Shown here: one piece after another, positions 1-64,000 of the stretch | How the letters are laid out: each line of letters starts with the position of its first letter | Numbering within the stretch: the stretch's first letter is position 1 | Source of the DNA: Bacteroidales bacterium | GTDB lineage: Bacteria; Bacteroidota; Bacteroidia; Bacteroidales; VadinHA17 | NCBI GenBank assembly: GCA_020201035.1 | Contig: JAIVHO010000031.1 | Location: 62,001 to 126,000, forward strand | Direction: 5' to 3' | DNA length: 64,000 nt | Made by a program: the position numbers and the translations under genes | Notes under the pieces: generated by a model | The model's input: the letters and a program-made list of their open reading frames with translations, nothing else | What the model was told of the DNA's origin: nothing | Database searches by the model: none

Positions 1-2
1 GT

Positions 3-248
3 CCTTTTCTCACATCGCTCTCAACCTACACCGCTTTAAAATATATTGATGCGTCAAAATCCACGATTGTACAGAGTTCGAAGGGACTTTTTGTTACCAT
101 TGGTGCATGGATATATTTCAACTCAATCCCGGAAGGTTTTCAGGTAATTGGCGGACTGCTTACAATTATTGGGATAGTGGTTCTGATAACTGCACGTGAG
201 CACGGGGTTGAAAAGAAAGGGACCGTCATTACTGAACGGCCCCTCTGA
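3..248 (+). CDS. EamA/DMT-family transporter, C-terminal fragment (truncated by window start)
   Basis: Open frame from base 3 to TGA 246-248: PFLTSLSTYTALKYIDASKSTIVQSSKGLFVTIGAWIYFNSIPEGFQVIGGLLTIIGIVVLITAREHGVEKK..., typical last two TM helices of an EamA transporter. Confidence 0.7.
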   Translation, partial: PFLTSLSTYTALKYIDASKSTIVQSSKGLFVTIGAWIYFNSIPEGFQVIGGLLTIIGIVVLITAREHGVEKKGTVITERPL

Positions 249-298
249 TTATTCTCCGACTGGCATATGCCAGACCTTATTGTTGTTTAATAGCCCTA

Positions 299-2446
299 TT
301 ACTCTTTAATACCTGCAAGATCAAGCATAAAGGCGTACTCCAGAGCTGTGGTACGCAACCTCTCAAAACGTCCTGAGGCACCACCGTGTCCGGCATCCAT
401 ATTACACTTCATAATCAGTATGTTATCATCTGTTTTCATATCCCTTAGTTTTGCAACCCATTTTGCCGGCTCCCAGTATTGAACCTGTGAGTCCCAGTAA
501 CCTGTGGTAACCAGTATATTGGGATAGTCCATCTCCTTAACCTGATCGTAAGGTGAATAGGAGAGCATATAATCATAGTAGACCTTTTCACGCGGATCGC
601 CCCACTCGTCCCACTCAAATGTGGTGAGGGGGATAGTCGGGTCGAGCATTGTGGTCACTACATCCACAAAGGGTACTCCGGCAACCACTCCGCGATAGAG
701 ATCCGGCCGCATATTCACTATCGCACCCATCAGAAGTCCTCCGGCGCTTCCTCCCCTTGCAAAAAGAAGATCGGTCGTCGTATAGTCATTATCCACAAGG
801 TACTGTGCACAATCATTAAAATCGGTAAAGGTATTGATCTTGTTGAGCAGTTTTCCATCTTCATACCACGCTCTTCCCATCTCACTGCCGCCCCTGATAT
901 GTGCAAGTGCATACACAAAACCACGATCAAGCAGGCTCAGGACGCTGGAGTTAAAGGAGGGGTCGGTGGAACTTCCGTATGATCCGTATGCATAAAGCAA
1001 CAGAGGAGCTGTTCCATCCTTTTCAAAACCCTTACGGTATACCATAGAAACCGGAACCTGTGTTCCATCGGTTGCAGTTACCCATATCCTTTCAGATTCA
1101 TAATTCTCCTTATCAAAATCACCAAGTACCTCAACCTCCTTCATAATGGTTTTCTCCTTTGTGTCCATATTGAAATCTATAACCGAGGAAGGAGTGGTAA
1201 GAGAAGTATAGTTATATCTCAGGATTTTTGAATCAGGCTCCCTGTTATCACCCGGTCGGGCCGTATATACCTCCTCGCCAAAATCTATATAGTAGTCGGA
1301 AGTACCGTTATATGACATCACCCGTATATTATTGAGGGCATTCATACGTTCACTGAGCACCAGGTAATCATTAAAAAGAGTGAAGCCCTGAAGCAGAACA
1401 TCCTCCCTGTGAGGAATAAACTCTGACCAGTTATCCCTGAGTGTTGGTTGTTCAGGAACCCTCATAAGCTTGAAATTCTCTGCTTCGTCCGTATTTGTCA
1501 TTACGTAGAATGAGTTCCCTATATGATCAACAGAATACTCATGATCTGCCTCTCGCGGATTGAACACCTCAAAATCACCTCCCGGATTATCTGTTTTCAG
1601 TATTCTGGCCTCGGTTGAGAGTGTCTGACTTGAAAAGATGACAAAATATTTCTCGCTGGTAGTAAGATAAATACCTGTACTGAACTCTTCATCGGACTCA
1701 AAAAATACTGTTTCATCATTCTCTTGTGAATCACCAAGTTTATGCCGCATTATCTTATCAGACCTGAGTGTTTCAAAATCTTTTCCAGTATAAAATAGTG
1801 TCTCGTTATCGGGAGCCCATACCACGCTTCCTGTGGTATTGGAAAGAGTATCATCAAGCTTCTCTCCTGTCTCCAGATTTACAAAATGGATATCATACCT
1901 GCGCCTGCTTAAATAGTCAACTCCATAGGCCATGATCTTGTTATCCATGCTTATTCGCGGTGACGTAACGTTGCAGTAACTCTTTCCCTCTGCCAGGATG
2001 TTCACATCTATAAGCAACTCCTCTTCTGCTTCAGGTGCATCCTTTTTCCTGTAATAAACGGGATATTCCTTACCTTCGGAATACTTTGTATAGTAATAAT
2101 AGCCGTTCTCAAGGGCGGGCACTGACTCGTCATCCTGCTTTATCCTTCCAACTATCTCGTTGAACAGATTCTCCTGAAGCTCTTCTGCATCAGCCATTAC
2201 AGACTCCAGATATGCATTTTCAGCATTCAGGTAACTGAGCACCTTACTGGATTGCTCATCAGGGGTTTCTGCACCCTTTTGCTCATCACTGAGCCTCATC
2301 CAGTAATAGTTATCAATACGTGTATCTCCATGGCTGACAAGATCATGAGGATTTTTTTCAGCCACGGGGGGAGTAACCTTACCCCGGTCAGAACAACCTG
2401 CAAAAAGCAGCGTGATGATTAATAAAGAAAGAATTGATCTTTTCAT
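299..2446 (-). CDS. ptrB: S9 family prolyl oligopeptidase / oligopeptidase B-like, lipoprotein signal
   Basis: PHDLVSHGDTRIDNYYWMR N-terminus, catalytic GGSAGGLLMG, C-terminal HGG; LLFAGCSD lipobox. Confidence 0.88.
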   Translation of the reverse strand: MKRSILSLLIITLLFAGCSDRGKVTPPVAEKNPHDLVSHGDTRIDNYYWMRLSDEQKGAETPDEQSSKVLSYLNAENAYLESVMADAEELQENLFNEIVGRIKQDDESVPALENGYYYYTKYSEGKEYPVYYRKKDAPEAEEELLIDVNILAEGKSYCNVTSPRISMDNKIMAYGVDYLSRRRYDIHFVNLETGEKLDDTLSNTTGSVVWAPDNETLFYTGKDFETLRSDKIMRHKLGDSQENDETVFFESDEEFSTGIYLTTSEKYFVIFSSQTLSTEARILKTDNPGGDFEVFNPREADHEYSVDHIGNSFYVMTNTDEAENFKLMRVPEQPTLRDNWSEFIPHREDVLLQGFTLFNDYLVLSERMNALNNIRVMSYNGTSDYYIDFGEEVYTARPGDNREPDSKILRYNYTSLTTPSSVIDFNMDTKEKTIMKEVEVLGDFDKENYESERIWVTATDGTQVPVSMVYRKGFEKDGTAPLLLYAYGSYGSSTDPSFNSSVLSLLDRGFVYALAHIRGGSEMGRAWYEDGKLLNKINTFTDFNDCAQYLVDNDYTTTDLLFARGGSAGGLLMGAIVNMRPDLYRGVVAGVPFVDVVTTMLDPTIPLTTFEWDEWGDPREKVYYDYMLSYSPYDQVKEMDYPNILVTTGYWDSQVQYWEPAKWVAKLRDMKTDDNILIMKCNMDAGHGGASGRFERLRTTALEYAFMLDLAGIKE

Positions 2447-2488
2447 AAATATCTGGTTTTGGATTAAGATGTTGAATATACAAAAAAA

Positions 2489-4660
2489 TCAGTTATTTGA
2501 CGCCTCACGCTCAATATCTTTCATTGAGAGTTCTATTCTGTTGCGGTTAAAATCCACGCCTGTTATTTTTACTGTTACATGCTGATGCAGCTTAACCACC
2601 TCTGACGGATCCTTAACAAACCTGTTGCTCATCTGTGATATATGCACCAGGCCATCATGCTTGACCCCGATATCCACAAACGCCCCGAATCTGGTAATAT
2701 TTGTTACAATACCCGGTACTACCATCCCCTCCTTCACATCATCAATTGATCTTATATCTGCAAATCTGAACTCCTTTATCCTGCTTCGGGGATCCCGTCC
2801 CGGCTTACCAAGTTCCTGCATAATATCGGTCAGGGTGGGTAATCCCGTGGCGCCGTCTACATATCCTTTAATATCTATCTTACTGCGCAGCTCATCGCTC
2901 TGCATCAGCTCCGCCACTGTCGAATTAATATTCCTTGCCATCCGCTCTACTATCGGGTAACTTTCCGGATGAACGGCACTATGGTCGAGCGGATTAATAC
3001 CATTACGTATCCTGAGAAATCCTGCGCTTTGCTCAAAAGCCTTTTCTCCCATCCTTTTTACCTTTTTCAACTCATTGCGTGACCTGAAGGGACCGTTTTC
3101 ATTTCTGTAATCTACAATATTGGCGGCCAGCCCTGGGCCCAGTCCGGATACATAAGTGAGCAGATGCCTGCTGGCTGTATTCACCTCCACTCCCACCGCA
3201 TTAACGCAGCTAATAACAACATCATCAAGCGCACTCTTGAGCCGGGGCTGGTCAACATCATGCTGGTACTGCCCCACCCCTATTGAACGGGGGTCAATTT
3301 TAACAAGCTCAGCAAGAGGATCGGTAAGCCTCCTTCCTATGGAAACCGAACCCCGTACCGTAACATCATAATCAGGAAACTCGTCCCGGGCCACCTTTGA
3401 GGCCGAATAGACTGATGCACCGGCTTCACTTACAACATAAACCTCTATATCGCGGTCAAACCTTATAAAGCGGATCAGATCCTCTGTCTCCCTGCTGGCT
3501 GTACCATTACCTATAGCAATAGCTTCAATCCTGTATGAATCTACAAGGGTTGATATCTTTTTAACCGAAAGTGCTGTTTCATTCCTGGGCGGATGAGGAT
3601 ATATTGTCTCGTTATGCAGAAGCATCCCCTGCCTGTCGAGGCAAACCACCTTGCAACCTGTGCGGTACCCAGGGTCTATTGCCAGCACGCTTTTCTCTCC
3701 CAGCGGAGGAGCAAGCAACAGCTGACGAAGGTTTTCCCTGAACACATCTATTGCCTCCCTGTCAGCACGTTCCTTAACAAGGTTTCTGAACTCGGTCTCC
3801 ATTGCCGGGGCTAGCAATCTCTTCCACGAATCACCTGCTGCCTCCCTCACCTGGGAGGAGGAGGGATGGCGCGATTTTACAAAATGGGATGAAAGCAGTT
3901 CAACAGCCTGATCATCATCAACCGTAATATGCAGCTTCAGCATTCCCTCATCCTCTCCCCTTCTCATTGCAAGATACCTGTGGCCCGGTATTTTGCGCAG
4001 TGCTTCCTGCCATTCGAAATAGTCGCTGAACTTTGCTCCTTCCTCCTCTTTGCCCTTAACCACCTTTGAAACTATTCCTGCCTCCCTTTCAAAGAGTCGC
4101 CTTATCCTTTTTCTCGAAGTCTCATCCTCATTGATTATCTCGGCAATTATATCCCTTGCACCTTGCAGTGCCTGGTCAACAGATCTAATATCATCATTCA
4201 GAAAACCTTCAGCCATCAAAGCCACATCACCTGCTTCCTGCTTCAAAAGCATTATTGCCAGCGGTTCCAGTCCATTCTCCCTTGCCATTGAGGCTTTGGT
4301 TCGTCTCTTTGGCCTGTAGGGAAGATAGATATCCTCAAGCTCGGTAATTGTAACAGCCTCAGCAATCCTGGCGTTAAGCTCAGGGGTCATTACCCCCTGC
4401 TCCTCCATGGACTTTACAATAGCTTCACGCCTCTTATCTGTCTCAACCAGTTTACCATACTCCTCCTTTATATGGGCAATCTGCACTTCATCCAGACTGC
4501 CGGTCATCTCCTTGCGGTATCGGCTGATAAAGGGAATTGTTGCCCCGTCATCAATAAGCCGTACGGTATTCTCCACCTGCCACAGGTGGTGCCCCAGTCT
4601 CTCCGCAATAATTTTAAAATATTTCTCTTTATCCATATGCTTTAATAAATCCTGCATCAT
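2489..4660 (-). CDS. tex: Tex family RNA-binding transcriptional accessory protein
   Basis: Tex N-terminal IPFISRYRKE, YqgF-like LAIDPGYRTGCK, HhH, C-terminal S1 domain GMVVPGIVTNITRFGAFVDIGVKHDGLVHISQ. Confidence 0.93.
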   Translation of the reverse strand: MMQDLLKHMDKEKYFKIIAERLGHHLWQVENTVRLIDDGATIPFISRYRKEMTGSLDEVQIAHIKEEYGKLVETDKRREAIVKSMEEQGVMTPELNARIAEAVTITELEDIYLPYRPKRRTKASMARENGLEPLAIMLLKQEAGDVALMAEGFLNDDIRSVDQALQGARDIIAEIINEDETSRKRIRRLFEREAGIVSKVVKGKEEEGAKFSDYFEWQEALRKIPGHRYLAMRRGEDEGMLKLHITVDDDQAVELLSSHFVKSRHPSSSQVREAAGDSWKRLLAPAMETEFRNLVKERADREAIDVFRENLRQLLLAPPLGEKSVLAIDPGYRTGCKVVCLDRQGMLLHNETIYPHPPRNETALSVKKISTLVDSYRIEAIAIGNGTASRETEDLIRFIRFDRDIEVYVVSEAGASVYSASKVARDEFPDYDVTVRGSVSIGRRLTDPLAELVKIDPRSIGVGQYQHDVDQPRLKSALDDVVISCVNAVGVEVNTASRHLLTYVSGLGPGLAANIVDYRNENGPFRSRNELKKVKRMGEKAFEQSAGFLRIRNGINPLDHSAVHPESYPIVERMARNINSTVAELMQSDELRSKIDIKGYVDGATGLPTLTDIMQELGKPGRDPRSRIKEFRFADIRSIDDVKEGMVVPGIVTNITRFGAFVDIGVKHDGLVHISQMSNRFVKDPSEVVKLHQHVTVKITGVDFNRNRIELSMKDIEREASNN

Positions 4661-4749
4661 ACTGCCGGGACATTTATGCTCGTCTCGGCGTAAACCTGCT
4701 GTCTATCAATTCAATCTCTGCTGATTATCAGTCATTATACTGCTGATTA

Positions 4750-5934
4750 TCAGTCTACACTAAGCACCAGCCCCTTCAGATACTCACTCTCCGGATGGTA
4801 AATATTAACCGGATGATCCCCGGGCTGTGTCAGCTGGTGAATAATCCTGACTTTCCTCCCCGTATTTGCTGCTGCTGCAAAAACAGATTTTCTGAAATTT
4901 TCCCTTGACACCACCTGTGAACAGCTGAATGTGAATATCACACCTCCCGGCTCAATCTTCTCTATAGCCTTCATATTAAGTCTTTTGTAGCCCTGCAGTG
5001 CATTATGCAGCACATTACCGTGCTTTGCGAATGCCGGAGGATCCAGGATCATCAGATCATAACGTTCAGGTGCATTACCGAGATATTCGAATGCATCCGC
5101 CACAAGCGAACGGTGCCTGTCAGAGCCGGGAAAATTAAGCTCAACATTAAGATCAGCCATCTCCATTGCCCGTGCCGATACATCTACCGTATCAACTGAC
5201 AGAGCATTCCTCAGGGCATAAACCGAGAATCCTCCCGTATAACCGAACAGGTTAAGCACCCTTTTCCCTTCAGAATACTCACCCAGCAGTCTGCGGTTCT
5301 CCCTCTGATCAATAAAAAACCCGGTCTTCTGACCGTTTACCCAATCGACACGAAACCTGTTCCCATATTCGGTGACAACATTCTCTTCGGCACTGCCGGC
5401 AATAAAGCCCTCAACCGCCGTAACTCCTGAACTGCCGGGCAGACTCTTTTCACTCTTGTCATATACTGCTGTAACCGGAAACCATCTGTTCACCATCAGG
5501 ATACCGGCTATCTCATTCCTTATCCTGTGGAAACCCATGGAGTGTGCCTGAATTACCGCAACACCATTATAATAGTCAATAATAAGTCCCGGCAGATTAT
5601 CTCCCTCTCCATGAATAAGTCGCATCAGATTGGTATCGCCGCTCTTAACAAACGGAAGGTGGCTTCTGTACCGCAAAGCATCATCTATCCGCTTTTCAAT
5701 AAGGGATATCCCGGTCTCCTCCCTAACAAAGGAGAGTATACGAATCATAATGGATCCTGACTGGTAGTGACCGGTTGCCAGAAAATTATCGTGATTGTCG
5801 AACACCTCTACCATATCTCCCTCCTGCGGTTTTCCGTATATCTTTTTTATTGCACCCGAGAATATCCAGGGGTGATAGCGACGAACCGACTGGTCCTTAC
5901 CTGATTTGAGGGTTATCTTTACTAATTCCATCAA
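4750..5934 (-). CDS. class I SAM-dependent rRNA (cytosine) methyltransferase, RlmI-like
   Basis: PUA N-terminus (HPWIFSGAI), QKTGFFIDQRENR, VLNLFGYTGGFSVYA, LDPPAFAK. Confidence 0.9.
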   Translation of the reverse strand: MMELVKITLKSGKDQSVRRYHPWIFSGAIKKIYGKPQEGDMVEVFDNHDNFLATGHYQSGSIMIRILSFVREETGISLIEKRIDDALRYRSHLPFVKSGDTNLMRLIHGEGDNLPGLIIDYYNGVAVIQAHSMGFHRIRNEIAGILMVNRWFPVTAVYDKSEKSLPGSSGVTAVEGFIAGSAEENVVTEYGNRFRVDWVNGQKTGFFIDQRENRRLLGEYSEGKRVLNLFGYTGGFSVYALRNALSVDTVDVSARAMEMADLNVELNFPGSDRHRSLVADAFEYLGNAPERYDLMILDPPAFAKHGNVLHNALQGYKRLNMKAIEKIEPGGVIFTFSCSQVVSRENFRKSVFAAAANTGRKVRIIHQLTQPGDHPVNIYHPESEYLKGLVLSVD

Positions 5935-5944
5935 CTATAGTTAT

Positions 5945-6571
5945 TTATAGATTATCTTCCCCTGACAGGAGACTGCTTTCTACCAGTTTATCATATATCT
6001 GCAGCGAAATCCAGGCATCGGTAGCGGCATATATCTTCTGAGCCTGTGTGAGAGTCGGGTTTTCCCAGTTGGTTACCTGTTGCCTCTTTGATATTGTAGA
6101 ACCCAGGATGATAGCGCTCAGCTTTTTAAGTCCCGCACTGTTGATACCGTACTCCTTTACCATATCCTGCAGCTCAATAAATCCGGACGGTGTAAACTTT
6201 CGCAGCTTTTGCAAAGCCTTTATATCATCATGTATTGCAACCCCGATCTTGGCAATCCCGGGGTTTGCCAGAATGGCAGCCACCTGCTGTGGCAAACCAG
6301 TCATATTAAGTCTGAAAAGGTATGCCTTATTACCGGCAGACAACTGAAGCAGTGAAACGTCATATTTCTGTCCCTTTTTAAAGGCGGGTCTTGTCTCCGT
6401 ATCAAATCCCAAACGGGTGTATCTTCCAAGATCAGTTACGGCAGACTTAACATCCTTATCATTATCAATACAGAAGATCTTTCCCTCAAAAGCAATTTTA
6501 TCATACCCGATAAGTTCCTGCTTACTCACTTCCGGTCTGAATCCCTCATTATTATAATCCGTCATCTTCAT
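5945..6571 (-). CDS. 3'-5' exonuclease (RNase D / DnaQ-like fold)
   Basis: LGFDTETRP, IGVAIHDDIKAL, YAATDAWISLQIYDKL exonuclease motifs. Confidence 0.88.
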   Translation of the reverse strand: MKMTDYNNEGFRPEVSKQELIGYDKIAFEGKIFCIDNDKDVKSAVTDLGRYTRLGFDTETRPAFKKGQKYDVSLLQLSAGNKAYLFRLNMTGLPQQVAAILANPGIAKIGVAIHDDIKALQKLRKFTPSGFIELQDMVKEYGINSAGLKKLSAIILGSTISKRQQVTNWENPTLTQAQKIYAATDAWISLQIYDKLVESSLLSGEDNL

Positions 6572-7184
6572 TCTCCCTCATTTCTCTCATTCTTTTTGTA
6601 ATTATCCAGTCAGAAGTATCTATATCTTCCTGGTCACCATCAGCTGTTCTGTTTTTAGTTCCTATTAATCCAGGATTTTTCATGGCATCATGAATTGCCC
6701 TTATAGTTACTACAACCTTACGTCCCCAGCTTAGACGGAAGTTTTCAAGACACTGCCAGAGGGCATCATTCATAATCTCTGAAGTACCTATATTATAGGC
6801 CACCAGGAAATCCTTAAGATCCTGGAAGATATCCGCCATGTTCTCAGCAATACTTCCTGATACTACTCCCCCCACCGGTGTCTCTTCCGGACCCGGAACA
6901 TCAATGTAATCGTTTGCCTCACCAAGCATCTTAAGAATTGACTGTTCAACGGCTGTCCACTCCTCCTCTGCGACAAATGTCTCAACCGGGTCTGTCAGTA
7001 AAGGATCAAAATCCCTTATAAGAAGTGTCTTGTAATAGAGTAAAGGCAGGAGCTTCTGCTGCACTGCAAGAAACTTAACACCCTCTGAGCCTGCACCCTC
7101 ACTGCATATACGGCAATATTCATTAGCCACAGCAGTAAATTCAATAACCTCTCTTGAGTATACCAGTTCTTCCAAATCCGCCAT
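6552..7184 (-). CDS. DUF5063-like conserved protein; 20 nt overlap with the following exonuclease gene
   Basis: Acidic ~210 aa ORF overlapping the exonuclease start; consistent with DUF5063 family (recalled, not searched). Confidence 0.65.
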   Translation of the reverse strand: MADLEELVYSREVIEFTAVANEYCRICSEGAGSEGVKFLAVQQKLLPLLYYKTLLIRDFDPLLTDPVETFVAEEEWTAVEQSILKMLGEANDYIDVPGPEETPVGGVVSGSIAENMADIFQDLKDFLVAYNIGTSEIMNDALWQCLENFRLSWGRKVVVTIRAIHDAMKNPGLIGTKNRTADGDQEDIDTSDWIITKRMREMRENEDDGL

Positions 7185-7277
7185 ATCCTGTAATATTTTA
7201 GCACAAAACTACTCATTTCCCCGGGAGAAAGCAGAAATTTTAAGAAGTGAAATAAAGCCACAGGGAAACAACGTCTT

Positions 7278-9200
7278 CTATTTCTCATGGTTCCAGGTGA
7301 GCCTGTTAGCGCTGCTGCTGATAAGCTTATCATGATCAAGGAGCCATCTGACAACCTTCAGATTATCCTCCTCGTCACCTTCAATCTTTGACATAAGTGT
7401 CACCATATCAGGATTATCTCTTTCTACAATCTCCCTCACTCTTGAAAGGATAAGATCAAATTCATATTTACTGAGATCAAGTTCATTTCTGTTAAGGCAC
7501 ACATCACAGTGTCCGCATCTTGCCGTCTCCTCACCAAAGTACTCAAGCAGCATAGATGCTCTGCACCTGGTATTTGAAGTAACATACTCAATCATTTTTT
7601 CAAGCCTCTCCTGAAACCGGGATCTCACCTCAATATAATTTTCCGGAGTAATAAGGAGCGACTTCCGGGGCAGCCGTTCTTCAGTGAAGATGATCATGGC
7701 ACTCTTCTTCCCGGGTATATATCTGATTATATCCTGATTACTCAGATGAACCATAAAATTATATATCTGATCCCTTGCAAGTCCCGATTTTTTCGAAAGA
7801 AACTCTTCATTAACAGGTACAAATTCACTGAAAAGCCCGGTATATGACCTCAGGATCAGTTTAATAAACCCATCAAGTGATGCATTGGCAACCTGGAACC
7901 TGTAAAGATCATCCCTGCTTACAACAAAGTTAACCCTGGAGGGATTATTAATCTCTTCTGTAAGTTCAATATAACCCTCCCTTTCGAGGAACTTAATACT
8001 GTTGTAAACCTCTGCCACCTGCAGCCGGTAGTGGGTAACAAATTTTTCAAGGCTGAAATCATATATACCATTCTTTCCGGCACCAACAGGAATCTGCAGA
8101 AAATTGCACAGGAGTTCATAAATATCCTTAATCCTGTCAGGTGGGGGGAATGATACCCTGATCCTGTCACGGGCTCTTGATATATCTGCCTTGCTGTAAA
8201 TAAGAACAGCCCATGAAGGTTTACCGTCACGACCGGCCCTGCCGCTCTCCTGAAAGTACGATTCAATGGAATCGGGAATATCCCAATGCAATACAAACCG
8301 CACATCAGCTTTATCAATGCCCATTCCGAAGGCATTTGTGGCAATCATAACCCTCACTCTTCCGCCAATCCAGTCGAGTTGCCTCTGATGCCTTGTTTCC
8401 GGAGGAAGTCCTGCATGGTAGTAGGTAGCCTGTATATTCTCCTTTACCAGCATGGCAGCTATCTCTGCTGATCTCTTTCTGCTCCTGACATAAACAATCC
8501 CTGATCCCGCTACCCTGGAAAGTGTTTTCAGCAGATATGACTCCTTATCCTCAATCTCCCTGACCAGATATGTAAGGTTTCTCCGCTCATACCCTGTTTT
8601 AAAGACATTCTTTGTTTTGAAACGAAGCTTATCAACTATATCTTCAACCACCTTCGGAGTTGCAGTTGCGGTGAGCGCCAGAAAGGGAACTTCCTTAGGT
8701 ATTACATCCCTTAGTGAGGATATCTTCAGGTAGGATGGCCTGAAATCATATCCCCATTGCGAAATACAATGAGCTTCATCTATGGCTACCAGTGATACAT
8801 TCATACGTGCCACCCTGTTACGAAATACTTCTGAACCAATCCGTTCAGGTGATATATAGAGAAATTTATAATCACCGTATATACAATTATCAAGGCTGAT
8901 ACTGATCTCATCCTTCATCATACCGGTATGAATCACCATTGCCCGTATATCCATGCTCAGGAGCCTGTCAACCTGATCCTTCATCAGTGCAATCAGCGGA
9001 GAGACAACTATACATATACCTTCACAGGCAAGAGCAGGAACCTGAAAGGTGATTGACTTCCCTCCCCCGGTAGGCATCAGTCCCAGAGTATCATTACCTG
9101 ACATAACAGAACTGATTATCTCCTCCTGCAAAGGCCTGAAAGAAGAGAAACCCCAGTATTTTGTTAAAATCTTCCTGTATCTGTCAAGACCATCCATCAA
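7278..9200 (-). CDS. recQ: RecQ-family ATP-dependent DNA helicase
   Basis: LMPTGGGKSITFQVPAL, DEAHCISQWGYDFRPSY, ATNAFGMGIDKADVRFVLHWDIP, ESGRAGRDGKPS, C-terminal CGHCDVC zinc site. Confidence 0.95.
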   Translation of the reverse strand: MMDGLDRYRKILTKYWGFSSFRPLQEEIISSVMSGNDTLGLMPTGGGKSITFQVPALACEGICIVVSPLIALMKDQVDRLLSMDIRAMVIHTGMMKDEISISLDNCIYGDYKFLYISPERIGSEVFRNRVARMNVSLVAIDEAHCISQWGYDFRPSYLKISSLRDVIPKEVPFLALTATATPKVVEDIVDKLRFKTKNVFKTGYERRNLTYLVREIEDKESYLLKTLSRVAGSGIVYVRSRKRSAEIAAMLVKENIQATYYHAGLPPETRHQRQLDWIGGRVRVMIATNAFGMGIDKADVRFVLHWDIPDSIESYFQESGRAGRDGKPSWAVLIYSKADISRARDRIRVSFPPPDRIKDIYELLCNFLQIPVGAGKNGIYDFSLEKFVTHYRLQVAEVYNSIKFLEREGYIELTEEINNPSRVNFVVSRDDLYRFQVANASLDGFIKLILRSYTGLFSEFVPVNEEFLSKKSGLARDQIYNFMVHLSNQDIIRYIPGKKSAMIIFTEERLPRKSLLITPENYIEVRSRFQERLEKMIEYVTSNTRCRASMLLEYFGEETARCGHCDVCLNRNELDLSKYEFDLILSRVREIVERDNPDMVTLMSKIEGDEEDNLKVVRWLLDHDKLISSSANRLTWNHEK

Positions 9201-9335
9201 TTATTGATTTTCGGAGTTTATAAATCCTGCTGCGGAAAATATGAAAGGGCATTAACAAAAATAACAACTGTAATCCAATTTCAGACAACAAGTTAAAAAT
9301 AAAAGATGTGGCTTCAGCCCATGCTCATTTTTTTG

Positions 9336-9343
9336 TATCTTTG
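9336..9343 (+). promoter_or_regulatory. Bacteroidetes-type -7 element (TAnnTTTG) upstream of guaB
   Basis: TATCTTTG 28 nt before ATG 9371; no clear -33 TTTG at ideal spacing. Confidence 0.4.
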
Positions 9344-9370
9344 GCAATCAAAATTTTAACTTGTCAGGTT

Positions 9371-10837
9371 ATGTCATTTATAGAGGATAAAATAGAACTT
9401 GAGGGCATTACATTTGATGATGTCCTGCTGATACCAACATATTCAAATGTTCTGCCCAGGCAGGTAGATCTCACTACCAGGTTCTCGAGGAATATTAAGC
9501 TGAATACGCCAATCGTTTCTGCCGCAATGGATACAGTCACAGAGGCAGATATGGCCATTGCCATTGCCAGGGAAGGAGGCATCGGTGTTATTCACAAAAA
9601 TATGTCTATCGAGAAACAGGCAGCTCAGGTCAGAAAAGTAAAAAGGGCGGAGAATGTAATGATTCTTGACCCTGTAACCATTCATCCTGATGCTACCGTG
9701 GGTGATGCACTGGGTATGATGCGTGAGTTCAAAATAGGTGGCATTCCTGTAATTGATGATAACAGGGTTCTTCTGGGCATTGTAACAAACCGTGATCTCA
9801 GGTTTGAGAAGATTGAGAACAAAAAGATATCAGAGATAATGACTACAGGTCTTATCACTACCAATCAGGCCGCAGATCTCGTTGATGCCGCCGCCATACT
9901 CCAGAATCATAAGATTGAGAAACTTCCTATTATTGATGATAAGGGTAAACTGGTAGGTCTGATTACCTATAAGGATATAACCAAAACTAAGGACAGGCCG
10001 CTTTCGGCTAAAGACAGTAAAGGAAGACTGAGAGTGGCTGCAGCTCTGGGCATAGCTGCTGATACCGTTGAGAGGGCAAATGCTCTTGTGCATGAGAATG
10101 TGGATGCCCTGGTTATAGATACCGCCCATGCTCATACTGAAAACGTTATTAAAATTCTACGGATAATTAAAAAAGAGCATCCGGGCACGGATATTGTTGT
10201 CGGGAACATTGGAACGGCAGAGGCAGCAAGAATGCTGGCGGCCGAAGGCGCTGATGCTATAAAGGTTGGAATCGGGCCAGGTTCAATTTGCACTACCAGA
10301 GTGGTTGCAGGTGTAGGAATACCCCAACTATCTGCTATCTATGAAGTGGCAAGGGAGGTCAGGGAACTGGGTATACCTGTTATTGCTGACGGAGGCATCA
10401 GGTACTCAGGAGATATTGTAAAGGCAATTGCAGCAGGAGCAGATACCATTATGGCAGGTTCACTCTTTGCCGGTGTGGAAGAATCACCTGGTGAGACAAT
10501 AATATATAACGGTCGAAAGTTTAAATCTTATCGGGGTATGGGATCGATTGAGGCTATGCAGGAAGGATCAAAAGACAGGTATTTTCAGGATATTGAAGAT
10601 GATATAAAAAAGCTTGTACCCGAGGGAATAGCTGCCAGGGTTCCTTACAAGGGAACGCTTAATGAGGTTATATACCAGCTTACGGGCGGACTGAGAGCCG
10701 GGATGGGATATTGCGGATCTGCCACCATAGAGAAGCTTAAGGAAGCCAGATTTGTAAGGATTACACATTCAGGCATAATTGAAAGTCACCCTCATGATGT
10801 GACCATTACAAGGGAAGCACCAAACTACAGCAGATAA
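9371..10837 (+). CDS. guaB: IMP dehydrogenase (start moved from 9308 to ATG 9371)
   Basis: [20 protein letters not shown], two CBS domains, [17 protein letters not shown] catalytic loop; TATCTTTG promoter motif lies inside the longer ORF call. Confidence 0.95.
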
Positions 10838-10861
10838 AGTTTCCCGCAAAGAGAGGAAAAA

Positions 10862-12838
10862 ATGAGAATCATTTTATCAGTACTTATTCTGTTGTCAACA
10901 CTGCCAAACAGCACTCTGAGCGGACAAACATCCGGACAGGAGGTTATAATGACAGTAAACGGAGAGGGAGTTACTGCAGAGCAGTTCCTCTGGTCATTCG
11001 AAAAGAACAGGTCAATGGATCCTGATACCGGCATTGAAGAGTATCTTGATCTTTACACCGACTTCAGGCTTAAGGTTGCAGCTGCAAAGGATGCCGGAAT
11101 TGATAAAAGAGAAGAGTTTAAAAAAGAACTGGAAGGGTACAGAAAGCAGCTTGCACGCAATTACCTGACAGACACCAGCGTGCGTGACAATCTGCTGAAA
11201 AAGGCCTATGACCGCTTCCTTGAAGAGATAAGGGTGCTGCACATACTTATAGCAGTTGAACCGGATGCCTCACCTGAAGATACATTAACTGCATGGCAGA
11301 AGGCAATGAATATCAGTGAAAGGATAAGGCTTGGGGAGCCATTTGAATCAGTGGCCAGGGGAGCATCCGATGACCCCAATGTTTCATATAATGGAGGTGA
11401 TCTTGGATATATTACTGTTTTCCAGACTCCGCGCAATTTTGAGGATGCAATATACTCAATGAGTCCGGGTCAGTTTTCCCGACCGGTACGTACGGCCGCA
11501 GGTTATCATATAATCAAGGTTGAGGCACGCCGCAGGTCCGAAGGAAGGGTGAAGGTAGCTCATATTATGAAGGCAGTGCCCCCGGAAGCCCCGGAAAAAC
11601 AGGCTGAGGAGGCAAAAAAAGCCATAGACTCCCTCTATTCAATCGCAACAAGGGGAGAAGCAGATTTCAGGGAACTGGCTAAAAAGTATTCAGATGATAC
11701 AGGCTCCGCAATGAACGGAGGAGAGCTGCCATGGTTCGGTGCGGGCGAGATGGTTCCTGAATTTGCTGAAACGGCATTCTCCCTGCTTAGAAACGGTGAC
11801 ATAAGTGCCCCCTTCAGAACAAGATTCGGATGGCATATTGTGAAGCGTACCGGTAAGGAATCCCCGCTTTCATTTGAGCAGGCCAGAGAGATACTCGGAA
11901 GCAAGCTTAACCAGTCATACCTCCTTTCATTAAGCAGGAAATCATTTGGCAACAGGCTGCGCAAGGAGTATAATTACAGAGTCAACAACGAAGTTGTTAA
12001 CTGGCTGTACTCAATAGCTGACTCCTCTTTCAGGTCAGGAAGGCATGATCAGCAGGGTTATGATGCACCAGGAGACTGGGTGTTTTCATTTGCTGATATA
12101 AGAATAACCACCGGTGAATTTCTGGAAAAGGCAACCGATCTGGCATCTCAGGTTACCACTGATGATGCGCAAGAATTTATTGACACAATTATCGAGAACT
12201 ACTCCTATGAGCAACTGGTAAATTACGAGGATTCAAGACTTGAAGATAAATACCCGGAATTCAGATACCTTATTAAAGAATTTCATGACGGTATGTTGCT
12301 TTTTGAAATTTCCGACAGCATGGTTTGGAGTCGGGCCGAAACAGACAGCTCTGGTTTGATGAACTATTATGAGTCAAGGAAAGAAGAATTTACAATACCG
12401 GAGTCCGCTACAGGTATTATCTACAGTATAGCACTTGAATCAGGAAAAAGAAGCATCAGAAGGCTGACCAGGGCAATAAGAAAGGGTAACAGCGATCAGG
12501 ATATTATTGAAGCCGTTAACAGGTTTGCCGTCTCCGGTACCGGTACACTGATAACAACTACAATGGGAACATGGGAGAAAGGAGAAAAAAGTATGGTGGA
12601 TAACGTAAAATGGACTAAAGGGTATCACCAGTTTACAGGTGATGACTACCACTACCTCGTATGGTTCAGCCATTTTAATGAAGAAGAGGTGGTTCCTTTT
12701 GAGCAGGCCAGGGAGAAGATTACAGGAGATTACACAAAACTGGTCGCTGAAAGATGGATGGAAGAATTAAGAGCCAGGTATGACGTTACTGTAAACAGAA
12801 ATCTTCTGAACAGCTTAAGGCAAAATATTGAAAAATAA
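10862..12838 (+). CDS. periplasmic peptidylprolyl isomerase with two parvulin (PpiC/SurA) domains
   Basis: Signal peptide; two rotamase repeats (GGDLGYITVFQTP...GYHIIKV and GGELPWFGAGEMVPEF...FGWHIVK). Confidence 0.85.
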   Translation: MRIILSVLILLSTLPNSTLSGQTSGQEVIMTVNGEGVTAEQFLWSFEKNRSMDPDTGIEEYLDLYTDFRLKVAAAKDAGIDKREEFKKELEGYRKQLARNYLTDTSVRDNLLKKAYDRFLEEIRVLHILIAVEPDASPEDTLTAWQKAMNISERIRLGEPFESVARGASDDPNVSYNGGDLGYITVFQTPRNFEDAIYSMSPGQFSRPVRTAAGYHIIKVEARRRSEGRVKVAHIMKAVPPEAPEKQAEEAKKAIDSLYSIATRGEADFRELAKKYSDDTGSAMNGGELPWFGAGEMVPEFAETAFSLLRNGDISAPFRTRFGWHIVKRTGKESPLSFEQAREILGSKLNQSYLLSLSRKSFGNRLRKEYNYRVNNEVVNWLYSIADSSFRSGRHDQQGYDAPGDWVFSFADIRITTGEFLEKATDLASQVTTDDAQEFIDTIIENYSYEQLVNYEDSRLEDKYPEFRYLIKEFHDGMLLFEISDSMVWSRAETDSSGLMNYYESRKEEFTIPESATGIIYSIALESGKRSIRRLTRAIRKGNSDQDIIEAVNRFAVSGTGTLITTTMGTWEKGEKSMVDNVKWTKGYHQFTGDDYHYLVWFSHFNEEEVVPFEQAREKITGDYTKLVAERWMEELRARYDVTVNRNLLNSLRQNIEK

Positions 12839-13683
12839 TGAGAAATGTTCCGGCCCTTATAATAATAATGGTGATAATGGCCGCCTGTGCGGATATGAAC
12901 TCTTCAAACAACCGTACTGTGGTAGCCAGAGCAGGAGACAGAAACCTCTATCTGGATCAGTTGCCCGACCTCCCGGGAAATGCTCTCCCTGAAGAAGATA
13001 GTATAAGTATTGTCAGAAATTATATTGACCGCTGGATAAAACGTGAACTTTTGCTTAATAAGGCAGAGGCAAACCTGAGTCCTGAATACCAGGCAGAGAT
13101 TGATTTCAAACTTGAGGAAACCAGGGCTAACCTGATGATTTACCAGTATGAGCAACAGATGATGCTTCAGAAAATGGATACAACGGTAACAATGGATGAA
13201 ATCACATCTTACTATGACAAATATAATGAAACACTTAACCTTAGCAGCGACATTGTAAGAGCACTCTTTATCAAAGTGCCGGTTGAAGCCCCTAACAGCA
13301 ATAAGCTGATTCAATGGCTGAAAAACGGATCCCAGTCTGATATGCAGGAGGTAGAAGCTTACTGCTACCAGTTCGCGGATAAGTATGATGATTTTGGTGA
13401 AGGGTGGATTGACCTGAACTTTTTAATGCGGGAACTGCCTGAAAATGTGTCCAGAATATCCCTGCTGAGAAACAACACGGTAATGGAATCCTCGGATGAT
13501 CATTTCCGCTATATTGTACAGGTAAGGGAACACAGGCTCAGGGGAACACGGTCACCCCTGGGGTATACACAGGAAGATATCCGCAATATCATAATAAACA
13601 ACAGGAAAATTGAATTCCTTCAGGAGCTGGAAAAAGGAGTTTATAATGAAGCTCTCAGAGAAAACCGGTTTAAAATTTTTTAG
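12838..13683 (+). CDS. lipoprotein, SurA-N-like chaperone lacking an obvious parvulin domain
   Basis: IMAACADM lipobox; start overlaps upstream stop (TAATG); lies between two SurA-like genes. Confidence 0.65.
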   Translation: MRNVPALIIIMVIMAACADMNSSNNRTVVARAGDRNLYLDQLPDLPGNALPEEDSISIVRNYIDRWIKRELLLNKAEANLSPEYQAEIDFKLEETRANLMIYQYEQQMMLQKMDTTVTMDEITSYYDKYNETLNLSSDIVRALFIKVPVEAPNSNKLIQWLKNGSQSDMQEVEAYCYQFADKYDDFGEGWIDLNFLMRELPENVSRISLLRNNTVMESSDDHFRYIVQVREHRLRGTRSPLGYTQEDIRNIIINNRKIEFLQELEKGVYNEALRENRFKIF

Positions 13684-13778
13684 CCTGAATCCGTATTTTA
13701 TTAACCATTCAGAAAGAGAGAACTTAAAAGAGGCAGATTATTCCTGAAGATTTTAATAACTTAGAAATTAATAAGAGA

Positions 13779-15140
13779 ATGAACATAATTAAAAAAGCAC
13801 TCAGAATTACAGCGATAGCAGCAGCAATTATTACACTCTCCTCTACAACCTCCAGAAGTCAGCAGCTGGTTGACGAGATTTCAGCTATTGTAGGAGATGA
13901 AACCATCCTGCTGTCAGAAATCGAGAGTCTTGTGCTTACACAGCGGAGTATGGGTGACCGGACACCTGCAGAAAGATTGCGATGTGAGATACTGGAAGAT
14001 ATGATGGTCCAGAAACTATTCCTTGATCAGGCCAGGATTGACAGTATACAGGTTACTGACGATGATGTTGACCGGAGTCTCAATATGCGGCTAAATGATT
14101 TTATAGTAAGAGCAGGATCTGAGAAGAACCTTGAGGAGTATTACAATAAAAGCATGATTGAGATCAGAAGGGATCTGAGAAAAATGATGAAGAATGAACT
14201 TCTTACTTCCCAGATGCAGCAGACACTGGCAATGGATATAAAAACCTCACCCTCTGAAGTAAAAAAGTTTTATAACAGCCATAATCCTGACTCCATGCCA
14301 CTTATTCCGGCAAAGGTAGAACTGAGTATTCTTCAGATTGACCCTCCGGGTAACGAAGAGAATAAGCTGGAAACAAGACAACGACTGCTGGATTTGAGAA
14401 GAAGGATAATAGAAGGTGAAAGCTTTAAGGCACTGGCAATACTCTATTCAGAAGATGAAGGAACAGCTGCTATGGGAGGAGAACTCGGATTTACGACCAG
14501 AGGGTCTCTTGACAAAGCATATGCCGACGAAGCATTCAGCCTGAAGACAAATATAGTATCGCGGGTAGTGGAATCTCAGTTCGGATTTCATATTATTGAA
14601 CTCATCGAGCGAAACGGTGATATGATCAATACCCGACATATCCTTATGAGACCAAAGGTTAAACCGGAACAGAGGATCGAAGCTATGAATCGACTCGACT
14701 CCATAGCAACGCTTATCAGGAACGATTCGCTTACATTTGCCCAGGCCTCATGGAAGTTCAGTTCAGACACGGAGACCAGGATGAACGGAGGTAAATTTGT
14801 AAGCCCTGACAGCAGGGAGAACCTTATTGAAATAGATAAACTCCCTCCTGCCACATACCAGGAGGTAAGGAATCTGCAGGTAGGTGAAATCTCAAACCCA
14901 TTTATGACTACCGACAGTAAGGGCAATACTGTATTCAGAATTGTGCGTCTCGACCGCCAGACGGAACCGCATATTGCCAATCTGAAAGATGATTACAGCT
15001 TTCTGGAGGATGCTACCCTTATGCAGAAGCGTTCCAAAATCTACCAGAAATGGATTGAGGAGAAGATGCAGGTCACCTATATCAGAATAAGTGACCGCTT
15101 TAAAACATGCAATTTCGCCACAGAGGGATGGCAAAATTGA
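13779..15140 (+). CDS. surA: SurA-like peptidylprolyl isomerase (two parvulin domains)
   Basis: Signal peptide then VDEISAIVGDETILLSEIE; GGELGFTTRGSL...FGFHIIEL and RHILMRPKV...GGKFVSP. Confidence 0.85.
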   Translation: MNIIKKALRITAIAAAIITLSSTTSRSQQLVDEISAIVGDETILLSEIESLVLTQRSMGDRTPAERLRCEILEDMMVQKLFLDQARIDSIQVTDDDVDRSLNMRLNDFIVRAGSEKNLEEYYNKSMIEIRRDLRKMMKNELLTSQMQQTLAMDIKTSPSEVKKFYNSHNPDSMPLIPAKVELSILQIDPPGNEENKLETRQRLLDLRRRIIEGESFKALAILYSEDEGTAAMGGELGFTTRGSLDKAYADEAFSLKTNIVSRVVESQFGFHIIELIERNGDMINTRHILMRPKVKPEQRIEAMNRLDSIATLIRNDSLTFAQASWKFSSDTETRMNGGKFVSPDSRENLIEIDKLPPATYQEVRNLQVGEISNPFMTTDSKGNTVFRIVRLDRQTEPHIANLKDDYSFLEDATLMQKRSKIYQKWIEEKMQVTYIRISDRFKTCNFATEGWQN

Positions 15141-16753
15141 ATTATGCCTGGCTGACTATCCTTCTGGCTCTGCTTATACCATCTCAGTTTCTTTCAGGAC
15201 AGGAAAAGGAGAGACCGGAGAAAAGAATAGTTTCTATCCTCCATTCAGACATAGGATTCGGAGAGGGTGGCACACGAACTCTGACAGGGAATGTAAGGCT
15301 GAAGCATAAGGAGATGTTTATGAATTGCGACAGTGCTATTCTTACGGAAAACAGCACCATCGTAAAAGCTTACGGCAATATTCATATTTTCAGGGGAGAC
15401 ACACTCCACCTCTATGGCGAATATCTGTACTATAACTCTCAGAGTGAACAGGCTGAAGTAAAAGACAGCGTTTTACTTATTGATCGTGATACAAGACTGT
15501 ATACCAACCATATATACTATGATCTGGTTAATGAAACAGCCACCTACAATACCGGAGGAAAGATAATCAACGAGGATAATGTACTCACAAGTATCATCGG
15601 AATCTACTACTCAATACCGGAAACTGCTCATTTCAAGGACAGCGTCAAACTGGTAAACCCGAACTATACTATAACCTCAGACACACTGATTTACAATACT
15701 GTAACCGAAACGGCATTTTTCCACGGGGAATCGGAAATATTTGGTGACTCCCTCTATGCCAGATGTGAGGATGGCTGGTATGATACCAGGCTGGAAGTTT
15801 CGGTACTGAAAAAAAACGCGCGCATTGACAATAAAAAGCAGATTATTACAGGTGAATCCCTATACTATGATGAACTGGCAGGATATGGCACCGCATTTCA
15901 GGATGTAACTATCACCGACCAAACCCGGGATGTGGTAATAAAAGGGAACAGTGCCTGGTATACCCGGAATCCGGAAGATTTTTTAATCACTGACAGTGCA
16001 CAGTTTATACAAACATCGGAGGATGAGTTTATTTATCTCCATGCTGACACACTGTGGTCGGCAGCAGTACATGATACAGTACATTCACTACCAGCGCCTG
16101 AACCTCAGTTGGTTACAGAAGCGGCTGACACTATCCTGATACCATCAACCTCCGAAAATATGCTGGCACCGGGAGCTTCTGACACCAGTGAGGACAATAG
16201 AATAATGCGGGCATGGTACGGGGTCAGAATTTTCGGAAACAGCCTTCAGGCAATATGCGACTCACTCAGTTACAAAAGTGCAGATTCAATCGTAAAACTC
16301 TACAAATCACCTGTTATATGGTCAGACAATAATCAGCTGACTGCCGACTCTATTTTTATGTTTATTACAGGAGAATCAGTAGGCCGCATTGAGCTTTACA
16401 ACAGTGCCTTTATAATTGAACAGGTTGATGCTGAGAGATTCAACCAGATAAGAGGAACAAACCTTACAGGGTATTTCAGGGATAATACCATCTATAAGAT
16501 TGAAGTTAAGGGTAACGCCGAGAATATCTACTATCTGGTAGATGAAGGCCGTCTGGTAGGTGTAAACCAGGGAACATGTGCATCAATAGATATCTACCTT
16601 ACTGATGGTAAAATAACGGATATTTATATGTTCCAGTCTCCTGACGGAACGCTGGACCCCCCCCTTCAGAAGTCAGACACTGGAAGGAGATATGATTCTT
16701 TCAAATGGATGGAAGAGGTGAGGCCAAAGAACAGATTTGATATTTTCAGGTAA
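15107..16753 (+). CDS. OstA/LptA-like organic solvent tolerance / LPS transport protein
   Basis: Repeating OstA beta-jellyroll signatures (LTGNVRLKHKEMFMNCDSA, YGNIHIFRGDTLHLYGEYLYY); overlaps surA-like gene by 34 nt. Confidence 0.82.
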   Translation: MQFRHRGMAKLNYAWLTILLALLIPSQFLSGQEKERPEKRIVSILHSDIGFGEGGTRTLTGNVRLKHKEMFMNCDSAILTENSTIVKAYGNIHIFRGDTLHLYGEYLYYNSQSEQAEVKDSVLLIDRDTRLYTNHIYYDLVNETATYNTGGKIINEDNVLTSIIGIYYSIPETAHFKDSVKLVNPNYTITSDTLIYNTVTETAFFHGESEIFGDSLYARCEDGWYDTRLEVSVLKKNARIDNKKQIITGESLYYDELAGYGTAFQDVTITDQTRDVVIKGNSAWYTRNPEDFLITDSAQFIQTSEDEFIYLHADTLWSAAVHDTVHSLPAPEPQLVTEAADTILIPSTSENMLAPGASDTSEDNRIMRAWYGVRIFGNSLQAICDSLSYKSADSIVKLYKSPVIWSDNNQLTADSIFMFITGESVGRIELYNSAFIIEQVDAERFNQIRGTNLTGYFRDNTIYKIEVKGNAENIYYLVDEGRLVGVNQGTCASIDIYLTDGKITDIYMFQSPDGTLDPPLQKSDTGRRYDSFKWMEEVRPKNRFDIFR

Positions 16754-16776
16754 AAAAAAAGAGGCTTACCGCCTCT
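16752..16776 (-). terminator. intrinsic terminator for the DUF2795-like gene
   Basis: AGAGGC-GGTAA-GCCTCT stem on the minus strand followed by a run of T. Confidence 0.65.
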
Positions 16777-16781
16777 GAAAT

Positions 16782-17003
16782 TCAATACTCATCTTCATTG
16801 AAGAAGAAATCATCCTTACTGGGATAATCAGGCCATATATCCTCAATACTCTCATATATATCCCCTTCATCCTCTATTTCCTGAAGATTCTCAATCACCT
16901 CCATAGGAGCTCCTGACCTGATGGCATAGTCTATGAGCTCATCCTTTGTGGCCGGCCATGGAGCATCCTCCAATTTTGATGCAAGTTCTAATGTCCAATA
17001 CAT
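16782..17003 (-). CDS. DUF2795-like small acidic protein
   Basis: 73 aa MYWTLELASKLEDAPWPATKDELIDYAIRSGAPMEVIENLQ, followed by a terminator. Confidence 0.7.
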   Translation of the reverse strand: MYWTLELASKLEDAPWPATKDELIDYAIRSGAPMEVIENLQEIEDEGDIYESIEDIWPDYPSKDDFFFNEDEY

Positions 17004-17083
17004 TTATTACTATTTCTGGTCAATATTAAGGACTGCAAATAAAGAATATTTTATTAAGATACACAATATCAAAAAAAACTTTT

Positions 17084-17626
17084 TCAGGGAATCCATGCTG
17101 GCTGCTCCACTCCTGATTCAGCGGCCACCTTTCTGGACAGAACAAACAGATAATCAGACAGTCTGTTCAGATACTTCACTATCTGCCAGTCTACGTCTGC
17201 CTCCCCGGAGAGCCTTATAACAGCTCTCTCAGCTCGTCGTGCTACTGCTCTGGCGACATGTATGGCTGCAATATTGACACTTCCACCCGGCAGAATGAAA
17301 GAGTTCAATGGTTTAAGTAAAGATTCCATGGCATCAATCTCACTCTCCATTTCAGCTATATCTGAGTCTGAAGGGGCAGTCATCCTGCTCTTGCTTGCAC
17401 CCGGCCCTACAGCCAGCAGAGCAGCACAATGCATAAGTCTGGACTGAATACCAACCAGGAAATTCATTCGTTCTCTGTTCTCCGGCATGTATGCCACAAC
17501 TCCAACCAGTGCAATCACCTCGTCAACATTTCCGTAAGCCTCAATTCTGACTGAGCTCTTGGGTAACCGGGCGCCTCCCGCCAGGGAGGTGGTTCCATCA
17601 TCTCCTGTTTTGGTATATATCTTCAT
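17084..17626 (-). CDS. cob(I)yrinic acid a,c-diamide adenosyltransferase (PduO type)
   Basis: MKIYTKTGDDGTTSLAGGARLPKSS...YGNVDEVIALVG; FILPGG; HVARAVARRAER. Confidence 0.92.
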   Translation of the reverse strand: MKIYTKTGDDGTTSLAGGARLPKSSVRIEAYGNVDEVIALVGVVAYMPENRERMNFLVGIQSRLMHCAALLAVGPGASKSRMTAPSDSDIAEMESEIDAMESLLKPLNSFILPGGSVNIAAIHVARAVARRAERAVIRLSGEADVDWQIVKYLNRLSDYLFVLSRKVAAESGVEQPAWIP

Positions 17627-17628
17627 AT

Positions 17629-18315
17629 TTAATCCTTTACAACGTCACTGGATACTTCACCGTCCATTAGTCTTATTATCCTGCGGGCATTCTGAGCAAT
17701 ATCCTCCTCATGGGTTACAAGAATAACGGTATTTCCAAGGTTGTGAATCTCCCTGAGAAGGTTCATTATATCCACAGATGTCTTACTGTCAAGATTTCCG
17801 GTAGGTTCATCAGCCAGGATAATAGATGGCTTATTCACCATGGCACGTGCTATTGCAACCCTCTGCCTCTGTCCGCCCGAAAGCTCATTCGGTTTATGGG
17901 TCATCCTGTCAGCAAGTCCCACCTGATCAAGCATATCAGTTGCAATCTTTACCCTTTCTATTTTTGGAATTCCGGCATAAACAAGAGGAAGGGTAACATT
18001 CTCAAGTGCCGTGTACCTCGGCAGTAGATTAAAAGTCTGGAAAATAAATCCGATCTCCTTATTCCGTATCTCGGCCAACCTGTTATCTTCCAGTTTGCTA
18101 ACATCAGTTCCATTAAGCCAGTATTCTCCTCTGGTGGGAGTATCAAGACAACCCAGAATATTCATCAGCGTTGATTTTCCGGAGCCTGAAGGCCCCATGA
18201 TCGCCAAATATTCATTTTGTTCTATATCGAGAGTAACAGACCTCAGTGCCTTTACAATCACTGAACCAATCTGGTAATGCTTCACAATCCCTTTAATCTC
18301 AATTATTTTACTCAT
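17629..18315 (-). CDS. ABC transporter ATP-binding protein (MacB/LolD-like)
   Basis: Walker [24 protein letters not shown] signature, [12 protein letters not shown] Walker B. Confidence 0.92.
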
Positions 18316-18389
18316 AATAGTGCTTAAAAAATTACCCGAAAATAGTTTATATTATCAACAATCTGAAAATTTTATACTAACAAATCTGC

Positions 18390-19343
18390 TCAATATCTTA
18401 TTAAAAAATTCTGCTTCGGGATGCCCTTTCTGAAAAACAGAATACCATACCTGAGAAGATCAATTGAAACGGAAACCCTCCTGTCACTTATCAGCCTGTT
18501 CCATTCATCCTCTAAATCCGGTGACAAATGAATATTTTCAATAATGACAATTGTTTCATCTGATAATACACCGGCAAGCATATCAAAACAGTAGAACAAT
18601 TTATTCCGGCAGCTGTTCGCAACTACCAGTATCAGTCCGGCTTTCCCAGCTTCAGAACAAATATTACCCGGGCACCATTCCTTATCAATCAGCCTCATCT
18701 CGATATTTCCTGTGACAACTGCGTTGGCTTGATAACTGGTTAGTGCATCTGCCGATCCTGCTCTTTCTGGTTCTTCTTCAGATATTCCTTCGGCTGCTGT
18801 CCCTTCTCCCAATGTTTCTTCTCCTGATGATATTACGCCTGATGTTTCTTCTTCCGGAGTTTCTTTTCCTGCGAATACTTCTCCTGGTGTTCCTTCGCTG
18901 GATATCCCCTCTTCCGATTCCGTTCTCCTATTAACAATTATCACTTTTGAATCGGGAGCCTCCGCCGCCATGGCAAGTGTGGCCATAGAGAGTACGCCTC
19001 CTATCTGCAAAACCGGTAACCCGGTTACCTTTCTGGCCAGAAGGGCCAATAGCCTGCAGTACTTGTCACAGCCATAAATCCGTTCCACCCATCCCCTCCC
19101 TTTTTCAGGTATATTGTCAATCTTCAATGAACCATCCCGTAACAGGTTTGCCCCCTGCACTTGCTGAATATGCAGCATCCTGCGCTTTAAATCAACTACT
19201 GTTTTGACAACCGCAGGGTCTGGTTTATTCAAAAATATTTCTGAAAAAAGGTTAAAAACGAACGGACTGTGGATACCATGTCCCTTCCTGTGACGGGCCA
19301 GTAAAAAATATTTCAGACGGCGTGAAGTAAAAAAGAGATTCAT
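18390..19343 (-). CDS. class I SAM methyltransferase-like protein with internal acidic pentapeptide-repeat insert
   Basis: RHRKGHGIHSPFVFNLF N-terminus and VLQIGGVLSMATLAMA / VIIVNRR Rossmann-like core interrupted by EGISSEGTPGEVFAGKETPE... Confidence 0.65.
   Translation of the reverse strand: MNLFFTSRRLKYFLLARHRKGHGIHSPFVFNLFSEIFLNKPDPAVVKTVVDLKRRMLHIQQVQGANLLRDGSLKIDNIPEKGRGWVERIYGCDKYCRLLALLARKVTGLPVLQIGGVLSMATLAMAAEAPDSKVIIVNRRTESEEGISSEGTPGEVFAGKETPEEETSGVISSGEETLGEGTAAEGISEEEPERAGSADALTSYQANAVVTGNIEMRLIDKEWCPGNICSEAGKAGLILVVANSCRNKLFYCFDMLAGVLSDETIVIIENIHLSPDLEDEWNRLISDRRVSVSIDLLRYGILFFRKGIPKQNFLIRY
18781..18915. repeat. 15-bp degenerate minisatellite, about 9 units, in frame in the methyltransferase-like gene
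   Basis: Units on + strand: gatattccttcggct / gctgtcccttctccc / aatgtttcttctcct / gatgatattacgcct / gatgtttcttcttcc / ggagtttcttttcct / gcgaatacttctcct / ggtgttccttcgctg / gatatcccctcttcc. Confidence 0.85.
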
Positions 19344-19399
19344 CAGGCAATTTTAAAATTGTCAGGAAAGCCAAAATTAGCTATTTTTCGGTTTCCTAA

Positions 19400-21523
19400 A
19401 TGAAGATAATTTCCCTGATGTCAGATTACCTTAAAACAGAAATCACATACCTTGAAGGTGTAGGACCCAAAAGAGCCCTGATGCTGGAGAAAGAGATCGG
19501 AATAGCAAACTTTTACGACCTTCTTTACTATTTTCCATATAAATATGTTGATCGTACAAAATTCTATACTATTTCCGAGCTTGAAACCAGCCTGCCATAT
19601 GTGCAGGTAAAGGGTGAGATCGAAGGTTTCTATTTTGAGGGGGGCGGACGTAATAAAAGACTGGCAGCAAATTTCACAGATGAAACGGGTTCACTTAAAC
19701 TAATCTGGTTCAAAGGCATAAAATGGATAACCAACCGTTATAAACCAGGAATTAAGTATATACTTTTCGGCAAACCGGCACTCTTCAACGGCCTGATTAA
19801 TATAATTCACCCTGAACTGGAAGAGGAAGGGGGCAGTGAACGGAAAATTACGGCCGGACTCCAGGCTCACTACAGCACAACAGAAAAGCTTAAAGACAGC
19901 TTTATTACATCCCGCACCATTGGCAAGATGGTGAGTAACGTGTTTACAAGGCTCCCAGGCACCATACAGGAGACACTTCCCAGCTGGATGATCAGTAAAT
20001 ATAACCTTAAGGAACTGCACGATGCGCTGCTCACCATTCACTTCCCTGATAGCAACAGGGAACTGGAGAGAGCCATTTACCGGCTTAAATTCGAGGAACT
20101 GTTTATTATTCAACTCTCGCTCCTGAGATATAAGGCAACCCGGAATCTCTACCTTAAGGGTCACATCTTTTCAGTGGTTGGTGATAAGTTCAATACCTTT
20201 TACAGAAAATGCCTGCCCTTTGAGCTTACGGAAGCACAAAAGAGGGTTATAAGGGAGATTCGCCGCGATTTGGGATCGGGACGACAGATGAACAGGCTGC
20301 TGCAGGGCGATGTTGGCAGCGGTAAAACGATGGTTGCACTGATGAGTATGCTGCTGGCAGCTGATAATGGCTTTCAGTCATGCCTGATGGCCCCGACAGA
20401 AATTCTCGCCAGCCAGCATTATGCAACCATCAGGGAATTCACCGAAGAGACGGGAACAGTAGTAAGACTGCTTACCGGCTCTACCAAAAAAAAGGAGAGA
20501 AATGAGATAGCAACACTGCTGGCTGACGGTACAATTGAAATATTGATAGGAACTCATGCTCTTATCGAGGAGACAGTAATATTCAAAAGACTCGGCCTGG
20601 CAGTTATTGATGAACAGCACCGCTTTGGGGTTGCACAAAGGGCAACACTCTGGAATAAGGAGAATTCCCCTCCCCATGTGCTTGTTATGACAGCAACACC
20701 GATTCCCCGTACTCTGGCTATGACTCTCTATGGTGATCTGGATGTCTCTGTTATAGATGAATTACCTCCGGGAAGAAAAAGTATTAAAACACTCCACTTT
20801 ACTGATTCTGAAAGATTGCGCGTATTCGGGTTTATGAAGAAACAGATTGGAGCAGGCCGGCAGGTCTATATCGTTTACCCCCTGATAAGGGAGTCTGAGA
20901 AGATGGACTATAAAAATCTTGAAGAGGGAGTTGAGGCAATAACCCGGGCTTTTCCTCCCCCTCTTTACAGCATAAGTGTGGTACACGGCCAGATGAGCTC
21001 CGCTGAAAAGGAGTCCTCAATGAGACTTTTCAAAAAGGGGATTGCAAAGATTCTGATTGCAACCACTGTTATTGAAGTTGGTGTGGATATCAGGAATGCA
21101 ACAGTAATGATGATCGAGAGTGCCGAACGTTTTGGGCTCTCACAACTGCACCAGCTGAGAGGCAGGGTCGGAAGAGGAGCTGACCAGTCATACTGCATTC
21201 TTATGAGTGCCGATAAACTGTCAAATGAAGCACGGAAAAGGATTGATATTATGGTTGCAACAGGCGACGGATTTGAAATTGCGGAAGCAGACCTTCAACT
21301 CAGAGGGCCTGGTGACCTTGAAGGTACCCAGCAAAGTGGTACAGGTTTCGATCTCAGAATAGCAAATCTCGGTCGCGACGGACAACTGCTTGAATATGTA
21401 AGGAGAGTTGCTGAAGAGATTACTGACAGGGATCCTGACCTGCAAAAACCTGAAAACAGTATCTTACGAAAACTTCTTGCAAAGGACAAGATAAGTGAGG
21501 TTGACTGGGGAAGGATAAGCTGA
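19400..21523 (+). CDS. recG: ATP-dependent DNA helicase RecG
   Basis: EGVGPKRALMLEKEIG wedge, GDVGSGKTMVA, DEQHRFGVAQR, QLRGRVGRGADQSYC. Confidence 0.95.
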   Translation: MKIISLMSDYLKTEITYLEGVGPKRALMLEKEIGIANFYDLLYYFPYKYVDRTKFYTISELETSLPYVQVKGEIEGFYFEGGGRNKRLAANFTDETGSLKLIWFKGIKWITNRYKPGIKYILFGKPALFNGLINIIHPELEEEGGSERKITAGLQAHYSTTEKLKDSFITSRTIGKMVSNVFTRLPGTIQETLPSWMISKYNLKELHDALLTIHFPDSNRELERAIYRLKFEELFIIQLSLLRYKATRNLYLKGHIFSVVGDKFNTFYRKCLPFELTEAQKRVIREIRRDLGSGRQMNRLLQGDVGSGKTMVALMSMLLAADNGFQSCLMAPTEILASQHYATIREFTEETGTVVRLLTGSTKKKERNEIATLLADGTIEILIGTHALIEETVIFKRLGLAVIDEQHRFGVAQRATLWNKENSPPHVLVMTATPIPRTLAMTLYGDLDVSVIDELPPGRKSIKTLHFTDSERLRVFGFMKKQIGAGRQVYIVYPLIRESEKMDYKNLEEGVEAITRAFPPPLYSISVVHGQMSSAEKESSMRLFKKGIAKILIATTVIEVGVDIRNATVMMIESAERFGLSQLHQLRGRVGRGADQSYCILMSADKLSNEARKRIDIMVATGDGFEIAEADLQLRGPGDLEGTQQSGTGFDLRIANLGRDGQLLEYVRRVAEEITDRDPDLQKPENSILRKLLAKDKISEVDWGRIS

Positions 21524-21572
21524 CTTTTTTCTTCCGGGAAACATACTGTTTCCCGGATGCCTCTTAACCCAA

Positions 21573-21658
21573 TAAATGGTATTATCCCCCAGGGCAAGCC
21601 CCGGGGAATTTAACCACACCCTCTCGTCCGCCGAAGCGGAACGCGAAGGTGGATTAAA
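21573..21658. repeat. dispersed hairpin-rich intergenic element, copy A
   Basis: taaatggtattatcccccagggcaagccccggggaatttaaccacaccctctcgtccgccgaagcggaacgcgaaggtggattaaa; near-identical to 29434-29546. Confidence 0.85.
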
Positions 21659-21800
21659 GAGGAAGACAGGGCAAAGCTTATTTATAATCATACTAAATTA
21701 TTTTCACTCTGTCCGAAATATGACTTTCAACATATTTTATTCCCGGGGTAATTATAATTTTGCGCATCTGTGAAATGCCCGTAACGGGAAAGCACCGGGT

Positions 21801-22217
21801 ATGAATAAAAGCAATAATAATATAGAACATTCCGGCATTGTGACATCCATTTCCGGAGATCAGGCAACTGTCAGGTTTATTACATCTTCAGCTTGTGCAG
21901 GTTGTCAGGCCTCAGGAGTTTGTGATGCTTCCGGAACAAATGAAAAGATTGTCACAGCCACTTCGCATGAAGAGATCCATCCTGGCGACCAGGTCAGTAT
22001 AATTATGAAGGAGTCTCTGGGATTCAGGGCACTATTTCTTGGTTACCTTTTACCTTTCCTGCTTGTTCTTACCATTCTTATTGTACTGACACTGCTCTCA
22101 TTCTCCGAGGTGATTGCAGGAGTTGCATCATTGCTTTTGCTGCCTGCCTACTACTATCTGCTATACCTGCGAAAAGAGAAGATTGGCAGTAGATTTTCCT
22201 TTATCATAAAAAAATAA
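21801..22217 (+). CDS. RseC/MucC-like SoxR-reducing system protein
   Basis: SACAGCQASGVCD cysteine motif, two TM helices, first gene of the rnf operon. Confidence 0.85.
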   Translation: MNKSNNNIEHSGIVTSISGDQATVRFITSSACAGCQASGVCDASGTNEKIVTATSHEEIHPGDQVSIIMKESLGFRALFLGYLLPFLLVLTILIVLTLLSFSEVIAGVASLLLLPAYYYLLYLRKEKIGSRFSFIIKK

Positions 22218-22221
22218 TCAG

Positions 22222-23082
22222 ATGAGTTCAACAGTACTGATAACAATCATATCACTTAGCACACTGGGATTGCTGGCAGCAATAGTTCTCTTTTTTGTTG
22301 CCCGTAAGTTTAAAGTTTATGAAGATCCCCGTATTGATCAGGTAGAGGAAGCCCTTCCCGGAGCAAATTGCGGTGGGTGCGGCTTTGCCGGATGTCGTAA
22401 TTTTGCAGAGGCACTGGTTAAGGCTGAATCTTTTGAAGGCCTCAATTGTCCGGTTGGCGGCAGTGATACAATGAAAAGTGCAGCGGAGATACTGGGACGT
22501 GTTGCACCGGAGGTAGAGCCCAGGGTAGCCGTGGTAAGATGTAATGGCACACCCGAACACAGTCCGCGCACAAACAGTTACGACGGTGCTCCCAACTGTA
22601 CAATTGCACATTCAGTGTACGGTGGAGAAACCGGCTGTTCATATGGATGTCTCGGGCTTGGAGAGTGTGTTGATGCCTGTGATTTTGATGCTATGTATAT
22701 GGATTCGGTAACAGAGCTCCCTGTTATTATTGATGATAACTGTGTTGCCTGCGGAGCATGTGTAAGGGCATGCCCGAGAGATATTATTGAACTTAGAAAG
22801 AAATCGAAAAAAGAGAGGAAAATATATGTCTGCTGCGTAAATGAAGACAAAGGCGGACCGGCAAGGAAAGCATGCAAAGTTGCATGTATCGGTTGTGGAA
22901 AATGTCAGCAGGTATGTGAATTTGACGCTATAACCATTGCTAATAATCTTGCCTTTATCGATTCCGACAAGTGTAAGTTCTGCAGAAAATGTGAACCTGT
23001 ATGTCCAACCGGAGCAATCCTTGAATTAAATTTCCCCCCCAGGAAGCCCAAAGAGGAGAAAGAGGCAAAAGTTGAAGCATAA
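22222..23082 (+). CDS. rnfB: Rnf electron transport complex subunit B
   Basis: LPGANCGGCGFAGCRNFAEA [4Fe-4S] motif plus several ferredoxin CxxCxxCxxxC clusters. Confidence 0.95.
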   Translation: MSSTVLITIISLSTLGLLAAIVLFFVARKFKVYEDPRIDQVEEALPGANCGGCGFAGCRNFAEALVKAESFEGLNCPVGGSDTMKSAAEILGRVAPEVEPRVAVVRCNGTPEHSPRTNSYDGAPNCTIAHSVYGGETGCSYGCLGLGECVDACDFDAMYMDSVTELPVIIDDNCVACGACVRACPRDIIELRKKSKKERKIYVCCVNEDKGGPARKACKVACIGCGKCQQVCEFDAITIANNLAFIDSDKCKFCRKCEPVCPTGAILELNFPPRKPKEEKEAKVEA

Positions 23083-23115
23083 AATAAAACGAAGTTTAAT
23101 TAAAAGATATATATC

Positions 23116-24450
23116 GTGTTGAAGACATTCCCAAAAGGAGGTGTTCATCCACCTGAAAACAAGCTATCATCAGTATCTCCTGTCGAGGTACTTCCCACGC
23201 CGCAGCAGGTCGTTATTCCCGTTTCGCAGCATATCGGAGCACCTGCATCACCTGTTGTAAAAAAAGGTGATATGGTAAAGGCAGGAGAAGTAATAGCCAC
23301 AGGTCAGGGATTTGTGTCAGCCAATATCCACTCATCTGTTTCAGGCAAGGTGCTCAAGATTGACAAAATGCCCGATTCAACCGGGTACAAACAGTTATCG
23401 GTAATTATTGATGTTGAGGGAGATGAGTGGGACCCCGCAATTGACCGCTCAGAGACGGTTGTGCGCGAAATATCCCTTTCTGCTGAAGAGATAGTTAAAA
23501 GATGTAATGCCATGGGTATAGTGGGAATGGGCGGAGCTACCTTTCCCAGCCATGTTAAGCTGTCTGTTCCTCCGGGCAAGAAATGTGATATCCTGATAAT
23601 CAATGGAGTGGAATGTGAACCATACCTCACATCTGATCACAGGATTATGATTGAACGAGGAGAGGAACTGCTCACCGGGGTCACCATAATTATGAAGGCC
23701 CTGGGAGTTGAGCGGGCAATTATTGGTATTGAGAATAATAAACCGGATGCAATAGAAAACCTTACATCCCTTGCAGCCGCTTTCAGTGGAATTTCTGTTC
23801 AGCCGCTCAGTGTCAAATATCCTCAGGGAGGTGAAAAACAGCTGATCAGGGCACTCATTAAAAGGGAGGTTCCATCAGGAAAACTGCCGATAGAGGTGGG
23901 AACCGTGGTCCATAATGTTGGAACAGCAGTAGCAGTATATGAAGCAGTCCAGAAAAATAAACCCCTGATTGAAAGGGTGGTAACTGTTACCGGCAAGGAT
24001 CTTGCCCGTCCGTGCAACCTGCTTGTAAGAATTGGAACACCCGTTGCTGATCTTATAAATTTTGCCGGCGGAATCCCGGAATCAACAGCCAAGATAGTTA
24101 ACGGGGGGCCGATGATGGGAAAAGCTATCAGTACACCTGAAGTGCCGGTAACCAAGGGGACATCAGGAATTATCCTCTTTACGGAGGAAGAGGCAGTCCG
24201 CAATCCTTCCGGTCCATGCATAAGATGCGGCAAATGTATCACAGCCTGCGCCATGGGTCTTGAACCATTCCTCCTGATGACACTGGCCTCCAGAGCTTTG
24301 ACTGAAAGAATGGAAAAAGAAAGAATTATGGATTGTATGGAATGTGGTTCATGCAGCTATATCTGTCCGGCTTCCAGACCGCTTCTGGATTATATCAGGC
24401 TTGGTAAACAGCTTACCGGGAAGGTAATACGTGAACGAAGCCATAAATAA
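23116..24450 (+). CDS. rnfC: Rnf electron transport complex subunit C
   Basis: FPKGGVHPPENK, GMGGATFPSHVKL, CIRCGKCITACAMGLEP and CMECGSCSYICPASRP. Confidence 0.95.
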   Translation: MLKTFPKGGVHPPENKLSSVSPVEVLPTPQQVVIPVSQHIGAPASPVVKKGDMVKAGEVIATGQGFVSANIHSSVSGKVLKIDKMPDSTGYKQLSVIIDVEGDEWDPAIDRSETVVREISLSAEEIVKRCNAMGIVGMGGATFPSHVKLSVPPGKKCDILIINGVECEPYLTSDHRIMIERGEELLTGVTIIMKALGVERAIIGIENNKPDAIENLTSLAAAFSGISVQPLSVKYPQGGEKQLIRALIKREVPSGKLPIEVGTVVHNVGTAVAVYEAVQKNKPLIERVVTVTGKDLARPCNLLVRIGTPVADLINFAGGIPESTAKIVNGGPMMGKAISTPEVPVTKGTSGIILFTEEEAVRNPSGPCIRCGKCITACAMGLEPFLLMTLASRALTERMEKERIMDCMECGSCSYICPASRPLLDYIRLGKQLTGKVIRERSHK

Positions 24451-24507
24451 TAACCGGTAATAAACCAACAGTGAGCTGCACTGAAAATTAAAGAAAACTG
24501 ACTGACA

Positions 24508-25518
24508 ATGAATAAACTTCTCAAAATATCCCCATCCCCTCATGTAACCGGAAAGGAGACCACGGGAAAACTGATGTTCGGGGTGGTGATAGCCCTTCTC
24601 CCTGCCCTCGCCGCCACAATATGGTTTTTCGGATGGGCGGCACTTCTTGTAACAGCGGTTTCTGTAGTATCCTGCGTTATTTTTGAATTTCTTATTACAA
24701 AGTATATCCTGAAGAAAACGCCCACCATAAACGATGGCTCTGCCGTTGTTACCGGACTGCTGCTCGCCTTTTGTCTCCCTGTCAACCTGCCGGTATGGAT
24801 TATCATTATAGGGGCACTGGTAGCAATTGGCGTTGCAAAAATGACCTTCGGAGGTCTTGGAAATAATCCCTTCAATCCCGCACTGGTAGGAAGGGTATTC
24901 CTGTTCCTCTCTTTTCCTGTACAGATGACCACATGGCCTGTACCGAGAGGGTTTGCCACTGGATATGCAGATGCAGAGACAGGAGCAACTGCCCTCAGCA
25001 TCCTTAATGAAAACTATGACAAGGGGAATATTGACAGCCTGTTAAACACTCCTGGTTCTGAACTTCCGGGTTACTCCCAGCTGTTCTGGGGGGAGATGGG
25101 CGGATCCCTTGGTGAAATTGCCGCATTTGCTCTTATTCTGGGATTGATATATATGCTCGCAAAAAAGATTATTACATGGCATATACCTGTTTCGATACTG
25201 GGCACTGTAGCAGTCTTTACCGCTCTTCTGTGGCTGGCCAATCCTTCATCAAACATTGATCCCCTCTATCACCTGATGAGCGGAGGATTGCTGCTGGGTG
25301 CAATATTTATGGCAACAGATTATGTTACCTCACCTATGTCAGGGAGGGGGATGATAGTATACGGAATAGGAATAGGTGTAATAACAGTGCTTATAAGACG
25401 CTTCGGAGCATATCCTGAAGGAGTACAGTTTGCTATCCTGATAATGAATGCTTTTACACCACTGATAAATACATATTTAAAGCCCGTAAGGTTTGGAGAG
25501 GAGGTGAAACATGGCTAA
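24508..25518 (+). CDS. rnfD: Rnf electron transport complex subunit D
   Basis: SPSPHV N-terminus, GGLGNNPFNPALVGRVFL, ETGATALSIL flavinylation-like site. Confidence 0.94.
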   Translation: MNKLLKISPSPHVTGKETTGKLMFGVVIALLPALAATIWFFGWAALLVTAVSVVSCVIFEFLITKYILKKTPTINDGSAVVTGLLLAFCLPVNLPVWIIIIGALVAIGVAKMTFGGLGNNPFNPALVGRVFLFLSFPVQMTTWPVPRGFATGYADAETGATALSILNENYDKGNIDSLLNTPGSELPGYSQLFWGEMGGSLGEIAAFALILGLIYMLAKKIITWHIPVSILGTVAVFTALLWLANPSSNIDPLYHLMSGGLLLGAIFMATDYVTSPMSGRGMIVYGIGIGVITVLIRRFGAYPEGVQFAILIMNAFTPLINTYLKPVRFGEEVKHG

Positions 25519-26089
25519 AAAGGAATCCACACTAATCAATATGGTAATAGCACTCCTTACCATAACACTTATTGCATCTGCTTCACTGGGAGCAGTATAC
25601 GAGGTAACAAAGGGCCCCATAGCCGCAGCAATGCTGGCTAAAAAAAATGAAGCTATCCTTTTTGTAATACCTGAATTCAATAACAGTCCCACCGAAGATG
25701 CATACAGCATAGGAACTGACGGTGACTCAATATTCTTCTATCCCGGATATAATAATGGTGAGCTGGTAGGTACAGCCGTTGAATCATTTACAAATATGGG
25801 ATTCTCTGGAAAAATAAAGGTAATGGTTGGCTTCCTTCCTGACGGCTCAATAAATAACTACAGGATACTGGAGCATGCTGAAACACCAGGTCTGGGAACC
25901 AAGATGGAACCGTGGTTCAGGGATGAAACAGGCAGAAGGTCTGTTCTGGGGCTTAACCCGGGTGTAAATAATATCACCGTAAGCAAGGATGGCGGTGAGG
26001 TTGACGCTATAACTGCCGCAACTATAAGCTCCAGAGCTTTCCTGGATGCAATACAGCGGGCATATGATAACATGAGAAAAGGAGAGTAA
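25511..26089 (+). CDS. rnfG: Rnf electron transport complex subunit G
   Basis: FMN-binding protein with [21 protein letters not shown]. Confidence 0.93.
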
Positions 26090-26090
26090 T

Positions 26091-26678
26091 ATGAACCAGA
26101 TAAAAAATTTCACAAAGGGATTTATTAAGGAGAACCCGGTATTTGCACTTTTTCTGGGTCTCTGCCCTACCCTTGGGGTAACCACATCGGCAATTAATGG
26201 TATTGCGATGGGCCTCGCGACAACTTTCGTTCTGCTAATGTCAAATATTGTTGTCTCTTTAATCAAGAATTTTATACCTGACAAAGTCAGAATACCCTCT
26301 TTTATTGTAATTATTGCTTCGTTTGTTACAATCGTGCAACTTACAATGCAGGCCTATGTGCCCTCACTTTTTGATGCACTCGGCCTCTTTATACCCCTTA
26401 TTGTTGTAAACTGTGTTGTGCTTGGAAGAGCCGAAGCCTTTGCATCAAAGAATTCACTCTGGTCATCGGCTGTTGACGGAACGGGCATGGGCCTGGGGTT
26501 TACCTTTGCACTGGGACTCCTTGGAGCAGTGAGAGAGATTCTGGGATCGGGCTCAATCTTCAACTACAAATTTATTGAGGGTGACGGAATGCTGATTTTT
26601 ATCCTATCACCCGGAGCTTTCCTTGCTCTTGGATATCTGATTGTTATTGTAAATAAACTGGGTAAAAAAGGATCCTGA
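26091..26678 (+). CDS. rnfE: Rnf electron transport complex subunit E
   Basis: [23 protein letters not shown], multi-TM, gene order. Confidence 0.94.
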
Positions 26679-26680
26679 TC

Positions 26681-27253
26681 ATGGAATATATAATTATAAT
26701 TATCGCGGCGATATTTGTAAACAACATTGTACTCAGCAAGTTCCTTGGAATATGCCCCTTTATTGGTGTTTCCGGAAAGGTGGAAACATCTCTGGGGATG
26801 GCCGGGGCTGTTATGTTTGTTATGACTATTGCAACACTTGTCACCTATCTTATTCAAACCTACGTTCTTGATGCCCTGGGAATAGGCTTTATGCAAACCA
26901 TTACATTCATTCTGGTTATAGCATCCCTGGTGCAACTGGTTGAAATAATACTGAAAAAGGTGAGTCCCTCCCTCTACGCTGCCCTCGGTATATTTCTGCC
27001 ACTTATAACAACCAACTGTGCAGTGCTTGGTGTTGCTATACTGGCTGTTCAGCAGGATATGAACCTTATGCAGAGTGTGGTATTTGCCATTGCCAATTCG
27101 ATAGGCTTCGGCCTTGCCCTTGTACTGTTTGCAGGCCTGAGAGAGCACATGGATCTTGCTGATATTCCAAAGTCATTCAGGGGTGTACCAATCGCCTTTG
27201 TAGTAGCCGGACTTCTGGCAATGGCATTTATGGGGTTTGCCGGGATAGTCTGA
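26681..27253 (+). CDS. rnfA: Rnf electron transport complex subunit A
   Basis: VNNIVLSKFLGICPFIGVSGKVETSLGMA, TNCAVLGVA, gene order. Confidence 0.95.
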   Translation: MEYIIIIIAAIFVNNIVLSKFLGICPFIGVSGKVETSLGMAGAVMFVMTIATLVTYLIQTYVLDALGIGFMQTITFILVIASLVQLVEIILKKVSPSLYAALGIFLPLITTNCAVLGVAILAVQQDMNLMQSVVFAIANSIGFGLALVLFAGLREHMDLADIPKSFRGVPIAFVVAGLLAMAFMGFAGIV

Positions 27254-27418
27254 CGGTGACAGTGAGTTCAGAGAGCTCCAGATAATTATCAGCTGTTCTG
27301 CCTGAATCATGCTGGCAACTACTGTCAAATCAACTCAGCATAACTGGTGAAATAAGGTGTAGAACTCTGCAAAAACCCGGCAATTCAGGCCATATATAGT
27401 TTATGCCCTGATGTAATC

Positions 27419-28225
27419 TTAAAGTAACAACAGGCTGATACCTATCAGTATAATACCGCTTACCAGACCATATATGGCAACATGGTGCTTCCCGTATTTG
27501 TGGGCAGCGGGAAGCAGCTCATCAAAGGAGATATAAACCATAATACCGGCAACCATTGCAAATACAAACCCAAGTATAACAGGCTGGTTGAAAAATGAAA
27601 GAATAAGATAACCGAATGCTGCTCCCAGAGGTTCTGATAATCCTGAAAGTGCTGCCCAGGTAAAAGCCTTGCGCCTCGACCCTGTGGCATAATAGACCGG
27701 CACTGAAACCGCTATACCTTCAGGAATATTGTGTATTGCAACTGCAAGGGCGATACTTACCCCTACCGTTATATCTGAGACACCTGCTATAAAGGTAGCG
27801 ATGCCTTCAGGGAAATTGTGTATTGCAAGTGCAATTGCTGTAAAGGCACCTATCCTGAGTAATCCACGCCCCCTTCCGGGACAATGAATATCCATCTGTT
27901 CAATGCTCTTCATCTCGTGCGGGTTTTCTCTGGAAGGAATTACCTTATCAATAATTGCTGTCACAAAGATACCCCCCAGAAATGCAATAAAAACAAACCA
28001 GGGAGCTGCATCGCTTCCGTAATGAGAAATGATAATTCTGCTTGACTCACCAAGCAGTTCTGTAAATGATATATATATCATTACACCTGCTGAGAATCCA
28101 AGAGAATATGCCAGAAAAGTTGTGTTTGTTCGTCGCGCAAAAAAAGCAAGTGCTCCTCCTATTGCAGTAGCAGCACCGGCAAACAACGTAAGTCCGAAAG
28201 CAATCAGTACGTTATTCCACTCCAA
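27419..28225 (-). CDS. zupT: ZIP-family zinc transporter (ZupT-like)
   Basis: AIHNFPEGIATF and AIHNIPEGIAVSVPVYYATGSR metal-binding motifs. Confidence 0.92.
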   Translation of the reverse strand: MEWNNVLIAFGLTLFAGAATAIGGALAFFARRTNTTFLAYSLGFSAGVMIYISFTELLGESSRIIISHYGSDAAPWFVFIAFLGGIFVTAIIDKVIPSRENPHEMKSIEQMDIHCPGRGRGLLRIGAFTAIALAIHNFPEGIATFIAGVSDITVGVSIALAVAIHNIPEGIAVSVPVYYATGSRRKAFTWAALSGLSEPLGAAFGYLILSFFNQPVILGFVFAMVAGIMVYISFDELLPAAHKYGKHHVAIYGLVSGIILIGISLLLL

Positions 28226-28392
28226 AATTTTCCGGTTTTTATATTCAGTGACAAAAATATAAAAATATAAAGCTATTTTTAATGATTCTTAATAAAAAGC
28301 AATTGGATTTATCCAACACCCTGATTTTGTGAACGTTTTTTTTAAAACATAATTAACATTAACTTTATTAGCCGGCTTAAAAATCTTGGTTA

Positions 28393-28953
28393 GTGTACAG
28401 AATTGCCTATTTATCAAAACTCGGACTTGATTCCGGGGCCTCACTGAATGATGTAAAACAGGCATACAGGAAACTTGCACGGCGATACCATCCTGATCTT
28501 AACACTGCACCTGATGCACCGGAAAAGTTTATTGAGGTTACTGAAGCTTACGATTTTCTGGTAAGGTACTTCAACAGTTGCAAAGTCGATGGCAATACCG
28601 GCCATACTGACATGGAAAAACACTGGAATTCAGGACAGAGAGACAGGGCCAGGGCCAGGGCCAGAAGATATGCCGGCACTCAGTATACCAGTTTCCGAAA
28701 AACAGACTATTACAGGGGTACAGTGATCGCTGAAAGGTCCCGAATCTACTATAACCTGATTATTGCACTGCTATTTATCTTTGTTTCAATCCATGGTTTT
28801 ATTGTAAGGTCAAAGACCGCTTCCGGGAGTGAAGATGCACCTTCGGTTGCAGGATTTATTTTCCTGCTGTTTATAGGGCTTCTTTTTCTGGGCGTATCAC
28901 TGCTTTACCTTTTATCAAGCTATAAAAACCATGGACACAGAACTGAAAAATAG
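28393..28953 (+). CDS. J-domain (DnaJ-like) membrane protein
   Basis: YRKLARRYHPDLNTAPDAPEKFIEVTEAYDFL J domain with HPD; two C-terminal TM helices. Confidence 0.85.
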   Translation: MYRIAYLSKLGLDSGASLNDVKQAYRKLARRYHPDLNTAPDAPEKFIEVTEAYDFLVRYFNSCKVDGNTGHTDMEKHWNSGQRDRARARARRYAGTQYTSFRKTDYYRGTVIAERSRIYYNLIIALLFIFVSIHGFIVRSKTASGSEDAPSVAGFIFLLFIGLLFLGVSLLYLLSSYKNHGHRTEK

Positions 28954-28959
28954 AAAAAG

Positions 28960-29436
28960 ATGAGAAAAAAGGTGAAAAACCCCTATAACCAGGGAGAAAA
29001 TCCATGCTTTGGATGTTCTGACAAAAACCCGATGGGTCTGAAGCTGGAGTTTGAGGAGAGTGAAAAATTTTTGCATGCCCGATGGAATCCTGAAAAGCAT
29101 TATCAGGGATATATCAATATACTTCATGGTGGTATAATTGCGACGCTGATGGATGAAACATCTGCATGGTGCATAAATGTAAAGGCAGGAAGGGCAGGTG
29201 TTACCTCTGAAATAAGAGTTAAATATTTAAAACCAGTATTTGTAAACAGGGGCGAAATTACACTGGAGGCCGGAATAATCGAAGAAAGACCCAGCCATAT
29301 TGCCGTTCACTGCTCCCTCTTCGACTCCTCCGGGAATCTCTGCGCAGAATCTGAATCCCTCTTCTTTGTCTATCCTGATGAAATTGCCAGGAGGAAATTT
29401 AATTTTCCGGGGAAGGAGGCTTTTAGATCTGATTAA
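28960..29436 (+). CDS. PaaI/hotdog-fold thioesterase
   Basis: CFGCSDKNPMGLKL, HGGIIATLMDETSAWC hotdog motif. Confidence 0.88.
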   Translation: MRKKVKNPYNQGENPCFGCSDKNPMGLKLEFEESEKFLHARWNPEKHYQGYINILHGGIIATLMDETSAWCINVKAGRAGVTSEIRVKYLKPVFVNRGEITLEAGIIEERPSHIAVHCSLFDSSGNLCAESESLFFVYPDEIARRKFNFPGKEAFRSD

Positions 29437-29546
29437 ATGGTATTATACCCCAGGGCAAGCCCTGGACCCTTCTTTCCGGGGCAAGCCCCGGGGAATTTAA
29501 CCACACCCTCTCGTCCGCCGAAGCGGAACGCGAAGGTGGAATTAAA
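29434..29546. repeat. dispersed hairpin-rich intergenic element, copy B (contains an extra GGGCAAGCCC hairpin module)
   Basis: taaatggtattataccccagggcaagccctggacccttctttccggggcaagccccggggaatttaaccacaccctctcgtccgccgaagcggaacgcgaaggtggaattaaa. Confidence 0.85.
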
Positions 29547-29600
29547 TTATAACCCCGATGGTACAATTTTTGTTGCTATCTTAGATAAAAACCCGTTACC

Positions 29601-30845
29601 ATGTCTACATTCAGCATTTCTTCACTGGCAACAATTGCAATTATACTTTTACAGATCGCAGGAGGCTGTGCTAAAGATGAGGATCCGGTTTATCCTGACA
29701 CTCCGCAACCTGTTGAATTAAATCCCGTACAGCTTAAGATTGTTGAAGCGGATAACAGTTTCGCTATCGGGATTCTTAAAAAGGTAAGTGCATCAGAACA
29801 GGAGCCCGGGAATATTATGATATCTCCCTTGAGTATTTCCTATGCCCTCACAATGACAGCCAACGGGGCTTCAGGAGCAACACGGGATTCAATGCTTTCA
29901 GTGCTGCAGTTCAGCAATCTGTCTATGGAAGATATAAACAGCTCTTACATGGAACTGACTGATAAGCTAATTAACCTTGACAAAAGGGTTACGGTAAAAC
30001 TGGCAAACTCTGTATGGGTTGAGAACAGACTCAGTCCAAAAACCTCTTTTATGACGATTCTGGAGAAATATTACTCTGCGGAAGTCAGGGAGTTTTCGGT
30101 GACTGATCCGGGGATTGTGGCTGTAATAAACGGCTGGATTGCTGATGCAACAAACAACACAATCAACCACGTACTGGATGAAATTTCACAGGAAACAGTA
30201 ATGATGCTTATTAATGCAATCTACTTCAACGGTAAATGGAAATATAAATTTAACGCTGAGGAGACGAGCAGCATGCCCTTCTACAGGAGCAACGGAACAA
30301 CAGTGCAGGCTGACATGATGAAACAAAATTTAACAATACCTGTCGCATTCTTTGAAGATTATTCGATTGCTGAAATACCCTACGGTCAGGGTAATTTCGT
30401 AATGGATGTGATTCTGCCTGCTGCCGGAAACCATGTCACAGAGATAACAGCAAATATGGACAATGAATTCCTGAATAATGCGCTCGCAGCCATGAATCCT
30501 GCAGAGATCGATCTCTATATGCCAAGGTTTACATATGAGTTCAGAACAGAACTGAATGACATACTTGATGAGATGGGGATGGGGATAGCATTTGATCCGG
30601 AAAGCGCAGATTTTTCAAATATTTCAGATGATGATCTCTATATAGACAAAGCCATTCACCAGAGTTTTATTAAGAACAATGAGGAGGGAACTGAAGCTTC
30701 AGCAGTAACCGTTATTACAATTGGAGTAACCTCCATTGGTGAAACCAGGGTTATTAAACTTGACAGGCCGTTTATCTACTTTATAAGGGAGTCAGAAACC
30801 AATACAATCCTTTTTGCAGGTATAACCGGTAATCCGGCTTCTTAA
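29601..30845 (+). CDS. serpin family protein, predicted lipoprotein
   Basis: IMISPLSISYALTMTANGASGATRDSM, NAIYFNGKWKYKF, hinge NNEEGTEASAVTVITIG, C-terminal RPFIYFIRESETNTILFAGITGNP. Confidence 0.93.
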   Translation: MSTFSISSLATIAIILLQIAGGCAKDEDPVYPDTPQPVELNPVQLKIVEADNSFAIGILKKVSASEQEPGNIMISPLSISYALTMTANGASGATRDSMLSVLQFSNLSMEDINSSYMELTDKLINLDKRVTVKLANSVWVENRLSPKTSFMTILEKYYSAEVREFSVTDPGIVAVINGWIADATNNTINHVLDEISQETVMMLINAIYFNGKWKYKFNAEETSSMPFYRSNGTTVQADMMKQNLTIPVAFFEDYSIAEIPYGQGNFVMDVILPAAGNHVTEITANMDNEFLNNALAAMNPAEIDLYMPRFTYEFRTELNDILDEMGMGIAFDPESADFSNISDDDLYIDKAIHQSFIKNNEEGTEASAVTVITIGVTSIGETRVIKLDRPFIYFIRESETNTILFAGITGNPAS

Positions 30846-31009
30846 ATGTACTGAAACATTATCCTGCCAGCACAAACGGGATCAGTAATCCGGAATCAGA
30901 AAAGCGAAAAAGCAGAAAGTGATACAAAAAGCGAAAGAGAAGCAAGACAAAGATTCCGGAAATAAGATGCAACTACACGTTCGCTGCACCAACTGTAAGT
31001 ATTAAAAGG

Positions 31010-31381
31010 CTATATAACAATAAAGTTAAACGGGACATCAAGTACAGAGCTTAGATACTCTCCCCTCTCAAGTATATCTTCATCACCCTCCTCGTAAAAC
31101 CAGTTAACATAAACCTTTCTGTTTTTGAGTGCCACCATCCTGAAACGCTGCAGGAGTTGAACAATATATTTGGCACTGGCACTGTTAAAGTACTCCAGTT
31201 GTATATCAATATAGGTATTATCAGGAGGGTCAAGAACATAATTTTCCACCCATTCAAATGCCGGCTTGTAAAAATCTGCAACATTCTCATGGATAGACCG
31301 TCCCTTGATCTTCATATTCCCGTCGGGACGAAGAACAATTTCCGGAGTGTTCCTGGATGGCTCTACCCTGTAATAATCCAT
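31010..31381 (-). CDS. SiaC-family regulatory phosphoprotein (DUF1987)
   Basis: TPEIVLRPDGNMKIKGRSIHENVADFYKPAFEWV...LEYFNSASAKYIVQLLQ. Confidence 0.85.
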   Translation of the reverse strand: MDYYRVEPSRNTPEIVLRPDGNMKIKGRSIHENVADFYKPAFEWVENYVLDPPDNTYIDIQLEYFNSASAKYIVQLLQRFRMVALKNRKVYVNWFYEEGDEDILERGEYLSSVLDVPFNFIVI

Positions 31382-31485
31382 TCCTTTAAGTTTGATGCAA
31401 AATTAAAAAAAAACTGCTTTACTGTCACACTATAATTATCAATCCAACATTAATGGAGCCTGTAAAAACCCGTAATTCCGGCTCC

Positions 31486-32505
31486 CTAAAGGTTATACCT
31501 TGCCAGCGGAGTAATATCGTGGTCTGAAAAATCAGCACTGAGGTATTTATAATAACCGGTAATGGCAATCATTGCAGCATTATCAGTAGTATAGCGCATC
31601 GCCGGAAGGAAAATGTTCCATTTACGTTTTTCTGCCTCCCGGGTAACAGCCTTCCTAAGACCTGAATTTGCAGCAACTCCTCCTGCTATACCGATCTCCA
31701 GAATTCCTGTTGAATCAGCCGCCTTAATAAGCTTATTCATTAAAATCTCAACAATAGTCCGCTGAAGGGATGCTGCAAGGTGATTCAGGTTATTTTTTAC
31801 AAAGTCAGGATCCTCTTTCAACCTATCCCTTAAAAAGTAGAGAAAACTTGTTTTAAGTCCGCTGAAACTATAGTCCAGATCCTTGATTACCGGCTTTGAA
31901 AAACTGAATTTTGCTGAATCACCCTCCGCTGCCAGCCTGTCGATAACAGGTCCGCCCGGGTAGCCAAGTCCCATCACCTTGGCACATTTATCAAAAGCCT
32001 CACCGGCAGCATCATCAATTGTGGATCCAATCTGCTCAATGCTCCTGTGATCTCTGATAATAAGTATCTGAGTATGTCCGCCCGAAACGAGCAGACAGAG
32101 AAAAGGAAACCGTGGAAGGCGGTTTTCTGCTCCGTGCTCACTTATCCAGTGAGCCATTACATGAGCATGCAGATGGTTAACCTCAATAAGAGGTAATTTT
32201 CTGGCTACTGCAAATCCCTTGGCGAAAGAGGCCCCTACAAGCAGGGATCCAAGAAGTCCGGGACCACGTGTGAACGCTACTGCATCAATCTCATCAGATT
32301 TTACACCTGCCTGCTTTATTGCTGTGTCCACAACCGGCACAATATTTGCCTGGTGAGCTCTTGATGCCAGCTCCGGGACAACGCCTCCATACTGACGGTG
32401 AACATCCTGATTCGCGATTAGGTTAGACAGCAGAAAGCCATCTCTGACTACCGCAGCCGAAGTATCGTCACATGATGATTCTATCGCTAGAATGGTAACT
32501 GACAT
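31486..32505 (-). CDS. tsaD: tRNA N6-adenosine threonylcarbamoyltransferase
   Basis: ILAIESSCDDTSAAVV, VNHLHAHVMAHW, LLVSGGHTQ, GGVAANSGLR. Confidence 0.96.
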   Translation of the reverse strand: MSVTILAIESSCDDTSAAVVRDGFLLSNLIANQDVHRQYGGVVPELASRAHQANIVPVVDTAIKQAGVKSDEIDAVAFTRGPGLLGSLLVGASFAKGFAVARKLPLIEVNHLHAHVMAHWISEHGAENRLPRFPFLCLLVSGGHTQILIIRDHRSIEQIGSTIDDAAGEAFDKCAKVMGLGYPGGPVIDRLAAEGDSAKFSFSKPVIKDLDYSFSGLKTSFLYFLRDRLKEDPDFVKNNLNHLAASLQRTIVEILMNKLIKAADSTGILEIGIAGGVAANSGLRKAVTREAEKRKWNIFLPAMRYTTDNAAMIAITGYYKYLSADFSDHDITPLARYNL

Positions 32506-32568
32506 TTATACTTTTATTAGTTTTTATTCCCTATTTTTGGAATGCCGTTTGAATACCCCTTATTAATG

Positions 32569-35500
32569 GGCAAAATTAAGAAAATATCAAGATTTACTAT
32601 CAGATTTCTGATTATCCTTTCGGTAATCCTTGTTGCTCTGTTTCTTTTGCTGAGATCTCCTGCCATACAGACACCTCTGGCCAAATACATTGCAACAAAG
32701 ATAAATGAGAGAACAGGCAGTGAAATATCGTTCGACGATATTAAAATCACATTCTTCAACAGGATAAATGTTCAAAACGTTTTGATTTTTGACCTGTCAG
32801 GAGACACACTGCTATACAGCTCAGAAATTACCGTAGGTTTACGGGGAATATCAAACCGGGACAGAAGTCTGAGACTGGGCCGCATTATTGCTGATAACCC
32901 TGTAATAGGGCTTCGGACCGACTCCGCCGGAAACCTTAATGCCATGCATTATTTATCTATGCTTGCGCCTGAGGATACGTCAAAAAGCAAGATTTTCCTG
33001 TCTGTTAACCAGATAAAATTAACTAACGGCCGGATAAGTTTCATTGGAAATGAGACAGCAAAAGCACCGTTTGACAGTTTAATGATTGAAGGCATCTACC
33101 TTACTGCCGATGATTTAAGAAAGAGAAGAGATAAAATTGACCTGAACATAACCGATCTCTCATTCCGCAGCAACAGGCTGCCCGACATGCTTTCCCTTTC
33201 AGCGGGAATTTCAATATCTGAGAATCATATCTACCTGGTTAATCCGCTTATAAGAACCTCTGCTTCTTATGTCAGTTCGGAACTTCTGGGAGTATATTTT
33301 CCCCGTATGGATTCTACCTTCAGTTTTTTTACTGATGCCGATTTCACTCTTAATATTGAAAATTCCTGGATTGGTCTGGCTGACCTTAAGCTTTTTGTTA
33401 ATCTTCCTGAAGACCAAAACCATAATATTTACATTTCAGGAGATATCAATGGCCCGGTAAGTGAACTAAGGGGAAAAGGGATTGATATCAGATACCTGGA
33501 CACCACAAGGATACTTTTTGATTTCAATATATCAGGACTTCCGGATATCAAAAACACCTATATCTTTACCGATATCGAAGAGTTGGTAACAACAACCACC
33601 GAGCTGGAGAAATTACCCCTGACAGGTGACAAACCCATCGACGTACCTCAACAGCTGATGGAAGCAGGGATGATATCCTTCGAAGGAAATTTCAACGGAT
33701 TCATTACTGATTTCGTAACCTACGGTACATTCCGAACCGGGATAGGCAATATCTATACGGACCTGTTGCTTGAGCCGGACAAAATGCAAAAGTTTGTCTT
33801 CAGCGGTTCCGTGAGGTCGGAAGGCCTTGATATCGGAATGATAACGGGTCGACCTGACCTGCTGGGCAGGCTAACTATGTCAGCTATTATTAAGGGCTCT
33901 TTAGAATCGTTCAGCCATTTCGCCGGAGAGATTGAAGGAACCATTGATTCCATTGAATTCAATGACTTTCTCTACAGGGATATTGACATTAATGGAAGCT
34001 TTACCGAAAACATATGGGATGGATCGGTGATTACCGAATCTGATGATCTTGCCATGGATCTTCTGGGAAGATTCAATTTTAGTGGGGAAACCCCGGAAGT
34101 GGATTTTTCGCTGAATCTTAAACATGCAGATCTGCACAAACTTAACCTGGATCCTGATTCAGAAAGCTCTGACCTTTCAGTACTTATGACAGCAACATTT
34201 TCAGGCGATAATATTGATAATCTGGAAGGCGACATAAGAGTACTCAATTCAAGTCTGAAAAGAAACGGAAAGAGGTTCGACCTTTATGATGCCAGCATAG
34301 TTGCAGGAGAGGATAATGATATATACAGAATAAAGTTCAGATCTGATTTTGCAAATGCTGATATTGCGGGAAAATATAATTTAAGGTCGGTTGCTGATGA
34401 TATGAAGGGAGTGATGGCCCGACTGGCTCCTACCCTCTTTGAAAGTGAAGAGGACCTGAAGGAAGTCGGCAGCAATGACTTCACTTATGCCATTACATTC
34501 AGGGAGAGTGACCAGATAAACAGTTTCTTTGAAACAGGCATCAGAATTGCACCGGAAACCGTTATTAGCGGAAGAATTCATCCCGATTCCCTTATCACCC
34601 TCCATGCAGCAGGAGACTATTTTGTCGTGGCAGGGAATACTCTTGCAGATTTTAATATGAACGGGGTCATTAATGGATCTGAGATGGTTTCAGAGGTTAA
34701 AAGCAGTAATCTTAACCTTCTTAACAGGATTGACCTCAATAATATTGAATTCAAAGTAAGCAGTGAACCAGACAAATTCACCCTATCCGCAAACTGGGAT
34801 AATCCCGGTAATATCAGGAATACCGGAAATATAACGGCAACGGGGAATATTGAAGCAACAAAATCTGATGAAAACCTGCTTAACCTCAGCTTTTCTGAAT
34901 CCACTGTTATTATCCGTGATCAGGAGTGGATAATTCATCCCTCGGTTATACAGACTTCACCAAAATCAGTTACTGTTGATAACTTCCTCGTAAGTCATGG
35001 CAATGATTATTTCAATATCAACGGAAGAACTTCTCCAGAAGGAAATGATACACTTGCAATATCATTCCAAAACCTAAACCTGGATATCCTTAACAGCATA
35101 TCAAAAAAGAACCCTGATGATGACACTATAAAAGAGTTCACTATTGAAGGGGTCATTAACGGCAATATACTAGTAAGGGATATTTTCACCACTCTTCTGT
35201 TTGAAAGTGATATCCTGATAGATAACTTCAAAACAAATGATCATATCCACGGAGATGTGACTCTCCTCAGCAAATGGGACACGCTGAAAAAGTCAGCAGA
35301 AATCTCAATGTTCAATAATCTTGATGGCGATGAGACATTCAGAATAGACGGCAACTATATTCCGGATAACAGTGCCCTTAATCTCTCAGTAGGAGTTGAT
35401 CGCTTCCCGCTTGACATTCTCAATCTCGTACTGCATTCCTTTGCCTCGGATGTATCAGGTTACGGAACAGGTAACGTCACCGTCTCAGGATCACCCAAAA

Positions 35501-36966
35501 ACCTGATGGTAACTGGCTCCGTGTTTGCGTCTGATGCTTCAATTACAATTGATTACCTGCAGAGTGAATTCATTTTTTCTGACACAATTTTTCTGGAGCC
35601 GGCAGGATTGGTATTCAGGGATATTACCGTAAGAGACAACCGGGATAATACTGCCCTGCTTAACGGGATCGTTACACACACAGGATTCCAGGACTTTGGA
35701 ATTAATCTCAGAATCAATGCTGAGAATATTCTGGCTCTTGATACCCGACAAGCTGACAACTCACTCTTCTACGGAACAGCCTTTGCCTCTGGTGTTATAT
35801 CAATCACCGGACCTGCAAATAGTCTCCGGTTTGATATTTCGGCCCGTACGGGAAGGAACACCCGGTTGTTCATACCTCTTAATGCTGATGCAGGTTCTGG
35901 CGACTACTCATTCTTCACTTTTCAGTCATCTGATACTGTTAAAAGCGATAAAAAGGAGATTTCAGTGTCTTTAATTCCTGAAGAAGTCAAGGGATCCATT
36001 GAACTGAATTTTGACCTCACAGTAACACCGGATGCAGAGGTTCAACTGGTCTTTGATTCAAGTGTGGGTGATATTATGAGGGGCAGAGGTACGGGAAATC
36101 TGAACATGTCACTGAGCAGAGCAGGAGAGTTTTCTATTTACGGCGACTATGTTATTTCGGAAGGCGATTATCTCTTTACGCTGGGTAACATATTCAACAA
36201 GAGATTTATTGTTGAAGAGGGAGGAGTCATATCATGGAATGGGGATATCAGTGATGCCGAGCTTAGTATTAATGCTATTTACAAACTACGGACATCCCTT
36301 TATGAACTGCTGCAGGACGAAGCCTTCAGGCAAAGAATCCCTGTTGATTGCCATCTTAATATGTCAGGAAAGCTGATAAATCCGGTTATAGGATTTGACA
36401 TCCAGCTCCCGACTGCTGATGAACAGACCCGAACCTATCTCCGGAATGCCATAAACAGTGATGAAGAGATGAGCAGGCAATTCCTCTACCTCATGGTAAT
36501 GAATAGCTTTTACCCGTCTACGGGGTACGCATCATCTATCAATACCCAAAGCGCGGGAGCGTCAGCTATGGGGGTAACCACAACTGAGATGTTATCAAAT
36601 CAACTGAGCAACTGGCTATCCCAGATTTCAAGTGATTTTGACATCGGGTTTAACTACAGGCCGGGCAATGAAATCAGCAGCCAGGAGGTGGAGGTTGCTC
36701 TCTCAACCCAATTGCTCAATGACAGGGTAATTATCAACGGCAACTTCGATGTTGGAGGTGAAGAGACAACATCCAGTACCAATAATATCACCGGGGATTT
36801 TGATATCGAGGTTAAGCTCACCGAGAAACTAAGATTTAAGGTCTTCAACAGATCCAATGATAATATTCTGTATGAAACAGCTCCCTATACACAGGGTTTC
36901 GGCCTGTTTTTCCGTCACAATTTTAACAGGTTCTCAGACTTTTTCAGAACCGGTCTGGAACTATGA
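32569..36966 (+). CDS. TamB/DUF490-domain translocation and assembly module protein (start probably ATG 32569, not 32542)
   Basis: N-terminal TM anchor, ~1470 aa beta-rich repeats, C-terminal DUF490 (QTRTYLRNAINSDEEMSRQFLYLMVMNSFYP...GLFFRHNFNRFSDFFR). Confidence 0.88.
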   Translation, partial: GKIKKISRFTIRFLIILSVILVALFLLLRSPAIQTPLAKYIATKINERTGSEISFDDIKITFFNRINVQNVLIFDLSGDTLLYSSEITVGLRGISNRDRSLRLGRIIADNPVIGLRTDSAGNLNAMHYLSMLAPEDTSKSKIFLSVNQIKLTNGRISFIGNETAKAPFDSLMIEGIYLTADDLRKRRDKIDLNITDLSFRSNRLPDMLSLSAGISISENHIYLVNPLIRTSASYVSSELLGVYFPRMDSTFSFFTDADFTLNIENSWIGLADLKLFVNLPEDQNHNIYISGDINGPVSELRGKGIDIRYLDTTRILFDFNISGLPDIKNTYIFTDIEELVTTTTELEKLPLTGDKPIDVPQQLMEAGMISFEGNFNGFITDFVTYGTFRTGIGNIYTDLLLEPDKMQKFVFSGSVRSEGLDIGMITGRPDLLGRLTMSAIIKGSLESFSHFAGEIEGTIDSIEFNDFLYRDIDINGSFTENIWDGSVITESDDLAMDLLGRFNFSGETPEVDFSLNLKHADLHKLNLDPDSESSDLSVLMTATFSGDNIDNLEGDIRVLNSSLKRNGKRFDLYDASIVAGEDNDIYRIKFRSDFANADIAGKYNLRSVADDMKGVMARLAPTLFESEEDLKEVGSNDFTYAITFRESDQINSFFETGIRIAPETVISGRIHPDSLITLHAAGDYFVVAGNTLADFNMNGVINGSEMVSEVKSSNLNLLNRIDLNNIEFKVSSEPDKFTLSANWDNPGNIRNTGNITATGNIEATKSDENLLNLSFSESTVIIRDQEWIIHPSVIQTSPKSVTVDNFLVSHGNDYFNINGRTSPEGNDTLAISFQNLNLDILNSISKKNPDDDTIKEFTIEGVINGNILVRDIFTTLLFESDILIDNFKTNDHIHGDVTLLSKWDTLKKSAEISMFNNLDGDETFRIDGNYIPDNSALNLSVGVDRFPLDILNLVLHSFASDVSGYGTGNVTVSGSPKNLMVTGSVFASDASITIDYLQSEFIFSDTIFLEPAGLVFRDITVRDNRDNTALLNGIVTHTGFQDFGINLRINAENILALDTRQADNSLFYGTAFASGVISITGPANSLRFDISARTGRNTRLFIPLNADAGSGDYSFFTFQSSDTVKSDKKEISVSLIPEEVKGSIELNFDLTVTPDAEVQLVFDSSVGDIMRGRGTGNLNMSLSRAGEFSIYGDYVISEGDYLFTLGNIFNKRFIVEEGGVISWNGDISDAELSINAIYKLRTSLYELLQDEAFRQRIPVDCHLNMSGKLINPVIGFDIQLPTADEQTRTYLRNAINSDEEMSRQFLYLMVMNSFYPSTGYASSINTQSAGASAMGVTTTEMLSNQLSNWLSQISSDFDIGFNYRPGNEISSQEVEVALSTQLLNDRVIINGNFDVGGEETTSSTNNITGDFDIEVKLTEKLRFKVFNRSNDNILYETAPYTQGFGLFFRHNFNRFSDFFRTGLEL

Positions 36967-37130
36967 AGCTCGAGGAGGAGCCTAAATAAAAATTAAACGG
37001 CATATAATAGAAAAGGTTATATTCCGTTTTTTTTATAACTTCGGGCCAGTCAAATAATTGATTATTAGAGACTCTATCAGGAATTGATAGAGGTTTGACA
37101 GATCTGAAATACTAATATGTTAAATTACTT

Positions 37131-37817
37131 ATGATGAAGCTTTTAATGATGACCATGCAGGAGACAGACCTGCTTCTGGAAGAACCCGGTGAGATCACCC
37201 TTTCATTTGGAGAACTGGTGCTTAAGGGTGGCTGGGTAATGGTTCCAATTATCTTACTTTCAATTATTGCCATTTATATATTTTTTGAACGGTTTTATGT
37301 TATAGCCAAAGCAGGCCGGGAGGATATGAATTTTATGAACAGGATAAAGGACTATATCTATGACAGCAAGATTGATGCTGCAATATCACTCTGTCGCTCG
37401 AGTATCAGTCCGGCCGCACGAATGGTTGAGAAGGGTATCAGTAGAATAGGCCGGCCCCAGAATGATGTAAACACGGCAATTGAAAACGTAGGTAAGCTGG
37501 AAGTCTATAAGCTTGAAAGAGGCCTCCCCACCCTTGCCACCATAGCAGGAGCAGCTCCCATGATCGGTTTCCTTGGTACGGTTATTGGTATGATTAAGGC
37601 ATTCTATGATATGTCAAATGCAGGCAACAACATTGATGTATCACTGCTGAGCAACGGTATATATACTGCCATGGTAACAACCGTGGCCGGACTTATAGTT
37701 GGAATTCTGGCATATTTTGCGTATAATATACTTGTTGCAAAGGTTGAGAAGGTGATTTTCAGACTTGAAGCAACCGCGACAGAGTTTATGGATATTCTTA
37801 ACGAACCGGCAAAATAG
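37131..37817 (+). CDS. exbB: MotA/TolQ/ExbB proton channel family protein
   Basis: LPTLATIAGAAPMIGFLGTVIGMIKAFYDMS, TAMVTTVAGLIVGI. Confidence 0.93.
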   Translation: MMKLLMMTMQETDLLLEEPGEITLSFGELVLKGGWVMVPIILLSIIAIYIFFERFYVIAKAGREDMNFMNRIKDYIYDSKIDAAISLCRSSISPAARMVEKGISRIGRPQNDVNTAIENVGKLEVYKLERGLPTLATIAGAAPMIGFLGTVIGMIKAFYDMSNAGNNIDVSLLSNGIYTAMVTTVAGLIVGILAYFAYNILVAKVEKVIFRLEATATEFMDILNEPAK

Positions 37818-37823
37818 TATAAA

Positions 37824-38216
37824 ATGGCCATTCAATCCAGAAATAAGATTAATGTGAGCTTCAGCATGGCAGGGATGTCTGATATAGTCTTCCTGCTGCT
37901 GATATTCTTTATGATCACAAGTACCCTGATCCATCCTACCGCACTTAAGTTGCTGCTGCCCCAGGGTTCAAGCCAGACTGCTGCCAAACCACTTACAACC
38001 GTTTCAATCACACGCGATCTTAATTATTTCATTGAAGATCAGCAAATTGACTTTAATAACCTGGAGGCTGCATTAAGGGAGAAGATTGGTAATAGCGAAG
38101 AGACATATATTTCACTGCATGCAGACCGAACTGTTCCTATTGAGCATGTAGTCAAGGTAATGAATATAGCAAAGGATAACCAATACAAACTGATACTTGC
38201 CACAAATCCAAAATAG
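37824..38216 (+). CDS. exbD: biopolymer transporter ExbD
   Basis: INVSFSMAGMSDIVFLLLIFFMITSTL. Confidence 0.93.
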   Translation: MAIQSRNKINVSFSMAGMSDIVFLLLIFFMITSTLIHPTALKLLLPQGSSQTAAKPLTTVSITRDLNYFIEDQQIDFNNLEAALREKIGNSEETYISLHADRTVPIEHVVKVMNIAKDNQYKLILATNPK

Positions 38217-39150
38217 CGGACTCTATAACTTTCCAAAGGAGAGGAATAAAGGAATAATAGGCACACTGATATTCCATGTGGCCCTTTTTGCCCTGCTTAT
38301 TCTGACCGGACTGCAAACTCCTCTACCCCTACCTGAGGAGGAGGGTATTCTGGTTAATTTTGGCGATGGCGACACCGGATCTGGTCTGTTTGAACCTTCT
38401 GCATCTTCGTCATCACCATCATCAGGCGATCCTGATCCGGGGATCCCTGATAATGCAGCTGCTGTTGCCGCTGCAGAAGAACAGCAACCGGTTACCGCAG
38501 AGGAGCAGATTCTTACCCAAGATTTTGAAGAGGCTCCGGTTGTTGAAAAGAAGAGAGAAGTTGTAGATCCTGATGCTGAAATTAAAAAACAGAAGGCCCT
38601 CGAAGAGCAGAAAAGAATTGAAGAGCAGCGTGAAGCAGATAGGTTACGAAAAGAAGCCGAGGAGGCAGAACGTTTGAAAAGGGAGGCCGAAGCACGGGAA
38701 GCTGCAGAACTGGAAGCGAGGCGACAGGCAATTATAAACCGGACAAGAACGGCGCTGGATAATGCTGCCGCTACAGGCACCAGCCAGGGCATTGCCGGAG
38801 GAACAGGAAACCAGGGCAGGGACTCCGGGTCAGTAAATTCTGTTCTGTACGGAGTTGGCTCCGGAACAGGAACGCGTGGAGTCTCTTTTAATCTGGCTGG
38901 TCGTACACCTTCAAAATTACCTTCACCAACCTATGATATTCAGGAAGAGGGTATAGTGGTGGTTCAGGTTTCTGTTGACAGAAATGGAAAAGTTACCCAG
39001 GCAATTCCGGGAGTAAAAGGTTCAAATACACTTAATGAGTATTTCCTGAGGGTTGCAAAGGATGCTGCCCTTGAAGCCAAATTTGATGCAAAACCTGATG
39101 CCCCGGTAACCCAGATAGGCACAATCACATACCATTTTACCCTCAAGTAA
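38197..39150 (+). CDS. TonB-family energy transducer
   Basis: N-terminal TM, charged EEAERLKREAEAREA linker, TonB C-terminal EEGIVVVQVSVDRNGKVTQAIPGVKGSNTLNEYFLRVAKDAA. Confidence 0.88.
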   Translation: MPQIQNSGLYNFPKERNKGIIGTLIFHVALFALLILTGLQTPLPLPEEEGILVNFGDGDTGSGLFEPSASSSSPSSGDPDPGIPDNAAAVAAAEEQQPVTAEEQILTQDFEEAPVVEKKREVVDPDAEIKKQKALEEQKRIEEQREADRLRKEAEEAERLKREAEAREAAELEARRQAIINRTRTALDNAAATGTSQGIAGGTGNQGRDSGSVNSVLYGVGSGTGTRGVSFNLAGRTPSKLPSPTYDIQEEGIVVVQVSVDRNGKVTQAIPGVKGSNTLNEYFLRVAKDAALEAKFDAKPDAPVTQIGTITYHFTLK

Positions 39151-39300
39151 AGCCAGGGTAATTATCTGATAACTAATATTCCTTAGGAGTTCCCCTTCCC
39201 CGTCCATACACAATCATCAATAATTTTAACCTCCGGCAGAAAAAGATTAAATCTCTGTGACTGAATAATACAGAGTAACTGCCAGATACCGGGAAGGAAT

Positions 39301-39336
39301 AATCACATACCATTTTAACCTCAGGTAAAGCCAGGG
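39301..39336. repeat. partial duplication of the tonB-like gene 3' end (source 39123-39158)
   Basis: aatcacataccattttaacctcaggtaaagccaggg vs aatcacataccattttaccctcaagtaaagccaggg: 34/36 identical. Confidence 0.85.
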
Positions 39337-39386
39337 CGGAGACAAAACCCCACGGTTGACCCGGATATTACAGTGTAACGCTCCTG

Positions 39387-40154
39387 TTACCCAAAAAGAA
39401 AATCGAATAGTCCAAAAAGCTTTAGTCCGGCCAGAAACACGGTAATCAGCAGAATCCACCTTACAAAAACGGCTCCCCTCTTAACGGCACTTTTTGCGGC
39501 AATCCATGCGCCACCCATATTCCCGGCTGCAAGAATAAGGCCTATTTTAAGATCAACCTGGCGATTTACAAAAAATACCACTAATGCCACCAGCGTAAAA
39601 CCCATAACAATAAAAACCTTAAGGGCATTTGCCTTTACCAGATCAGCACCTACCCCCAGCACCAGCCATGCCAGAAGAAAGAACCCCACCCCCGCCTGAA
39701 TAAATCCTCCGTATATACCAATCAGAAAGGAGATTACAATATTCCAGAAGGTTGGCTTGCTATTAATCTTGTCCGCATGCTCCCTTATCCATTTTTCCGG
39801 TTTAACGAGTATGACGAAAAACATAAATATAAGAAGACCGCCTATTATGGTCTCCATGAGTTCTTCGTTCAAATCCACGGCAATAATAGCTCCCAGCAGC
39901 GCCCCTGCTGTAGCCGGAAGCAGCAACACTGTACCTTCACTGAAGTTGAATACCTTCTGTTTTCTGAATGAGAAAGCCCCAACAATGCTCTGCATAAGAA
40001 CACCCACCCTGTTTGTTCCGTTAGCTACATTTGCCGGAAGTCCGAGAAACATTAAGAAAGGAAGTGTCAGAAGGGAACCACTCCCTGCGAGCGTATTTAT
40101 AAAACCGGTAACCAGCCCGACTGCCACTATTGCAGGGTAGATGTACCACTCCAT
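39387..40154 (-). CDS. TauE/SafE (TSUP) family sulfite exporter / permease
   Basis: GLVTGFINTLAGSGSLLTLPFLMFLGLPANVANGTNRVGVL, multi-TM. Confidence 0.9.
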   Translation of the reverse strand: MEWYIYPAIVAVGLVTGFINTLAGSGSLLTLPFLMFLGLPANVANGTNRVGVLMQSIVGAFSFRKQKVFNFSEGTVLLLPATAGALLGAIIAVDLNEELMETIIGGLLIFMFFVILVKPEKWIREHADKINSKPTFWNIVISFLIGIYGGFIQAGVGFFLLAWLVLGVGADLVKANALKVFIVMGFTLVALVVFFVNRQVDLKIGLILAAGNMGGAWIAAKSAVKRGAVFVRWILLITVFLAGLKLFGLFDFLFG

Positions 40155-40158
40155 ATGA

Positions 40159-40548
40159 TCAGAGCTCTATTCCGGTTATATCAGTGATTGCAGTCTCAAG
40201 ATTGGAAACCAGTGAATTATCCTTAATCACATAATCCTGTATCCCCTTCCTGGCAAGTTCAAGAACAACATCTCCCCTGTCCTGCCCTGATAGCATAATA
40301 ACCGGAATTTCGGGTTTCTGAGATCGTATATGCTCAAAAATTTCCATCCCGTTAAGAACTTTTTCTCCGGACTTAAAAAAGTAATAATCCAGAATTATCA
40401 GGTCGGGATCCTTTTCCAGGGCCTCAATACAATCCTCTCCATACTCATATGATTCAACAAGGAAAATCTCCGAGTTAAATCGTTTAACTATCAGCTGAGA
40501 GATAAACGGGTCATCATCAACAACAAATATCAGCTTTCGTCCGGCCAT
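40159..40548 (-). CDS. single-domain response regulator (receiver)
   Basis: LIFVVDDDPFISQ, DLIILDYYF phospho-acceptor, VIMLSGQ, DYVIKD. Confidence 0.9.
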   Translation of the reverse strand: MAGRKLIFVVDDDPFISQLIVKRFNSEIFLVESYEYGEDCIEALEKDPDLIILDYYFFKSGEKVLNGMEIFEHIRSQKPEIPVIMLSGQDRGDVVLELARKGIQDYVIKDNSLVSNLETAITDITGIEL

Positions 40549-40606
40549 CTTATTAAACTGCTACTTAACCAATAATATTTAATTTTCCTCAACGCCTGTC
40601 CTGCTG

Positions 40607-41887
40607 CTATAATCTGAAAAGTGGATAATCCTTCATCATATCATGTACCTTATTGCCAACTGTTGCAATAACCTTCTCATTTTCAATATTTGAGATCACC
40701 TCATCGATAAGTAAAACAATAGGTTCCATTGTATCCTCATTAAGTCCGCGTGTCGTAATTGCAGGAGTTCCTACCCTCAGCCCGCTGGTCTGGAAGGGTG
40801 ATCTTGAATCAAAAGGCACCATATTCTTATTAACGGTAATGTGTGCTTTAACAAGGCTGTTTTCAACCTGCTTTCCAGTAATATCAGGGTACTTTGTCCG
40901 CAGGTCTATCAGCATCGAGTGATTATCTGTTCCATCAGAAATAACCTTGTATCCCATTGCAATAAATGCTCTGGCCATTTTATCTGCGTTCTTCTTTACC
41001 CGTGCCTGATATCTCTTAAACTCAGGTGTCAAAGCCTCACCAAATGCTATTGCCTTGGATGCTATAACATGCTCAAGCGGCCCCCCCTGTATACCGGGAA
41101 ACACTGCCGAATTAATTAACGCTGACATCATCCTGACCTCTCCCTTATTGGTGGTAATGCCCCACGGATTTTCAAAATCTTTCCCAATCAAAATAACACC
41201 ACCACGGGGTCCGCGCAGTGTTTTATGTGTGGTCGAAGTAACTATATGAGCATGCTTCAGCGGATTATCAAGGAGGCCGGCTGCAATTAGTCCTGCAGGG
41301 TGAGCCATATCCACCATCAGAATAGCTCCTATGGAATCAGCAATCTCACGCATTCTGCGGTAATCCCACTCCCTTGAATAGGCAGAAGCACCCCCAATAA
41401 TCATTTTGGGTTTCTCGCGGAGTGCCACCTCCTCCATCATATCATAATCAACCAGTCCAGTATCCTCTTTTACACCATATGAAACAGGCCTGTAGAGTAT
41501 ACCTGAAGAGTTGACAGGAGATCCATGTGAAAGATGACCACCATGCGACAGGTCAAGCCCCATAAATGTATCCCCTGGCTTAAGCACTGAAAGAAAAACC
41601 GCCATATTTGCCTGAGCTCCTGAATGGGGCTGTACATTGGCATATTCAGCACCGTAAAGCTCCTTTAACCTGTCAATAGCTATCTGTTCACTCTGATCAA
41701 CAATCTCACATCCCCCGTAGTAACGCTTACCAGGATACCCTTCAGCATACTTATTGGTCATAACTGAGCCCATTGCCTCCATTACCTGCGGACTTACAAA
41801 ATTTTCAGAAGCTATCAGCTCAATTCCATTTATCTGACGCTGCCTCTCCTGCTCAATCAGATCAAAAATCAGTTTATCCCTGTTCAT
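40607..41887 (-). CDS. glyA: serine hydroxymethyltransferase
   Basis: [54 protein letters not shown]. Confidence 0.97.
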
Positions 41888-41967
41888 TATCCCTTGATTT
41901 ATAAATTTAATACCCTGTATACCAACTTAATATATCATATTTTCATCTGGTTTAAAATATATCACTG

Positions 41968-41975
41968 CAAATATA
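41968..41975 (-). promoter_or_regulatory. candidate -7 element (TATATTTG) upstream of glyA
   Basis: caaatata on + strand; no -33 TTTG at ideal spacing. Confidence 0.3.
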
Positions 41976-42087
41976 GTTCATTTTATGCTATCCTCCATTA
42001 TAATACCGGTTTCGCCACAACATGAAACAATTAAGGAGGATAAAACTAAAAAAAGGTATCATAACGCTTATTTTTTCCCATATTCCT

Positions 42088-42116
42088 TTTGAAATATCAA
42101 AACCTGCTTATTTTTG
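42088..42116 (+). promoter_or_regulatory. Bacteroidetes-type promoter (TTTG-N17-TATTTTTG)
   Basis: TTTG 42088-42091 and TATTTTTG 42109-42116, upstream of CDS 42230. Confidence 0.5.
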
Positions 42117-42229
42117 TATCATTATACCATGCCGTATATTAACGGCATAGTCGGGGTAAAAAGGGATACCGGCAACAAAGGAATAACGGCAACATTGACT
42201 GTTTTAATTAGAAATATACTGAAAATAGA

Positions 42230-42571
42230 ATGAGCGAAGAAAAAATAAGGGTAATAAAGGATTATGAAAAACTTGATGATCAGATACAGGAACAGATCAA
42301 GCTGGTCTACCCCAATGGATTCAGCCAGTACCTGATCAGCTTTACCAATAAGGAGGGTAAACTGGTAAGTGCCCTGCCCTTTGAAACCGATGACAAATAT
42401 TATCTGGTCAGGATGACTCTCAAGGAGGCCAAACAGATTATAGATGAAGATGAAGATTATGATGATAAAGGAAATCTGAAGGATGAGAGTCGGGAAGAGT
42501 ATGAAGATAAATATTCTGATCTTGACTATATTGCTGATAATATAGAAGATGATGACTTTGACATTGATTAA
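42230..42571 (+). CDS. conserved acidic hypothetical protein
   Basis: 113 aa intact ORF with upstream promoter-like motif; acidic C-terminus. Confidence 0.6.
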   Translation: MSEEKIRVIKDYEKLDDQIQEQIKLVYPNGFSQYLISFTNKEGKLVSALPFETDDKYYLVRMTLKEAKQIIDEDEDYDDKGNLKDESREEYEDKYSDLDYIADNIEDDDFDID

Positions 42572-42643
42572 TGATATAATAACCGGATAATTATCCCCCG
42601 GTTAGAAAATTCATCATGATTTATTTACTCAATACATTTTCAA

Positions 42644-43378
42644 ATGCCGGATAGTGAAATAAAAATTTATCCGACGGCTCAGCATATTGCCGAAGTGCTG
42701 GCCTCTGAAATAGCCTCGCTGGCAATCGGGGCAAAAGAACAGGGCAAAATCTTCAATATAGCCCTCTCAGGCGGAACAACCCCGAAAAGACTCTATAACG
42801 TACTTGCGGAAATTTATGCAGAAGATATTCCCTGGGAATTTGTGCATATATACTGGAGTGATGAGAGGTGCGTGGCACCGGATCACCCCGACAGCAACTA
42901 TGGGTTCACAAAGGAACACCTGCTCCGGTATGTTCCCATTCCGCAAAAAAATATTCATCCCATTAACGGGGGAGAAGATTCCAAATCTGAATCAGTCAGA
43001 TACTCGGAAGAGATAATAGAGACCGTACCAATAGCTGATAAACTTCCCAGATTTGATCTGGTAATTCTTGGTATGGGATCAGACGGGCATACGGCATCAA
43101 TATTTGATGACAGACTTGACCTTATTGAATCGGACCGTATCTGCGTTTCAACTATTCACCCTGCTACCGGTCAGAAAAGAATTACACTAACAGGGAGAGT
43201 CATTAATAATGCCGCTTTTATTGCCTTTATGATAACCGGAATGGAAAAAGCAGCTGTTGCAGCTGCCATACTTGATGATAATGAAGATGCGGATGACTAT
43301 CCGGCTGCCTATATATACCCGGAAAACGGTAAAATTATATGGTACCTCGATGAGGTTGCAGCATCAGATCTTCAATAA
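42644..43378 (+). CDS. pgl: 6-phosphogluconolactonase
   Basis: ALSGGTTPKRLYNVLA, YWSDERCVAPDHPDSNYG, LGMGSDGHTASIF. Confidence 0.93.
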   Translation: MPDSEIKIYPTAQHIAEVLASEIASLAIGAKEQGKIFNIALSGGTTPKRLYNVLAEIYAEDIPWEFVHIYWSDERCVAPDHPDSNYGFTKEHLLRYVPIPQKNIHPINGGEDSKSESVRYSEEIIETVPIADKLPRFDLVILGMGSDGHTASIFDDRLDLIESDRICVSTIHPATGQKRITLTGRVINNAAFIAFMITGMEKAAVAAAILDDNEDADDYPAAYIYPENGKIIWYLDEVAASDLQ

Positions 43379-43381
43379 AAC

Positions 43382-43411
43382 AGAAATCCCCTGCCGAAGC
43401 AGGGGATTTCT
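43382..43411. terminator. perfect 13-bp hairpin between convergent pgl and csp
   Basis: AGAAATCCCCTGC-CGAA-GCAGGGGATTTCT. Confidence 0.8.
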
Positions 43412-43436
43412 CCCATAAATATATGCTATACTTTTA

Positions 43437-43631
43437 TTAGCTAGCAATAACGTTAAAAGCCACAATTCCTTTGTCGCCCTGACGGGTTTCAAATTGTACT
43501 TCCTGGCCTTCCTGAAGCCTCTGAAGTGAATCAGAGAGTCCTGTCCTGTGTACAAAGACGTCCCCACTATCGGTCTGAATAAAGCCAAATCCCTTGACTT
43601 CGTCGTACCATTTTACAGTTCCTTTTTTCAT
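43437..43631 (-). CDS. cold-shock domain protein (CspA family)
   Basis: GTVKWYDEVKGFGFIQTDSGDVFVHRTGL. Confidence 0.95.
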   Translation of the reverse strand: MKKGTVKWYDEVKGFGFIQTDSGDVFVHRTGLSDSLQRLQEGQEVQFETRQGDKGIVAFNVIAS

Positions 43632-43649
43632 ACTCTGGTATTTAAAAAA

Positions 43650-43895
43650 TTACTCTCTGGGTCTTGCTTCGTTCACAACCAATTTCCTCCCCTGTACGTC
43701 TGTTTCGTTCAGGTTTGAAATGGCCTCACGCGCTTCTGACTCATTTTCCATCTCGACAAAACCGAAACCTTTACTCTTTCCGGTCATTTTGTCTTTAATA
43801 ATTCTAACTGATGATGCTTCACCATACTCTTCAAAGAGTTCTTTAAGGTCATTCTCTCTGACACCGTATGCCAGATTTCCAACATAAATGTTCAC
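43650..43895 (-). CDS. RNA-recognition-motif (RRM) RNA-binding protein, GTG start
   Basis: NIYVGNLAYGVRENDLKELFEEYG (RNP2), KSKGFGFVEM (RNP1). Confidence 0.94.
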   Translation of the reverse strand: MNIYVGNLAYGVRENDLKELFEEYGEASSVRIIKDKMTGKSKGFGFVEMENESEAREAISNLNETDVQGRKLVVNEARPRE

Positions 43896-44072
43896 GGTAA
43901 AAAAAATTAAATTAATAAAAAAAATAACTTACGGAATTCTCAAACAAGGCAGACAGTTTAATGTTTAAAACCGCTATCGTGTTATATTGATATTCCGGGA
44001 TTTAAAAAGGAGGTCTGAATCGAAGTGAAAAAAATCATCTTAAAACGTCATACACAAACTTTTAAATCGAAG

Positions 44073-44080
44073 CAAATATA
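44073..44080 (-). promoter_or_regulatory. candidate -7 element (TATATTTG) for RRM-csp transcription unit
   Basis: caaatata on + strand, about 180 nt upstream of the RRM start. Confidence 0.35.
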
Positions 44081-44261
44081 AGATAATTAATTGAATTAAA
44101 TCCATTTTTGCAAAATGATTTGATAATATTCCATGATTGTAACTAAATTGAACCTCGTTTCAATTAGTGAACAGCGTTTCATTAATGATTATTAAATTTA
44201 CAGTGCAACGGCAGCAGGAAAACAAAAATATTAATAATATGATGCAGATATCTACTATTAA

Positions 44262-44504
44262 CCTGAAAAAGAGACTCTCTGGATTACTGGTAAAACAGCA
44301 AAGTCAGATCTGTTTATAACTGAGTATATCCCCCTGTCAAATCCCATGGAAACAGGTATAGAAACAGGAAAAAGTTACAGGCTTGACAATCTTTATGCAA
44401 ATATTGAGTATAAAATACTGGAAATTAAAGATAACAGGATTACCCGTATCTGGTTCAGGATCGCTGCCACATCAGAGAAACCGCCCGCTGAAGGATGGAT
44501 TTAA
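44262..44504 (+). pseudogene. short coding-like open frame lacking an upstream start (remnant or small ORF starting at ATG 44346)
   Basis: Frame reads PEKETLWITGKTAKSDLFITEYIPLSNPMETGIETGKSYRLDNLYANIEYKILEIKDNRITRIWFRIAATSEKPPAEGWI*. Confidence 0.4.
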
Positions 44505-44523
44505 TCATTCAAAACAGTTGATT

Positions 44524-45522
44524 ATGGAAATGGTTACCGGAAATATGGTTGCAGCAATAATGGAGGAACCTATGGCTCCACTTGTAGTCAGGAACATGCC
44601 GGTTCCTGTTCCGGGTAAAGGTGAGGTTCTGGTAAAGATGGAAGCTGCAGCGCTGAATCCCTCTGACCTGAGCATGCTCACAGGGGGTTACGCGGTTAAA
44701 CCCCGGTACCCGTTTATTCCAGGAATAGAAGGAAGTGGAACGGTTGTTGGCCATGGTGGCGGATTGCTTGCAAGACTCAGGATGGGACGTAGGGTTGCCT
44801 GCACATCTTCACCCGGTGGAGGAGGTACATGGGCCGGTTACATGGTTACCAGCGCAGCTAAAACTATCCCTCTTCCAACAGAAACAACCTTCGAGGAGGG
44901 AGCCTCCCTTATCGTTAATCCGATGACAGTTGTTGCTTTTCTAAGAATACTTAAGGGAGGCCGGTACAGGGCAGCTGTCAACACTGCTGCTGCAAGCGCA
45001 CTGGGAAAGATGCTGATCAGGTTGCTAAAGAGAGAAAAACTTCCCCTGATAAATATTGTAAGGCGTACAAATCAGGTTGCCACGCTTGAGGAAGCCGGGG
45101 CAGAATATATTCTTGTAAGCTCATCACCCGGTTTTGAGGAAAAGTTTGCCTCCCTGGCTGAAAGGCTTGAAGCAGACATTATCCTGGATGCGGTGGGTGG
45201 ATCCCTTGCAGGCACCCTTATCTCAAAAGCACCACCCGGAACCAGATTTATTTCTTACGCATCACTCTCAGGTGACAATATATCAATCGACCCTAAGGAG
45301 TTGTTGCAGCAAAATAAATCTGCAGGCGGGTTCTACCTTGCAACATGGCTTGCATCACAAAGTTTAACCTCAACCCTTTCTGATATCTCAAAGGTCAAAA
45401 GGATGATCTCCTCTGAACTGGCAACGGAAGTATCAGCCTCCATGCCTCTTTCAGATATCAATAAGGCTGTTACAGAGTACAGGAAACAGATGACACGGGG
45501 TAAAATAATTATCAAACCCTGA
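44524..45522 (+). CDS. zinc-type alcohol dehydrogenase-like / quinone oxidoreductase (MDR superfamily); start probably 44524
   Basis: EVLVKMEAAALNPSDLSMLTGGY, FIPGIEGSGTVVGHG, EEGASLIVNPMTVVAFL. Confidence 0.85.
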   Translation: MEMVTGNMVAAIMEEPMAPLVVRNMPVPVPGKGEVLVKMEAAALNPSDLSMLTGGYAVKPRYPFIPGIEGSGTVVGHGGGLLARLRMGRRVACTSSPGGGGTWAGYMVTSAAKTIPLPTETTFEEGASLIVNPMTVVAFLRILKGGRYRAAVNTAAASALGKMLIRLLKREKLPLINIVRRTNQVATLEEAGAEYILVSSSPGFEEKFASLAERLEADIILDAVGGSLAGTLISKAPPGTRFISYASLSGDNISIDPKELLQQNKSAGGFYLATWLASQSLTSTLSDISKVKRMISSELATEVSASMPLSDINKAVTEYRKQMTRGKIIIKP

Positions 45523-45574
45523 TTGTATATCAGTAAACCCTGCTTTAAATAAACCACGAAACCGGATCAACAGT

Positions 45575-46429
45575 ATGAAAAAAGAGAACGGAAGAAACAG
45601 TTTCAGAGTCATTGCTGTCTTTATCCTAACATCAGTGATCCTGCTTACTGCATGTAATCAAAAATCAGGGAATAACCCTGCAGATGTGCCTGTAATTATA
45701 GGAAATGAAGAGGCTGTTCTGTCAACACTATATAATCACTATTCTGCTGAATACAGGGCACTCGCCTGGCAGGCGTTCAATATAGCATCAGAACGCATTC
45801 TGGATATTACGAACGGCACAGAATCAACAGATTCCCTTGCTGTTGTTGTAGATATTGATGAGACTCTTCTTGATAACTCTCCTCATCAGGCCCTGACTAT
45901 CCTAACCGGCGATCCCTACCCTGCCGGATGGAATGAATGGTGCAGTCTGGCGGTGGCAGAAGCAATTCCCGGGGCTGTCAGCTTTTTAAACCTTGCCGAC
46001 TCTCTGGGCTTCAGTATATTCTACGTATCAAACCGGCATGAGGATCCCCTCTATGAACCCACATTTAAAAACCTTGTTGAAAAGGGATTCCCCCAGGTCT
46101 CCAGCAATTCCCTTCTCCTTAGAAAAAAAGCTACAGCAACAAACCCTGACCCTTCAAATAAGGAGGCAAGGAGAAAATTTATTGAATCTGGGGGATTTAA
46201 TATTATACTATATGCCGGTGATAACATTGGTGATTTCTACAGTGACAAGGAAAAAGGTGATGAAAGGTTGAAAAGAGCAATGGAAGATCGAAGCAGTTTT
46301 GGGACAACATACATTGTTCTTCCAAATCCTATGTATGGCAACTGGCCATCTGCTGCCGGCAGTGACGGAACACCTGAGAGTTATGCACGACTCCTGCATA
46401 TAATGACAGAACCATTCAGAAAAAGATGA
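45575..46429 (+). CDS. 5'-nucleotidase, lipoprotein e(P4) family (class C acid phosphatase, HAD)
   Basis: LLTACNQ lipobox, VVDIDETLLDNSPHQ, YVSNRHEDPLYEPT, LYAGDNIGDF. Confidence 0.9.
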   Translation: MKKENGRNSFRVIAVFILTSVILLTACNQKSGNNPADVPVIIGNEEAVLSTLYNHYSAEYRALAWQAFNIASERILDITNGTESTDSLAVVVDIDETLLDNSPHQALTILTGDPYPAGWNEWCSLAVAEAIPGAVSFLNLADSLGFSIFYVSNRHEDPLYEPTFKNLVEKGFPQVSSNSLLLRKKATATNPDPSNKEARRKFIESGGFNIILYAGDNIGDFYSDKEKGDERLKRAMEDRSSFGTTYIVLPNPMYGNWPSAAGSDGTPESYARLLHIMTEPFRKR

Positions 46430-46592
46430 TATATATTCAGGAATTTCCCGAATACTTATCTGGCAGCATCAGTATGGCACCTGATAAGAATTACTGTATC
46501 ACCAGTCCCGCTGTCAGGCCTGGTACTTATCAATTTTGGAAAAAGAGAGGCATATTTTTGTACCTTACAATCTGAACAAAAACCAAAGCGTA

Positions 46593-48095
46593 ATGAAACT
46601 ACCTGAATCCTTCTACAACCCGATCTCAATAGCCGGTGCCCTGATGGCAATTGTCACACTGCTGCTAATGGGAGCCCTGCTTGCTGCCATGTCTCTTTTC
46701 GGATCAGCAAGTTCATATGTCGGACTCTTTATTTTTATTATTCTTCCCATTTTCCTGGTAATCGGACTGCTGCTGATACCGGTAGGAGTGATCAGACGAA
46801 AAAGGCAGATAAAAAAAGGAGCTGACGAGAGTGATTTTACCAGACGGATGGTGATTGATCTGAATAATCATAAACACAGGAATGCAATACTCCTTTTCGC
46901 TGCAGGATCAGTAGTTTTTCTATTTTTGACCGGTATCGGAAGCTATGAGGCATTTCACTATACTGAATCCACAGAATTCTGCGGTCTCCTATGTCACCGG
47001 GTTATGGAGCCGGAATATGTTACCTACCAGAACTCGTCACATGCCCGTGTGGCATGTGTTGAATGCCATGTTGGAGAAGGTGCCGACTGGTTTGTAAAAT
47101 CAAAATTATCAGGGCTTTACCAGGTGTATGCTGTTGTAACCGATATCTATCCCAGGCCAATACCCACTCCTGTTCATAACCTCCGGCCTGCACGTGAAAC
47201 CTGTGAAAGATGCCACTGGCCAAACAAGTTCTACTCCTACAGAATACATACAGAAAAACACTTTCTCACTGACGAAGCAAACAGTGAATGGAATATTCAC
47301 CTGAAAATGAAGACCGGACCTGAATACAGTTCCATGGGACTTACTGAAGGTATTCACTGGCATATCAATCCTGATATTAGAATTGAATATATCTCAGATG
47401 ATGAGAAACGCGAATCCATACCCTGGGTAAGGGCTATTAACCTGGCTGAAGGTGATACGGTAATATACAAAGACATAAACAGTTTTGTTGAAGATTCCGT
47501 TATTGCTGAGGCTGAAATCAGGGTAATGGATTGCATCGATTGTCATAACCGCCCATCACACCAGTATCTTTCGCCCAGGGCATTCACCGATCTGATGATT
47601 GCATCCGGTAGTGTCCCGGCCAGCCTTCCTGAAATCAAAAGAGTAGCCATGGAGATACTCAATCAGCAATATTCCACCTCAGATTCAGCAGACCATGCAA
47701 TTGAAGCCGGTATTGCAGGATTCTATGCAGAAAATTATCCTGAACTGACTGACGATCAGAAAAACGAGGTAAAAGCTGCCATAAAGGCATTGCAGAAGGG
47801 GTATTCCGAAAATATCTTTCCGGAAATGAAAGCCAGCTGGGATGCATATCCTAACCATATCGGGCATTTCGAGTTCCAGGGCTGCTTCAGGTGCCACAAC
47901 GGAACACATGCCGATAATGCTGATAACAGGATATCACGAGATTGCAATATCTGCCATACGATAATTCTGCAGGGCGGTCCGGAAACAGAGAGCGTTGCCC
48001 TTGCCAACGAATCTCTTGAGTTTATTCATCCCAACGATATCGGCGAAGCGTGGAAAGAGTTCTCCTGCGCAGAATGCCACAGGTATATGTATTAG
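46593..48095 (+). CDS. NapC/NirT-type membrane multiheme cytochrome c, seven heme motifs
   Basis: About three N-terminal TM helices; CGLLCH (CX3CH), CVECH, CERCH, CIDCH, CFRCH, CNICH, CAECH; start ATG 46593 within longer ORF. Confidence 0.85.
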   Translation: MKLPESFYNPISIAGALMAIVTLLLMGALLAAMSLFGSASSYVGLFIFIILPIFLVIGLLLIPVGVIRRKRQIKKGADESDFTRRMVIDLNNHKHRNAILLFAAGSVVFLFLTGIGSYEAFHYTESTEFCGLLCHRVMEPEYVTYQNSSHARVACVECHVGEGADWFVKSKLSGLYQVYAVVTDIYPRPIPTPVHNLRPARETCERCHWPNKFYSYRIHTEKHFLTDEANSEWNIHLKMKTGPEYSSMGLTEGIHWHINPDIRIEYISDDEKRESIPWVRAINLAEGDTVIYKDINSFVEDSVIAEAEIRVMDCIDCHNRPSHQYLSPRAFTDLMIASGSVPASLPEIKRVAMEILNQQYSTSDSADHAIEAGIAGFYAENYPELTDDQKNEVKAAIKALQKGYSENIFPEMKASWDAYPNHIGHFEFQGCFRCHNGTHADNADNRISRDCNICHTIILQGGPETESVALANESLEFIHPNDIGEAWKEFSCAECHRYMY

Positions 48096-48231
48096 ATATT
48101 TTTTATTATATTTGGGAAGGTATATTAAAAATAACAGTACGCTGATCTGAACGTGCAGGTAACTGCCGGTTTAAGGCCGGAAGGTAAATAACGGAACCAG
48201 TAAATGGTTTGTTTATTATTATTATCAGATT

Positions 48232-48795
48232 ATGCACGAAAAGATCAGAATCCGAACCAAAACACTTTACTCCTGGATTTTAATTACTATCCTCATTCTT
48301 ATCCTCTATATTTTCAAGAGAGAGTTGTTTGACATAACCTTCCTGAAAAGCTTTGTAAATGATAACAGACTGATGGTGATAACGATCTATTTGATCATAC
48401 TTTCACTTATTGGCCTGCTTTTTATTCCTTCAACACCATTTGCAATTGCCGGTGTAATCCTTTTCTCTCCCGGAGAGGCTTATATATTAAATCTGATCGG
48501 TATTATCACCTCTTCTACTATAGTGTATTATTTCACTCAATATCTGAGACTTAACAAATGGATTGAATCCCGGTTCCCGGAAAAGACAATAAAAGTAAGA
48601 GAAGCACTGAAAAAAAAAGTTCTCCCCATAATTGCCGGCTGGAGCTTTTTCCCGATTGTACCCACCGATTTGATAATATATGTAGCAAGCACCCTCAGTA
48701 TACCCTACTGGAAATGTGTCCTTGGAGTACTTATCGGTGAAGGAATCCTTAATGCATTCTATATTTTTTCCATTGACCTTCTTATAGGTCTGTGA
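48232..48795 (+). CDS. VTT/DedA-like (TVP38/TMEM64) membrane protein
   Basis: FIPSTPFAIAGVILFSPGEAYILNLIGIITSSTIVYYFTQYL multi-TM. Confidence 0.7.
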   Translation: MHEKIRIRTKTLYSWILITILILILYIFKRELFDITFLKSFVNDNRLMVITIYLIILSLIGLLFIPSTPFAIAGVILFSPGEAYILNLIGIITSSTIVYYFTQYLRLNKWIESRFPEKTIKVREALKKKVLPIIAGWSFFPIVPTDLIIYVASTLSIPYWKCVLGVLIGEGILNAFYIFSIDLLIGL

Positions 48796-48818
48796 GCTAA
48801 CCCTGTATACATATTCCG

Positions 48819-49922
48819 TTATTGTGCCTGACTCAGGGCATAAACTGCAAAAGAAGCAAGCCAGTGCTCACCCGCATATGATCCGTCAACAACGGATTCC
48901 AGCGAAAAGGCAAGATGATTATCAGCCACCTCTGCCAGATGAGCAAGATCATCATCCTGTGAAGCAAGGCCATAAAGGCACCATGCCCTGCTGAAGTTGA
49001 GACCGTCAAGGTGAACCAGCTTCCCGTCTGTGCGGTCAGTAACCCTTGCAGGCTCAAGGTAAAAAGCGGGATCAAACAGGTCAGGCATAAAATTTTTTAG
49101 CCATACGGTAAACTCATCAGGAGGCAGAATCCTCCTCATAAGATCAGCCTCTTCCAGGCACGGGGAGAGAAAATCATAACCTCCCGGCTCCCAGGTGTAA
49201 GGACAGCCGTTATCTTCTCCAAAATATTGTATCGAATAGTTTTTAATTAAACTGCTGAAAGTGGTGTCACCTGCAGCTAACGCATAATCCCAGGCAAAAG
49301 CAAGACCAAACGCGGTGTTGGGATGCTCTCCAACCCTGACAGGATAAAGTAGCTTCGGAAGAAAATCCATATACCGTTCTACTATTATATCTGTCAATGG
49401 CTGAAGCGATTCAGACAGTCTGGCGGCCAACGGATCATCCCAGTCGGCAAGCTCCTGGGATAGTTTAAGCAGCCAGGCCCACCCATAGGTACGCTCAAAA
49501 CTTTTTTCACTCTCCCTCTGAAAATACTCCACCTCTTTCAGGATATTCTCCGTGCTGATATTATCTGCGAGTCGTGTCCGTATAAGATCCTCCTTTTCGA
49601 GGTCTGGAAACTCCTTTAACAGTCTGATAAGCATCCAGTGTCCGTGAACAGATGAATGCCAGTCAAAACAACCATAAAATGCAGGATGCAACTCTGATGG
49701 TTCGCCTGCCTCCGACGGGTTATTTAGAGTCTGATTCAGTTTATTGGGGTACTCTGTTCCGATACATTTAAGTGGTAACTCAGCAAGGCGGTTAGCCTCA
49801 TCAACGGTAAGCCTGTGCTGTATATCGACCTCAGGTGTACTCAAATTCCGGTTTTCATCTACCCTGCCTCCATTACAGGATGAAACAGCCAGAATCAGTA
49901 TCAGAAAAAATGTATTCTTCAT
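48819..49922 (-). CDS. DUF2891-like lipoprotein
   Basis: LAVSSCNGG lipobox; HPAFYGCFDWHSSVHGHWMLIRLL. Confidence 0.82.
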   Translation of the reverse strand: MKNTFFLILILAVSSCNGGRVDENRNLSTPEVDIQHRLTVDEANRLAELPLKCIGTEYPNKLNQTLNNPSEAGEPSELHPAFYGCFDWHSSVHGHWMLIRLLKEFPDLEKEDLIRTRLADNISTENILKEVEYFQRESEKSFERTYGWAWLLKLSQELADWDDPLAARLSESLQPLTDIIVERYMDFLPKLLYPVRVGEHPNTAFGLAFAWDYALAAGDTTFSSLIKNYSIQYFGEDNGCPYTWEPGGYDFLSPCLEEADLMRRILPPDEFTVWLKNFMPDLFDPAFYLEPARVTDRTDGKLVHLDGLNFSRAWCLYGLASQDDDLAHLAEVADNHLAFSLESVVDGSYAGEHWLASFAVYALSQAQ

Positions 49923-50088
49923 GTTTTGCTTATTGAATGACTAAAGATATAAAATTATCAATCCGCAGACGAGAATCACGCCCGAATAAACCAGTTATGG
50001 CAGCATAATCCAAAACAGAGATTACTTCTATTAACAATATTATTATTTTTACGGATGAAAATTTCAACCGTTTTGTTAATCCACTCTT

Positions 50089-51174
50089 ATGAGAACCCAT
50101 GCTCTATCTATCATTTTAATTGTGTTGATGACTTTCAGCCTGCGGGCTCAGCAATTACCTGACGGAGTTAACGCCAGCACAATTATTCAGAACACAACCC
50201 TCTCCGGGGAATATTTCCTTGGATTCAGCTACAACGATGTTACAGAGTTAAGCAAATTTGACCTTAAACGTGGATATTTCACACTGAAGACGAGACTGAA
50301 TGATATGCTTTCGGTTCGATATACCCAGGATATTACCCTTGACAGGGAGGGCGATGATGCAGGTAACGTGGAGATGAGGCTTAAATACCTCTACCTTGCA
50401 GTTGACCTCGAAGAGATAGGCCTGATCAGAAACAGCAGCATAGAATTTGGACTGGTGCACAGGCCATGGGTGGATTTTGAACAGAAAATCAACGGATACC
50501 GTGTTCAGGGACCTATGTTTACTGACCATTATGATATTTCAACCTCTGCCGACTTTGGAATTATGGTTGAGGGACTTATAGGAGGAGTACTGACAGGGGA
50601 TAAAACAGACTATCTGGCATCAGGATACCGGGGACGGTACGGCAGTTATGCCATAGGGTTGTTTAACGGAGGTGGTTACCATAGCATTGAACAAAATAAT
50701 AATAAGGTTGTGGAAAGCAGGCTGACCCTTAGACCCCTGCCTGACATCGCCCCCGGGATACAGATATCATGGGCGCTGGCTGTTGGTAAAACTAACCTTC
50801 CGGAAAACCAGGGAGATTACCTTATGAACCTCTTCTTCTTATCCTCGGAACACAGGCTGTTAAGATTTACAGCACAGTATTACCGCGGCACAGGAAGCTA
50901 TGACGGCTCCCTTACAGATATCTCTGGCACATCATACAATAATGACGGCTATTCACTTTTTGCAGAGATTCCCGTACCGCAGACCCCTCTCTCCCTCTTT
51001 TCAAGATATGACTCATTTAATTCACACCAGCTTACCTTACTCCAATCCCGCTCTTTAATAGGAGGCATAACATACAGGTTTTTCGGGAATAAGGTTCTTT
51101 TTAATTACCAGCATGACAGCCTGAACGGGATTACTGAAAACATCTGGGAGATAGCACTTGAGATAAGTTTCTGA
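50089..51174 (+). CDS. predicted outer-membrane beta-barrel (porin-like) protein
   Basis: Signal peptide, amphipathic beta-strand pattern, C-terminal phenylalanine (EIALEISF). Confidence 0.65.
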   Translation: MRTHALSIILIVLMTFSLRAQQLPDGVNASTIIQNTTLSGEYFLGFSYNDVTELSKFDLKRGYFTLKTRLNDMLSVRYTQDITLDREGDDAGNVEMRLKYLYLAVDLEEIGLIRNSSIEFGLVHRPWVDFEQKINGYRVQGPMFTDHYDISTSADFGIMVEGLIGGVLTGDKTDYLASGYRGRYGSYAIGLFNGGGYHSIEQNNNKVVESRLTLRPLPDIAPGIQISWALAVGKTNLPENQGDYLMNLFFLSSEHRLLRFTAQYYRGTGSYDGSLTDISGTSYNNDGYSLFAEIPVPQTPLSLFSRYDSFNSHQLTLLQSRSLIGGITYRFFGNKVLFNYQHDSLNGITENIWEIALEISF

Positions 51175-51318
51175 CAGAGGTGTTGAAACTGACTTAAACA
51201 CCTTGCTCCGGAATCAGGATAAAGACATCTCTTCCTGATGATTTAAGTCTCTGAACTGACAAATGATAATTATTATAGCCGGCCACGGAGTATCATCCAG
51301 GCCGCTTCAGGTCAATCA

Positions 51319-52194
51319 CTATTCAAGATATCTTAATAGATCTGCTGAATTGAAGAGAGGAAAAACATTTTCTCTCTTGATCGCTTCGGCTTCCCCGGCA
51401 AGGAGTCCTGCAACTAGAATTTTCTTTTGAGGAAACATCTCAGAGATCCTCGTAACATAAAGAGCCGGTGACTCATCTGTAAATCTGGAAACTGTTCCGG
51501 TCACGAATAATTCGGAATCCCATACTATATCTGCCTCTGCGAGTGCCTCAACAGGTAACATCTGTCCAAGGTATAAGGAAGAGTGGCCATGCTTCCTTAT
51601 CAGGTAATTATAGTACAGCAGACCCAGTTCATGAAGCTCATTGCCGGGAAGAAACAGAAGGACACGCTTTTGTGACACCGACCTGTTTACTACCAGTGAA
51701 TCGGTAGCCGAGATAATTTTCTGTCTCAGAAAATTTGCTACAAAATGTTCCTGCGAAGGTGAAACTGAACCCGTCTGCCACATCAGCCCAACTCTTGAAA
51801 GAAAAGGAAATACAATGCTTTCAAACGTCTCTTCAAATCCATTACGGATTACTGCCCTCAGCAAAACTGATGAAAGAGCCTCCTCATTCAGCTCAACCAT
51901 TGCCATAACCAATCCGTCAATATAGTTGTCATGCTTTTGATTCTCACGAAGCACAACCGCTACCTTGTCATCAAGTTCCTTCAGACTCAGACGGGCAATA
52001 TGTGAAATTTTTATCCCGTTCCTTGTCAGCACAGCCACATTAATCAGCTTTCTGAGATCGGAATCACTGTAGAGTCGGCGGTTTGTCTTTGAGCGGTCAG
52101 GCTCTACAAGATTATATCGCTTCTCCCATATCCTTATGGTGTGGGATTTAATTCCTGACAATTTCTCGAGATCCCTTATTGAATAATGTGACAT
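51319..52194 (-). CDS. MerR-family regulator with cobalamin-binding domain (CarH/LitR-like)
   Basis: MerR HTH YSIRDLEKLSGIKSHTIRIWEKRYNLVEPDRSKTNRRLYSDSDL; MWQTGSVSPSQEH (Wx9EH); NELHELG (ExHxxG). Confidence 0.85.
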   Translation of the reverse strand: MSHYSIRDLEKLSGIKSHTIRIWEKRYNLVEPDRSKTNRRLYSDSDLRKLINVAVLTRNGIKISHIARLSLKELDDKVAVVLRENQKHDNYIDGLVMAMVELNEEALSSVLLRAVIRNGFEETFESIVFPFLSRVGLMWQTGSVSPSQEHFVANFLRQKIISATDSLVVNRSVSQKRVLLFLPGNELHELGLLYYNYLIRKHGHSSLYLGQMLPVEALAEADIVWDSELFVTGTVSRFTDESPALYVTRISEMFPQKKILVAGLLAGEAEAIKRENVFPLFNSADLLRYLE

Positions 52195-52267
52195 ACCATA
52201 CCAGTGTTAAAGTGTGTAAATATATAATATTCGTTTAAAATAGAGATCCAATTTATTAAACAATAAA

Positions 52268-52297
52268 AGAGCCCTGAGGTTCATTCCCCAGAGCTCT
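52268..52297 (-). terminator. intrinsic terminator of the fasciclin gene
   Basis: 12-bp stem (AGAGCTCTGGGG-AATGAA-CCTCAGGGCTCT on minus strand) followed by TTTTATTG. Confidence 0.7.
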
Positions 52298-52310
52298 CTT
52301 AAAGATTATA

Positions 52311-54860
52311 TTACTTGGCAGGAGGAGGCAGAATAACTTTGTTGATAACGTGGATTACACCGTTTGTTCCCAGTATATTCACATCTGTTACTACAGCGTC
52401 AGGGTCTGAATTAGCCCCGTCACTTATAGTGACTGAAGATTCACCAACATTTATTGTAAATGATTCACCACCGGCTGTTACAGGCTCAAGTCCGTCTTCA
52501 AGGTCAGTTGAAAACACCCTGGCGCTAACAACATGGTAGAGCAATACAGCCTGCAATGTTGCCGGTTCAACTTCCCCGGGACCTTCAACATCCAAAGCGG
52601 TGTATAACTCATCAAATGCTGCATCGGTGGGTGCAAATACGGTAAACGGTCCCTCTCCCTTTAAAGTTGAAACCAATCCGGCCTCGGTAAGGGCTGCTGC
52701 GAGTTGATTAAAGCCACCGGCTATCGCAATATCAACAATATCCTGAGCCGGAGGAAGAAGGGTACGGTCAATTACATGAACAACTCCGTTTGCTGTTCCT
52801 GCTCCTTCTGAAGGATCAATGTCTGTAGCAATTACCTGTGTGCTACCGTTAAGATATACCCCACTGCCTGAATTGGAGAGATAGAAGTCTCCTCCGGCAG
52901 AGGTAATGGTAACAGGGGCTGCCGCGGTAGTAGCAGGAAGCTGGCTGCTCATCACAACTCCGTCAAGCAGGTGATAGGCCAGTACTGCATCCAGAGTAGT
53001 CTGACCAGGCAGTGATGTTATTCCTGCAGCTGCAAAAGCGTCATTTGTGGGAGCAAAAAGGGTCATACCGTTTCCACTGGGTCCGCTGCTTAAAAGCAGA
53101 TCAAGGATTGACGGACTGGCTGCCTTTACTGCAGCAATCAATGTTGAAAAGTTTTTATTGAAATATGCAGGTTCCACTATTGTATTTACAAACATAGCTA
53201 CTGTAGGTGGAACAAGAACTGCATCCATCACATGAACAACGCCATTGCTGGTAACAATATCTGCACTGTTTATTCCTGCTCCGCTGATAAGAAATGAAGA
53301 TCCGTCAGCGGTAACCTCAATCTCTTCACCTCCTATTGTAGCTGCCTTTAAGCCGTCTGACAGGTTTGTGGAATAAACCTCTGATGCAAGAACATGATAT
53401 TCAAGTACTGCTCTTAATACCTCAACAGGTATATCACTTACGGAAGTCTGACCAATAACCCCAAGCAGTGCTTCAAACGCAGCATTGGTGGGCGCAAAAA
53501 CTGTAAATGTTCCGGTTTCGTCTGAAAGCGCTGTTACAAGATCAGGATAGAGTCCCAGTATCTCGACCAGAGATGAAAGTTCAGGAGTTCCCTGTGCTGT
53601 TTCAACAATATTTTTTGCTGGCAGCAGAACCTCGTCCAAAGTATGTATTACACCGTTTGTTGCATTAAAATCAAAAGGAGAAACTATTCCGGCATTATCA
53701 ACTGTAAGTGCAGAAGCATCTATTGAAAGATATTTTCCGGAGAGCGATTCAACTTCACCGGTTGTAAGGTCACCGGACATTATCAGTCCTGCTACCACGT
53801 GGTACAGCAGAATAGTCTCAAGACCCTCAACACTGCTCACATTGGAGGGTGTTATACCAATTGAACTGAAAGCCTCATCTGTGGGAGCAAAAACAGTAAA
53901 TGGACCAACTCCACGCAGAGCGTCAACCAGATCTGCTTCAATGACAGCAGCAGCAAGTGTCTTGTAACCATAGAACAGAGCGGATGTTACCAGATCAAAT
54001 TCCGGAATAAGAACTCCCTCGATTGTATGAATTACGCCATTTGTTGCCTCAACATCAAATGGAGCTGCAATGGAAATACCATTAACGGTGAGTGCTGAAG
54101 CATCAATAGATACATCCTGGTTATTCAGAGTTGCAACATTTCCGGTAGAAAGATCGGTTGACCTTACTGTTCCGGATACAACATGGTAAAGTAATATCTC
54201 AGATAAACCGGGTACATCTGCAATATTTTCTGCTGTTATTCCGGCAGCATTAAACGCCGCGTCTGTTGGGGCAAAAACCGTAAATGGCCCAGCACCCTGC
54301 AGGTCATCATCAAGTGATGCAGCAACCAGTCCGGCCGCCAGTACATTGTAACCTGCCTCAATAGCTGTCTGAACAATATTAACAGGCGGAATAAGTACTT
54401 CATCAATGGAATGGATTACACCATTACGTCCTTCAAGGTCAAAAGGAGCAATAATAGAGGCACTGTTAACTGTAAGATTTTCAGCATCAATAAGGGCATC
54501 AGCTCCGCTTAGCATGGTTACCGAACCTGTTGTTAAATCGCTTGAAAGCACCAGGCCTGAAATAACATGATACTTCAGGATACTTTCCAGTCCGGCCACT
54601 CCGGAAACATTATTTGCCGTAATACCAGCTGCATTAAAAGCCGCATCTGTAGGGGCAAAAAGGGTAAATGGTCCCATACCGCTGAGATCATCATCAAGTC
54701 CGGCCTCAACCACAGCAGCAGCAAGGACATTAAAACCATTATCAACTGCAAGCTCAACTATACTGGGCTGCACAGGCTTCTCTTCCTCCTTTTCACAAGA
54801 GCTCAGTAGAAGAGCTCCTGAAATCAGGATAATCAAATTAATCAAAGTAAGCTTTTTCAT
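52311..54860 (-). CDS. fasciclin (FAS1) domain lipoprotein with six FAS1 repeats
   Basis: LLLSSCEKEE lipobox; six copies of [FL]APT[DN]xAF ... NGV[IV]HxxDxVLxPP. Confidence 0.93.
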   Translation of the reverse strand: MKKLTLINLIILISGALLLSSCEKEEEKPVQPSIVELAVDNGFNVLAAAVVEAGLDDDLSGMGPFTLFAPTDAAFNAAGITANNVSGVAGLESILKYHVISGLVLSSDLTTGSVTMLSGADALIDAENLTVNSASIIAPFDLEGRNGVIHSIDEVLIPPVNIVQTAIEAGYNVLAAGLVAASLDDDLQGAGPFTVFAPTDAAFNAAGITAENIADVPGLSEILLYHVVSGTVRSTDLSTGNVATLNNQDVSIDASALTVNGISIAAPFDVEATNGVIHTIEGVLIPEFDLVTSALFYGYKTLAAAVIEADLVDALRGVGPFTVFAPTDEAFSSIGITPSNVSSVEGLETILLYHVVAGLIMSGDLTTGEVESLSGKYLSIDASALTVDNAGIVSPFDFNATNGVIHTLDEVLLPAKNIVETAQGTPELSSLVEILGLYPDLVTALSDETGTFTVFAPTNAAFEALLGVIGQTSVSDIPVEVLRAVLEYHVLASEVYSTNLSDGLKAATIGGEEIEVTADGSSFLISGAGINSADIVTSNGVVHVMDAVLVPPTVAMFVNTIVEPAYFNKNFSTLIAAVKAASPSILDLLLSSGPSGNGMTLFAPTNDAFAAAGITSLPGQTTLDAVLAYHLLDGVVMSSQLPATTAAAPVTITSAGGDFYLSNSGSGVYLNGSTQVIATDIDPSEGAGTANGVVHVIDRTLLPPAQDIVDIAIAGGFNQLAAALTEAGLVSTLKGEGPFTVFAPTDAAFDELYTALDVEGPGEVEPATLQAVLLYHVVSARVFSTDLEDGLEPVTAGGESFTINVGESSVTISDGANSDPDAVVTDVNILGTNGVIHVINKVILPPPAK

Positions 54861-55359
54861 TTTAAATATGCTTTAGTTATACATTTGGAACAGAAACATC
54901 CGTTAAAATACTTTTGTTCATCTTTATTCTTTTTTTATTATACATTAACATTATACAATACAATACATTAATTATGTATATAATTCTATTTGTGTTGCTT
55001 ATGATATTTTTAAAAACCAATAATATAAACAAAAATATATTACTGTTTATATTATAAAGCCATCTTTGTAAACATTAAAATTCCAGTCAAGCTCAAAATT
55101 ATATCATTTTGATTTTGTAACTTTGAGTACGGAATGGCTATTTGAAAAGGTAGTCTACATATGGCTTACACGTACAACACCATATTCAAAGAATAAGACT
55201 GTTTCCTTATGATTAAGGAGAGACCTGATATGCCGCCAGCCGGCAAACAATTCATTTTATTACTTGTTCTAACAGTAAGGGATATGAGATGATTGCAGGG
55301 GGCAACCCATCTGCAGATAATCAGAAATTTTTAATACAAAATATAATCTATACAAAAAA

Positions 55360-55905
55360 ATGACTGCAGAACTATTACAGAAAAGATGGAGCCCCAGATC
55401 ATATACCGGTGAAACGATTGACGATGAACAGATCGGACTCCTCTTTGAGGCTGCCAGATGGGCTCCTTCCAGTATGAATGAACAGCCATGGAGTTACTAC
55501 TATGCCCTTAGATCGGATAACGAAAAATTTGAGAAGTTTCTGGAGTGCCTCAAGCCGGGAAATCCGGTTTGGGCAAAAAATGCATCTATACTTATAATAG
55601 GTGTAGCAAGGAAACATTTCACCTCAAATGGAAAACCCAACAGACACTATCTCCATGACACAGGAAGTGCCAGCTCAATGATAGCCCTTCAGGCTACTGC
55701 AATGGGAATGCAGGCCCACCAGATGGGAGGTTTTTATATGGACAAAACTATCGAGATGTTAAATCTTGATCCTGATAAATATGAACCTTCATCTTTTATC
55801 GCAGTGGGCTACCAGGCCGGACCCGATCTTCTTCCTGATGATATAAGAAAGAAAGAGACCGCCCCACGGTCAAGAAAGGATATAAATGAATTCGTTTACA
55901 AATAA
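55360..55905 (+). CDS. nitroreductase family protein
   Basis: KRWSPRSYTGETIDDEQIGLLFEAARWAPSSMNEQPWSYY. Confidence 0.9.
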   Translation: MTAELLQKRWSPRSYTGETIDDEQIGLLFEAARWAPSSMNEQPWSYYYALRSDNEKFEKFLECLKPGNPVWAKNASILIIGVARKHFTSNGKPNRHYLHDTGSASSMIALQATAMGMQAHQMGGFYMDKTIEMLNLDPDKYEPSSFIAVGYQAGPDLLPDDIRKKETAPRSRKDINEFVYK

Positions 55906-55974
55906 AGTAAGGAATGTAACTTTTGAAGAATATGCAATGCACTACTGCTAAAGTTCTGTCTTATCACTTCACAA

Positions 55975-56038
55975 AGTTACCTAATGCCACCTTGCAGAGT
56001 TATGTAATGCTACCTTGCAGAGTTATGTAATGCTACTA
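55975..56038. repeat. 23-bp tandem repeat, about 2.8 copies
   Basis: agttacctaatgccaccttgcag | agttatgtaatgctaccttgcag | agttatgtaatgctacta. Confidence 0.85.
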
Positions 56039-56183
56039 TTTATCAGTCATTTAAACCTCCTCAATAATGCAAAACAAAAATTAAAGTGATAGTTGTCATT
56101 GGAATATCAGATCGTTATGCATACGTTTGCATAACGCAAAATATCTTCTTCCCAAAAGTTCTGAAATTAAAATAATTTATGAT

Positions 56184-57809
56184 ATGAATAATGCAGTATA
56201 CAACTTTCCGGTACCGGAGAACGAGTCAGTCCTGGGATACCTTAAAGGAAGCAGTGAAAGGATTGCGCTTGAAAAGGAGCTTACAAGGCAGGAGTCAACC
56301 GAGGTGGAAATCCCCCTGATAATTGGAGGGAAAGAGGTAAGAACAGGTAATACAGGAAAAATTACCATGCCGCACAATCATTCGCACGTGCTGGCTACCT
56401 ATCACAAGGCAGGTGAAAAAGAGGTTAAGATGGCTATAGAGGCAGCACTTAGTGCTTCAAGAGCCTGGGCAAACACTCCATGGACAATCCGGGCATCAAT
56501 ACTTCTGAAGGCGGCTGAACTTATCTCAAAAAAGTACAGGAGTCTGGTCAATGCCTCCACAATGCTCGGACAGAGCAAGAACATCTACCAGTCAGAGATT
56601 GATGCAGTTTGTGAAACAATAGATTTCCTTAAATACAATGTGTCATATGCGGGTAAGATATATCAGTTTCAGCCCAAATCATCCTTTAATCAGCTTAACA
56701 GGATGGAGTTCAGACCTCTTGAGGGATTTGTATTTGCAGTAAGTCCCTTTAACTTCACCTCTATTGCGACAAATCTCAATTCTGCTCCTGTAATGATGGG
56801 AAATACAACCGTATGGAAGCCGGCAACCACCTCTATCCTCTCCAACTACTACCTGATGAAAATCTTTATGGAGGCGGGCCTGCCTGCCGGCGTAATTAAT
56901 TTTATCCCGGGGCAGGGATCACTGATCGGAAAAGAGGTACTGGCATCCCCCGGGATGGCAGGTATTCATTTTACAGGATCCAACGCTACTTTTAACAACC
57001 TCTGGTCGCAGGTGTCTCACAACCTTACATCATACAGATCATATCCAAGGTTAATAGGTGAAACAGGCGGTAAGGATTTTATTTTTGCACATCCTTCAGC
57101 TGATCCTACAGAACTTGCGGCAAACGCAATCAGGGGTGCGTTTGAGTATCAGGGTCAGAAATGCTCGGCCGCATCCAGAATGTATATACCTGAATCACTG
57201 TGGGACGAAACAACCAGTAAAATGGTTGAGATGGCTGAAGAGATCACAACTGGTGATGTTAAGAATCCTGAAAACTTTATGAATGCTGTAATTGATAAAA
57301 AAGCATTTGACAGTATTACGGCATATATAGAATATGCAAAAGAAAGCCCTGATGCTGAAATAATTGCAGGGGGAACATATGATGACGCTAAAGGATGGTT
57401 TATAAGACCAACCATAATCGTAACTACTGATCCTCATTTCAAAACAATGGAGGAGGAGATTTTCGGTCCGGTGCTGACACTGTTCAGGTACCGGGACAGC
57501 GAACTCGACAATGCAATTGAACTGTGTGACACCACCTCTCCGTACGGACTTACAGGAGCTGTCTTTTCACGCGACAGGGTTGCAGCAGCCAGAATCTGCA
57601 ACAAGCTGCGTTACGCAGCAGGTAATTTCTATATAAACGACAAGCCCACAGGAGCTATCGTAGGGTTGCAGCCGTTTGGAGGTTCAAGGGGATCAGGCAC
57701 CAATGATAAAGCCGGCGGAGAGTTTAACCTAATCAGATGGGTTAGTCCGCGTACCATTAAAGAGACCTTTATTCCGGCTACTGACTATAAGTACCCATAT
57801 ATGGAGTAA
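56184..57809 (+). CDS. pruA: L-glutamate gamma-semialdehyde (1-pyrroline-5-carboxylate) dehydrogenase
   Basis: PLIIGGKEVRTGNTGKI, FTGSNATFNNLW, GETGGKDFIFAHPSAD, EYQGQKCSAASRMY. Confidence 0.94.
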   Translation: MNNAVYNFPVPENESVLGYLKGSSERIALEKELTRQESTEVEIPLIIGGKEVRTGNTGKITMPHNHSHVLATYHKAGEKEVKMAIEAALSASRAWANTPWTIRASILLKAAELISKKYRSLVNASTMLGQSKNIYQSEIDAVCETIDFLKYNVSYAGKIYQFQPKSSFNQLNRMEFRPLEGFVFAVSPFNFTSIATNLNSAPVMMGNTTVWKPATTSILSNYYLMKIFMEAGLPAGVINFIPGQGSLIGKEVLASPGMAGIHFTGSNATFNNLWSQVSHNLTSYRSYPRLIGETGGKDFIFAHPSADPTELAANAIRGAFEYQGQKCSAASRMYIPESLWDETTSKMVEMAEEITTGDVKNPENFMNAVIDKKAFDSITAYIEYAKESPDAEIIAGGTYDDAKGWFIRPTIIVTTDPHFKTMEEEIFGPVLTLFRYRDSELDNAIELCDTTSPYGLTGAVFSRDRVAAARICNKLRYAAGNFYINDKPTGAIVGLQPFGGSRGSGTNDKAGGEFNLIRWVSPRTIKETFIPATDYKYPYME

Positions 57810-57840
57810 TAGATTATTCTTTGAACAGACTTAACAGAAA

Positions 57841-57867
57841 AGGAGCAGCCCATAACAGGCTGCTCCT
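57841..57867 (+). terminator. intrinsic terminator-like hairpin after pruA
   Basis: AGGAGCAGCC-CATAACA-GGCTGCTCCT perfect 10-bp stem. Confidence 0.65.
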
Positions 57868-58145
57868 ACTGTTTCAGAAATCTCATTACATTATTCTACC
57901 ACCCCGAATTCTGTTGTCCGGCGAGAATCGGATTTGCATTAATTTCTCTTTCAACATTCTATTCTTTAAAATACGCGGATAGCGAAAGATCTATAGCAGG
58001 CTCATGAGAACCCAGGGTCTATTGCAACTGGCAGATAGCAGGAAAATGTAAATAATTATAAATCTCTTTTATTCCTGCAAATCAGAAATATCAGAGAAAA
58101 AGAGCGATCAGCAGGTCAATTTACACCGTGATAAATACCATCTGT

Positions 58146-58176
58146 TTTGCTTTTTAAAAAATAGTAATTACCTTTG
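58146..58176 (+). promoter_or_regulatory. Bacteroidetes-type promoter of tRNA-Lys (TTTG-N19-TACCTTTG)
   Basis: TTTG 58146-58149, TACCTTTG 58169-58176, 28 nt before the tRNA. Confidence 0.7.
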
Positions 58177-58203
58177 CACTGCCTTTTATAAAAGGTTACC
58201 GGC

Positions 58204-58279
58204 GATTCAGTAGCTCAGCTGGTAGAGCACATCCCTTTTAAGGATGGGGTCCTGGGTTCGAGCCCCAGCTGGATCACCA
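58204..58279 (+). tRNA. tRNA-Lys (anticodon TTT), CCA encoded
   Basis: Acceptor GATTCAG/CTGGATC, D arm GCTC..GAGC, anticodon stem CATCC-CTTTTAA-GGATG, T arm CTGGG-TTCGAGC-CCCAG, A-CCA. Confidence 0.95.
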
Positions 58280-58286
58280 GAACAGA

Positions 58287-58318
58287 GAGCTTCACATTGA
58301 TGTGAGGCTCTTTTTTTT
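58287..58318 (+). terminator. intrinsic terminator of tRNA-Lys
   Basis: GAGCTTCAC-ATTGAT-GTGAGGCTC followed by T8. Confidence 0.85.
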
Positions 58319-58414
58319 AACCCAATTTTTACCGTAAAAAGGGCCCGAAGCCACTTCTGCAGGCTGGCTCCTTCACTAAAAATGCCCACCGGGCATTTTC
58401 TTAACGCTCGGCCC

Positions 58415-58480
58415 GGGTTCGAGCCCCAGCTGGATCACCAGAACAGAGAGCTTCACATTGATGTGAGGCTCTTTTTTTTT
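58415..58480. repeat. direct repeat of tRNA-Lys 3' end plus terminator (source 58254-58318)
   Basis: gggttcgagccccagctggatcaccagaacagagagcttcacattgatgtgaggctcttttttt identical in both copies, 161 bp apart. Confidence 0.92.
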
Positions 58481-58752
58481 ATCCCGGGTTTTAATTAATT
58501 ATTTCTGCCCGTAAAAAAACTATGCAAACCGAAACAGCAGCCAAATTAACTCATATACAAGAAACAGATGGTTGTTAAGGTTTTGTCTAAGAATAAATTA
58601 TGAAATTAACAGATATCCGGAGCTATTAATCTCAACTATTTAAATAATCAGTCTGAAAATAAGTGATCAGGGGTTCTCAGTCAGGCAGATGAACACAATA
58701 CGGCAACAACTACATTGCAGGGTGCATAATATTACCGGGTGTTAAGGGTCCC

Positions 58753-60531
58753 TTACTCCTCTGAAACCTCCATAAGCAGTTCCCTGTATGTTGAGAAGAT
58801 TCTGGATTTAGAAAGAAATCCCACATATCTGCCGCCATCAAGTACCGGCAGGTTCCAAGCCCCGGTCTTTTTGAATGTCTCCATAACGGCATCTACCTTT
58901 TCACTCTTATCAATATATGAGGGGGGCATAATCATCAGATCACTTACAAAGGTATCCTCATACATCCGGGTGTTAAACATTATCTCACGGATATTATCGA
59001 GGAGTACTACTCCCTCCAGAATACCATCCGCATCCACAACGGGGAAAATATTCCTTTTTGAGGATGCAACTGTCTTAACAAGCTCACCAAGTGTATCTGT
59101 GGACCTGACAGCAGTCAGATCTGTCTCAATCTCCCTGGTCCAGTCGAGAAGGGCAAGCACCGCCCTGTCCTTGTTGTGAGTAATAAGTTCTCCCCGCCGG
59201 GCAAGCTGCTTATGATAGATTGAATGCCTCTCAAACCTGAAGATTGTGATAAATGAGACGGTGGATGTAATAATTAAGGGTATAAGGAGTCCGTACCCGC
59301 CCGTTATTTCGGCAATAAGGAATATAGCAGTAAGAGGGGCATGCATAATGCCTGCCATTGTACCTGCCATGCCCACAAGGGCAAAATTACTCTCCGGAAG
59401 GTCAAGGGAGAATGAATTATTGAGTAATCTGGCAACAAAATATCCGTTAACGCCCCCTATAAACAATGACGGAGCAAATACTCCACCTACCCCACCCGCT
59501 CCGTTTGTAGAACTTGTTGCAACAGATTTAAAGAGTGAAAGAGCTGCCAGAAAAACCATTATAAACAGAAAATTATCTGACAGGGATTCAAACAGGGTAT
59601 TCTCAAGCAACAGCCCTGTATCGCCATCCAGAATCAGCCTTATTGTTTCATATCCTTCACCATACAGCGGCGGCATTACCCAGATCAGAAATCCAAGTAC
59701 TATACCTCCGGACAGCAATTTTACCCATGGATCCTTTATCCTGTCATATAATCCCTCAATCACCATTGAAGAGCGGGTAAAATAGAGAGAGAGAAATCCT
59801 GACACAACTCCCAGAAGGATATACCAGGGGATATTTCCAAGAGAGAAGTATTCAGACAGGGTAAAAGAGAAAAGTACATCCTTCCCCATCAGAAAATAGG
59901 AGAGCGTGGCGGCAGTTACCGAAGCAATCAGCAGTGGTACAATTGAAGCTATGGTGAGATCCAGCATCAGTATCTCCAGCGTGAAAATTATTCCTGCAAT
60001 AGGTGCCTTGAAGATCCCTGCAACTGCACCTGCGGCACCGCACCCTACAAGCAGGGTTATCTGACGGTAGTTCATCCTCATAATCCTGCCAAGGTTTGAA
60101 CCAATTGCCGCCCCGGTAAGAACAATAGGTGCCTCTGCCCCTACCGAGCCGCCAAACCCGATGGTAAACGTACTGGCAATAATGGAGCTCCACGTATTAT
60201 GAGGTTTTATCCTGCTGTTCTTTTTTGATATGGCGTAAAGAATCCTGCTGACTCCATGACTGATCTTATCCCTTACAAAATACTTAACAAAAATAACGGT
60301 AAGCAGAATACCTGCCAGAGGCCAGGCAAAATAGAGAAGTTTCGTCACTCCTCCTTCCGAGAGCCTGATAACAAACATCTCAATATAATGGATTGTGTTT
60401 TTCAGAATGACCGCAGCAAGCGCACTCAGGAGTCCCACCACAAAGGCCATAATATAAATGAACCTCCTCTGATCAATATTAATGATCCTCCACCTCGTAA
60501 AACGCCTGATTAGCCGCGAAAATGTTTCCAT
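58753..60531 (-). CDS. ClC-family chloride channel/transporter with C-terminal CBS pair
   Basis: GFGGSVGAEAPIVLTGAAIGSNLGR, GGVGGVFAPSLFIGG, GMAGTMAGIMHAPLTAIFLIAEITGGY, CBS motifs. Confidence 0.92.
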   Translation of the reverse strand: METFSRLIRRFTRWRIINIDQRRFIYIMAFVVGLLSALAAVILKNTIHYIEMFVIRLSEGGVTKLLYFAWPLAGILLTVIFVKYFVRDKISHGVSRILYAISKKNSRIKPHNTWSSIIASTFTIGFGGSVGAEAPIVLTGAAIGSNLGRIMRMNYRQITLLVGCGAAGAVAGIFKAPIAGIIFTLEILMLDLTIASIVPLLIASVTAATLSYFLMGKDVLFSFTLSEYFSLGNIPWYILLGVVSGFLSLYFTRSSMVIEGLYDRIKDPWVKLLSGGIVLGFLIWVMPPLYGEGYETIRLILDGDTGLLLENTLFESLSDNFLFIMVFLAALSLFKSVATSSTNGAGGVGGVFAPSLFIGGVNGYFVARLLNNSFSLDLPESNFALVGMAGTMAGIMHAPLTAIFLIAEITGGYGLLIPLIITSTVSFITIFRFERHSIYHKQLARRGELITHNKDRAVLALLDWTREIETDLTAVRSTDTLGELVKTVASSKRNIFPVVDADGILEGVVLLDNIREIMFNTRMYEDTFVSDLMIMPPSYIDKSEKVDAVMETFKKTGAWNLPVLDGGRYVGFLSKSRIFSTYRELLMEVSEE

Positions 60532-60936
60532 CCTAAAATTCCATTCCTTAACGTCAATGCTTTACACTCTGGTAATTTTGCCGGAAAAAGTTCCGGATAA
60601 TAAAAGAATTATGATAATACTCCTTTAGAAAAAGAACTGTTCAGATCAACCGACAAAATTATACTATTCTTCCATGAAATCCTTATAAGGGTGCGATATT
60701 TACTGAACACATTTACCCTGGTTAAAAACCTGTATATTTTCCATCCTTCACGGAGGCAGGAAAAGCCAGCCCTACCAGGAAATCCACTTCCCCGCTCAGT
60801 ATATAGATAAAGGTGACATCAGAAATTCTGCGCCTCCTCCATACAAGAAATGTATCCAGCAAGCCGTTAATAGTCATAATTACAAATATATAAACATTAG
60901 AAACCTATCAACCCCAATTTTACTAAGTTTGTACAG

Positions 60937-62421
60937 GTGAAAAAGAAAATATGTAATATCATTTTAACGGCAGCTGTTCTGTTAGTTATACCAGCATTGC
61001 ATCTGGCAGCCCAGGATAATGAAAGACCTCTGCCTCCTCTTTTTACTCTTTTGACTGTTGATCCGCTTACAGGTAATACCATCCTTACGTGGACTCCCGG
61101 AGGATCACCCGATGTTGCAGGTTATGTCTTTTATGATTTCAGGGAAGGAGCAGGAGAGGCTTTTGACACAATCCGCATTCCTGCTCTGACATCATATACA
61201 GATACCAGATCCAATGCCTCGCTCTTCAGTGTATCATATTTTGTCGCTGCAATTGATTCCTCCGATAATATCAGTCCTCTATCAAACAGTCTCTCAACAA
61301 TATTTATTACGGCAGAGGTTGATTCCTGCATGCATGGCATTGACATTGAATGGACTCTCTGGAATGACCCTGAAAACCAGGCAAACTCCTACTCAATTCT
61401 CCAGAGCAGGGACGGTTCAACCTGGTCTTTAGCCGGGGAGGTTCAGGGCACAGTAAACTCATTTTTTCAATCAGAGATAGAATCAGGCTCTCATTACTGC
61501 TTCTATCTGGAAGCTGAACTGTCTGATGGAAACATAACCCGTTCAAACAGCGCATGCGCATTTGCATCTCTGGAGCGCAGGCCTGAATGGATAAACGGAG
61601 ATTTTGCAAAGGTGGATGAAAATCTGCTTACCCTCTCCTTTACCTATGATGATGAGTCTGAAATCACAAGGTTCAGGATTGAGGAAAGCCTCCGTCGGGA
61701 CGGGCCTTTTACTGAAACGGATATCCTGGAGGCTCCCGGCGGGAGAATATTACTGGAGAAAACTCCGGTACCTTTAAGACCTGTATACTACCGGGCAGTG
61801 GCATTAAACAGTTGTAATGAGGGAGTTACATTCTCCAATCCGGTTTCGCTGATACATCCAATAATAGATCAACAGGAAAACCTTCTCCTGATCAGTTGGA
61901 ACCGTTACCACGACTGGATAGGCGGAGTAGACCGCTATAATCTGTACAGGGATCATGGGGCAGGATTTACGGATATTGCAACTATTGACTCTGCTGATAC
62001 CATCTTTGCTGACAATATCCACAATTTCCAGTACCTGATTACAGCAGATTCGGTATGCTACTATGTAAAGGCATCAGAAGGGTTCAACCCTTATTTCACA
62101 GGTGCTGAAAGCGTTTCGCCAACTGTCTGCCTGGGATCCCCTGTAAAAATTTTTGCACCCACAGCATTCACCCCTGACGGAAACGGCCTGAACGAACTAT
62201 TCAGCCCCGTGCTCTCATTTACTCCTTCAGTCTACAGGCTGATAATACGGGATAAACGAGGTGCACTTATTTTTGAATCCTCTGATCACATGGAGTCATG
62301 GAACGGTACTGTTGGCGGACAAAGGCTACCTGAAGATATCTTTTTCTGGTTTCTTGAAGCAACAACCCCTGACGGTGCAATAATTAACAGACATGGGACG
62401 GTAACAATCATCCACAACTGA
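60937..62421 (+). CDS. secreted FnIII-like protein with T9SS type B (CHU_C / gliding motility-associated) C-terminal domain
   Basis: Signal peptide; C-terminal FAPTAFTPDGNGLNELFSPVLSFTPSVYRLIIRDKRGALIFESSDHMESWNGTVGGQRLPEDIFFWFLEA. Confidence 0.88.
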   Translation: MKKKICNIILTAAVLLVIPALHLAAQDNERPLPPLFTLLTVDPLTGNTILTWTPGGSPDVAGYVFYDFREGAGEAFDTIRIPALTSYTDTRSNASLFSVSYFVAAIDSSDNISPLSNSLSTIFITAEVDSCMHGIDIEWTLWNDPENQANSYSILQSRDGSTWSLAGEVQGTVNSFFQSEIESGSHYCFYLEAELSDGNITRSNSACAFASLERRPEWINGDFAKVDENLLTLSFTYDDESEITRFRIEESLRRDGPFTETDILEAPGGRILLEKTPVPLRPVYYRAVALNSCNEGVTFSNPVSLIHPIIDQQENLLLISWNRYHDWIGGVDRYNLYRDHGAGFTDIATIDSADTIFADNIHNFQYLITADSVCYYVKASEGFNPYFTGAESVSPTVCLGSPVKIFAPTAFTPDGNGLNELFSPVLSFTPSVYRLIIRDKRGALIFESSDHMESWNGTVGGQRLPEDIFFWFLEATTPDGAIINRHGTVTIIHN

Positions 62422-62456
62422 AAATCGGGTCGTGAACAATGTGCCTTAATAATCGC

Positions 62457-62464
62457 TATATTTG
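62457..62464 (+). promoter_or_regulatory. candidate -7 element (TATATTTG) upstream of relA/spoT
   Basis: TATATTTG 20 nt before ATG 62484. Confidence 0.35.
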
Positions 62465-62483
62465 CAATTAGCGTTTTGAGTAT

Positions 62484-64000
62484 ATGGCGAAGAAAGATCT
62501 TTTTACGGGAGAGGACATTGCGCTGATCAACCAGGAATTCGGTGACCTTATTGATAATCTTGTCAGATGTAATTCACCTGAGGACATCGACCTGATCACC
62601 AGAGCATTCAATCTGGCCAACAAGTCACATATGAATATGAGGCGTCGGTCAGGGGAACCCTATATTATACATCCGATCGAAGTTGCCAAGATAGTAAACA
62701 GGGAGATTGGCCTTGGAGCCAAATCCATTGCGGCAGCTCTCCTGCACGATGTTGTAGAGGATACCGAATATACGCTCGAAGATATCAATAAGCTGTTCGG
62801 TGAAAGGATAACCTCCATAATAGATGGTCTGACAAAAATTTCCGGCACATATAACAACGAAAACAACTCCCTACAGGCAGAAAATTTCAGGAAAATGTTA
62901 CTTACGCTCTCGGATGATCTGAGGGTTATACTTATCAAGACGGCTGACAGGTTGCATAATATGAGGACCCTTGATTCGCTGCCTGAAAGAAAAAAGATGA
63001 AGGTGGCAGGTGAAACTATCTATCTTTATGCTCCACTTGCTCACCGTCTTGGCCTCTTTGCAATAAAAACCGAACTGGAAGACCTGAGCCTTAAATACCG
63101 GCATCCCAGAATCTACGATGAGATTGCCCGTAAGATGAAACATGGAGAGAAGAAGAACCAGCTTATCATCAACCGGTTTTCCCTTCCTATCATTGAAAAG
63201 CTGGAAGCAGAAAAGATCTCATTCGACATAAACGGCAGACCAAAGTCTATTTACTCTGTCTGGAAAAAGATGCAGACAAAGAATGTTCCTTTTGAGGAGA
63301 TTTATGACATCCTTGCCGTAAGGATAGTATTTGATCCCGCTGAGAATATCTCTGAAAAATCTACATGCTGGAACATCTACTCCCTTATAACGGATATCTA
63401 CATGCCCAAGCCCGACAGGCTGAGGGACTGGATTTCAAGACCCAAGGCAAACGGATATGAAGCCCTCCATCTCACGGTAATGGGTCCGCACGGCAGGTGG
63501 GTTGAGGTACAGATACGAAGCAGACGGATGGATGAGTTTGCCGAGAGGGGTTATGCAGCCCACTGGAAATATAAAGGTGATACTGCCCAGGAAAACGAGC
63601 TGGACAAATGGATAAAAAAGATACGGGAGATGCTGGAAAACCCGAATCAGGATCCAATTGAGTTTCTGGATGAGTTCAAGATGAATCTCTTCTCTTCTGA
63701 AATCATGGTATTTACACCTAAGGGCAACATTATTACCCTCCCCAAGGGGGCCACAGCCCTTGATCTGGCATATGAAATTCATACAGAGATCGGAAATACA
63801 GCCATCGGTGCAAAGGTAAACTACAGGCTGATGCCTCTCTCCACTCCTCTGCAGAGTGGTGACCAGGTGGAAATTATTACAAGTGATAAATCCAAGCCTA
63901 CCTCCGACTGGCTCAACTATGTTACACTGGCAAAAGCCAAATCCTCTATAAGGCACTCGCTTAAAAAGGATAGTGATTACTTTGCCGGCAGGGGAAGGGA
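62484..64000 (+). CDS. RelA/SpoT family (p)ppGpp synthetase/hydrolase, truncated by window end
   Basis: Frame from ATG 62484 open to window end: GEPYIIHPIEVAKIV, ALLHDVVEDTEYT (HD), KTADRLHNMRTL, synthetase region GRWVEVQIRSRRMDEFAERGYAAHWKYK, TGS start. Confidence 0.95.
   Translation, partial: MAKKDLFTGEDIALINQEFGDLIDNLVRCNSPEDIDLITRAFNLANKSHMNMRRRSGEPYIIHPIEVAKIVNREIGLGAKSIAAALLHDVVEDTEYTLEDINKLFGERITSIIDGLTKISGTYNNENNSLQAENFRKMLLTLSDDLRVILIKTADRLHNMRTLDSLPERKKMKVAGETIYLYAPLAHRLGLFAIKTELEDLSLKYRHPRIYDEIARKMKHGEKKNQLIINRFSLPIIEKLEAEKISFDINGRPKSIYSVWKKMQTKNVPFEEIYDILAVRIVFDPAENISEKSTCWNIYSLITDIYMPKPDRLRDWISRPKANGYEALHLTVMGPHGRWVEVQIRSRRMDEFAERGYAAHWKYKGDTAQENELDKWIKKIREMLENPNQDPIEFLDEFKMNLFSSEIMVFTPKGNIITLPKGATALDLAYEIHTEIGNTAIGAKVNYRLMPLSTPLQSGDQVEIITSDKSKPTSDWLNYVTLAKAKSSIRHSLKKDSDYFAGRGR

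Follow-up and report, generated by a model that had tools for sequence, protein, structure and literature searches.

Bacterial genes are known to carry repeat DNA in frame. Rickettsia palindromic elements (RPEs) are palindromes of about 150 bp which are found in dozens of copies, inserted in frame in genes for unrelated proteins (PMC10969869). In Porphyromonas gingivalis, the minisatellite-MITE BrickBuilt consists of a 23-nt unit with inverted-repeat ends and is present in 19 copies, always intergenic (PMC4596501). Tandem repeats within bacterial genes (PMC2996958) and low-complexity regions of proteins (PMC6821194) have also been described.

The locus reported here lies in a 64,000-nucleotide stretch of a Bacteroidales genome; this whole stretch is called the window. 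The locus resembles the RPEs in that repeat DNA, probably dispersed, is translated in frame within a protein gene and apparently tolerated, and it resembles BrickBuilt as a probably dispersed minisatellite of a Bacteroidota genome. As in intragenic repeats and low-complexity regions, an in-frame repeat with a unit that is a multiple of three makes up a low-complexity stretch. Unlike the RPEs, it is a tandem array of 15-bp units that lacks inverted-repeat ends and has a single related locus, which is non-coding. From BrickBuilt it is set apart by its 15-bp unit, its coding position and, again, the absence of such ends. In contrast to the described intragenic repeats, it stands in place of a cofactor-binding loop, in an enzyme that has degenerated, and the same genome contains a non-coding relative of it. 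The host protein is linked to PF13578 and O-methyltransferase family 3 by the PF13578 matches of its orthologues and by their profile match to solved enzymes, whereas in the window protein itself motif I, the acidic residue of strand 2 and the metal-ligand motif are missing and 54 aa are inserted. What is combined here is a coding and a non-coding member of one probable repeat family, the coding one residing in a lost cofactor site.

The host gene and its private insert

The gene (18390..19343, minus strand; 317 aa) was recognised from its open frame, homology and synteny as a methyltransferase-like gene, a degenerate orthologue of O-methyltransferase-like Bacteroidota proteins about 262 aa long, and phmmer comparison with the homologues gave E values down to 8e-38 for the window protein. 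A LolD-like ABC transporter ATPase gene (17629..18315, minus strand; PF00005) begins 74 bp past its stop codon as a conserved neighbour, and the cobalamin adenosyltransferase gene (17084..17626, minus strand; PF01923) is conserved in synteny. Also conserved is a divergent helicase gene (19400..21523, plus strand) which, from its sequence and established knowledge, we take to be recG. The arrangement recG, methyltransferase gene, lolD, cobA was found in 72 of 95 homologous loci as in the window, and recG and lolD together accompanied the methyltransferase gene in 79 of the 95. By this conserved neighbourhood the window gene is an orthologue by position.

The orthologues matched PF13578 (Methyltransf_24) with E values from 1.5e-7 to 6e-17, and their profile matched solved O-methyltransferases of family 3 (COMT-like), for example PDB 7cvu and 3dul. 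No Pfam or NCBIfam model, PF13578 included, matched the window protein. The designation methyltransferase-like, given in an earlier note made from the DNA letters, therefore holds by descent and not by a match of the protein itself. No intact paralogue was found in its own genome, where the sole other match was a generic O-methyltransferase domain (model positions 93-221).

Homologues were collected from 60 relatives and then from 117 genomes of the same family (other genera), most of which contained one, and 94 of them were aligned with the window protein (n = 95). From the second strand to the DGNH motif, the window protein measures 110 aa and 83 of the 94 others measure 55 aa; in the remaining homologues, two truncated ones excepted, this segment ranges from 52 to 58 aa, the latter being the longest outside the window. 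The relatives carry exactly five residues, EGCPE or EGCPA, at the insert site. The 54-aa insert TESEEGISS...EEPER (18762..18923, minus strand), which contains the 15-bp array, is accordingly private to the window lineage among the 95 homologues. The comparison of orthologue lengths across species proposed in the earlier note placed the insert in the window protein only, and the same repeat was looked for in distant relatives among the 94 homologues and was not found. Searches of the 60 relatives for the 15-bp repeat gave no convincing match, only matches of 23-38 bp. Close relatives were also sought in a wider contig collection, with only three matches, all from unrelated Bacillota, and in viral contigs, where none was found.

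The array was detected by Tandem Repeats Finder (TRF) as 8.3 copies of a 15-bp unit with 62% matches and 3% indels (18773..18896, minus strand), the commonest codon unit being approximately TCA GGA GAA GAA ACA. The pentapeptide series EGISS/EGTPG/EVFAG/KETPE/EETSG/VISSG/EETLG/EGTAA/EGISE reads just as originally proposed, on the minus strand, in frame and directly after VIIVNRR. Its span of 18781-18915 needs slight correction, since the part inserted relative to the orthologues extends a little beyond it on both sides. Self-identity of the array was 0.55-0.58 at lags of 15, 30, 45 and 60 bp. After shuffling of the insert's own codons, the lag-15 identity was 0.41 +/- 0.035 and the observed value was reached in none of 20000 shuffles; when all in-frame lags between 6 and 45 were allowed, a fraction of 0.0016 of the shuffles reached it. 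Biased codon content does not account for the periodicity, which, together with the low proportion of matches, shows that the array is real but old and degenerate.

The insert contains 17 Glu among its 54 residues and only two basic residues. With a unit that is a multiple of three, stop-free and rich in Glu, Gly and Ser in frame, the loop would be acidic and probably unfolded; such disorder is predicted from composition, the single-sequence AlphaFold model of the window protein, with a pLDDT of 35, being uninformative on this point.

Loss of cofactor and metal motifs

Conserved columns, defined as those kept in at least 80% of the homologues, numbered 68, and 34 of them were replaced in the window protein. 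The replacements were concentrated in the cofactor-binding core (33 of 48 positions) as opposed to the N- and C-terminal motifs (1 of 20; Fisher p 1.6e-6). Core retention was 0.31, the lowest value in any other homologue being 0.71, while 19 of the 20 conserved end positions were kept, in the N-terminal RHRKGHGIHSPFV and the C-terminal FFRK...IRY motifs.

Motif I (ExGTSxGIS), in which the E and both G are present in 100% and the T in 98% of the relatives, is absent from the window protein, which reads QIGGVLSMA against ELGTSLGIS. FIDGNH (FxDGNH) is changed to LVVANS and DDI to ENI, and the metal/catalytic Asp is gone. The glutamate of TIEG at the end of strand 2 is likewise missing, the strand reading VIIVNRR and then passing into the insert; alignment programs can match the TIEG glutamate to a Glu within the inserted part, though not at the strand end. 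The counterparts of these motifs in the solved enzymes, as seen in the profile alignment, are LEYDP, FIDAD and DNV. In COMT-like enzymes, the TIEG, motif I, FIDGNH and DDI positions are the SAM-ribose and metal ligands. The insert lies at the site of the SAM-ribose-binding glutamate of the relatives, in a protein without the other cofactor and metal motifs, and catalysis would have been lost. The earlier placing of the loop in a fold core is right in so far as the insert follows just past the second strand of a Rossmann-fold methyltransferase-like protein, but the core is not a working one.

The reading we favour, with a probability of about 0.6, is that a minisatellite-derived acidic loop is tolerated in a selected pseudoenzyme which descended from an O-methyltransferase and is the only orthologue in its genome. 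The locus is known from one draft genome of 76 contigs. Its history may be outlined as follows: The methyltransferase orthologue would have become a pseudoenzyme, its SAM- and metal-binding core being lost and its ends, promoter box and frame kept. Before or after this loss, a 15-bp minisatellite would have arrived or expanded in the loop past the second strand, at the site of the SAM-ribose glutamate, and the acidic loop would have been tolerated by the non-catalytic protein. The loss of the cofactor site may have made the loop permissive, and the loop might have taken on a scaffold role or some other function. The locus may then serve as a case of repeat DNA becoming protein in which the state before is well defined, as the insert is missing from the site in 94 relatives. 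The locus would also link one repeat family across the coding and non-coding DNA of a single genome, and it would be a fairly clean bacterial example of a pseudoenzyme built on the class I methyltransferase fold, with conserved ends and the cofactor site gone.

A related non-coding array and the origin of the repeat

A search of the own genome with the array DNA gave one other match (E 3.8e-7; reverse search E 7.8e-8). This is a related 15-bp array of about 190 bp (L068:2495-2686, corresponding to G000:C36:160994-161185; reverse-search match at C36:160989-161189), which is intergenic and lies upstream of a uvrD/pcrA-like gene. Its units match at 72-88%, against 62% in the gene array, and it also displays higher-order periods of 30 and 75 bp. 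Read in the frame of the gene array it gives KETSGVETSG*, with stops, and is therefore not coding. Both arrays contain the 17-mer AAGAAACATCAGGCGTA, and two unit types follow each other in the same order in both. In a null where the 15 columns of the unit were permuted, with period and composition kept, 1 of 3000 permutations reached the alignment score and none of them reached the exact-match length. The shared 17-mer and two-unit order make it probable that the insert is a member of a small minisatellite family dispersed in the genome. The two arrays, both degenerate and purine-rich, are by their sequences probably related, and the repeat family is probably not confined to the methyltransferase gene. 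Terminal inverted repeats were limited to one 10-nt pair of 90% identity near the window array, with none at the array upstream of uvrD. The own genome is not unusual in arrays, its density of 5.3 per 100 kb (in 400 kb) being within the range of 2 to 10 in relatives (0.8 Mb).

A somewhat unlikely alternative is local slippage on the gene's own EGCPE codons (15 nt), in which case the likeness to the uvrD array would stem from purine-rich convergence or from copying in the reverse direction. The five residues that relatives carry at the site are similar to units such as EGTPG, and the gene array, being the more degenerate of the two, may be the older one. Slippage at the site accounts poorly for the 17-mer and two-unit order common to the other locus, which exceed the null that preserved period and composition.

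We noticed that both related arrays adjoin DNA-repair helicase genes (recG and uvrD), which is perhaps a coincidence. The uvrD-like gene also has a 17-bp array, AAAGCTAAGGGCAGAGG, which starts at its 3' end (L068:5083-5192).

Repeat loops in another genus, and selection or decay

Other in-frame repeats were found in the orthologue of genus g10. In genome G009, a 15-bp unit encoding REDAG/REDSG occurs in 8 copies ahead of the first core strand (L184:2049-2168), and a 33-bp unit encoding PVPDPWLPPAG in 6.5 copies near the C-terminus (L184:2552-2764); the orthologue in G125 has a repeat of about 78 bp. The full-length g10 orthologues range from 278 to 447 aa and their catalytic motifs are intact. 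These repeats are unrelated to the window array and are located in other loops of the protein, so repeat expansion in the recG-linked methyltransferase-like protein is recurrent, and, given the intact motifs, a loop can be tolerated without the cofactor site being lost. A second locus for the REDAG array was sought in its own genome and not found. TRF detected 7 arrays in 92.6 kb of methyltransferase genes and 0 in 194.7 kb of recG, lolD and cobA, a preference which is only suggestive, as 5 of the 7 arrays come from one genus. It is doubtful that the recG-linked protein is a preferred minisatellite acceptor, in which lineages independently grew different loops and in which, here, the cofactor site was replaced by a length-tunable acidic scaffold for a non-catalytic job.

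Recurrence in another genus also bears on an adaptive loop, according to which the protein has taken on a new use and the loop made by the repeat is under selection as an element for binding or charge, its length perhaps tunable between strains. The strong acidity of the insert and an array that is in frame and stop-free, against the stops of the related non-coding array, agree with such a role. We nevertheless consider it unlikely: the insert is common to no relative, its units are as degenerate as expected for an old, tolerated array, and the unrelated compositions of the g10 repeats (REDAG, PVPDPWLPPAG) argue against one function.

Whether the gene is selected or decaying was assessed from its divergence, frame and upstream region. 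The terminal branch of the window protein is 2.59, ten times the median of 0.26. The neighbouring lolD is normally conserved, and the methyltransferase residual of the window genome is the lowest of 82 genomes. No stop is present in frame, although about 9 would be expected had the gene drifted neutrally to its present identity of 31%, and 0 of 200 simulations remained stop-free. A putative Bacteroidota-type promoter box, TAATTTTG (TAnnTTTG; 19372..19379, minus strand), lies at -36 from the ATG and is kept in most homologues: it was found upstream of 68 of 88, mostly at -28 to -37, against a background of 0.07 per 110 bp. Codon composition of the insert-bearing gene is coding-like, and the gene is presumably expressed. 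A decaying pseudogene, with the insert as noise in a still unbroken frame, would account for the very long branch and for the loss of half of the conserved columns. This reading, which includes recent neutrality after a long selected divergence, is disfavoured and improbable in view of the uneven retention (19 of 20 positions at the ends against 15 of 48 in the core), the missing stops, the retained promoter box and the coding-like codons. The promoter box, the open frame and the preservation of both ends fit a pseudoenzyme under selection better than a dead gene.

An assembly or binning artefact is highly improbable, for although the genome is a draft of many contigs, repeats are prone to assembly errors (PMC6868369) and the rho gene of the same contig is divided between two frames near tandem repeats, the flanks of the window gene are conserved and syntenic, its reading frame is intact and its array is degenerate, unlike a collapsed perfect repeat.

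The split rho gene (L137:13896-15950; G000:C25, about 353896-355950) may be an assembly error or a real frameshift. One frame encodes Rho_N and the start of its low-complexity region, the other a Gln-rich region of repeats followed by the body of the ATPase, and the frame changes near tandem arrays of 12 and 24 bp. In L038 (G074:C83), the methyltransferase and the LolD-like ATPase are joined in a single 471-aa open frame by two undetermined residues (XX), probably an assembly gap. Outside the predicted long ORFs, the window also contains a 23-bp tandem repeat (55975-56036; 2.7 copies, 92% matches). A long array with units of 8, 16 and 24 bp (AATAACAG...), likewise outside long ORFs, is located at G000:C25:55002-55327 (L122:15002-15327).
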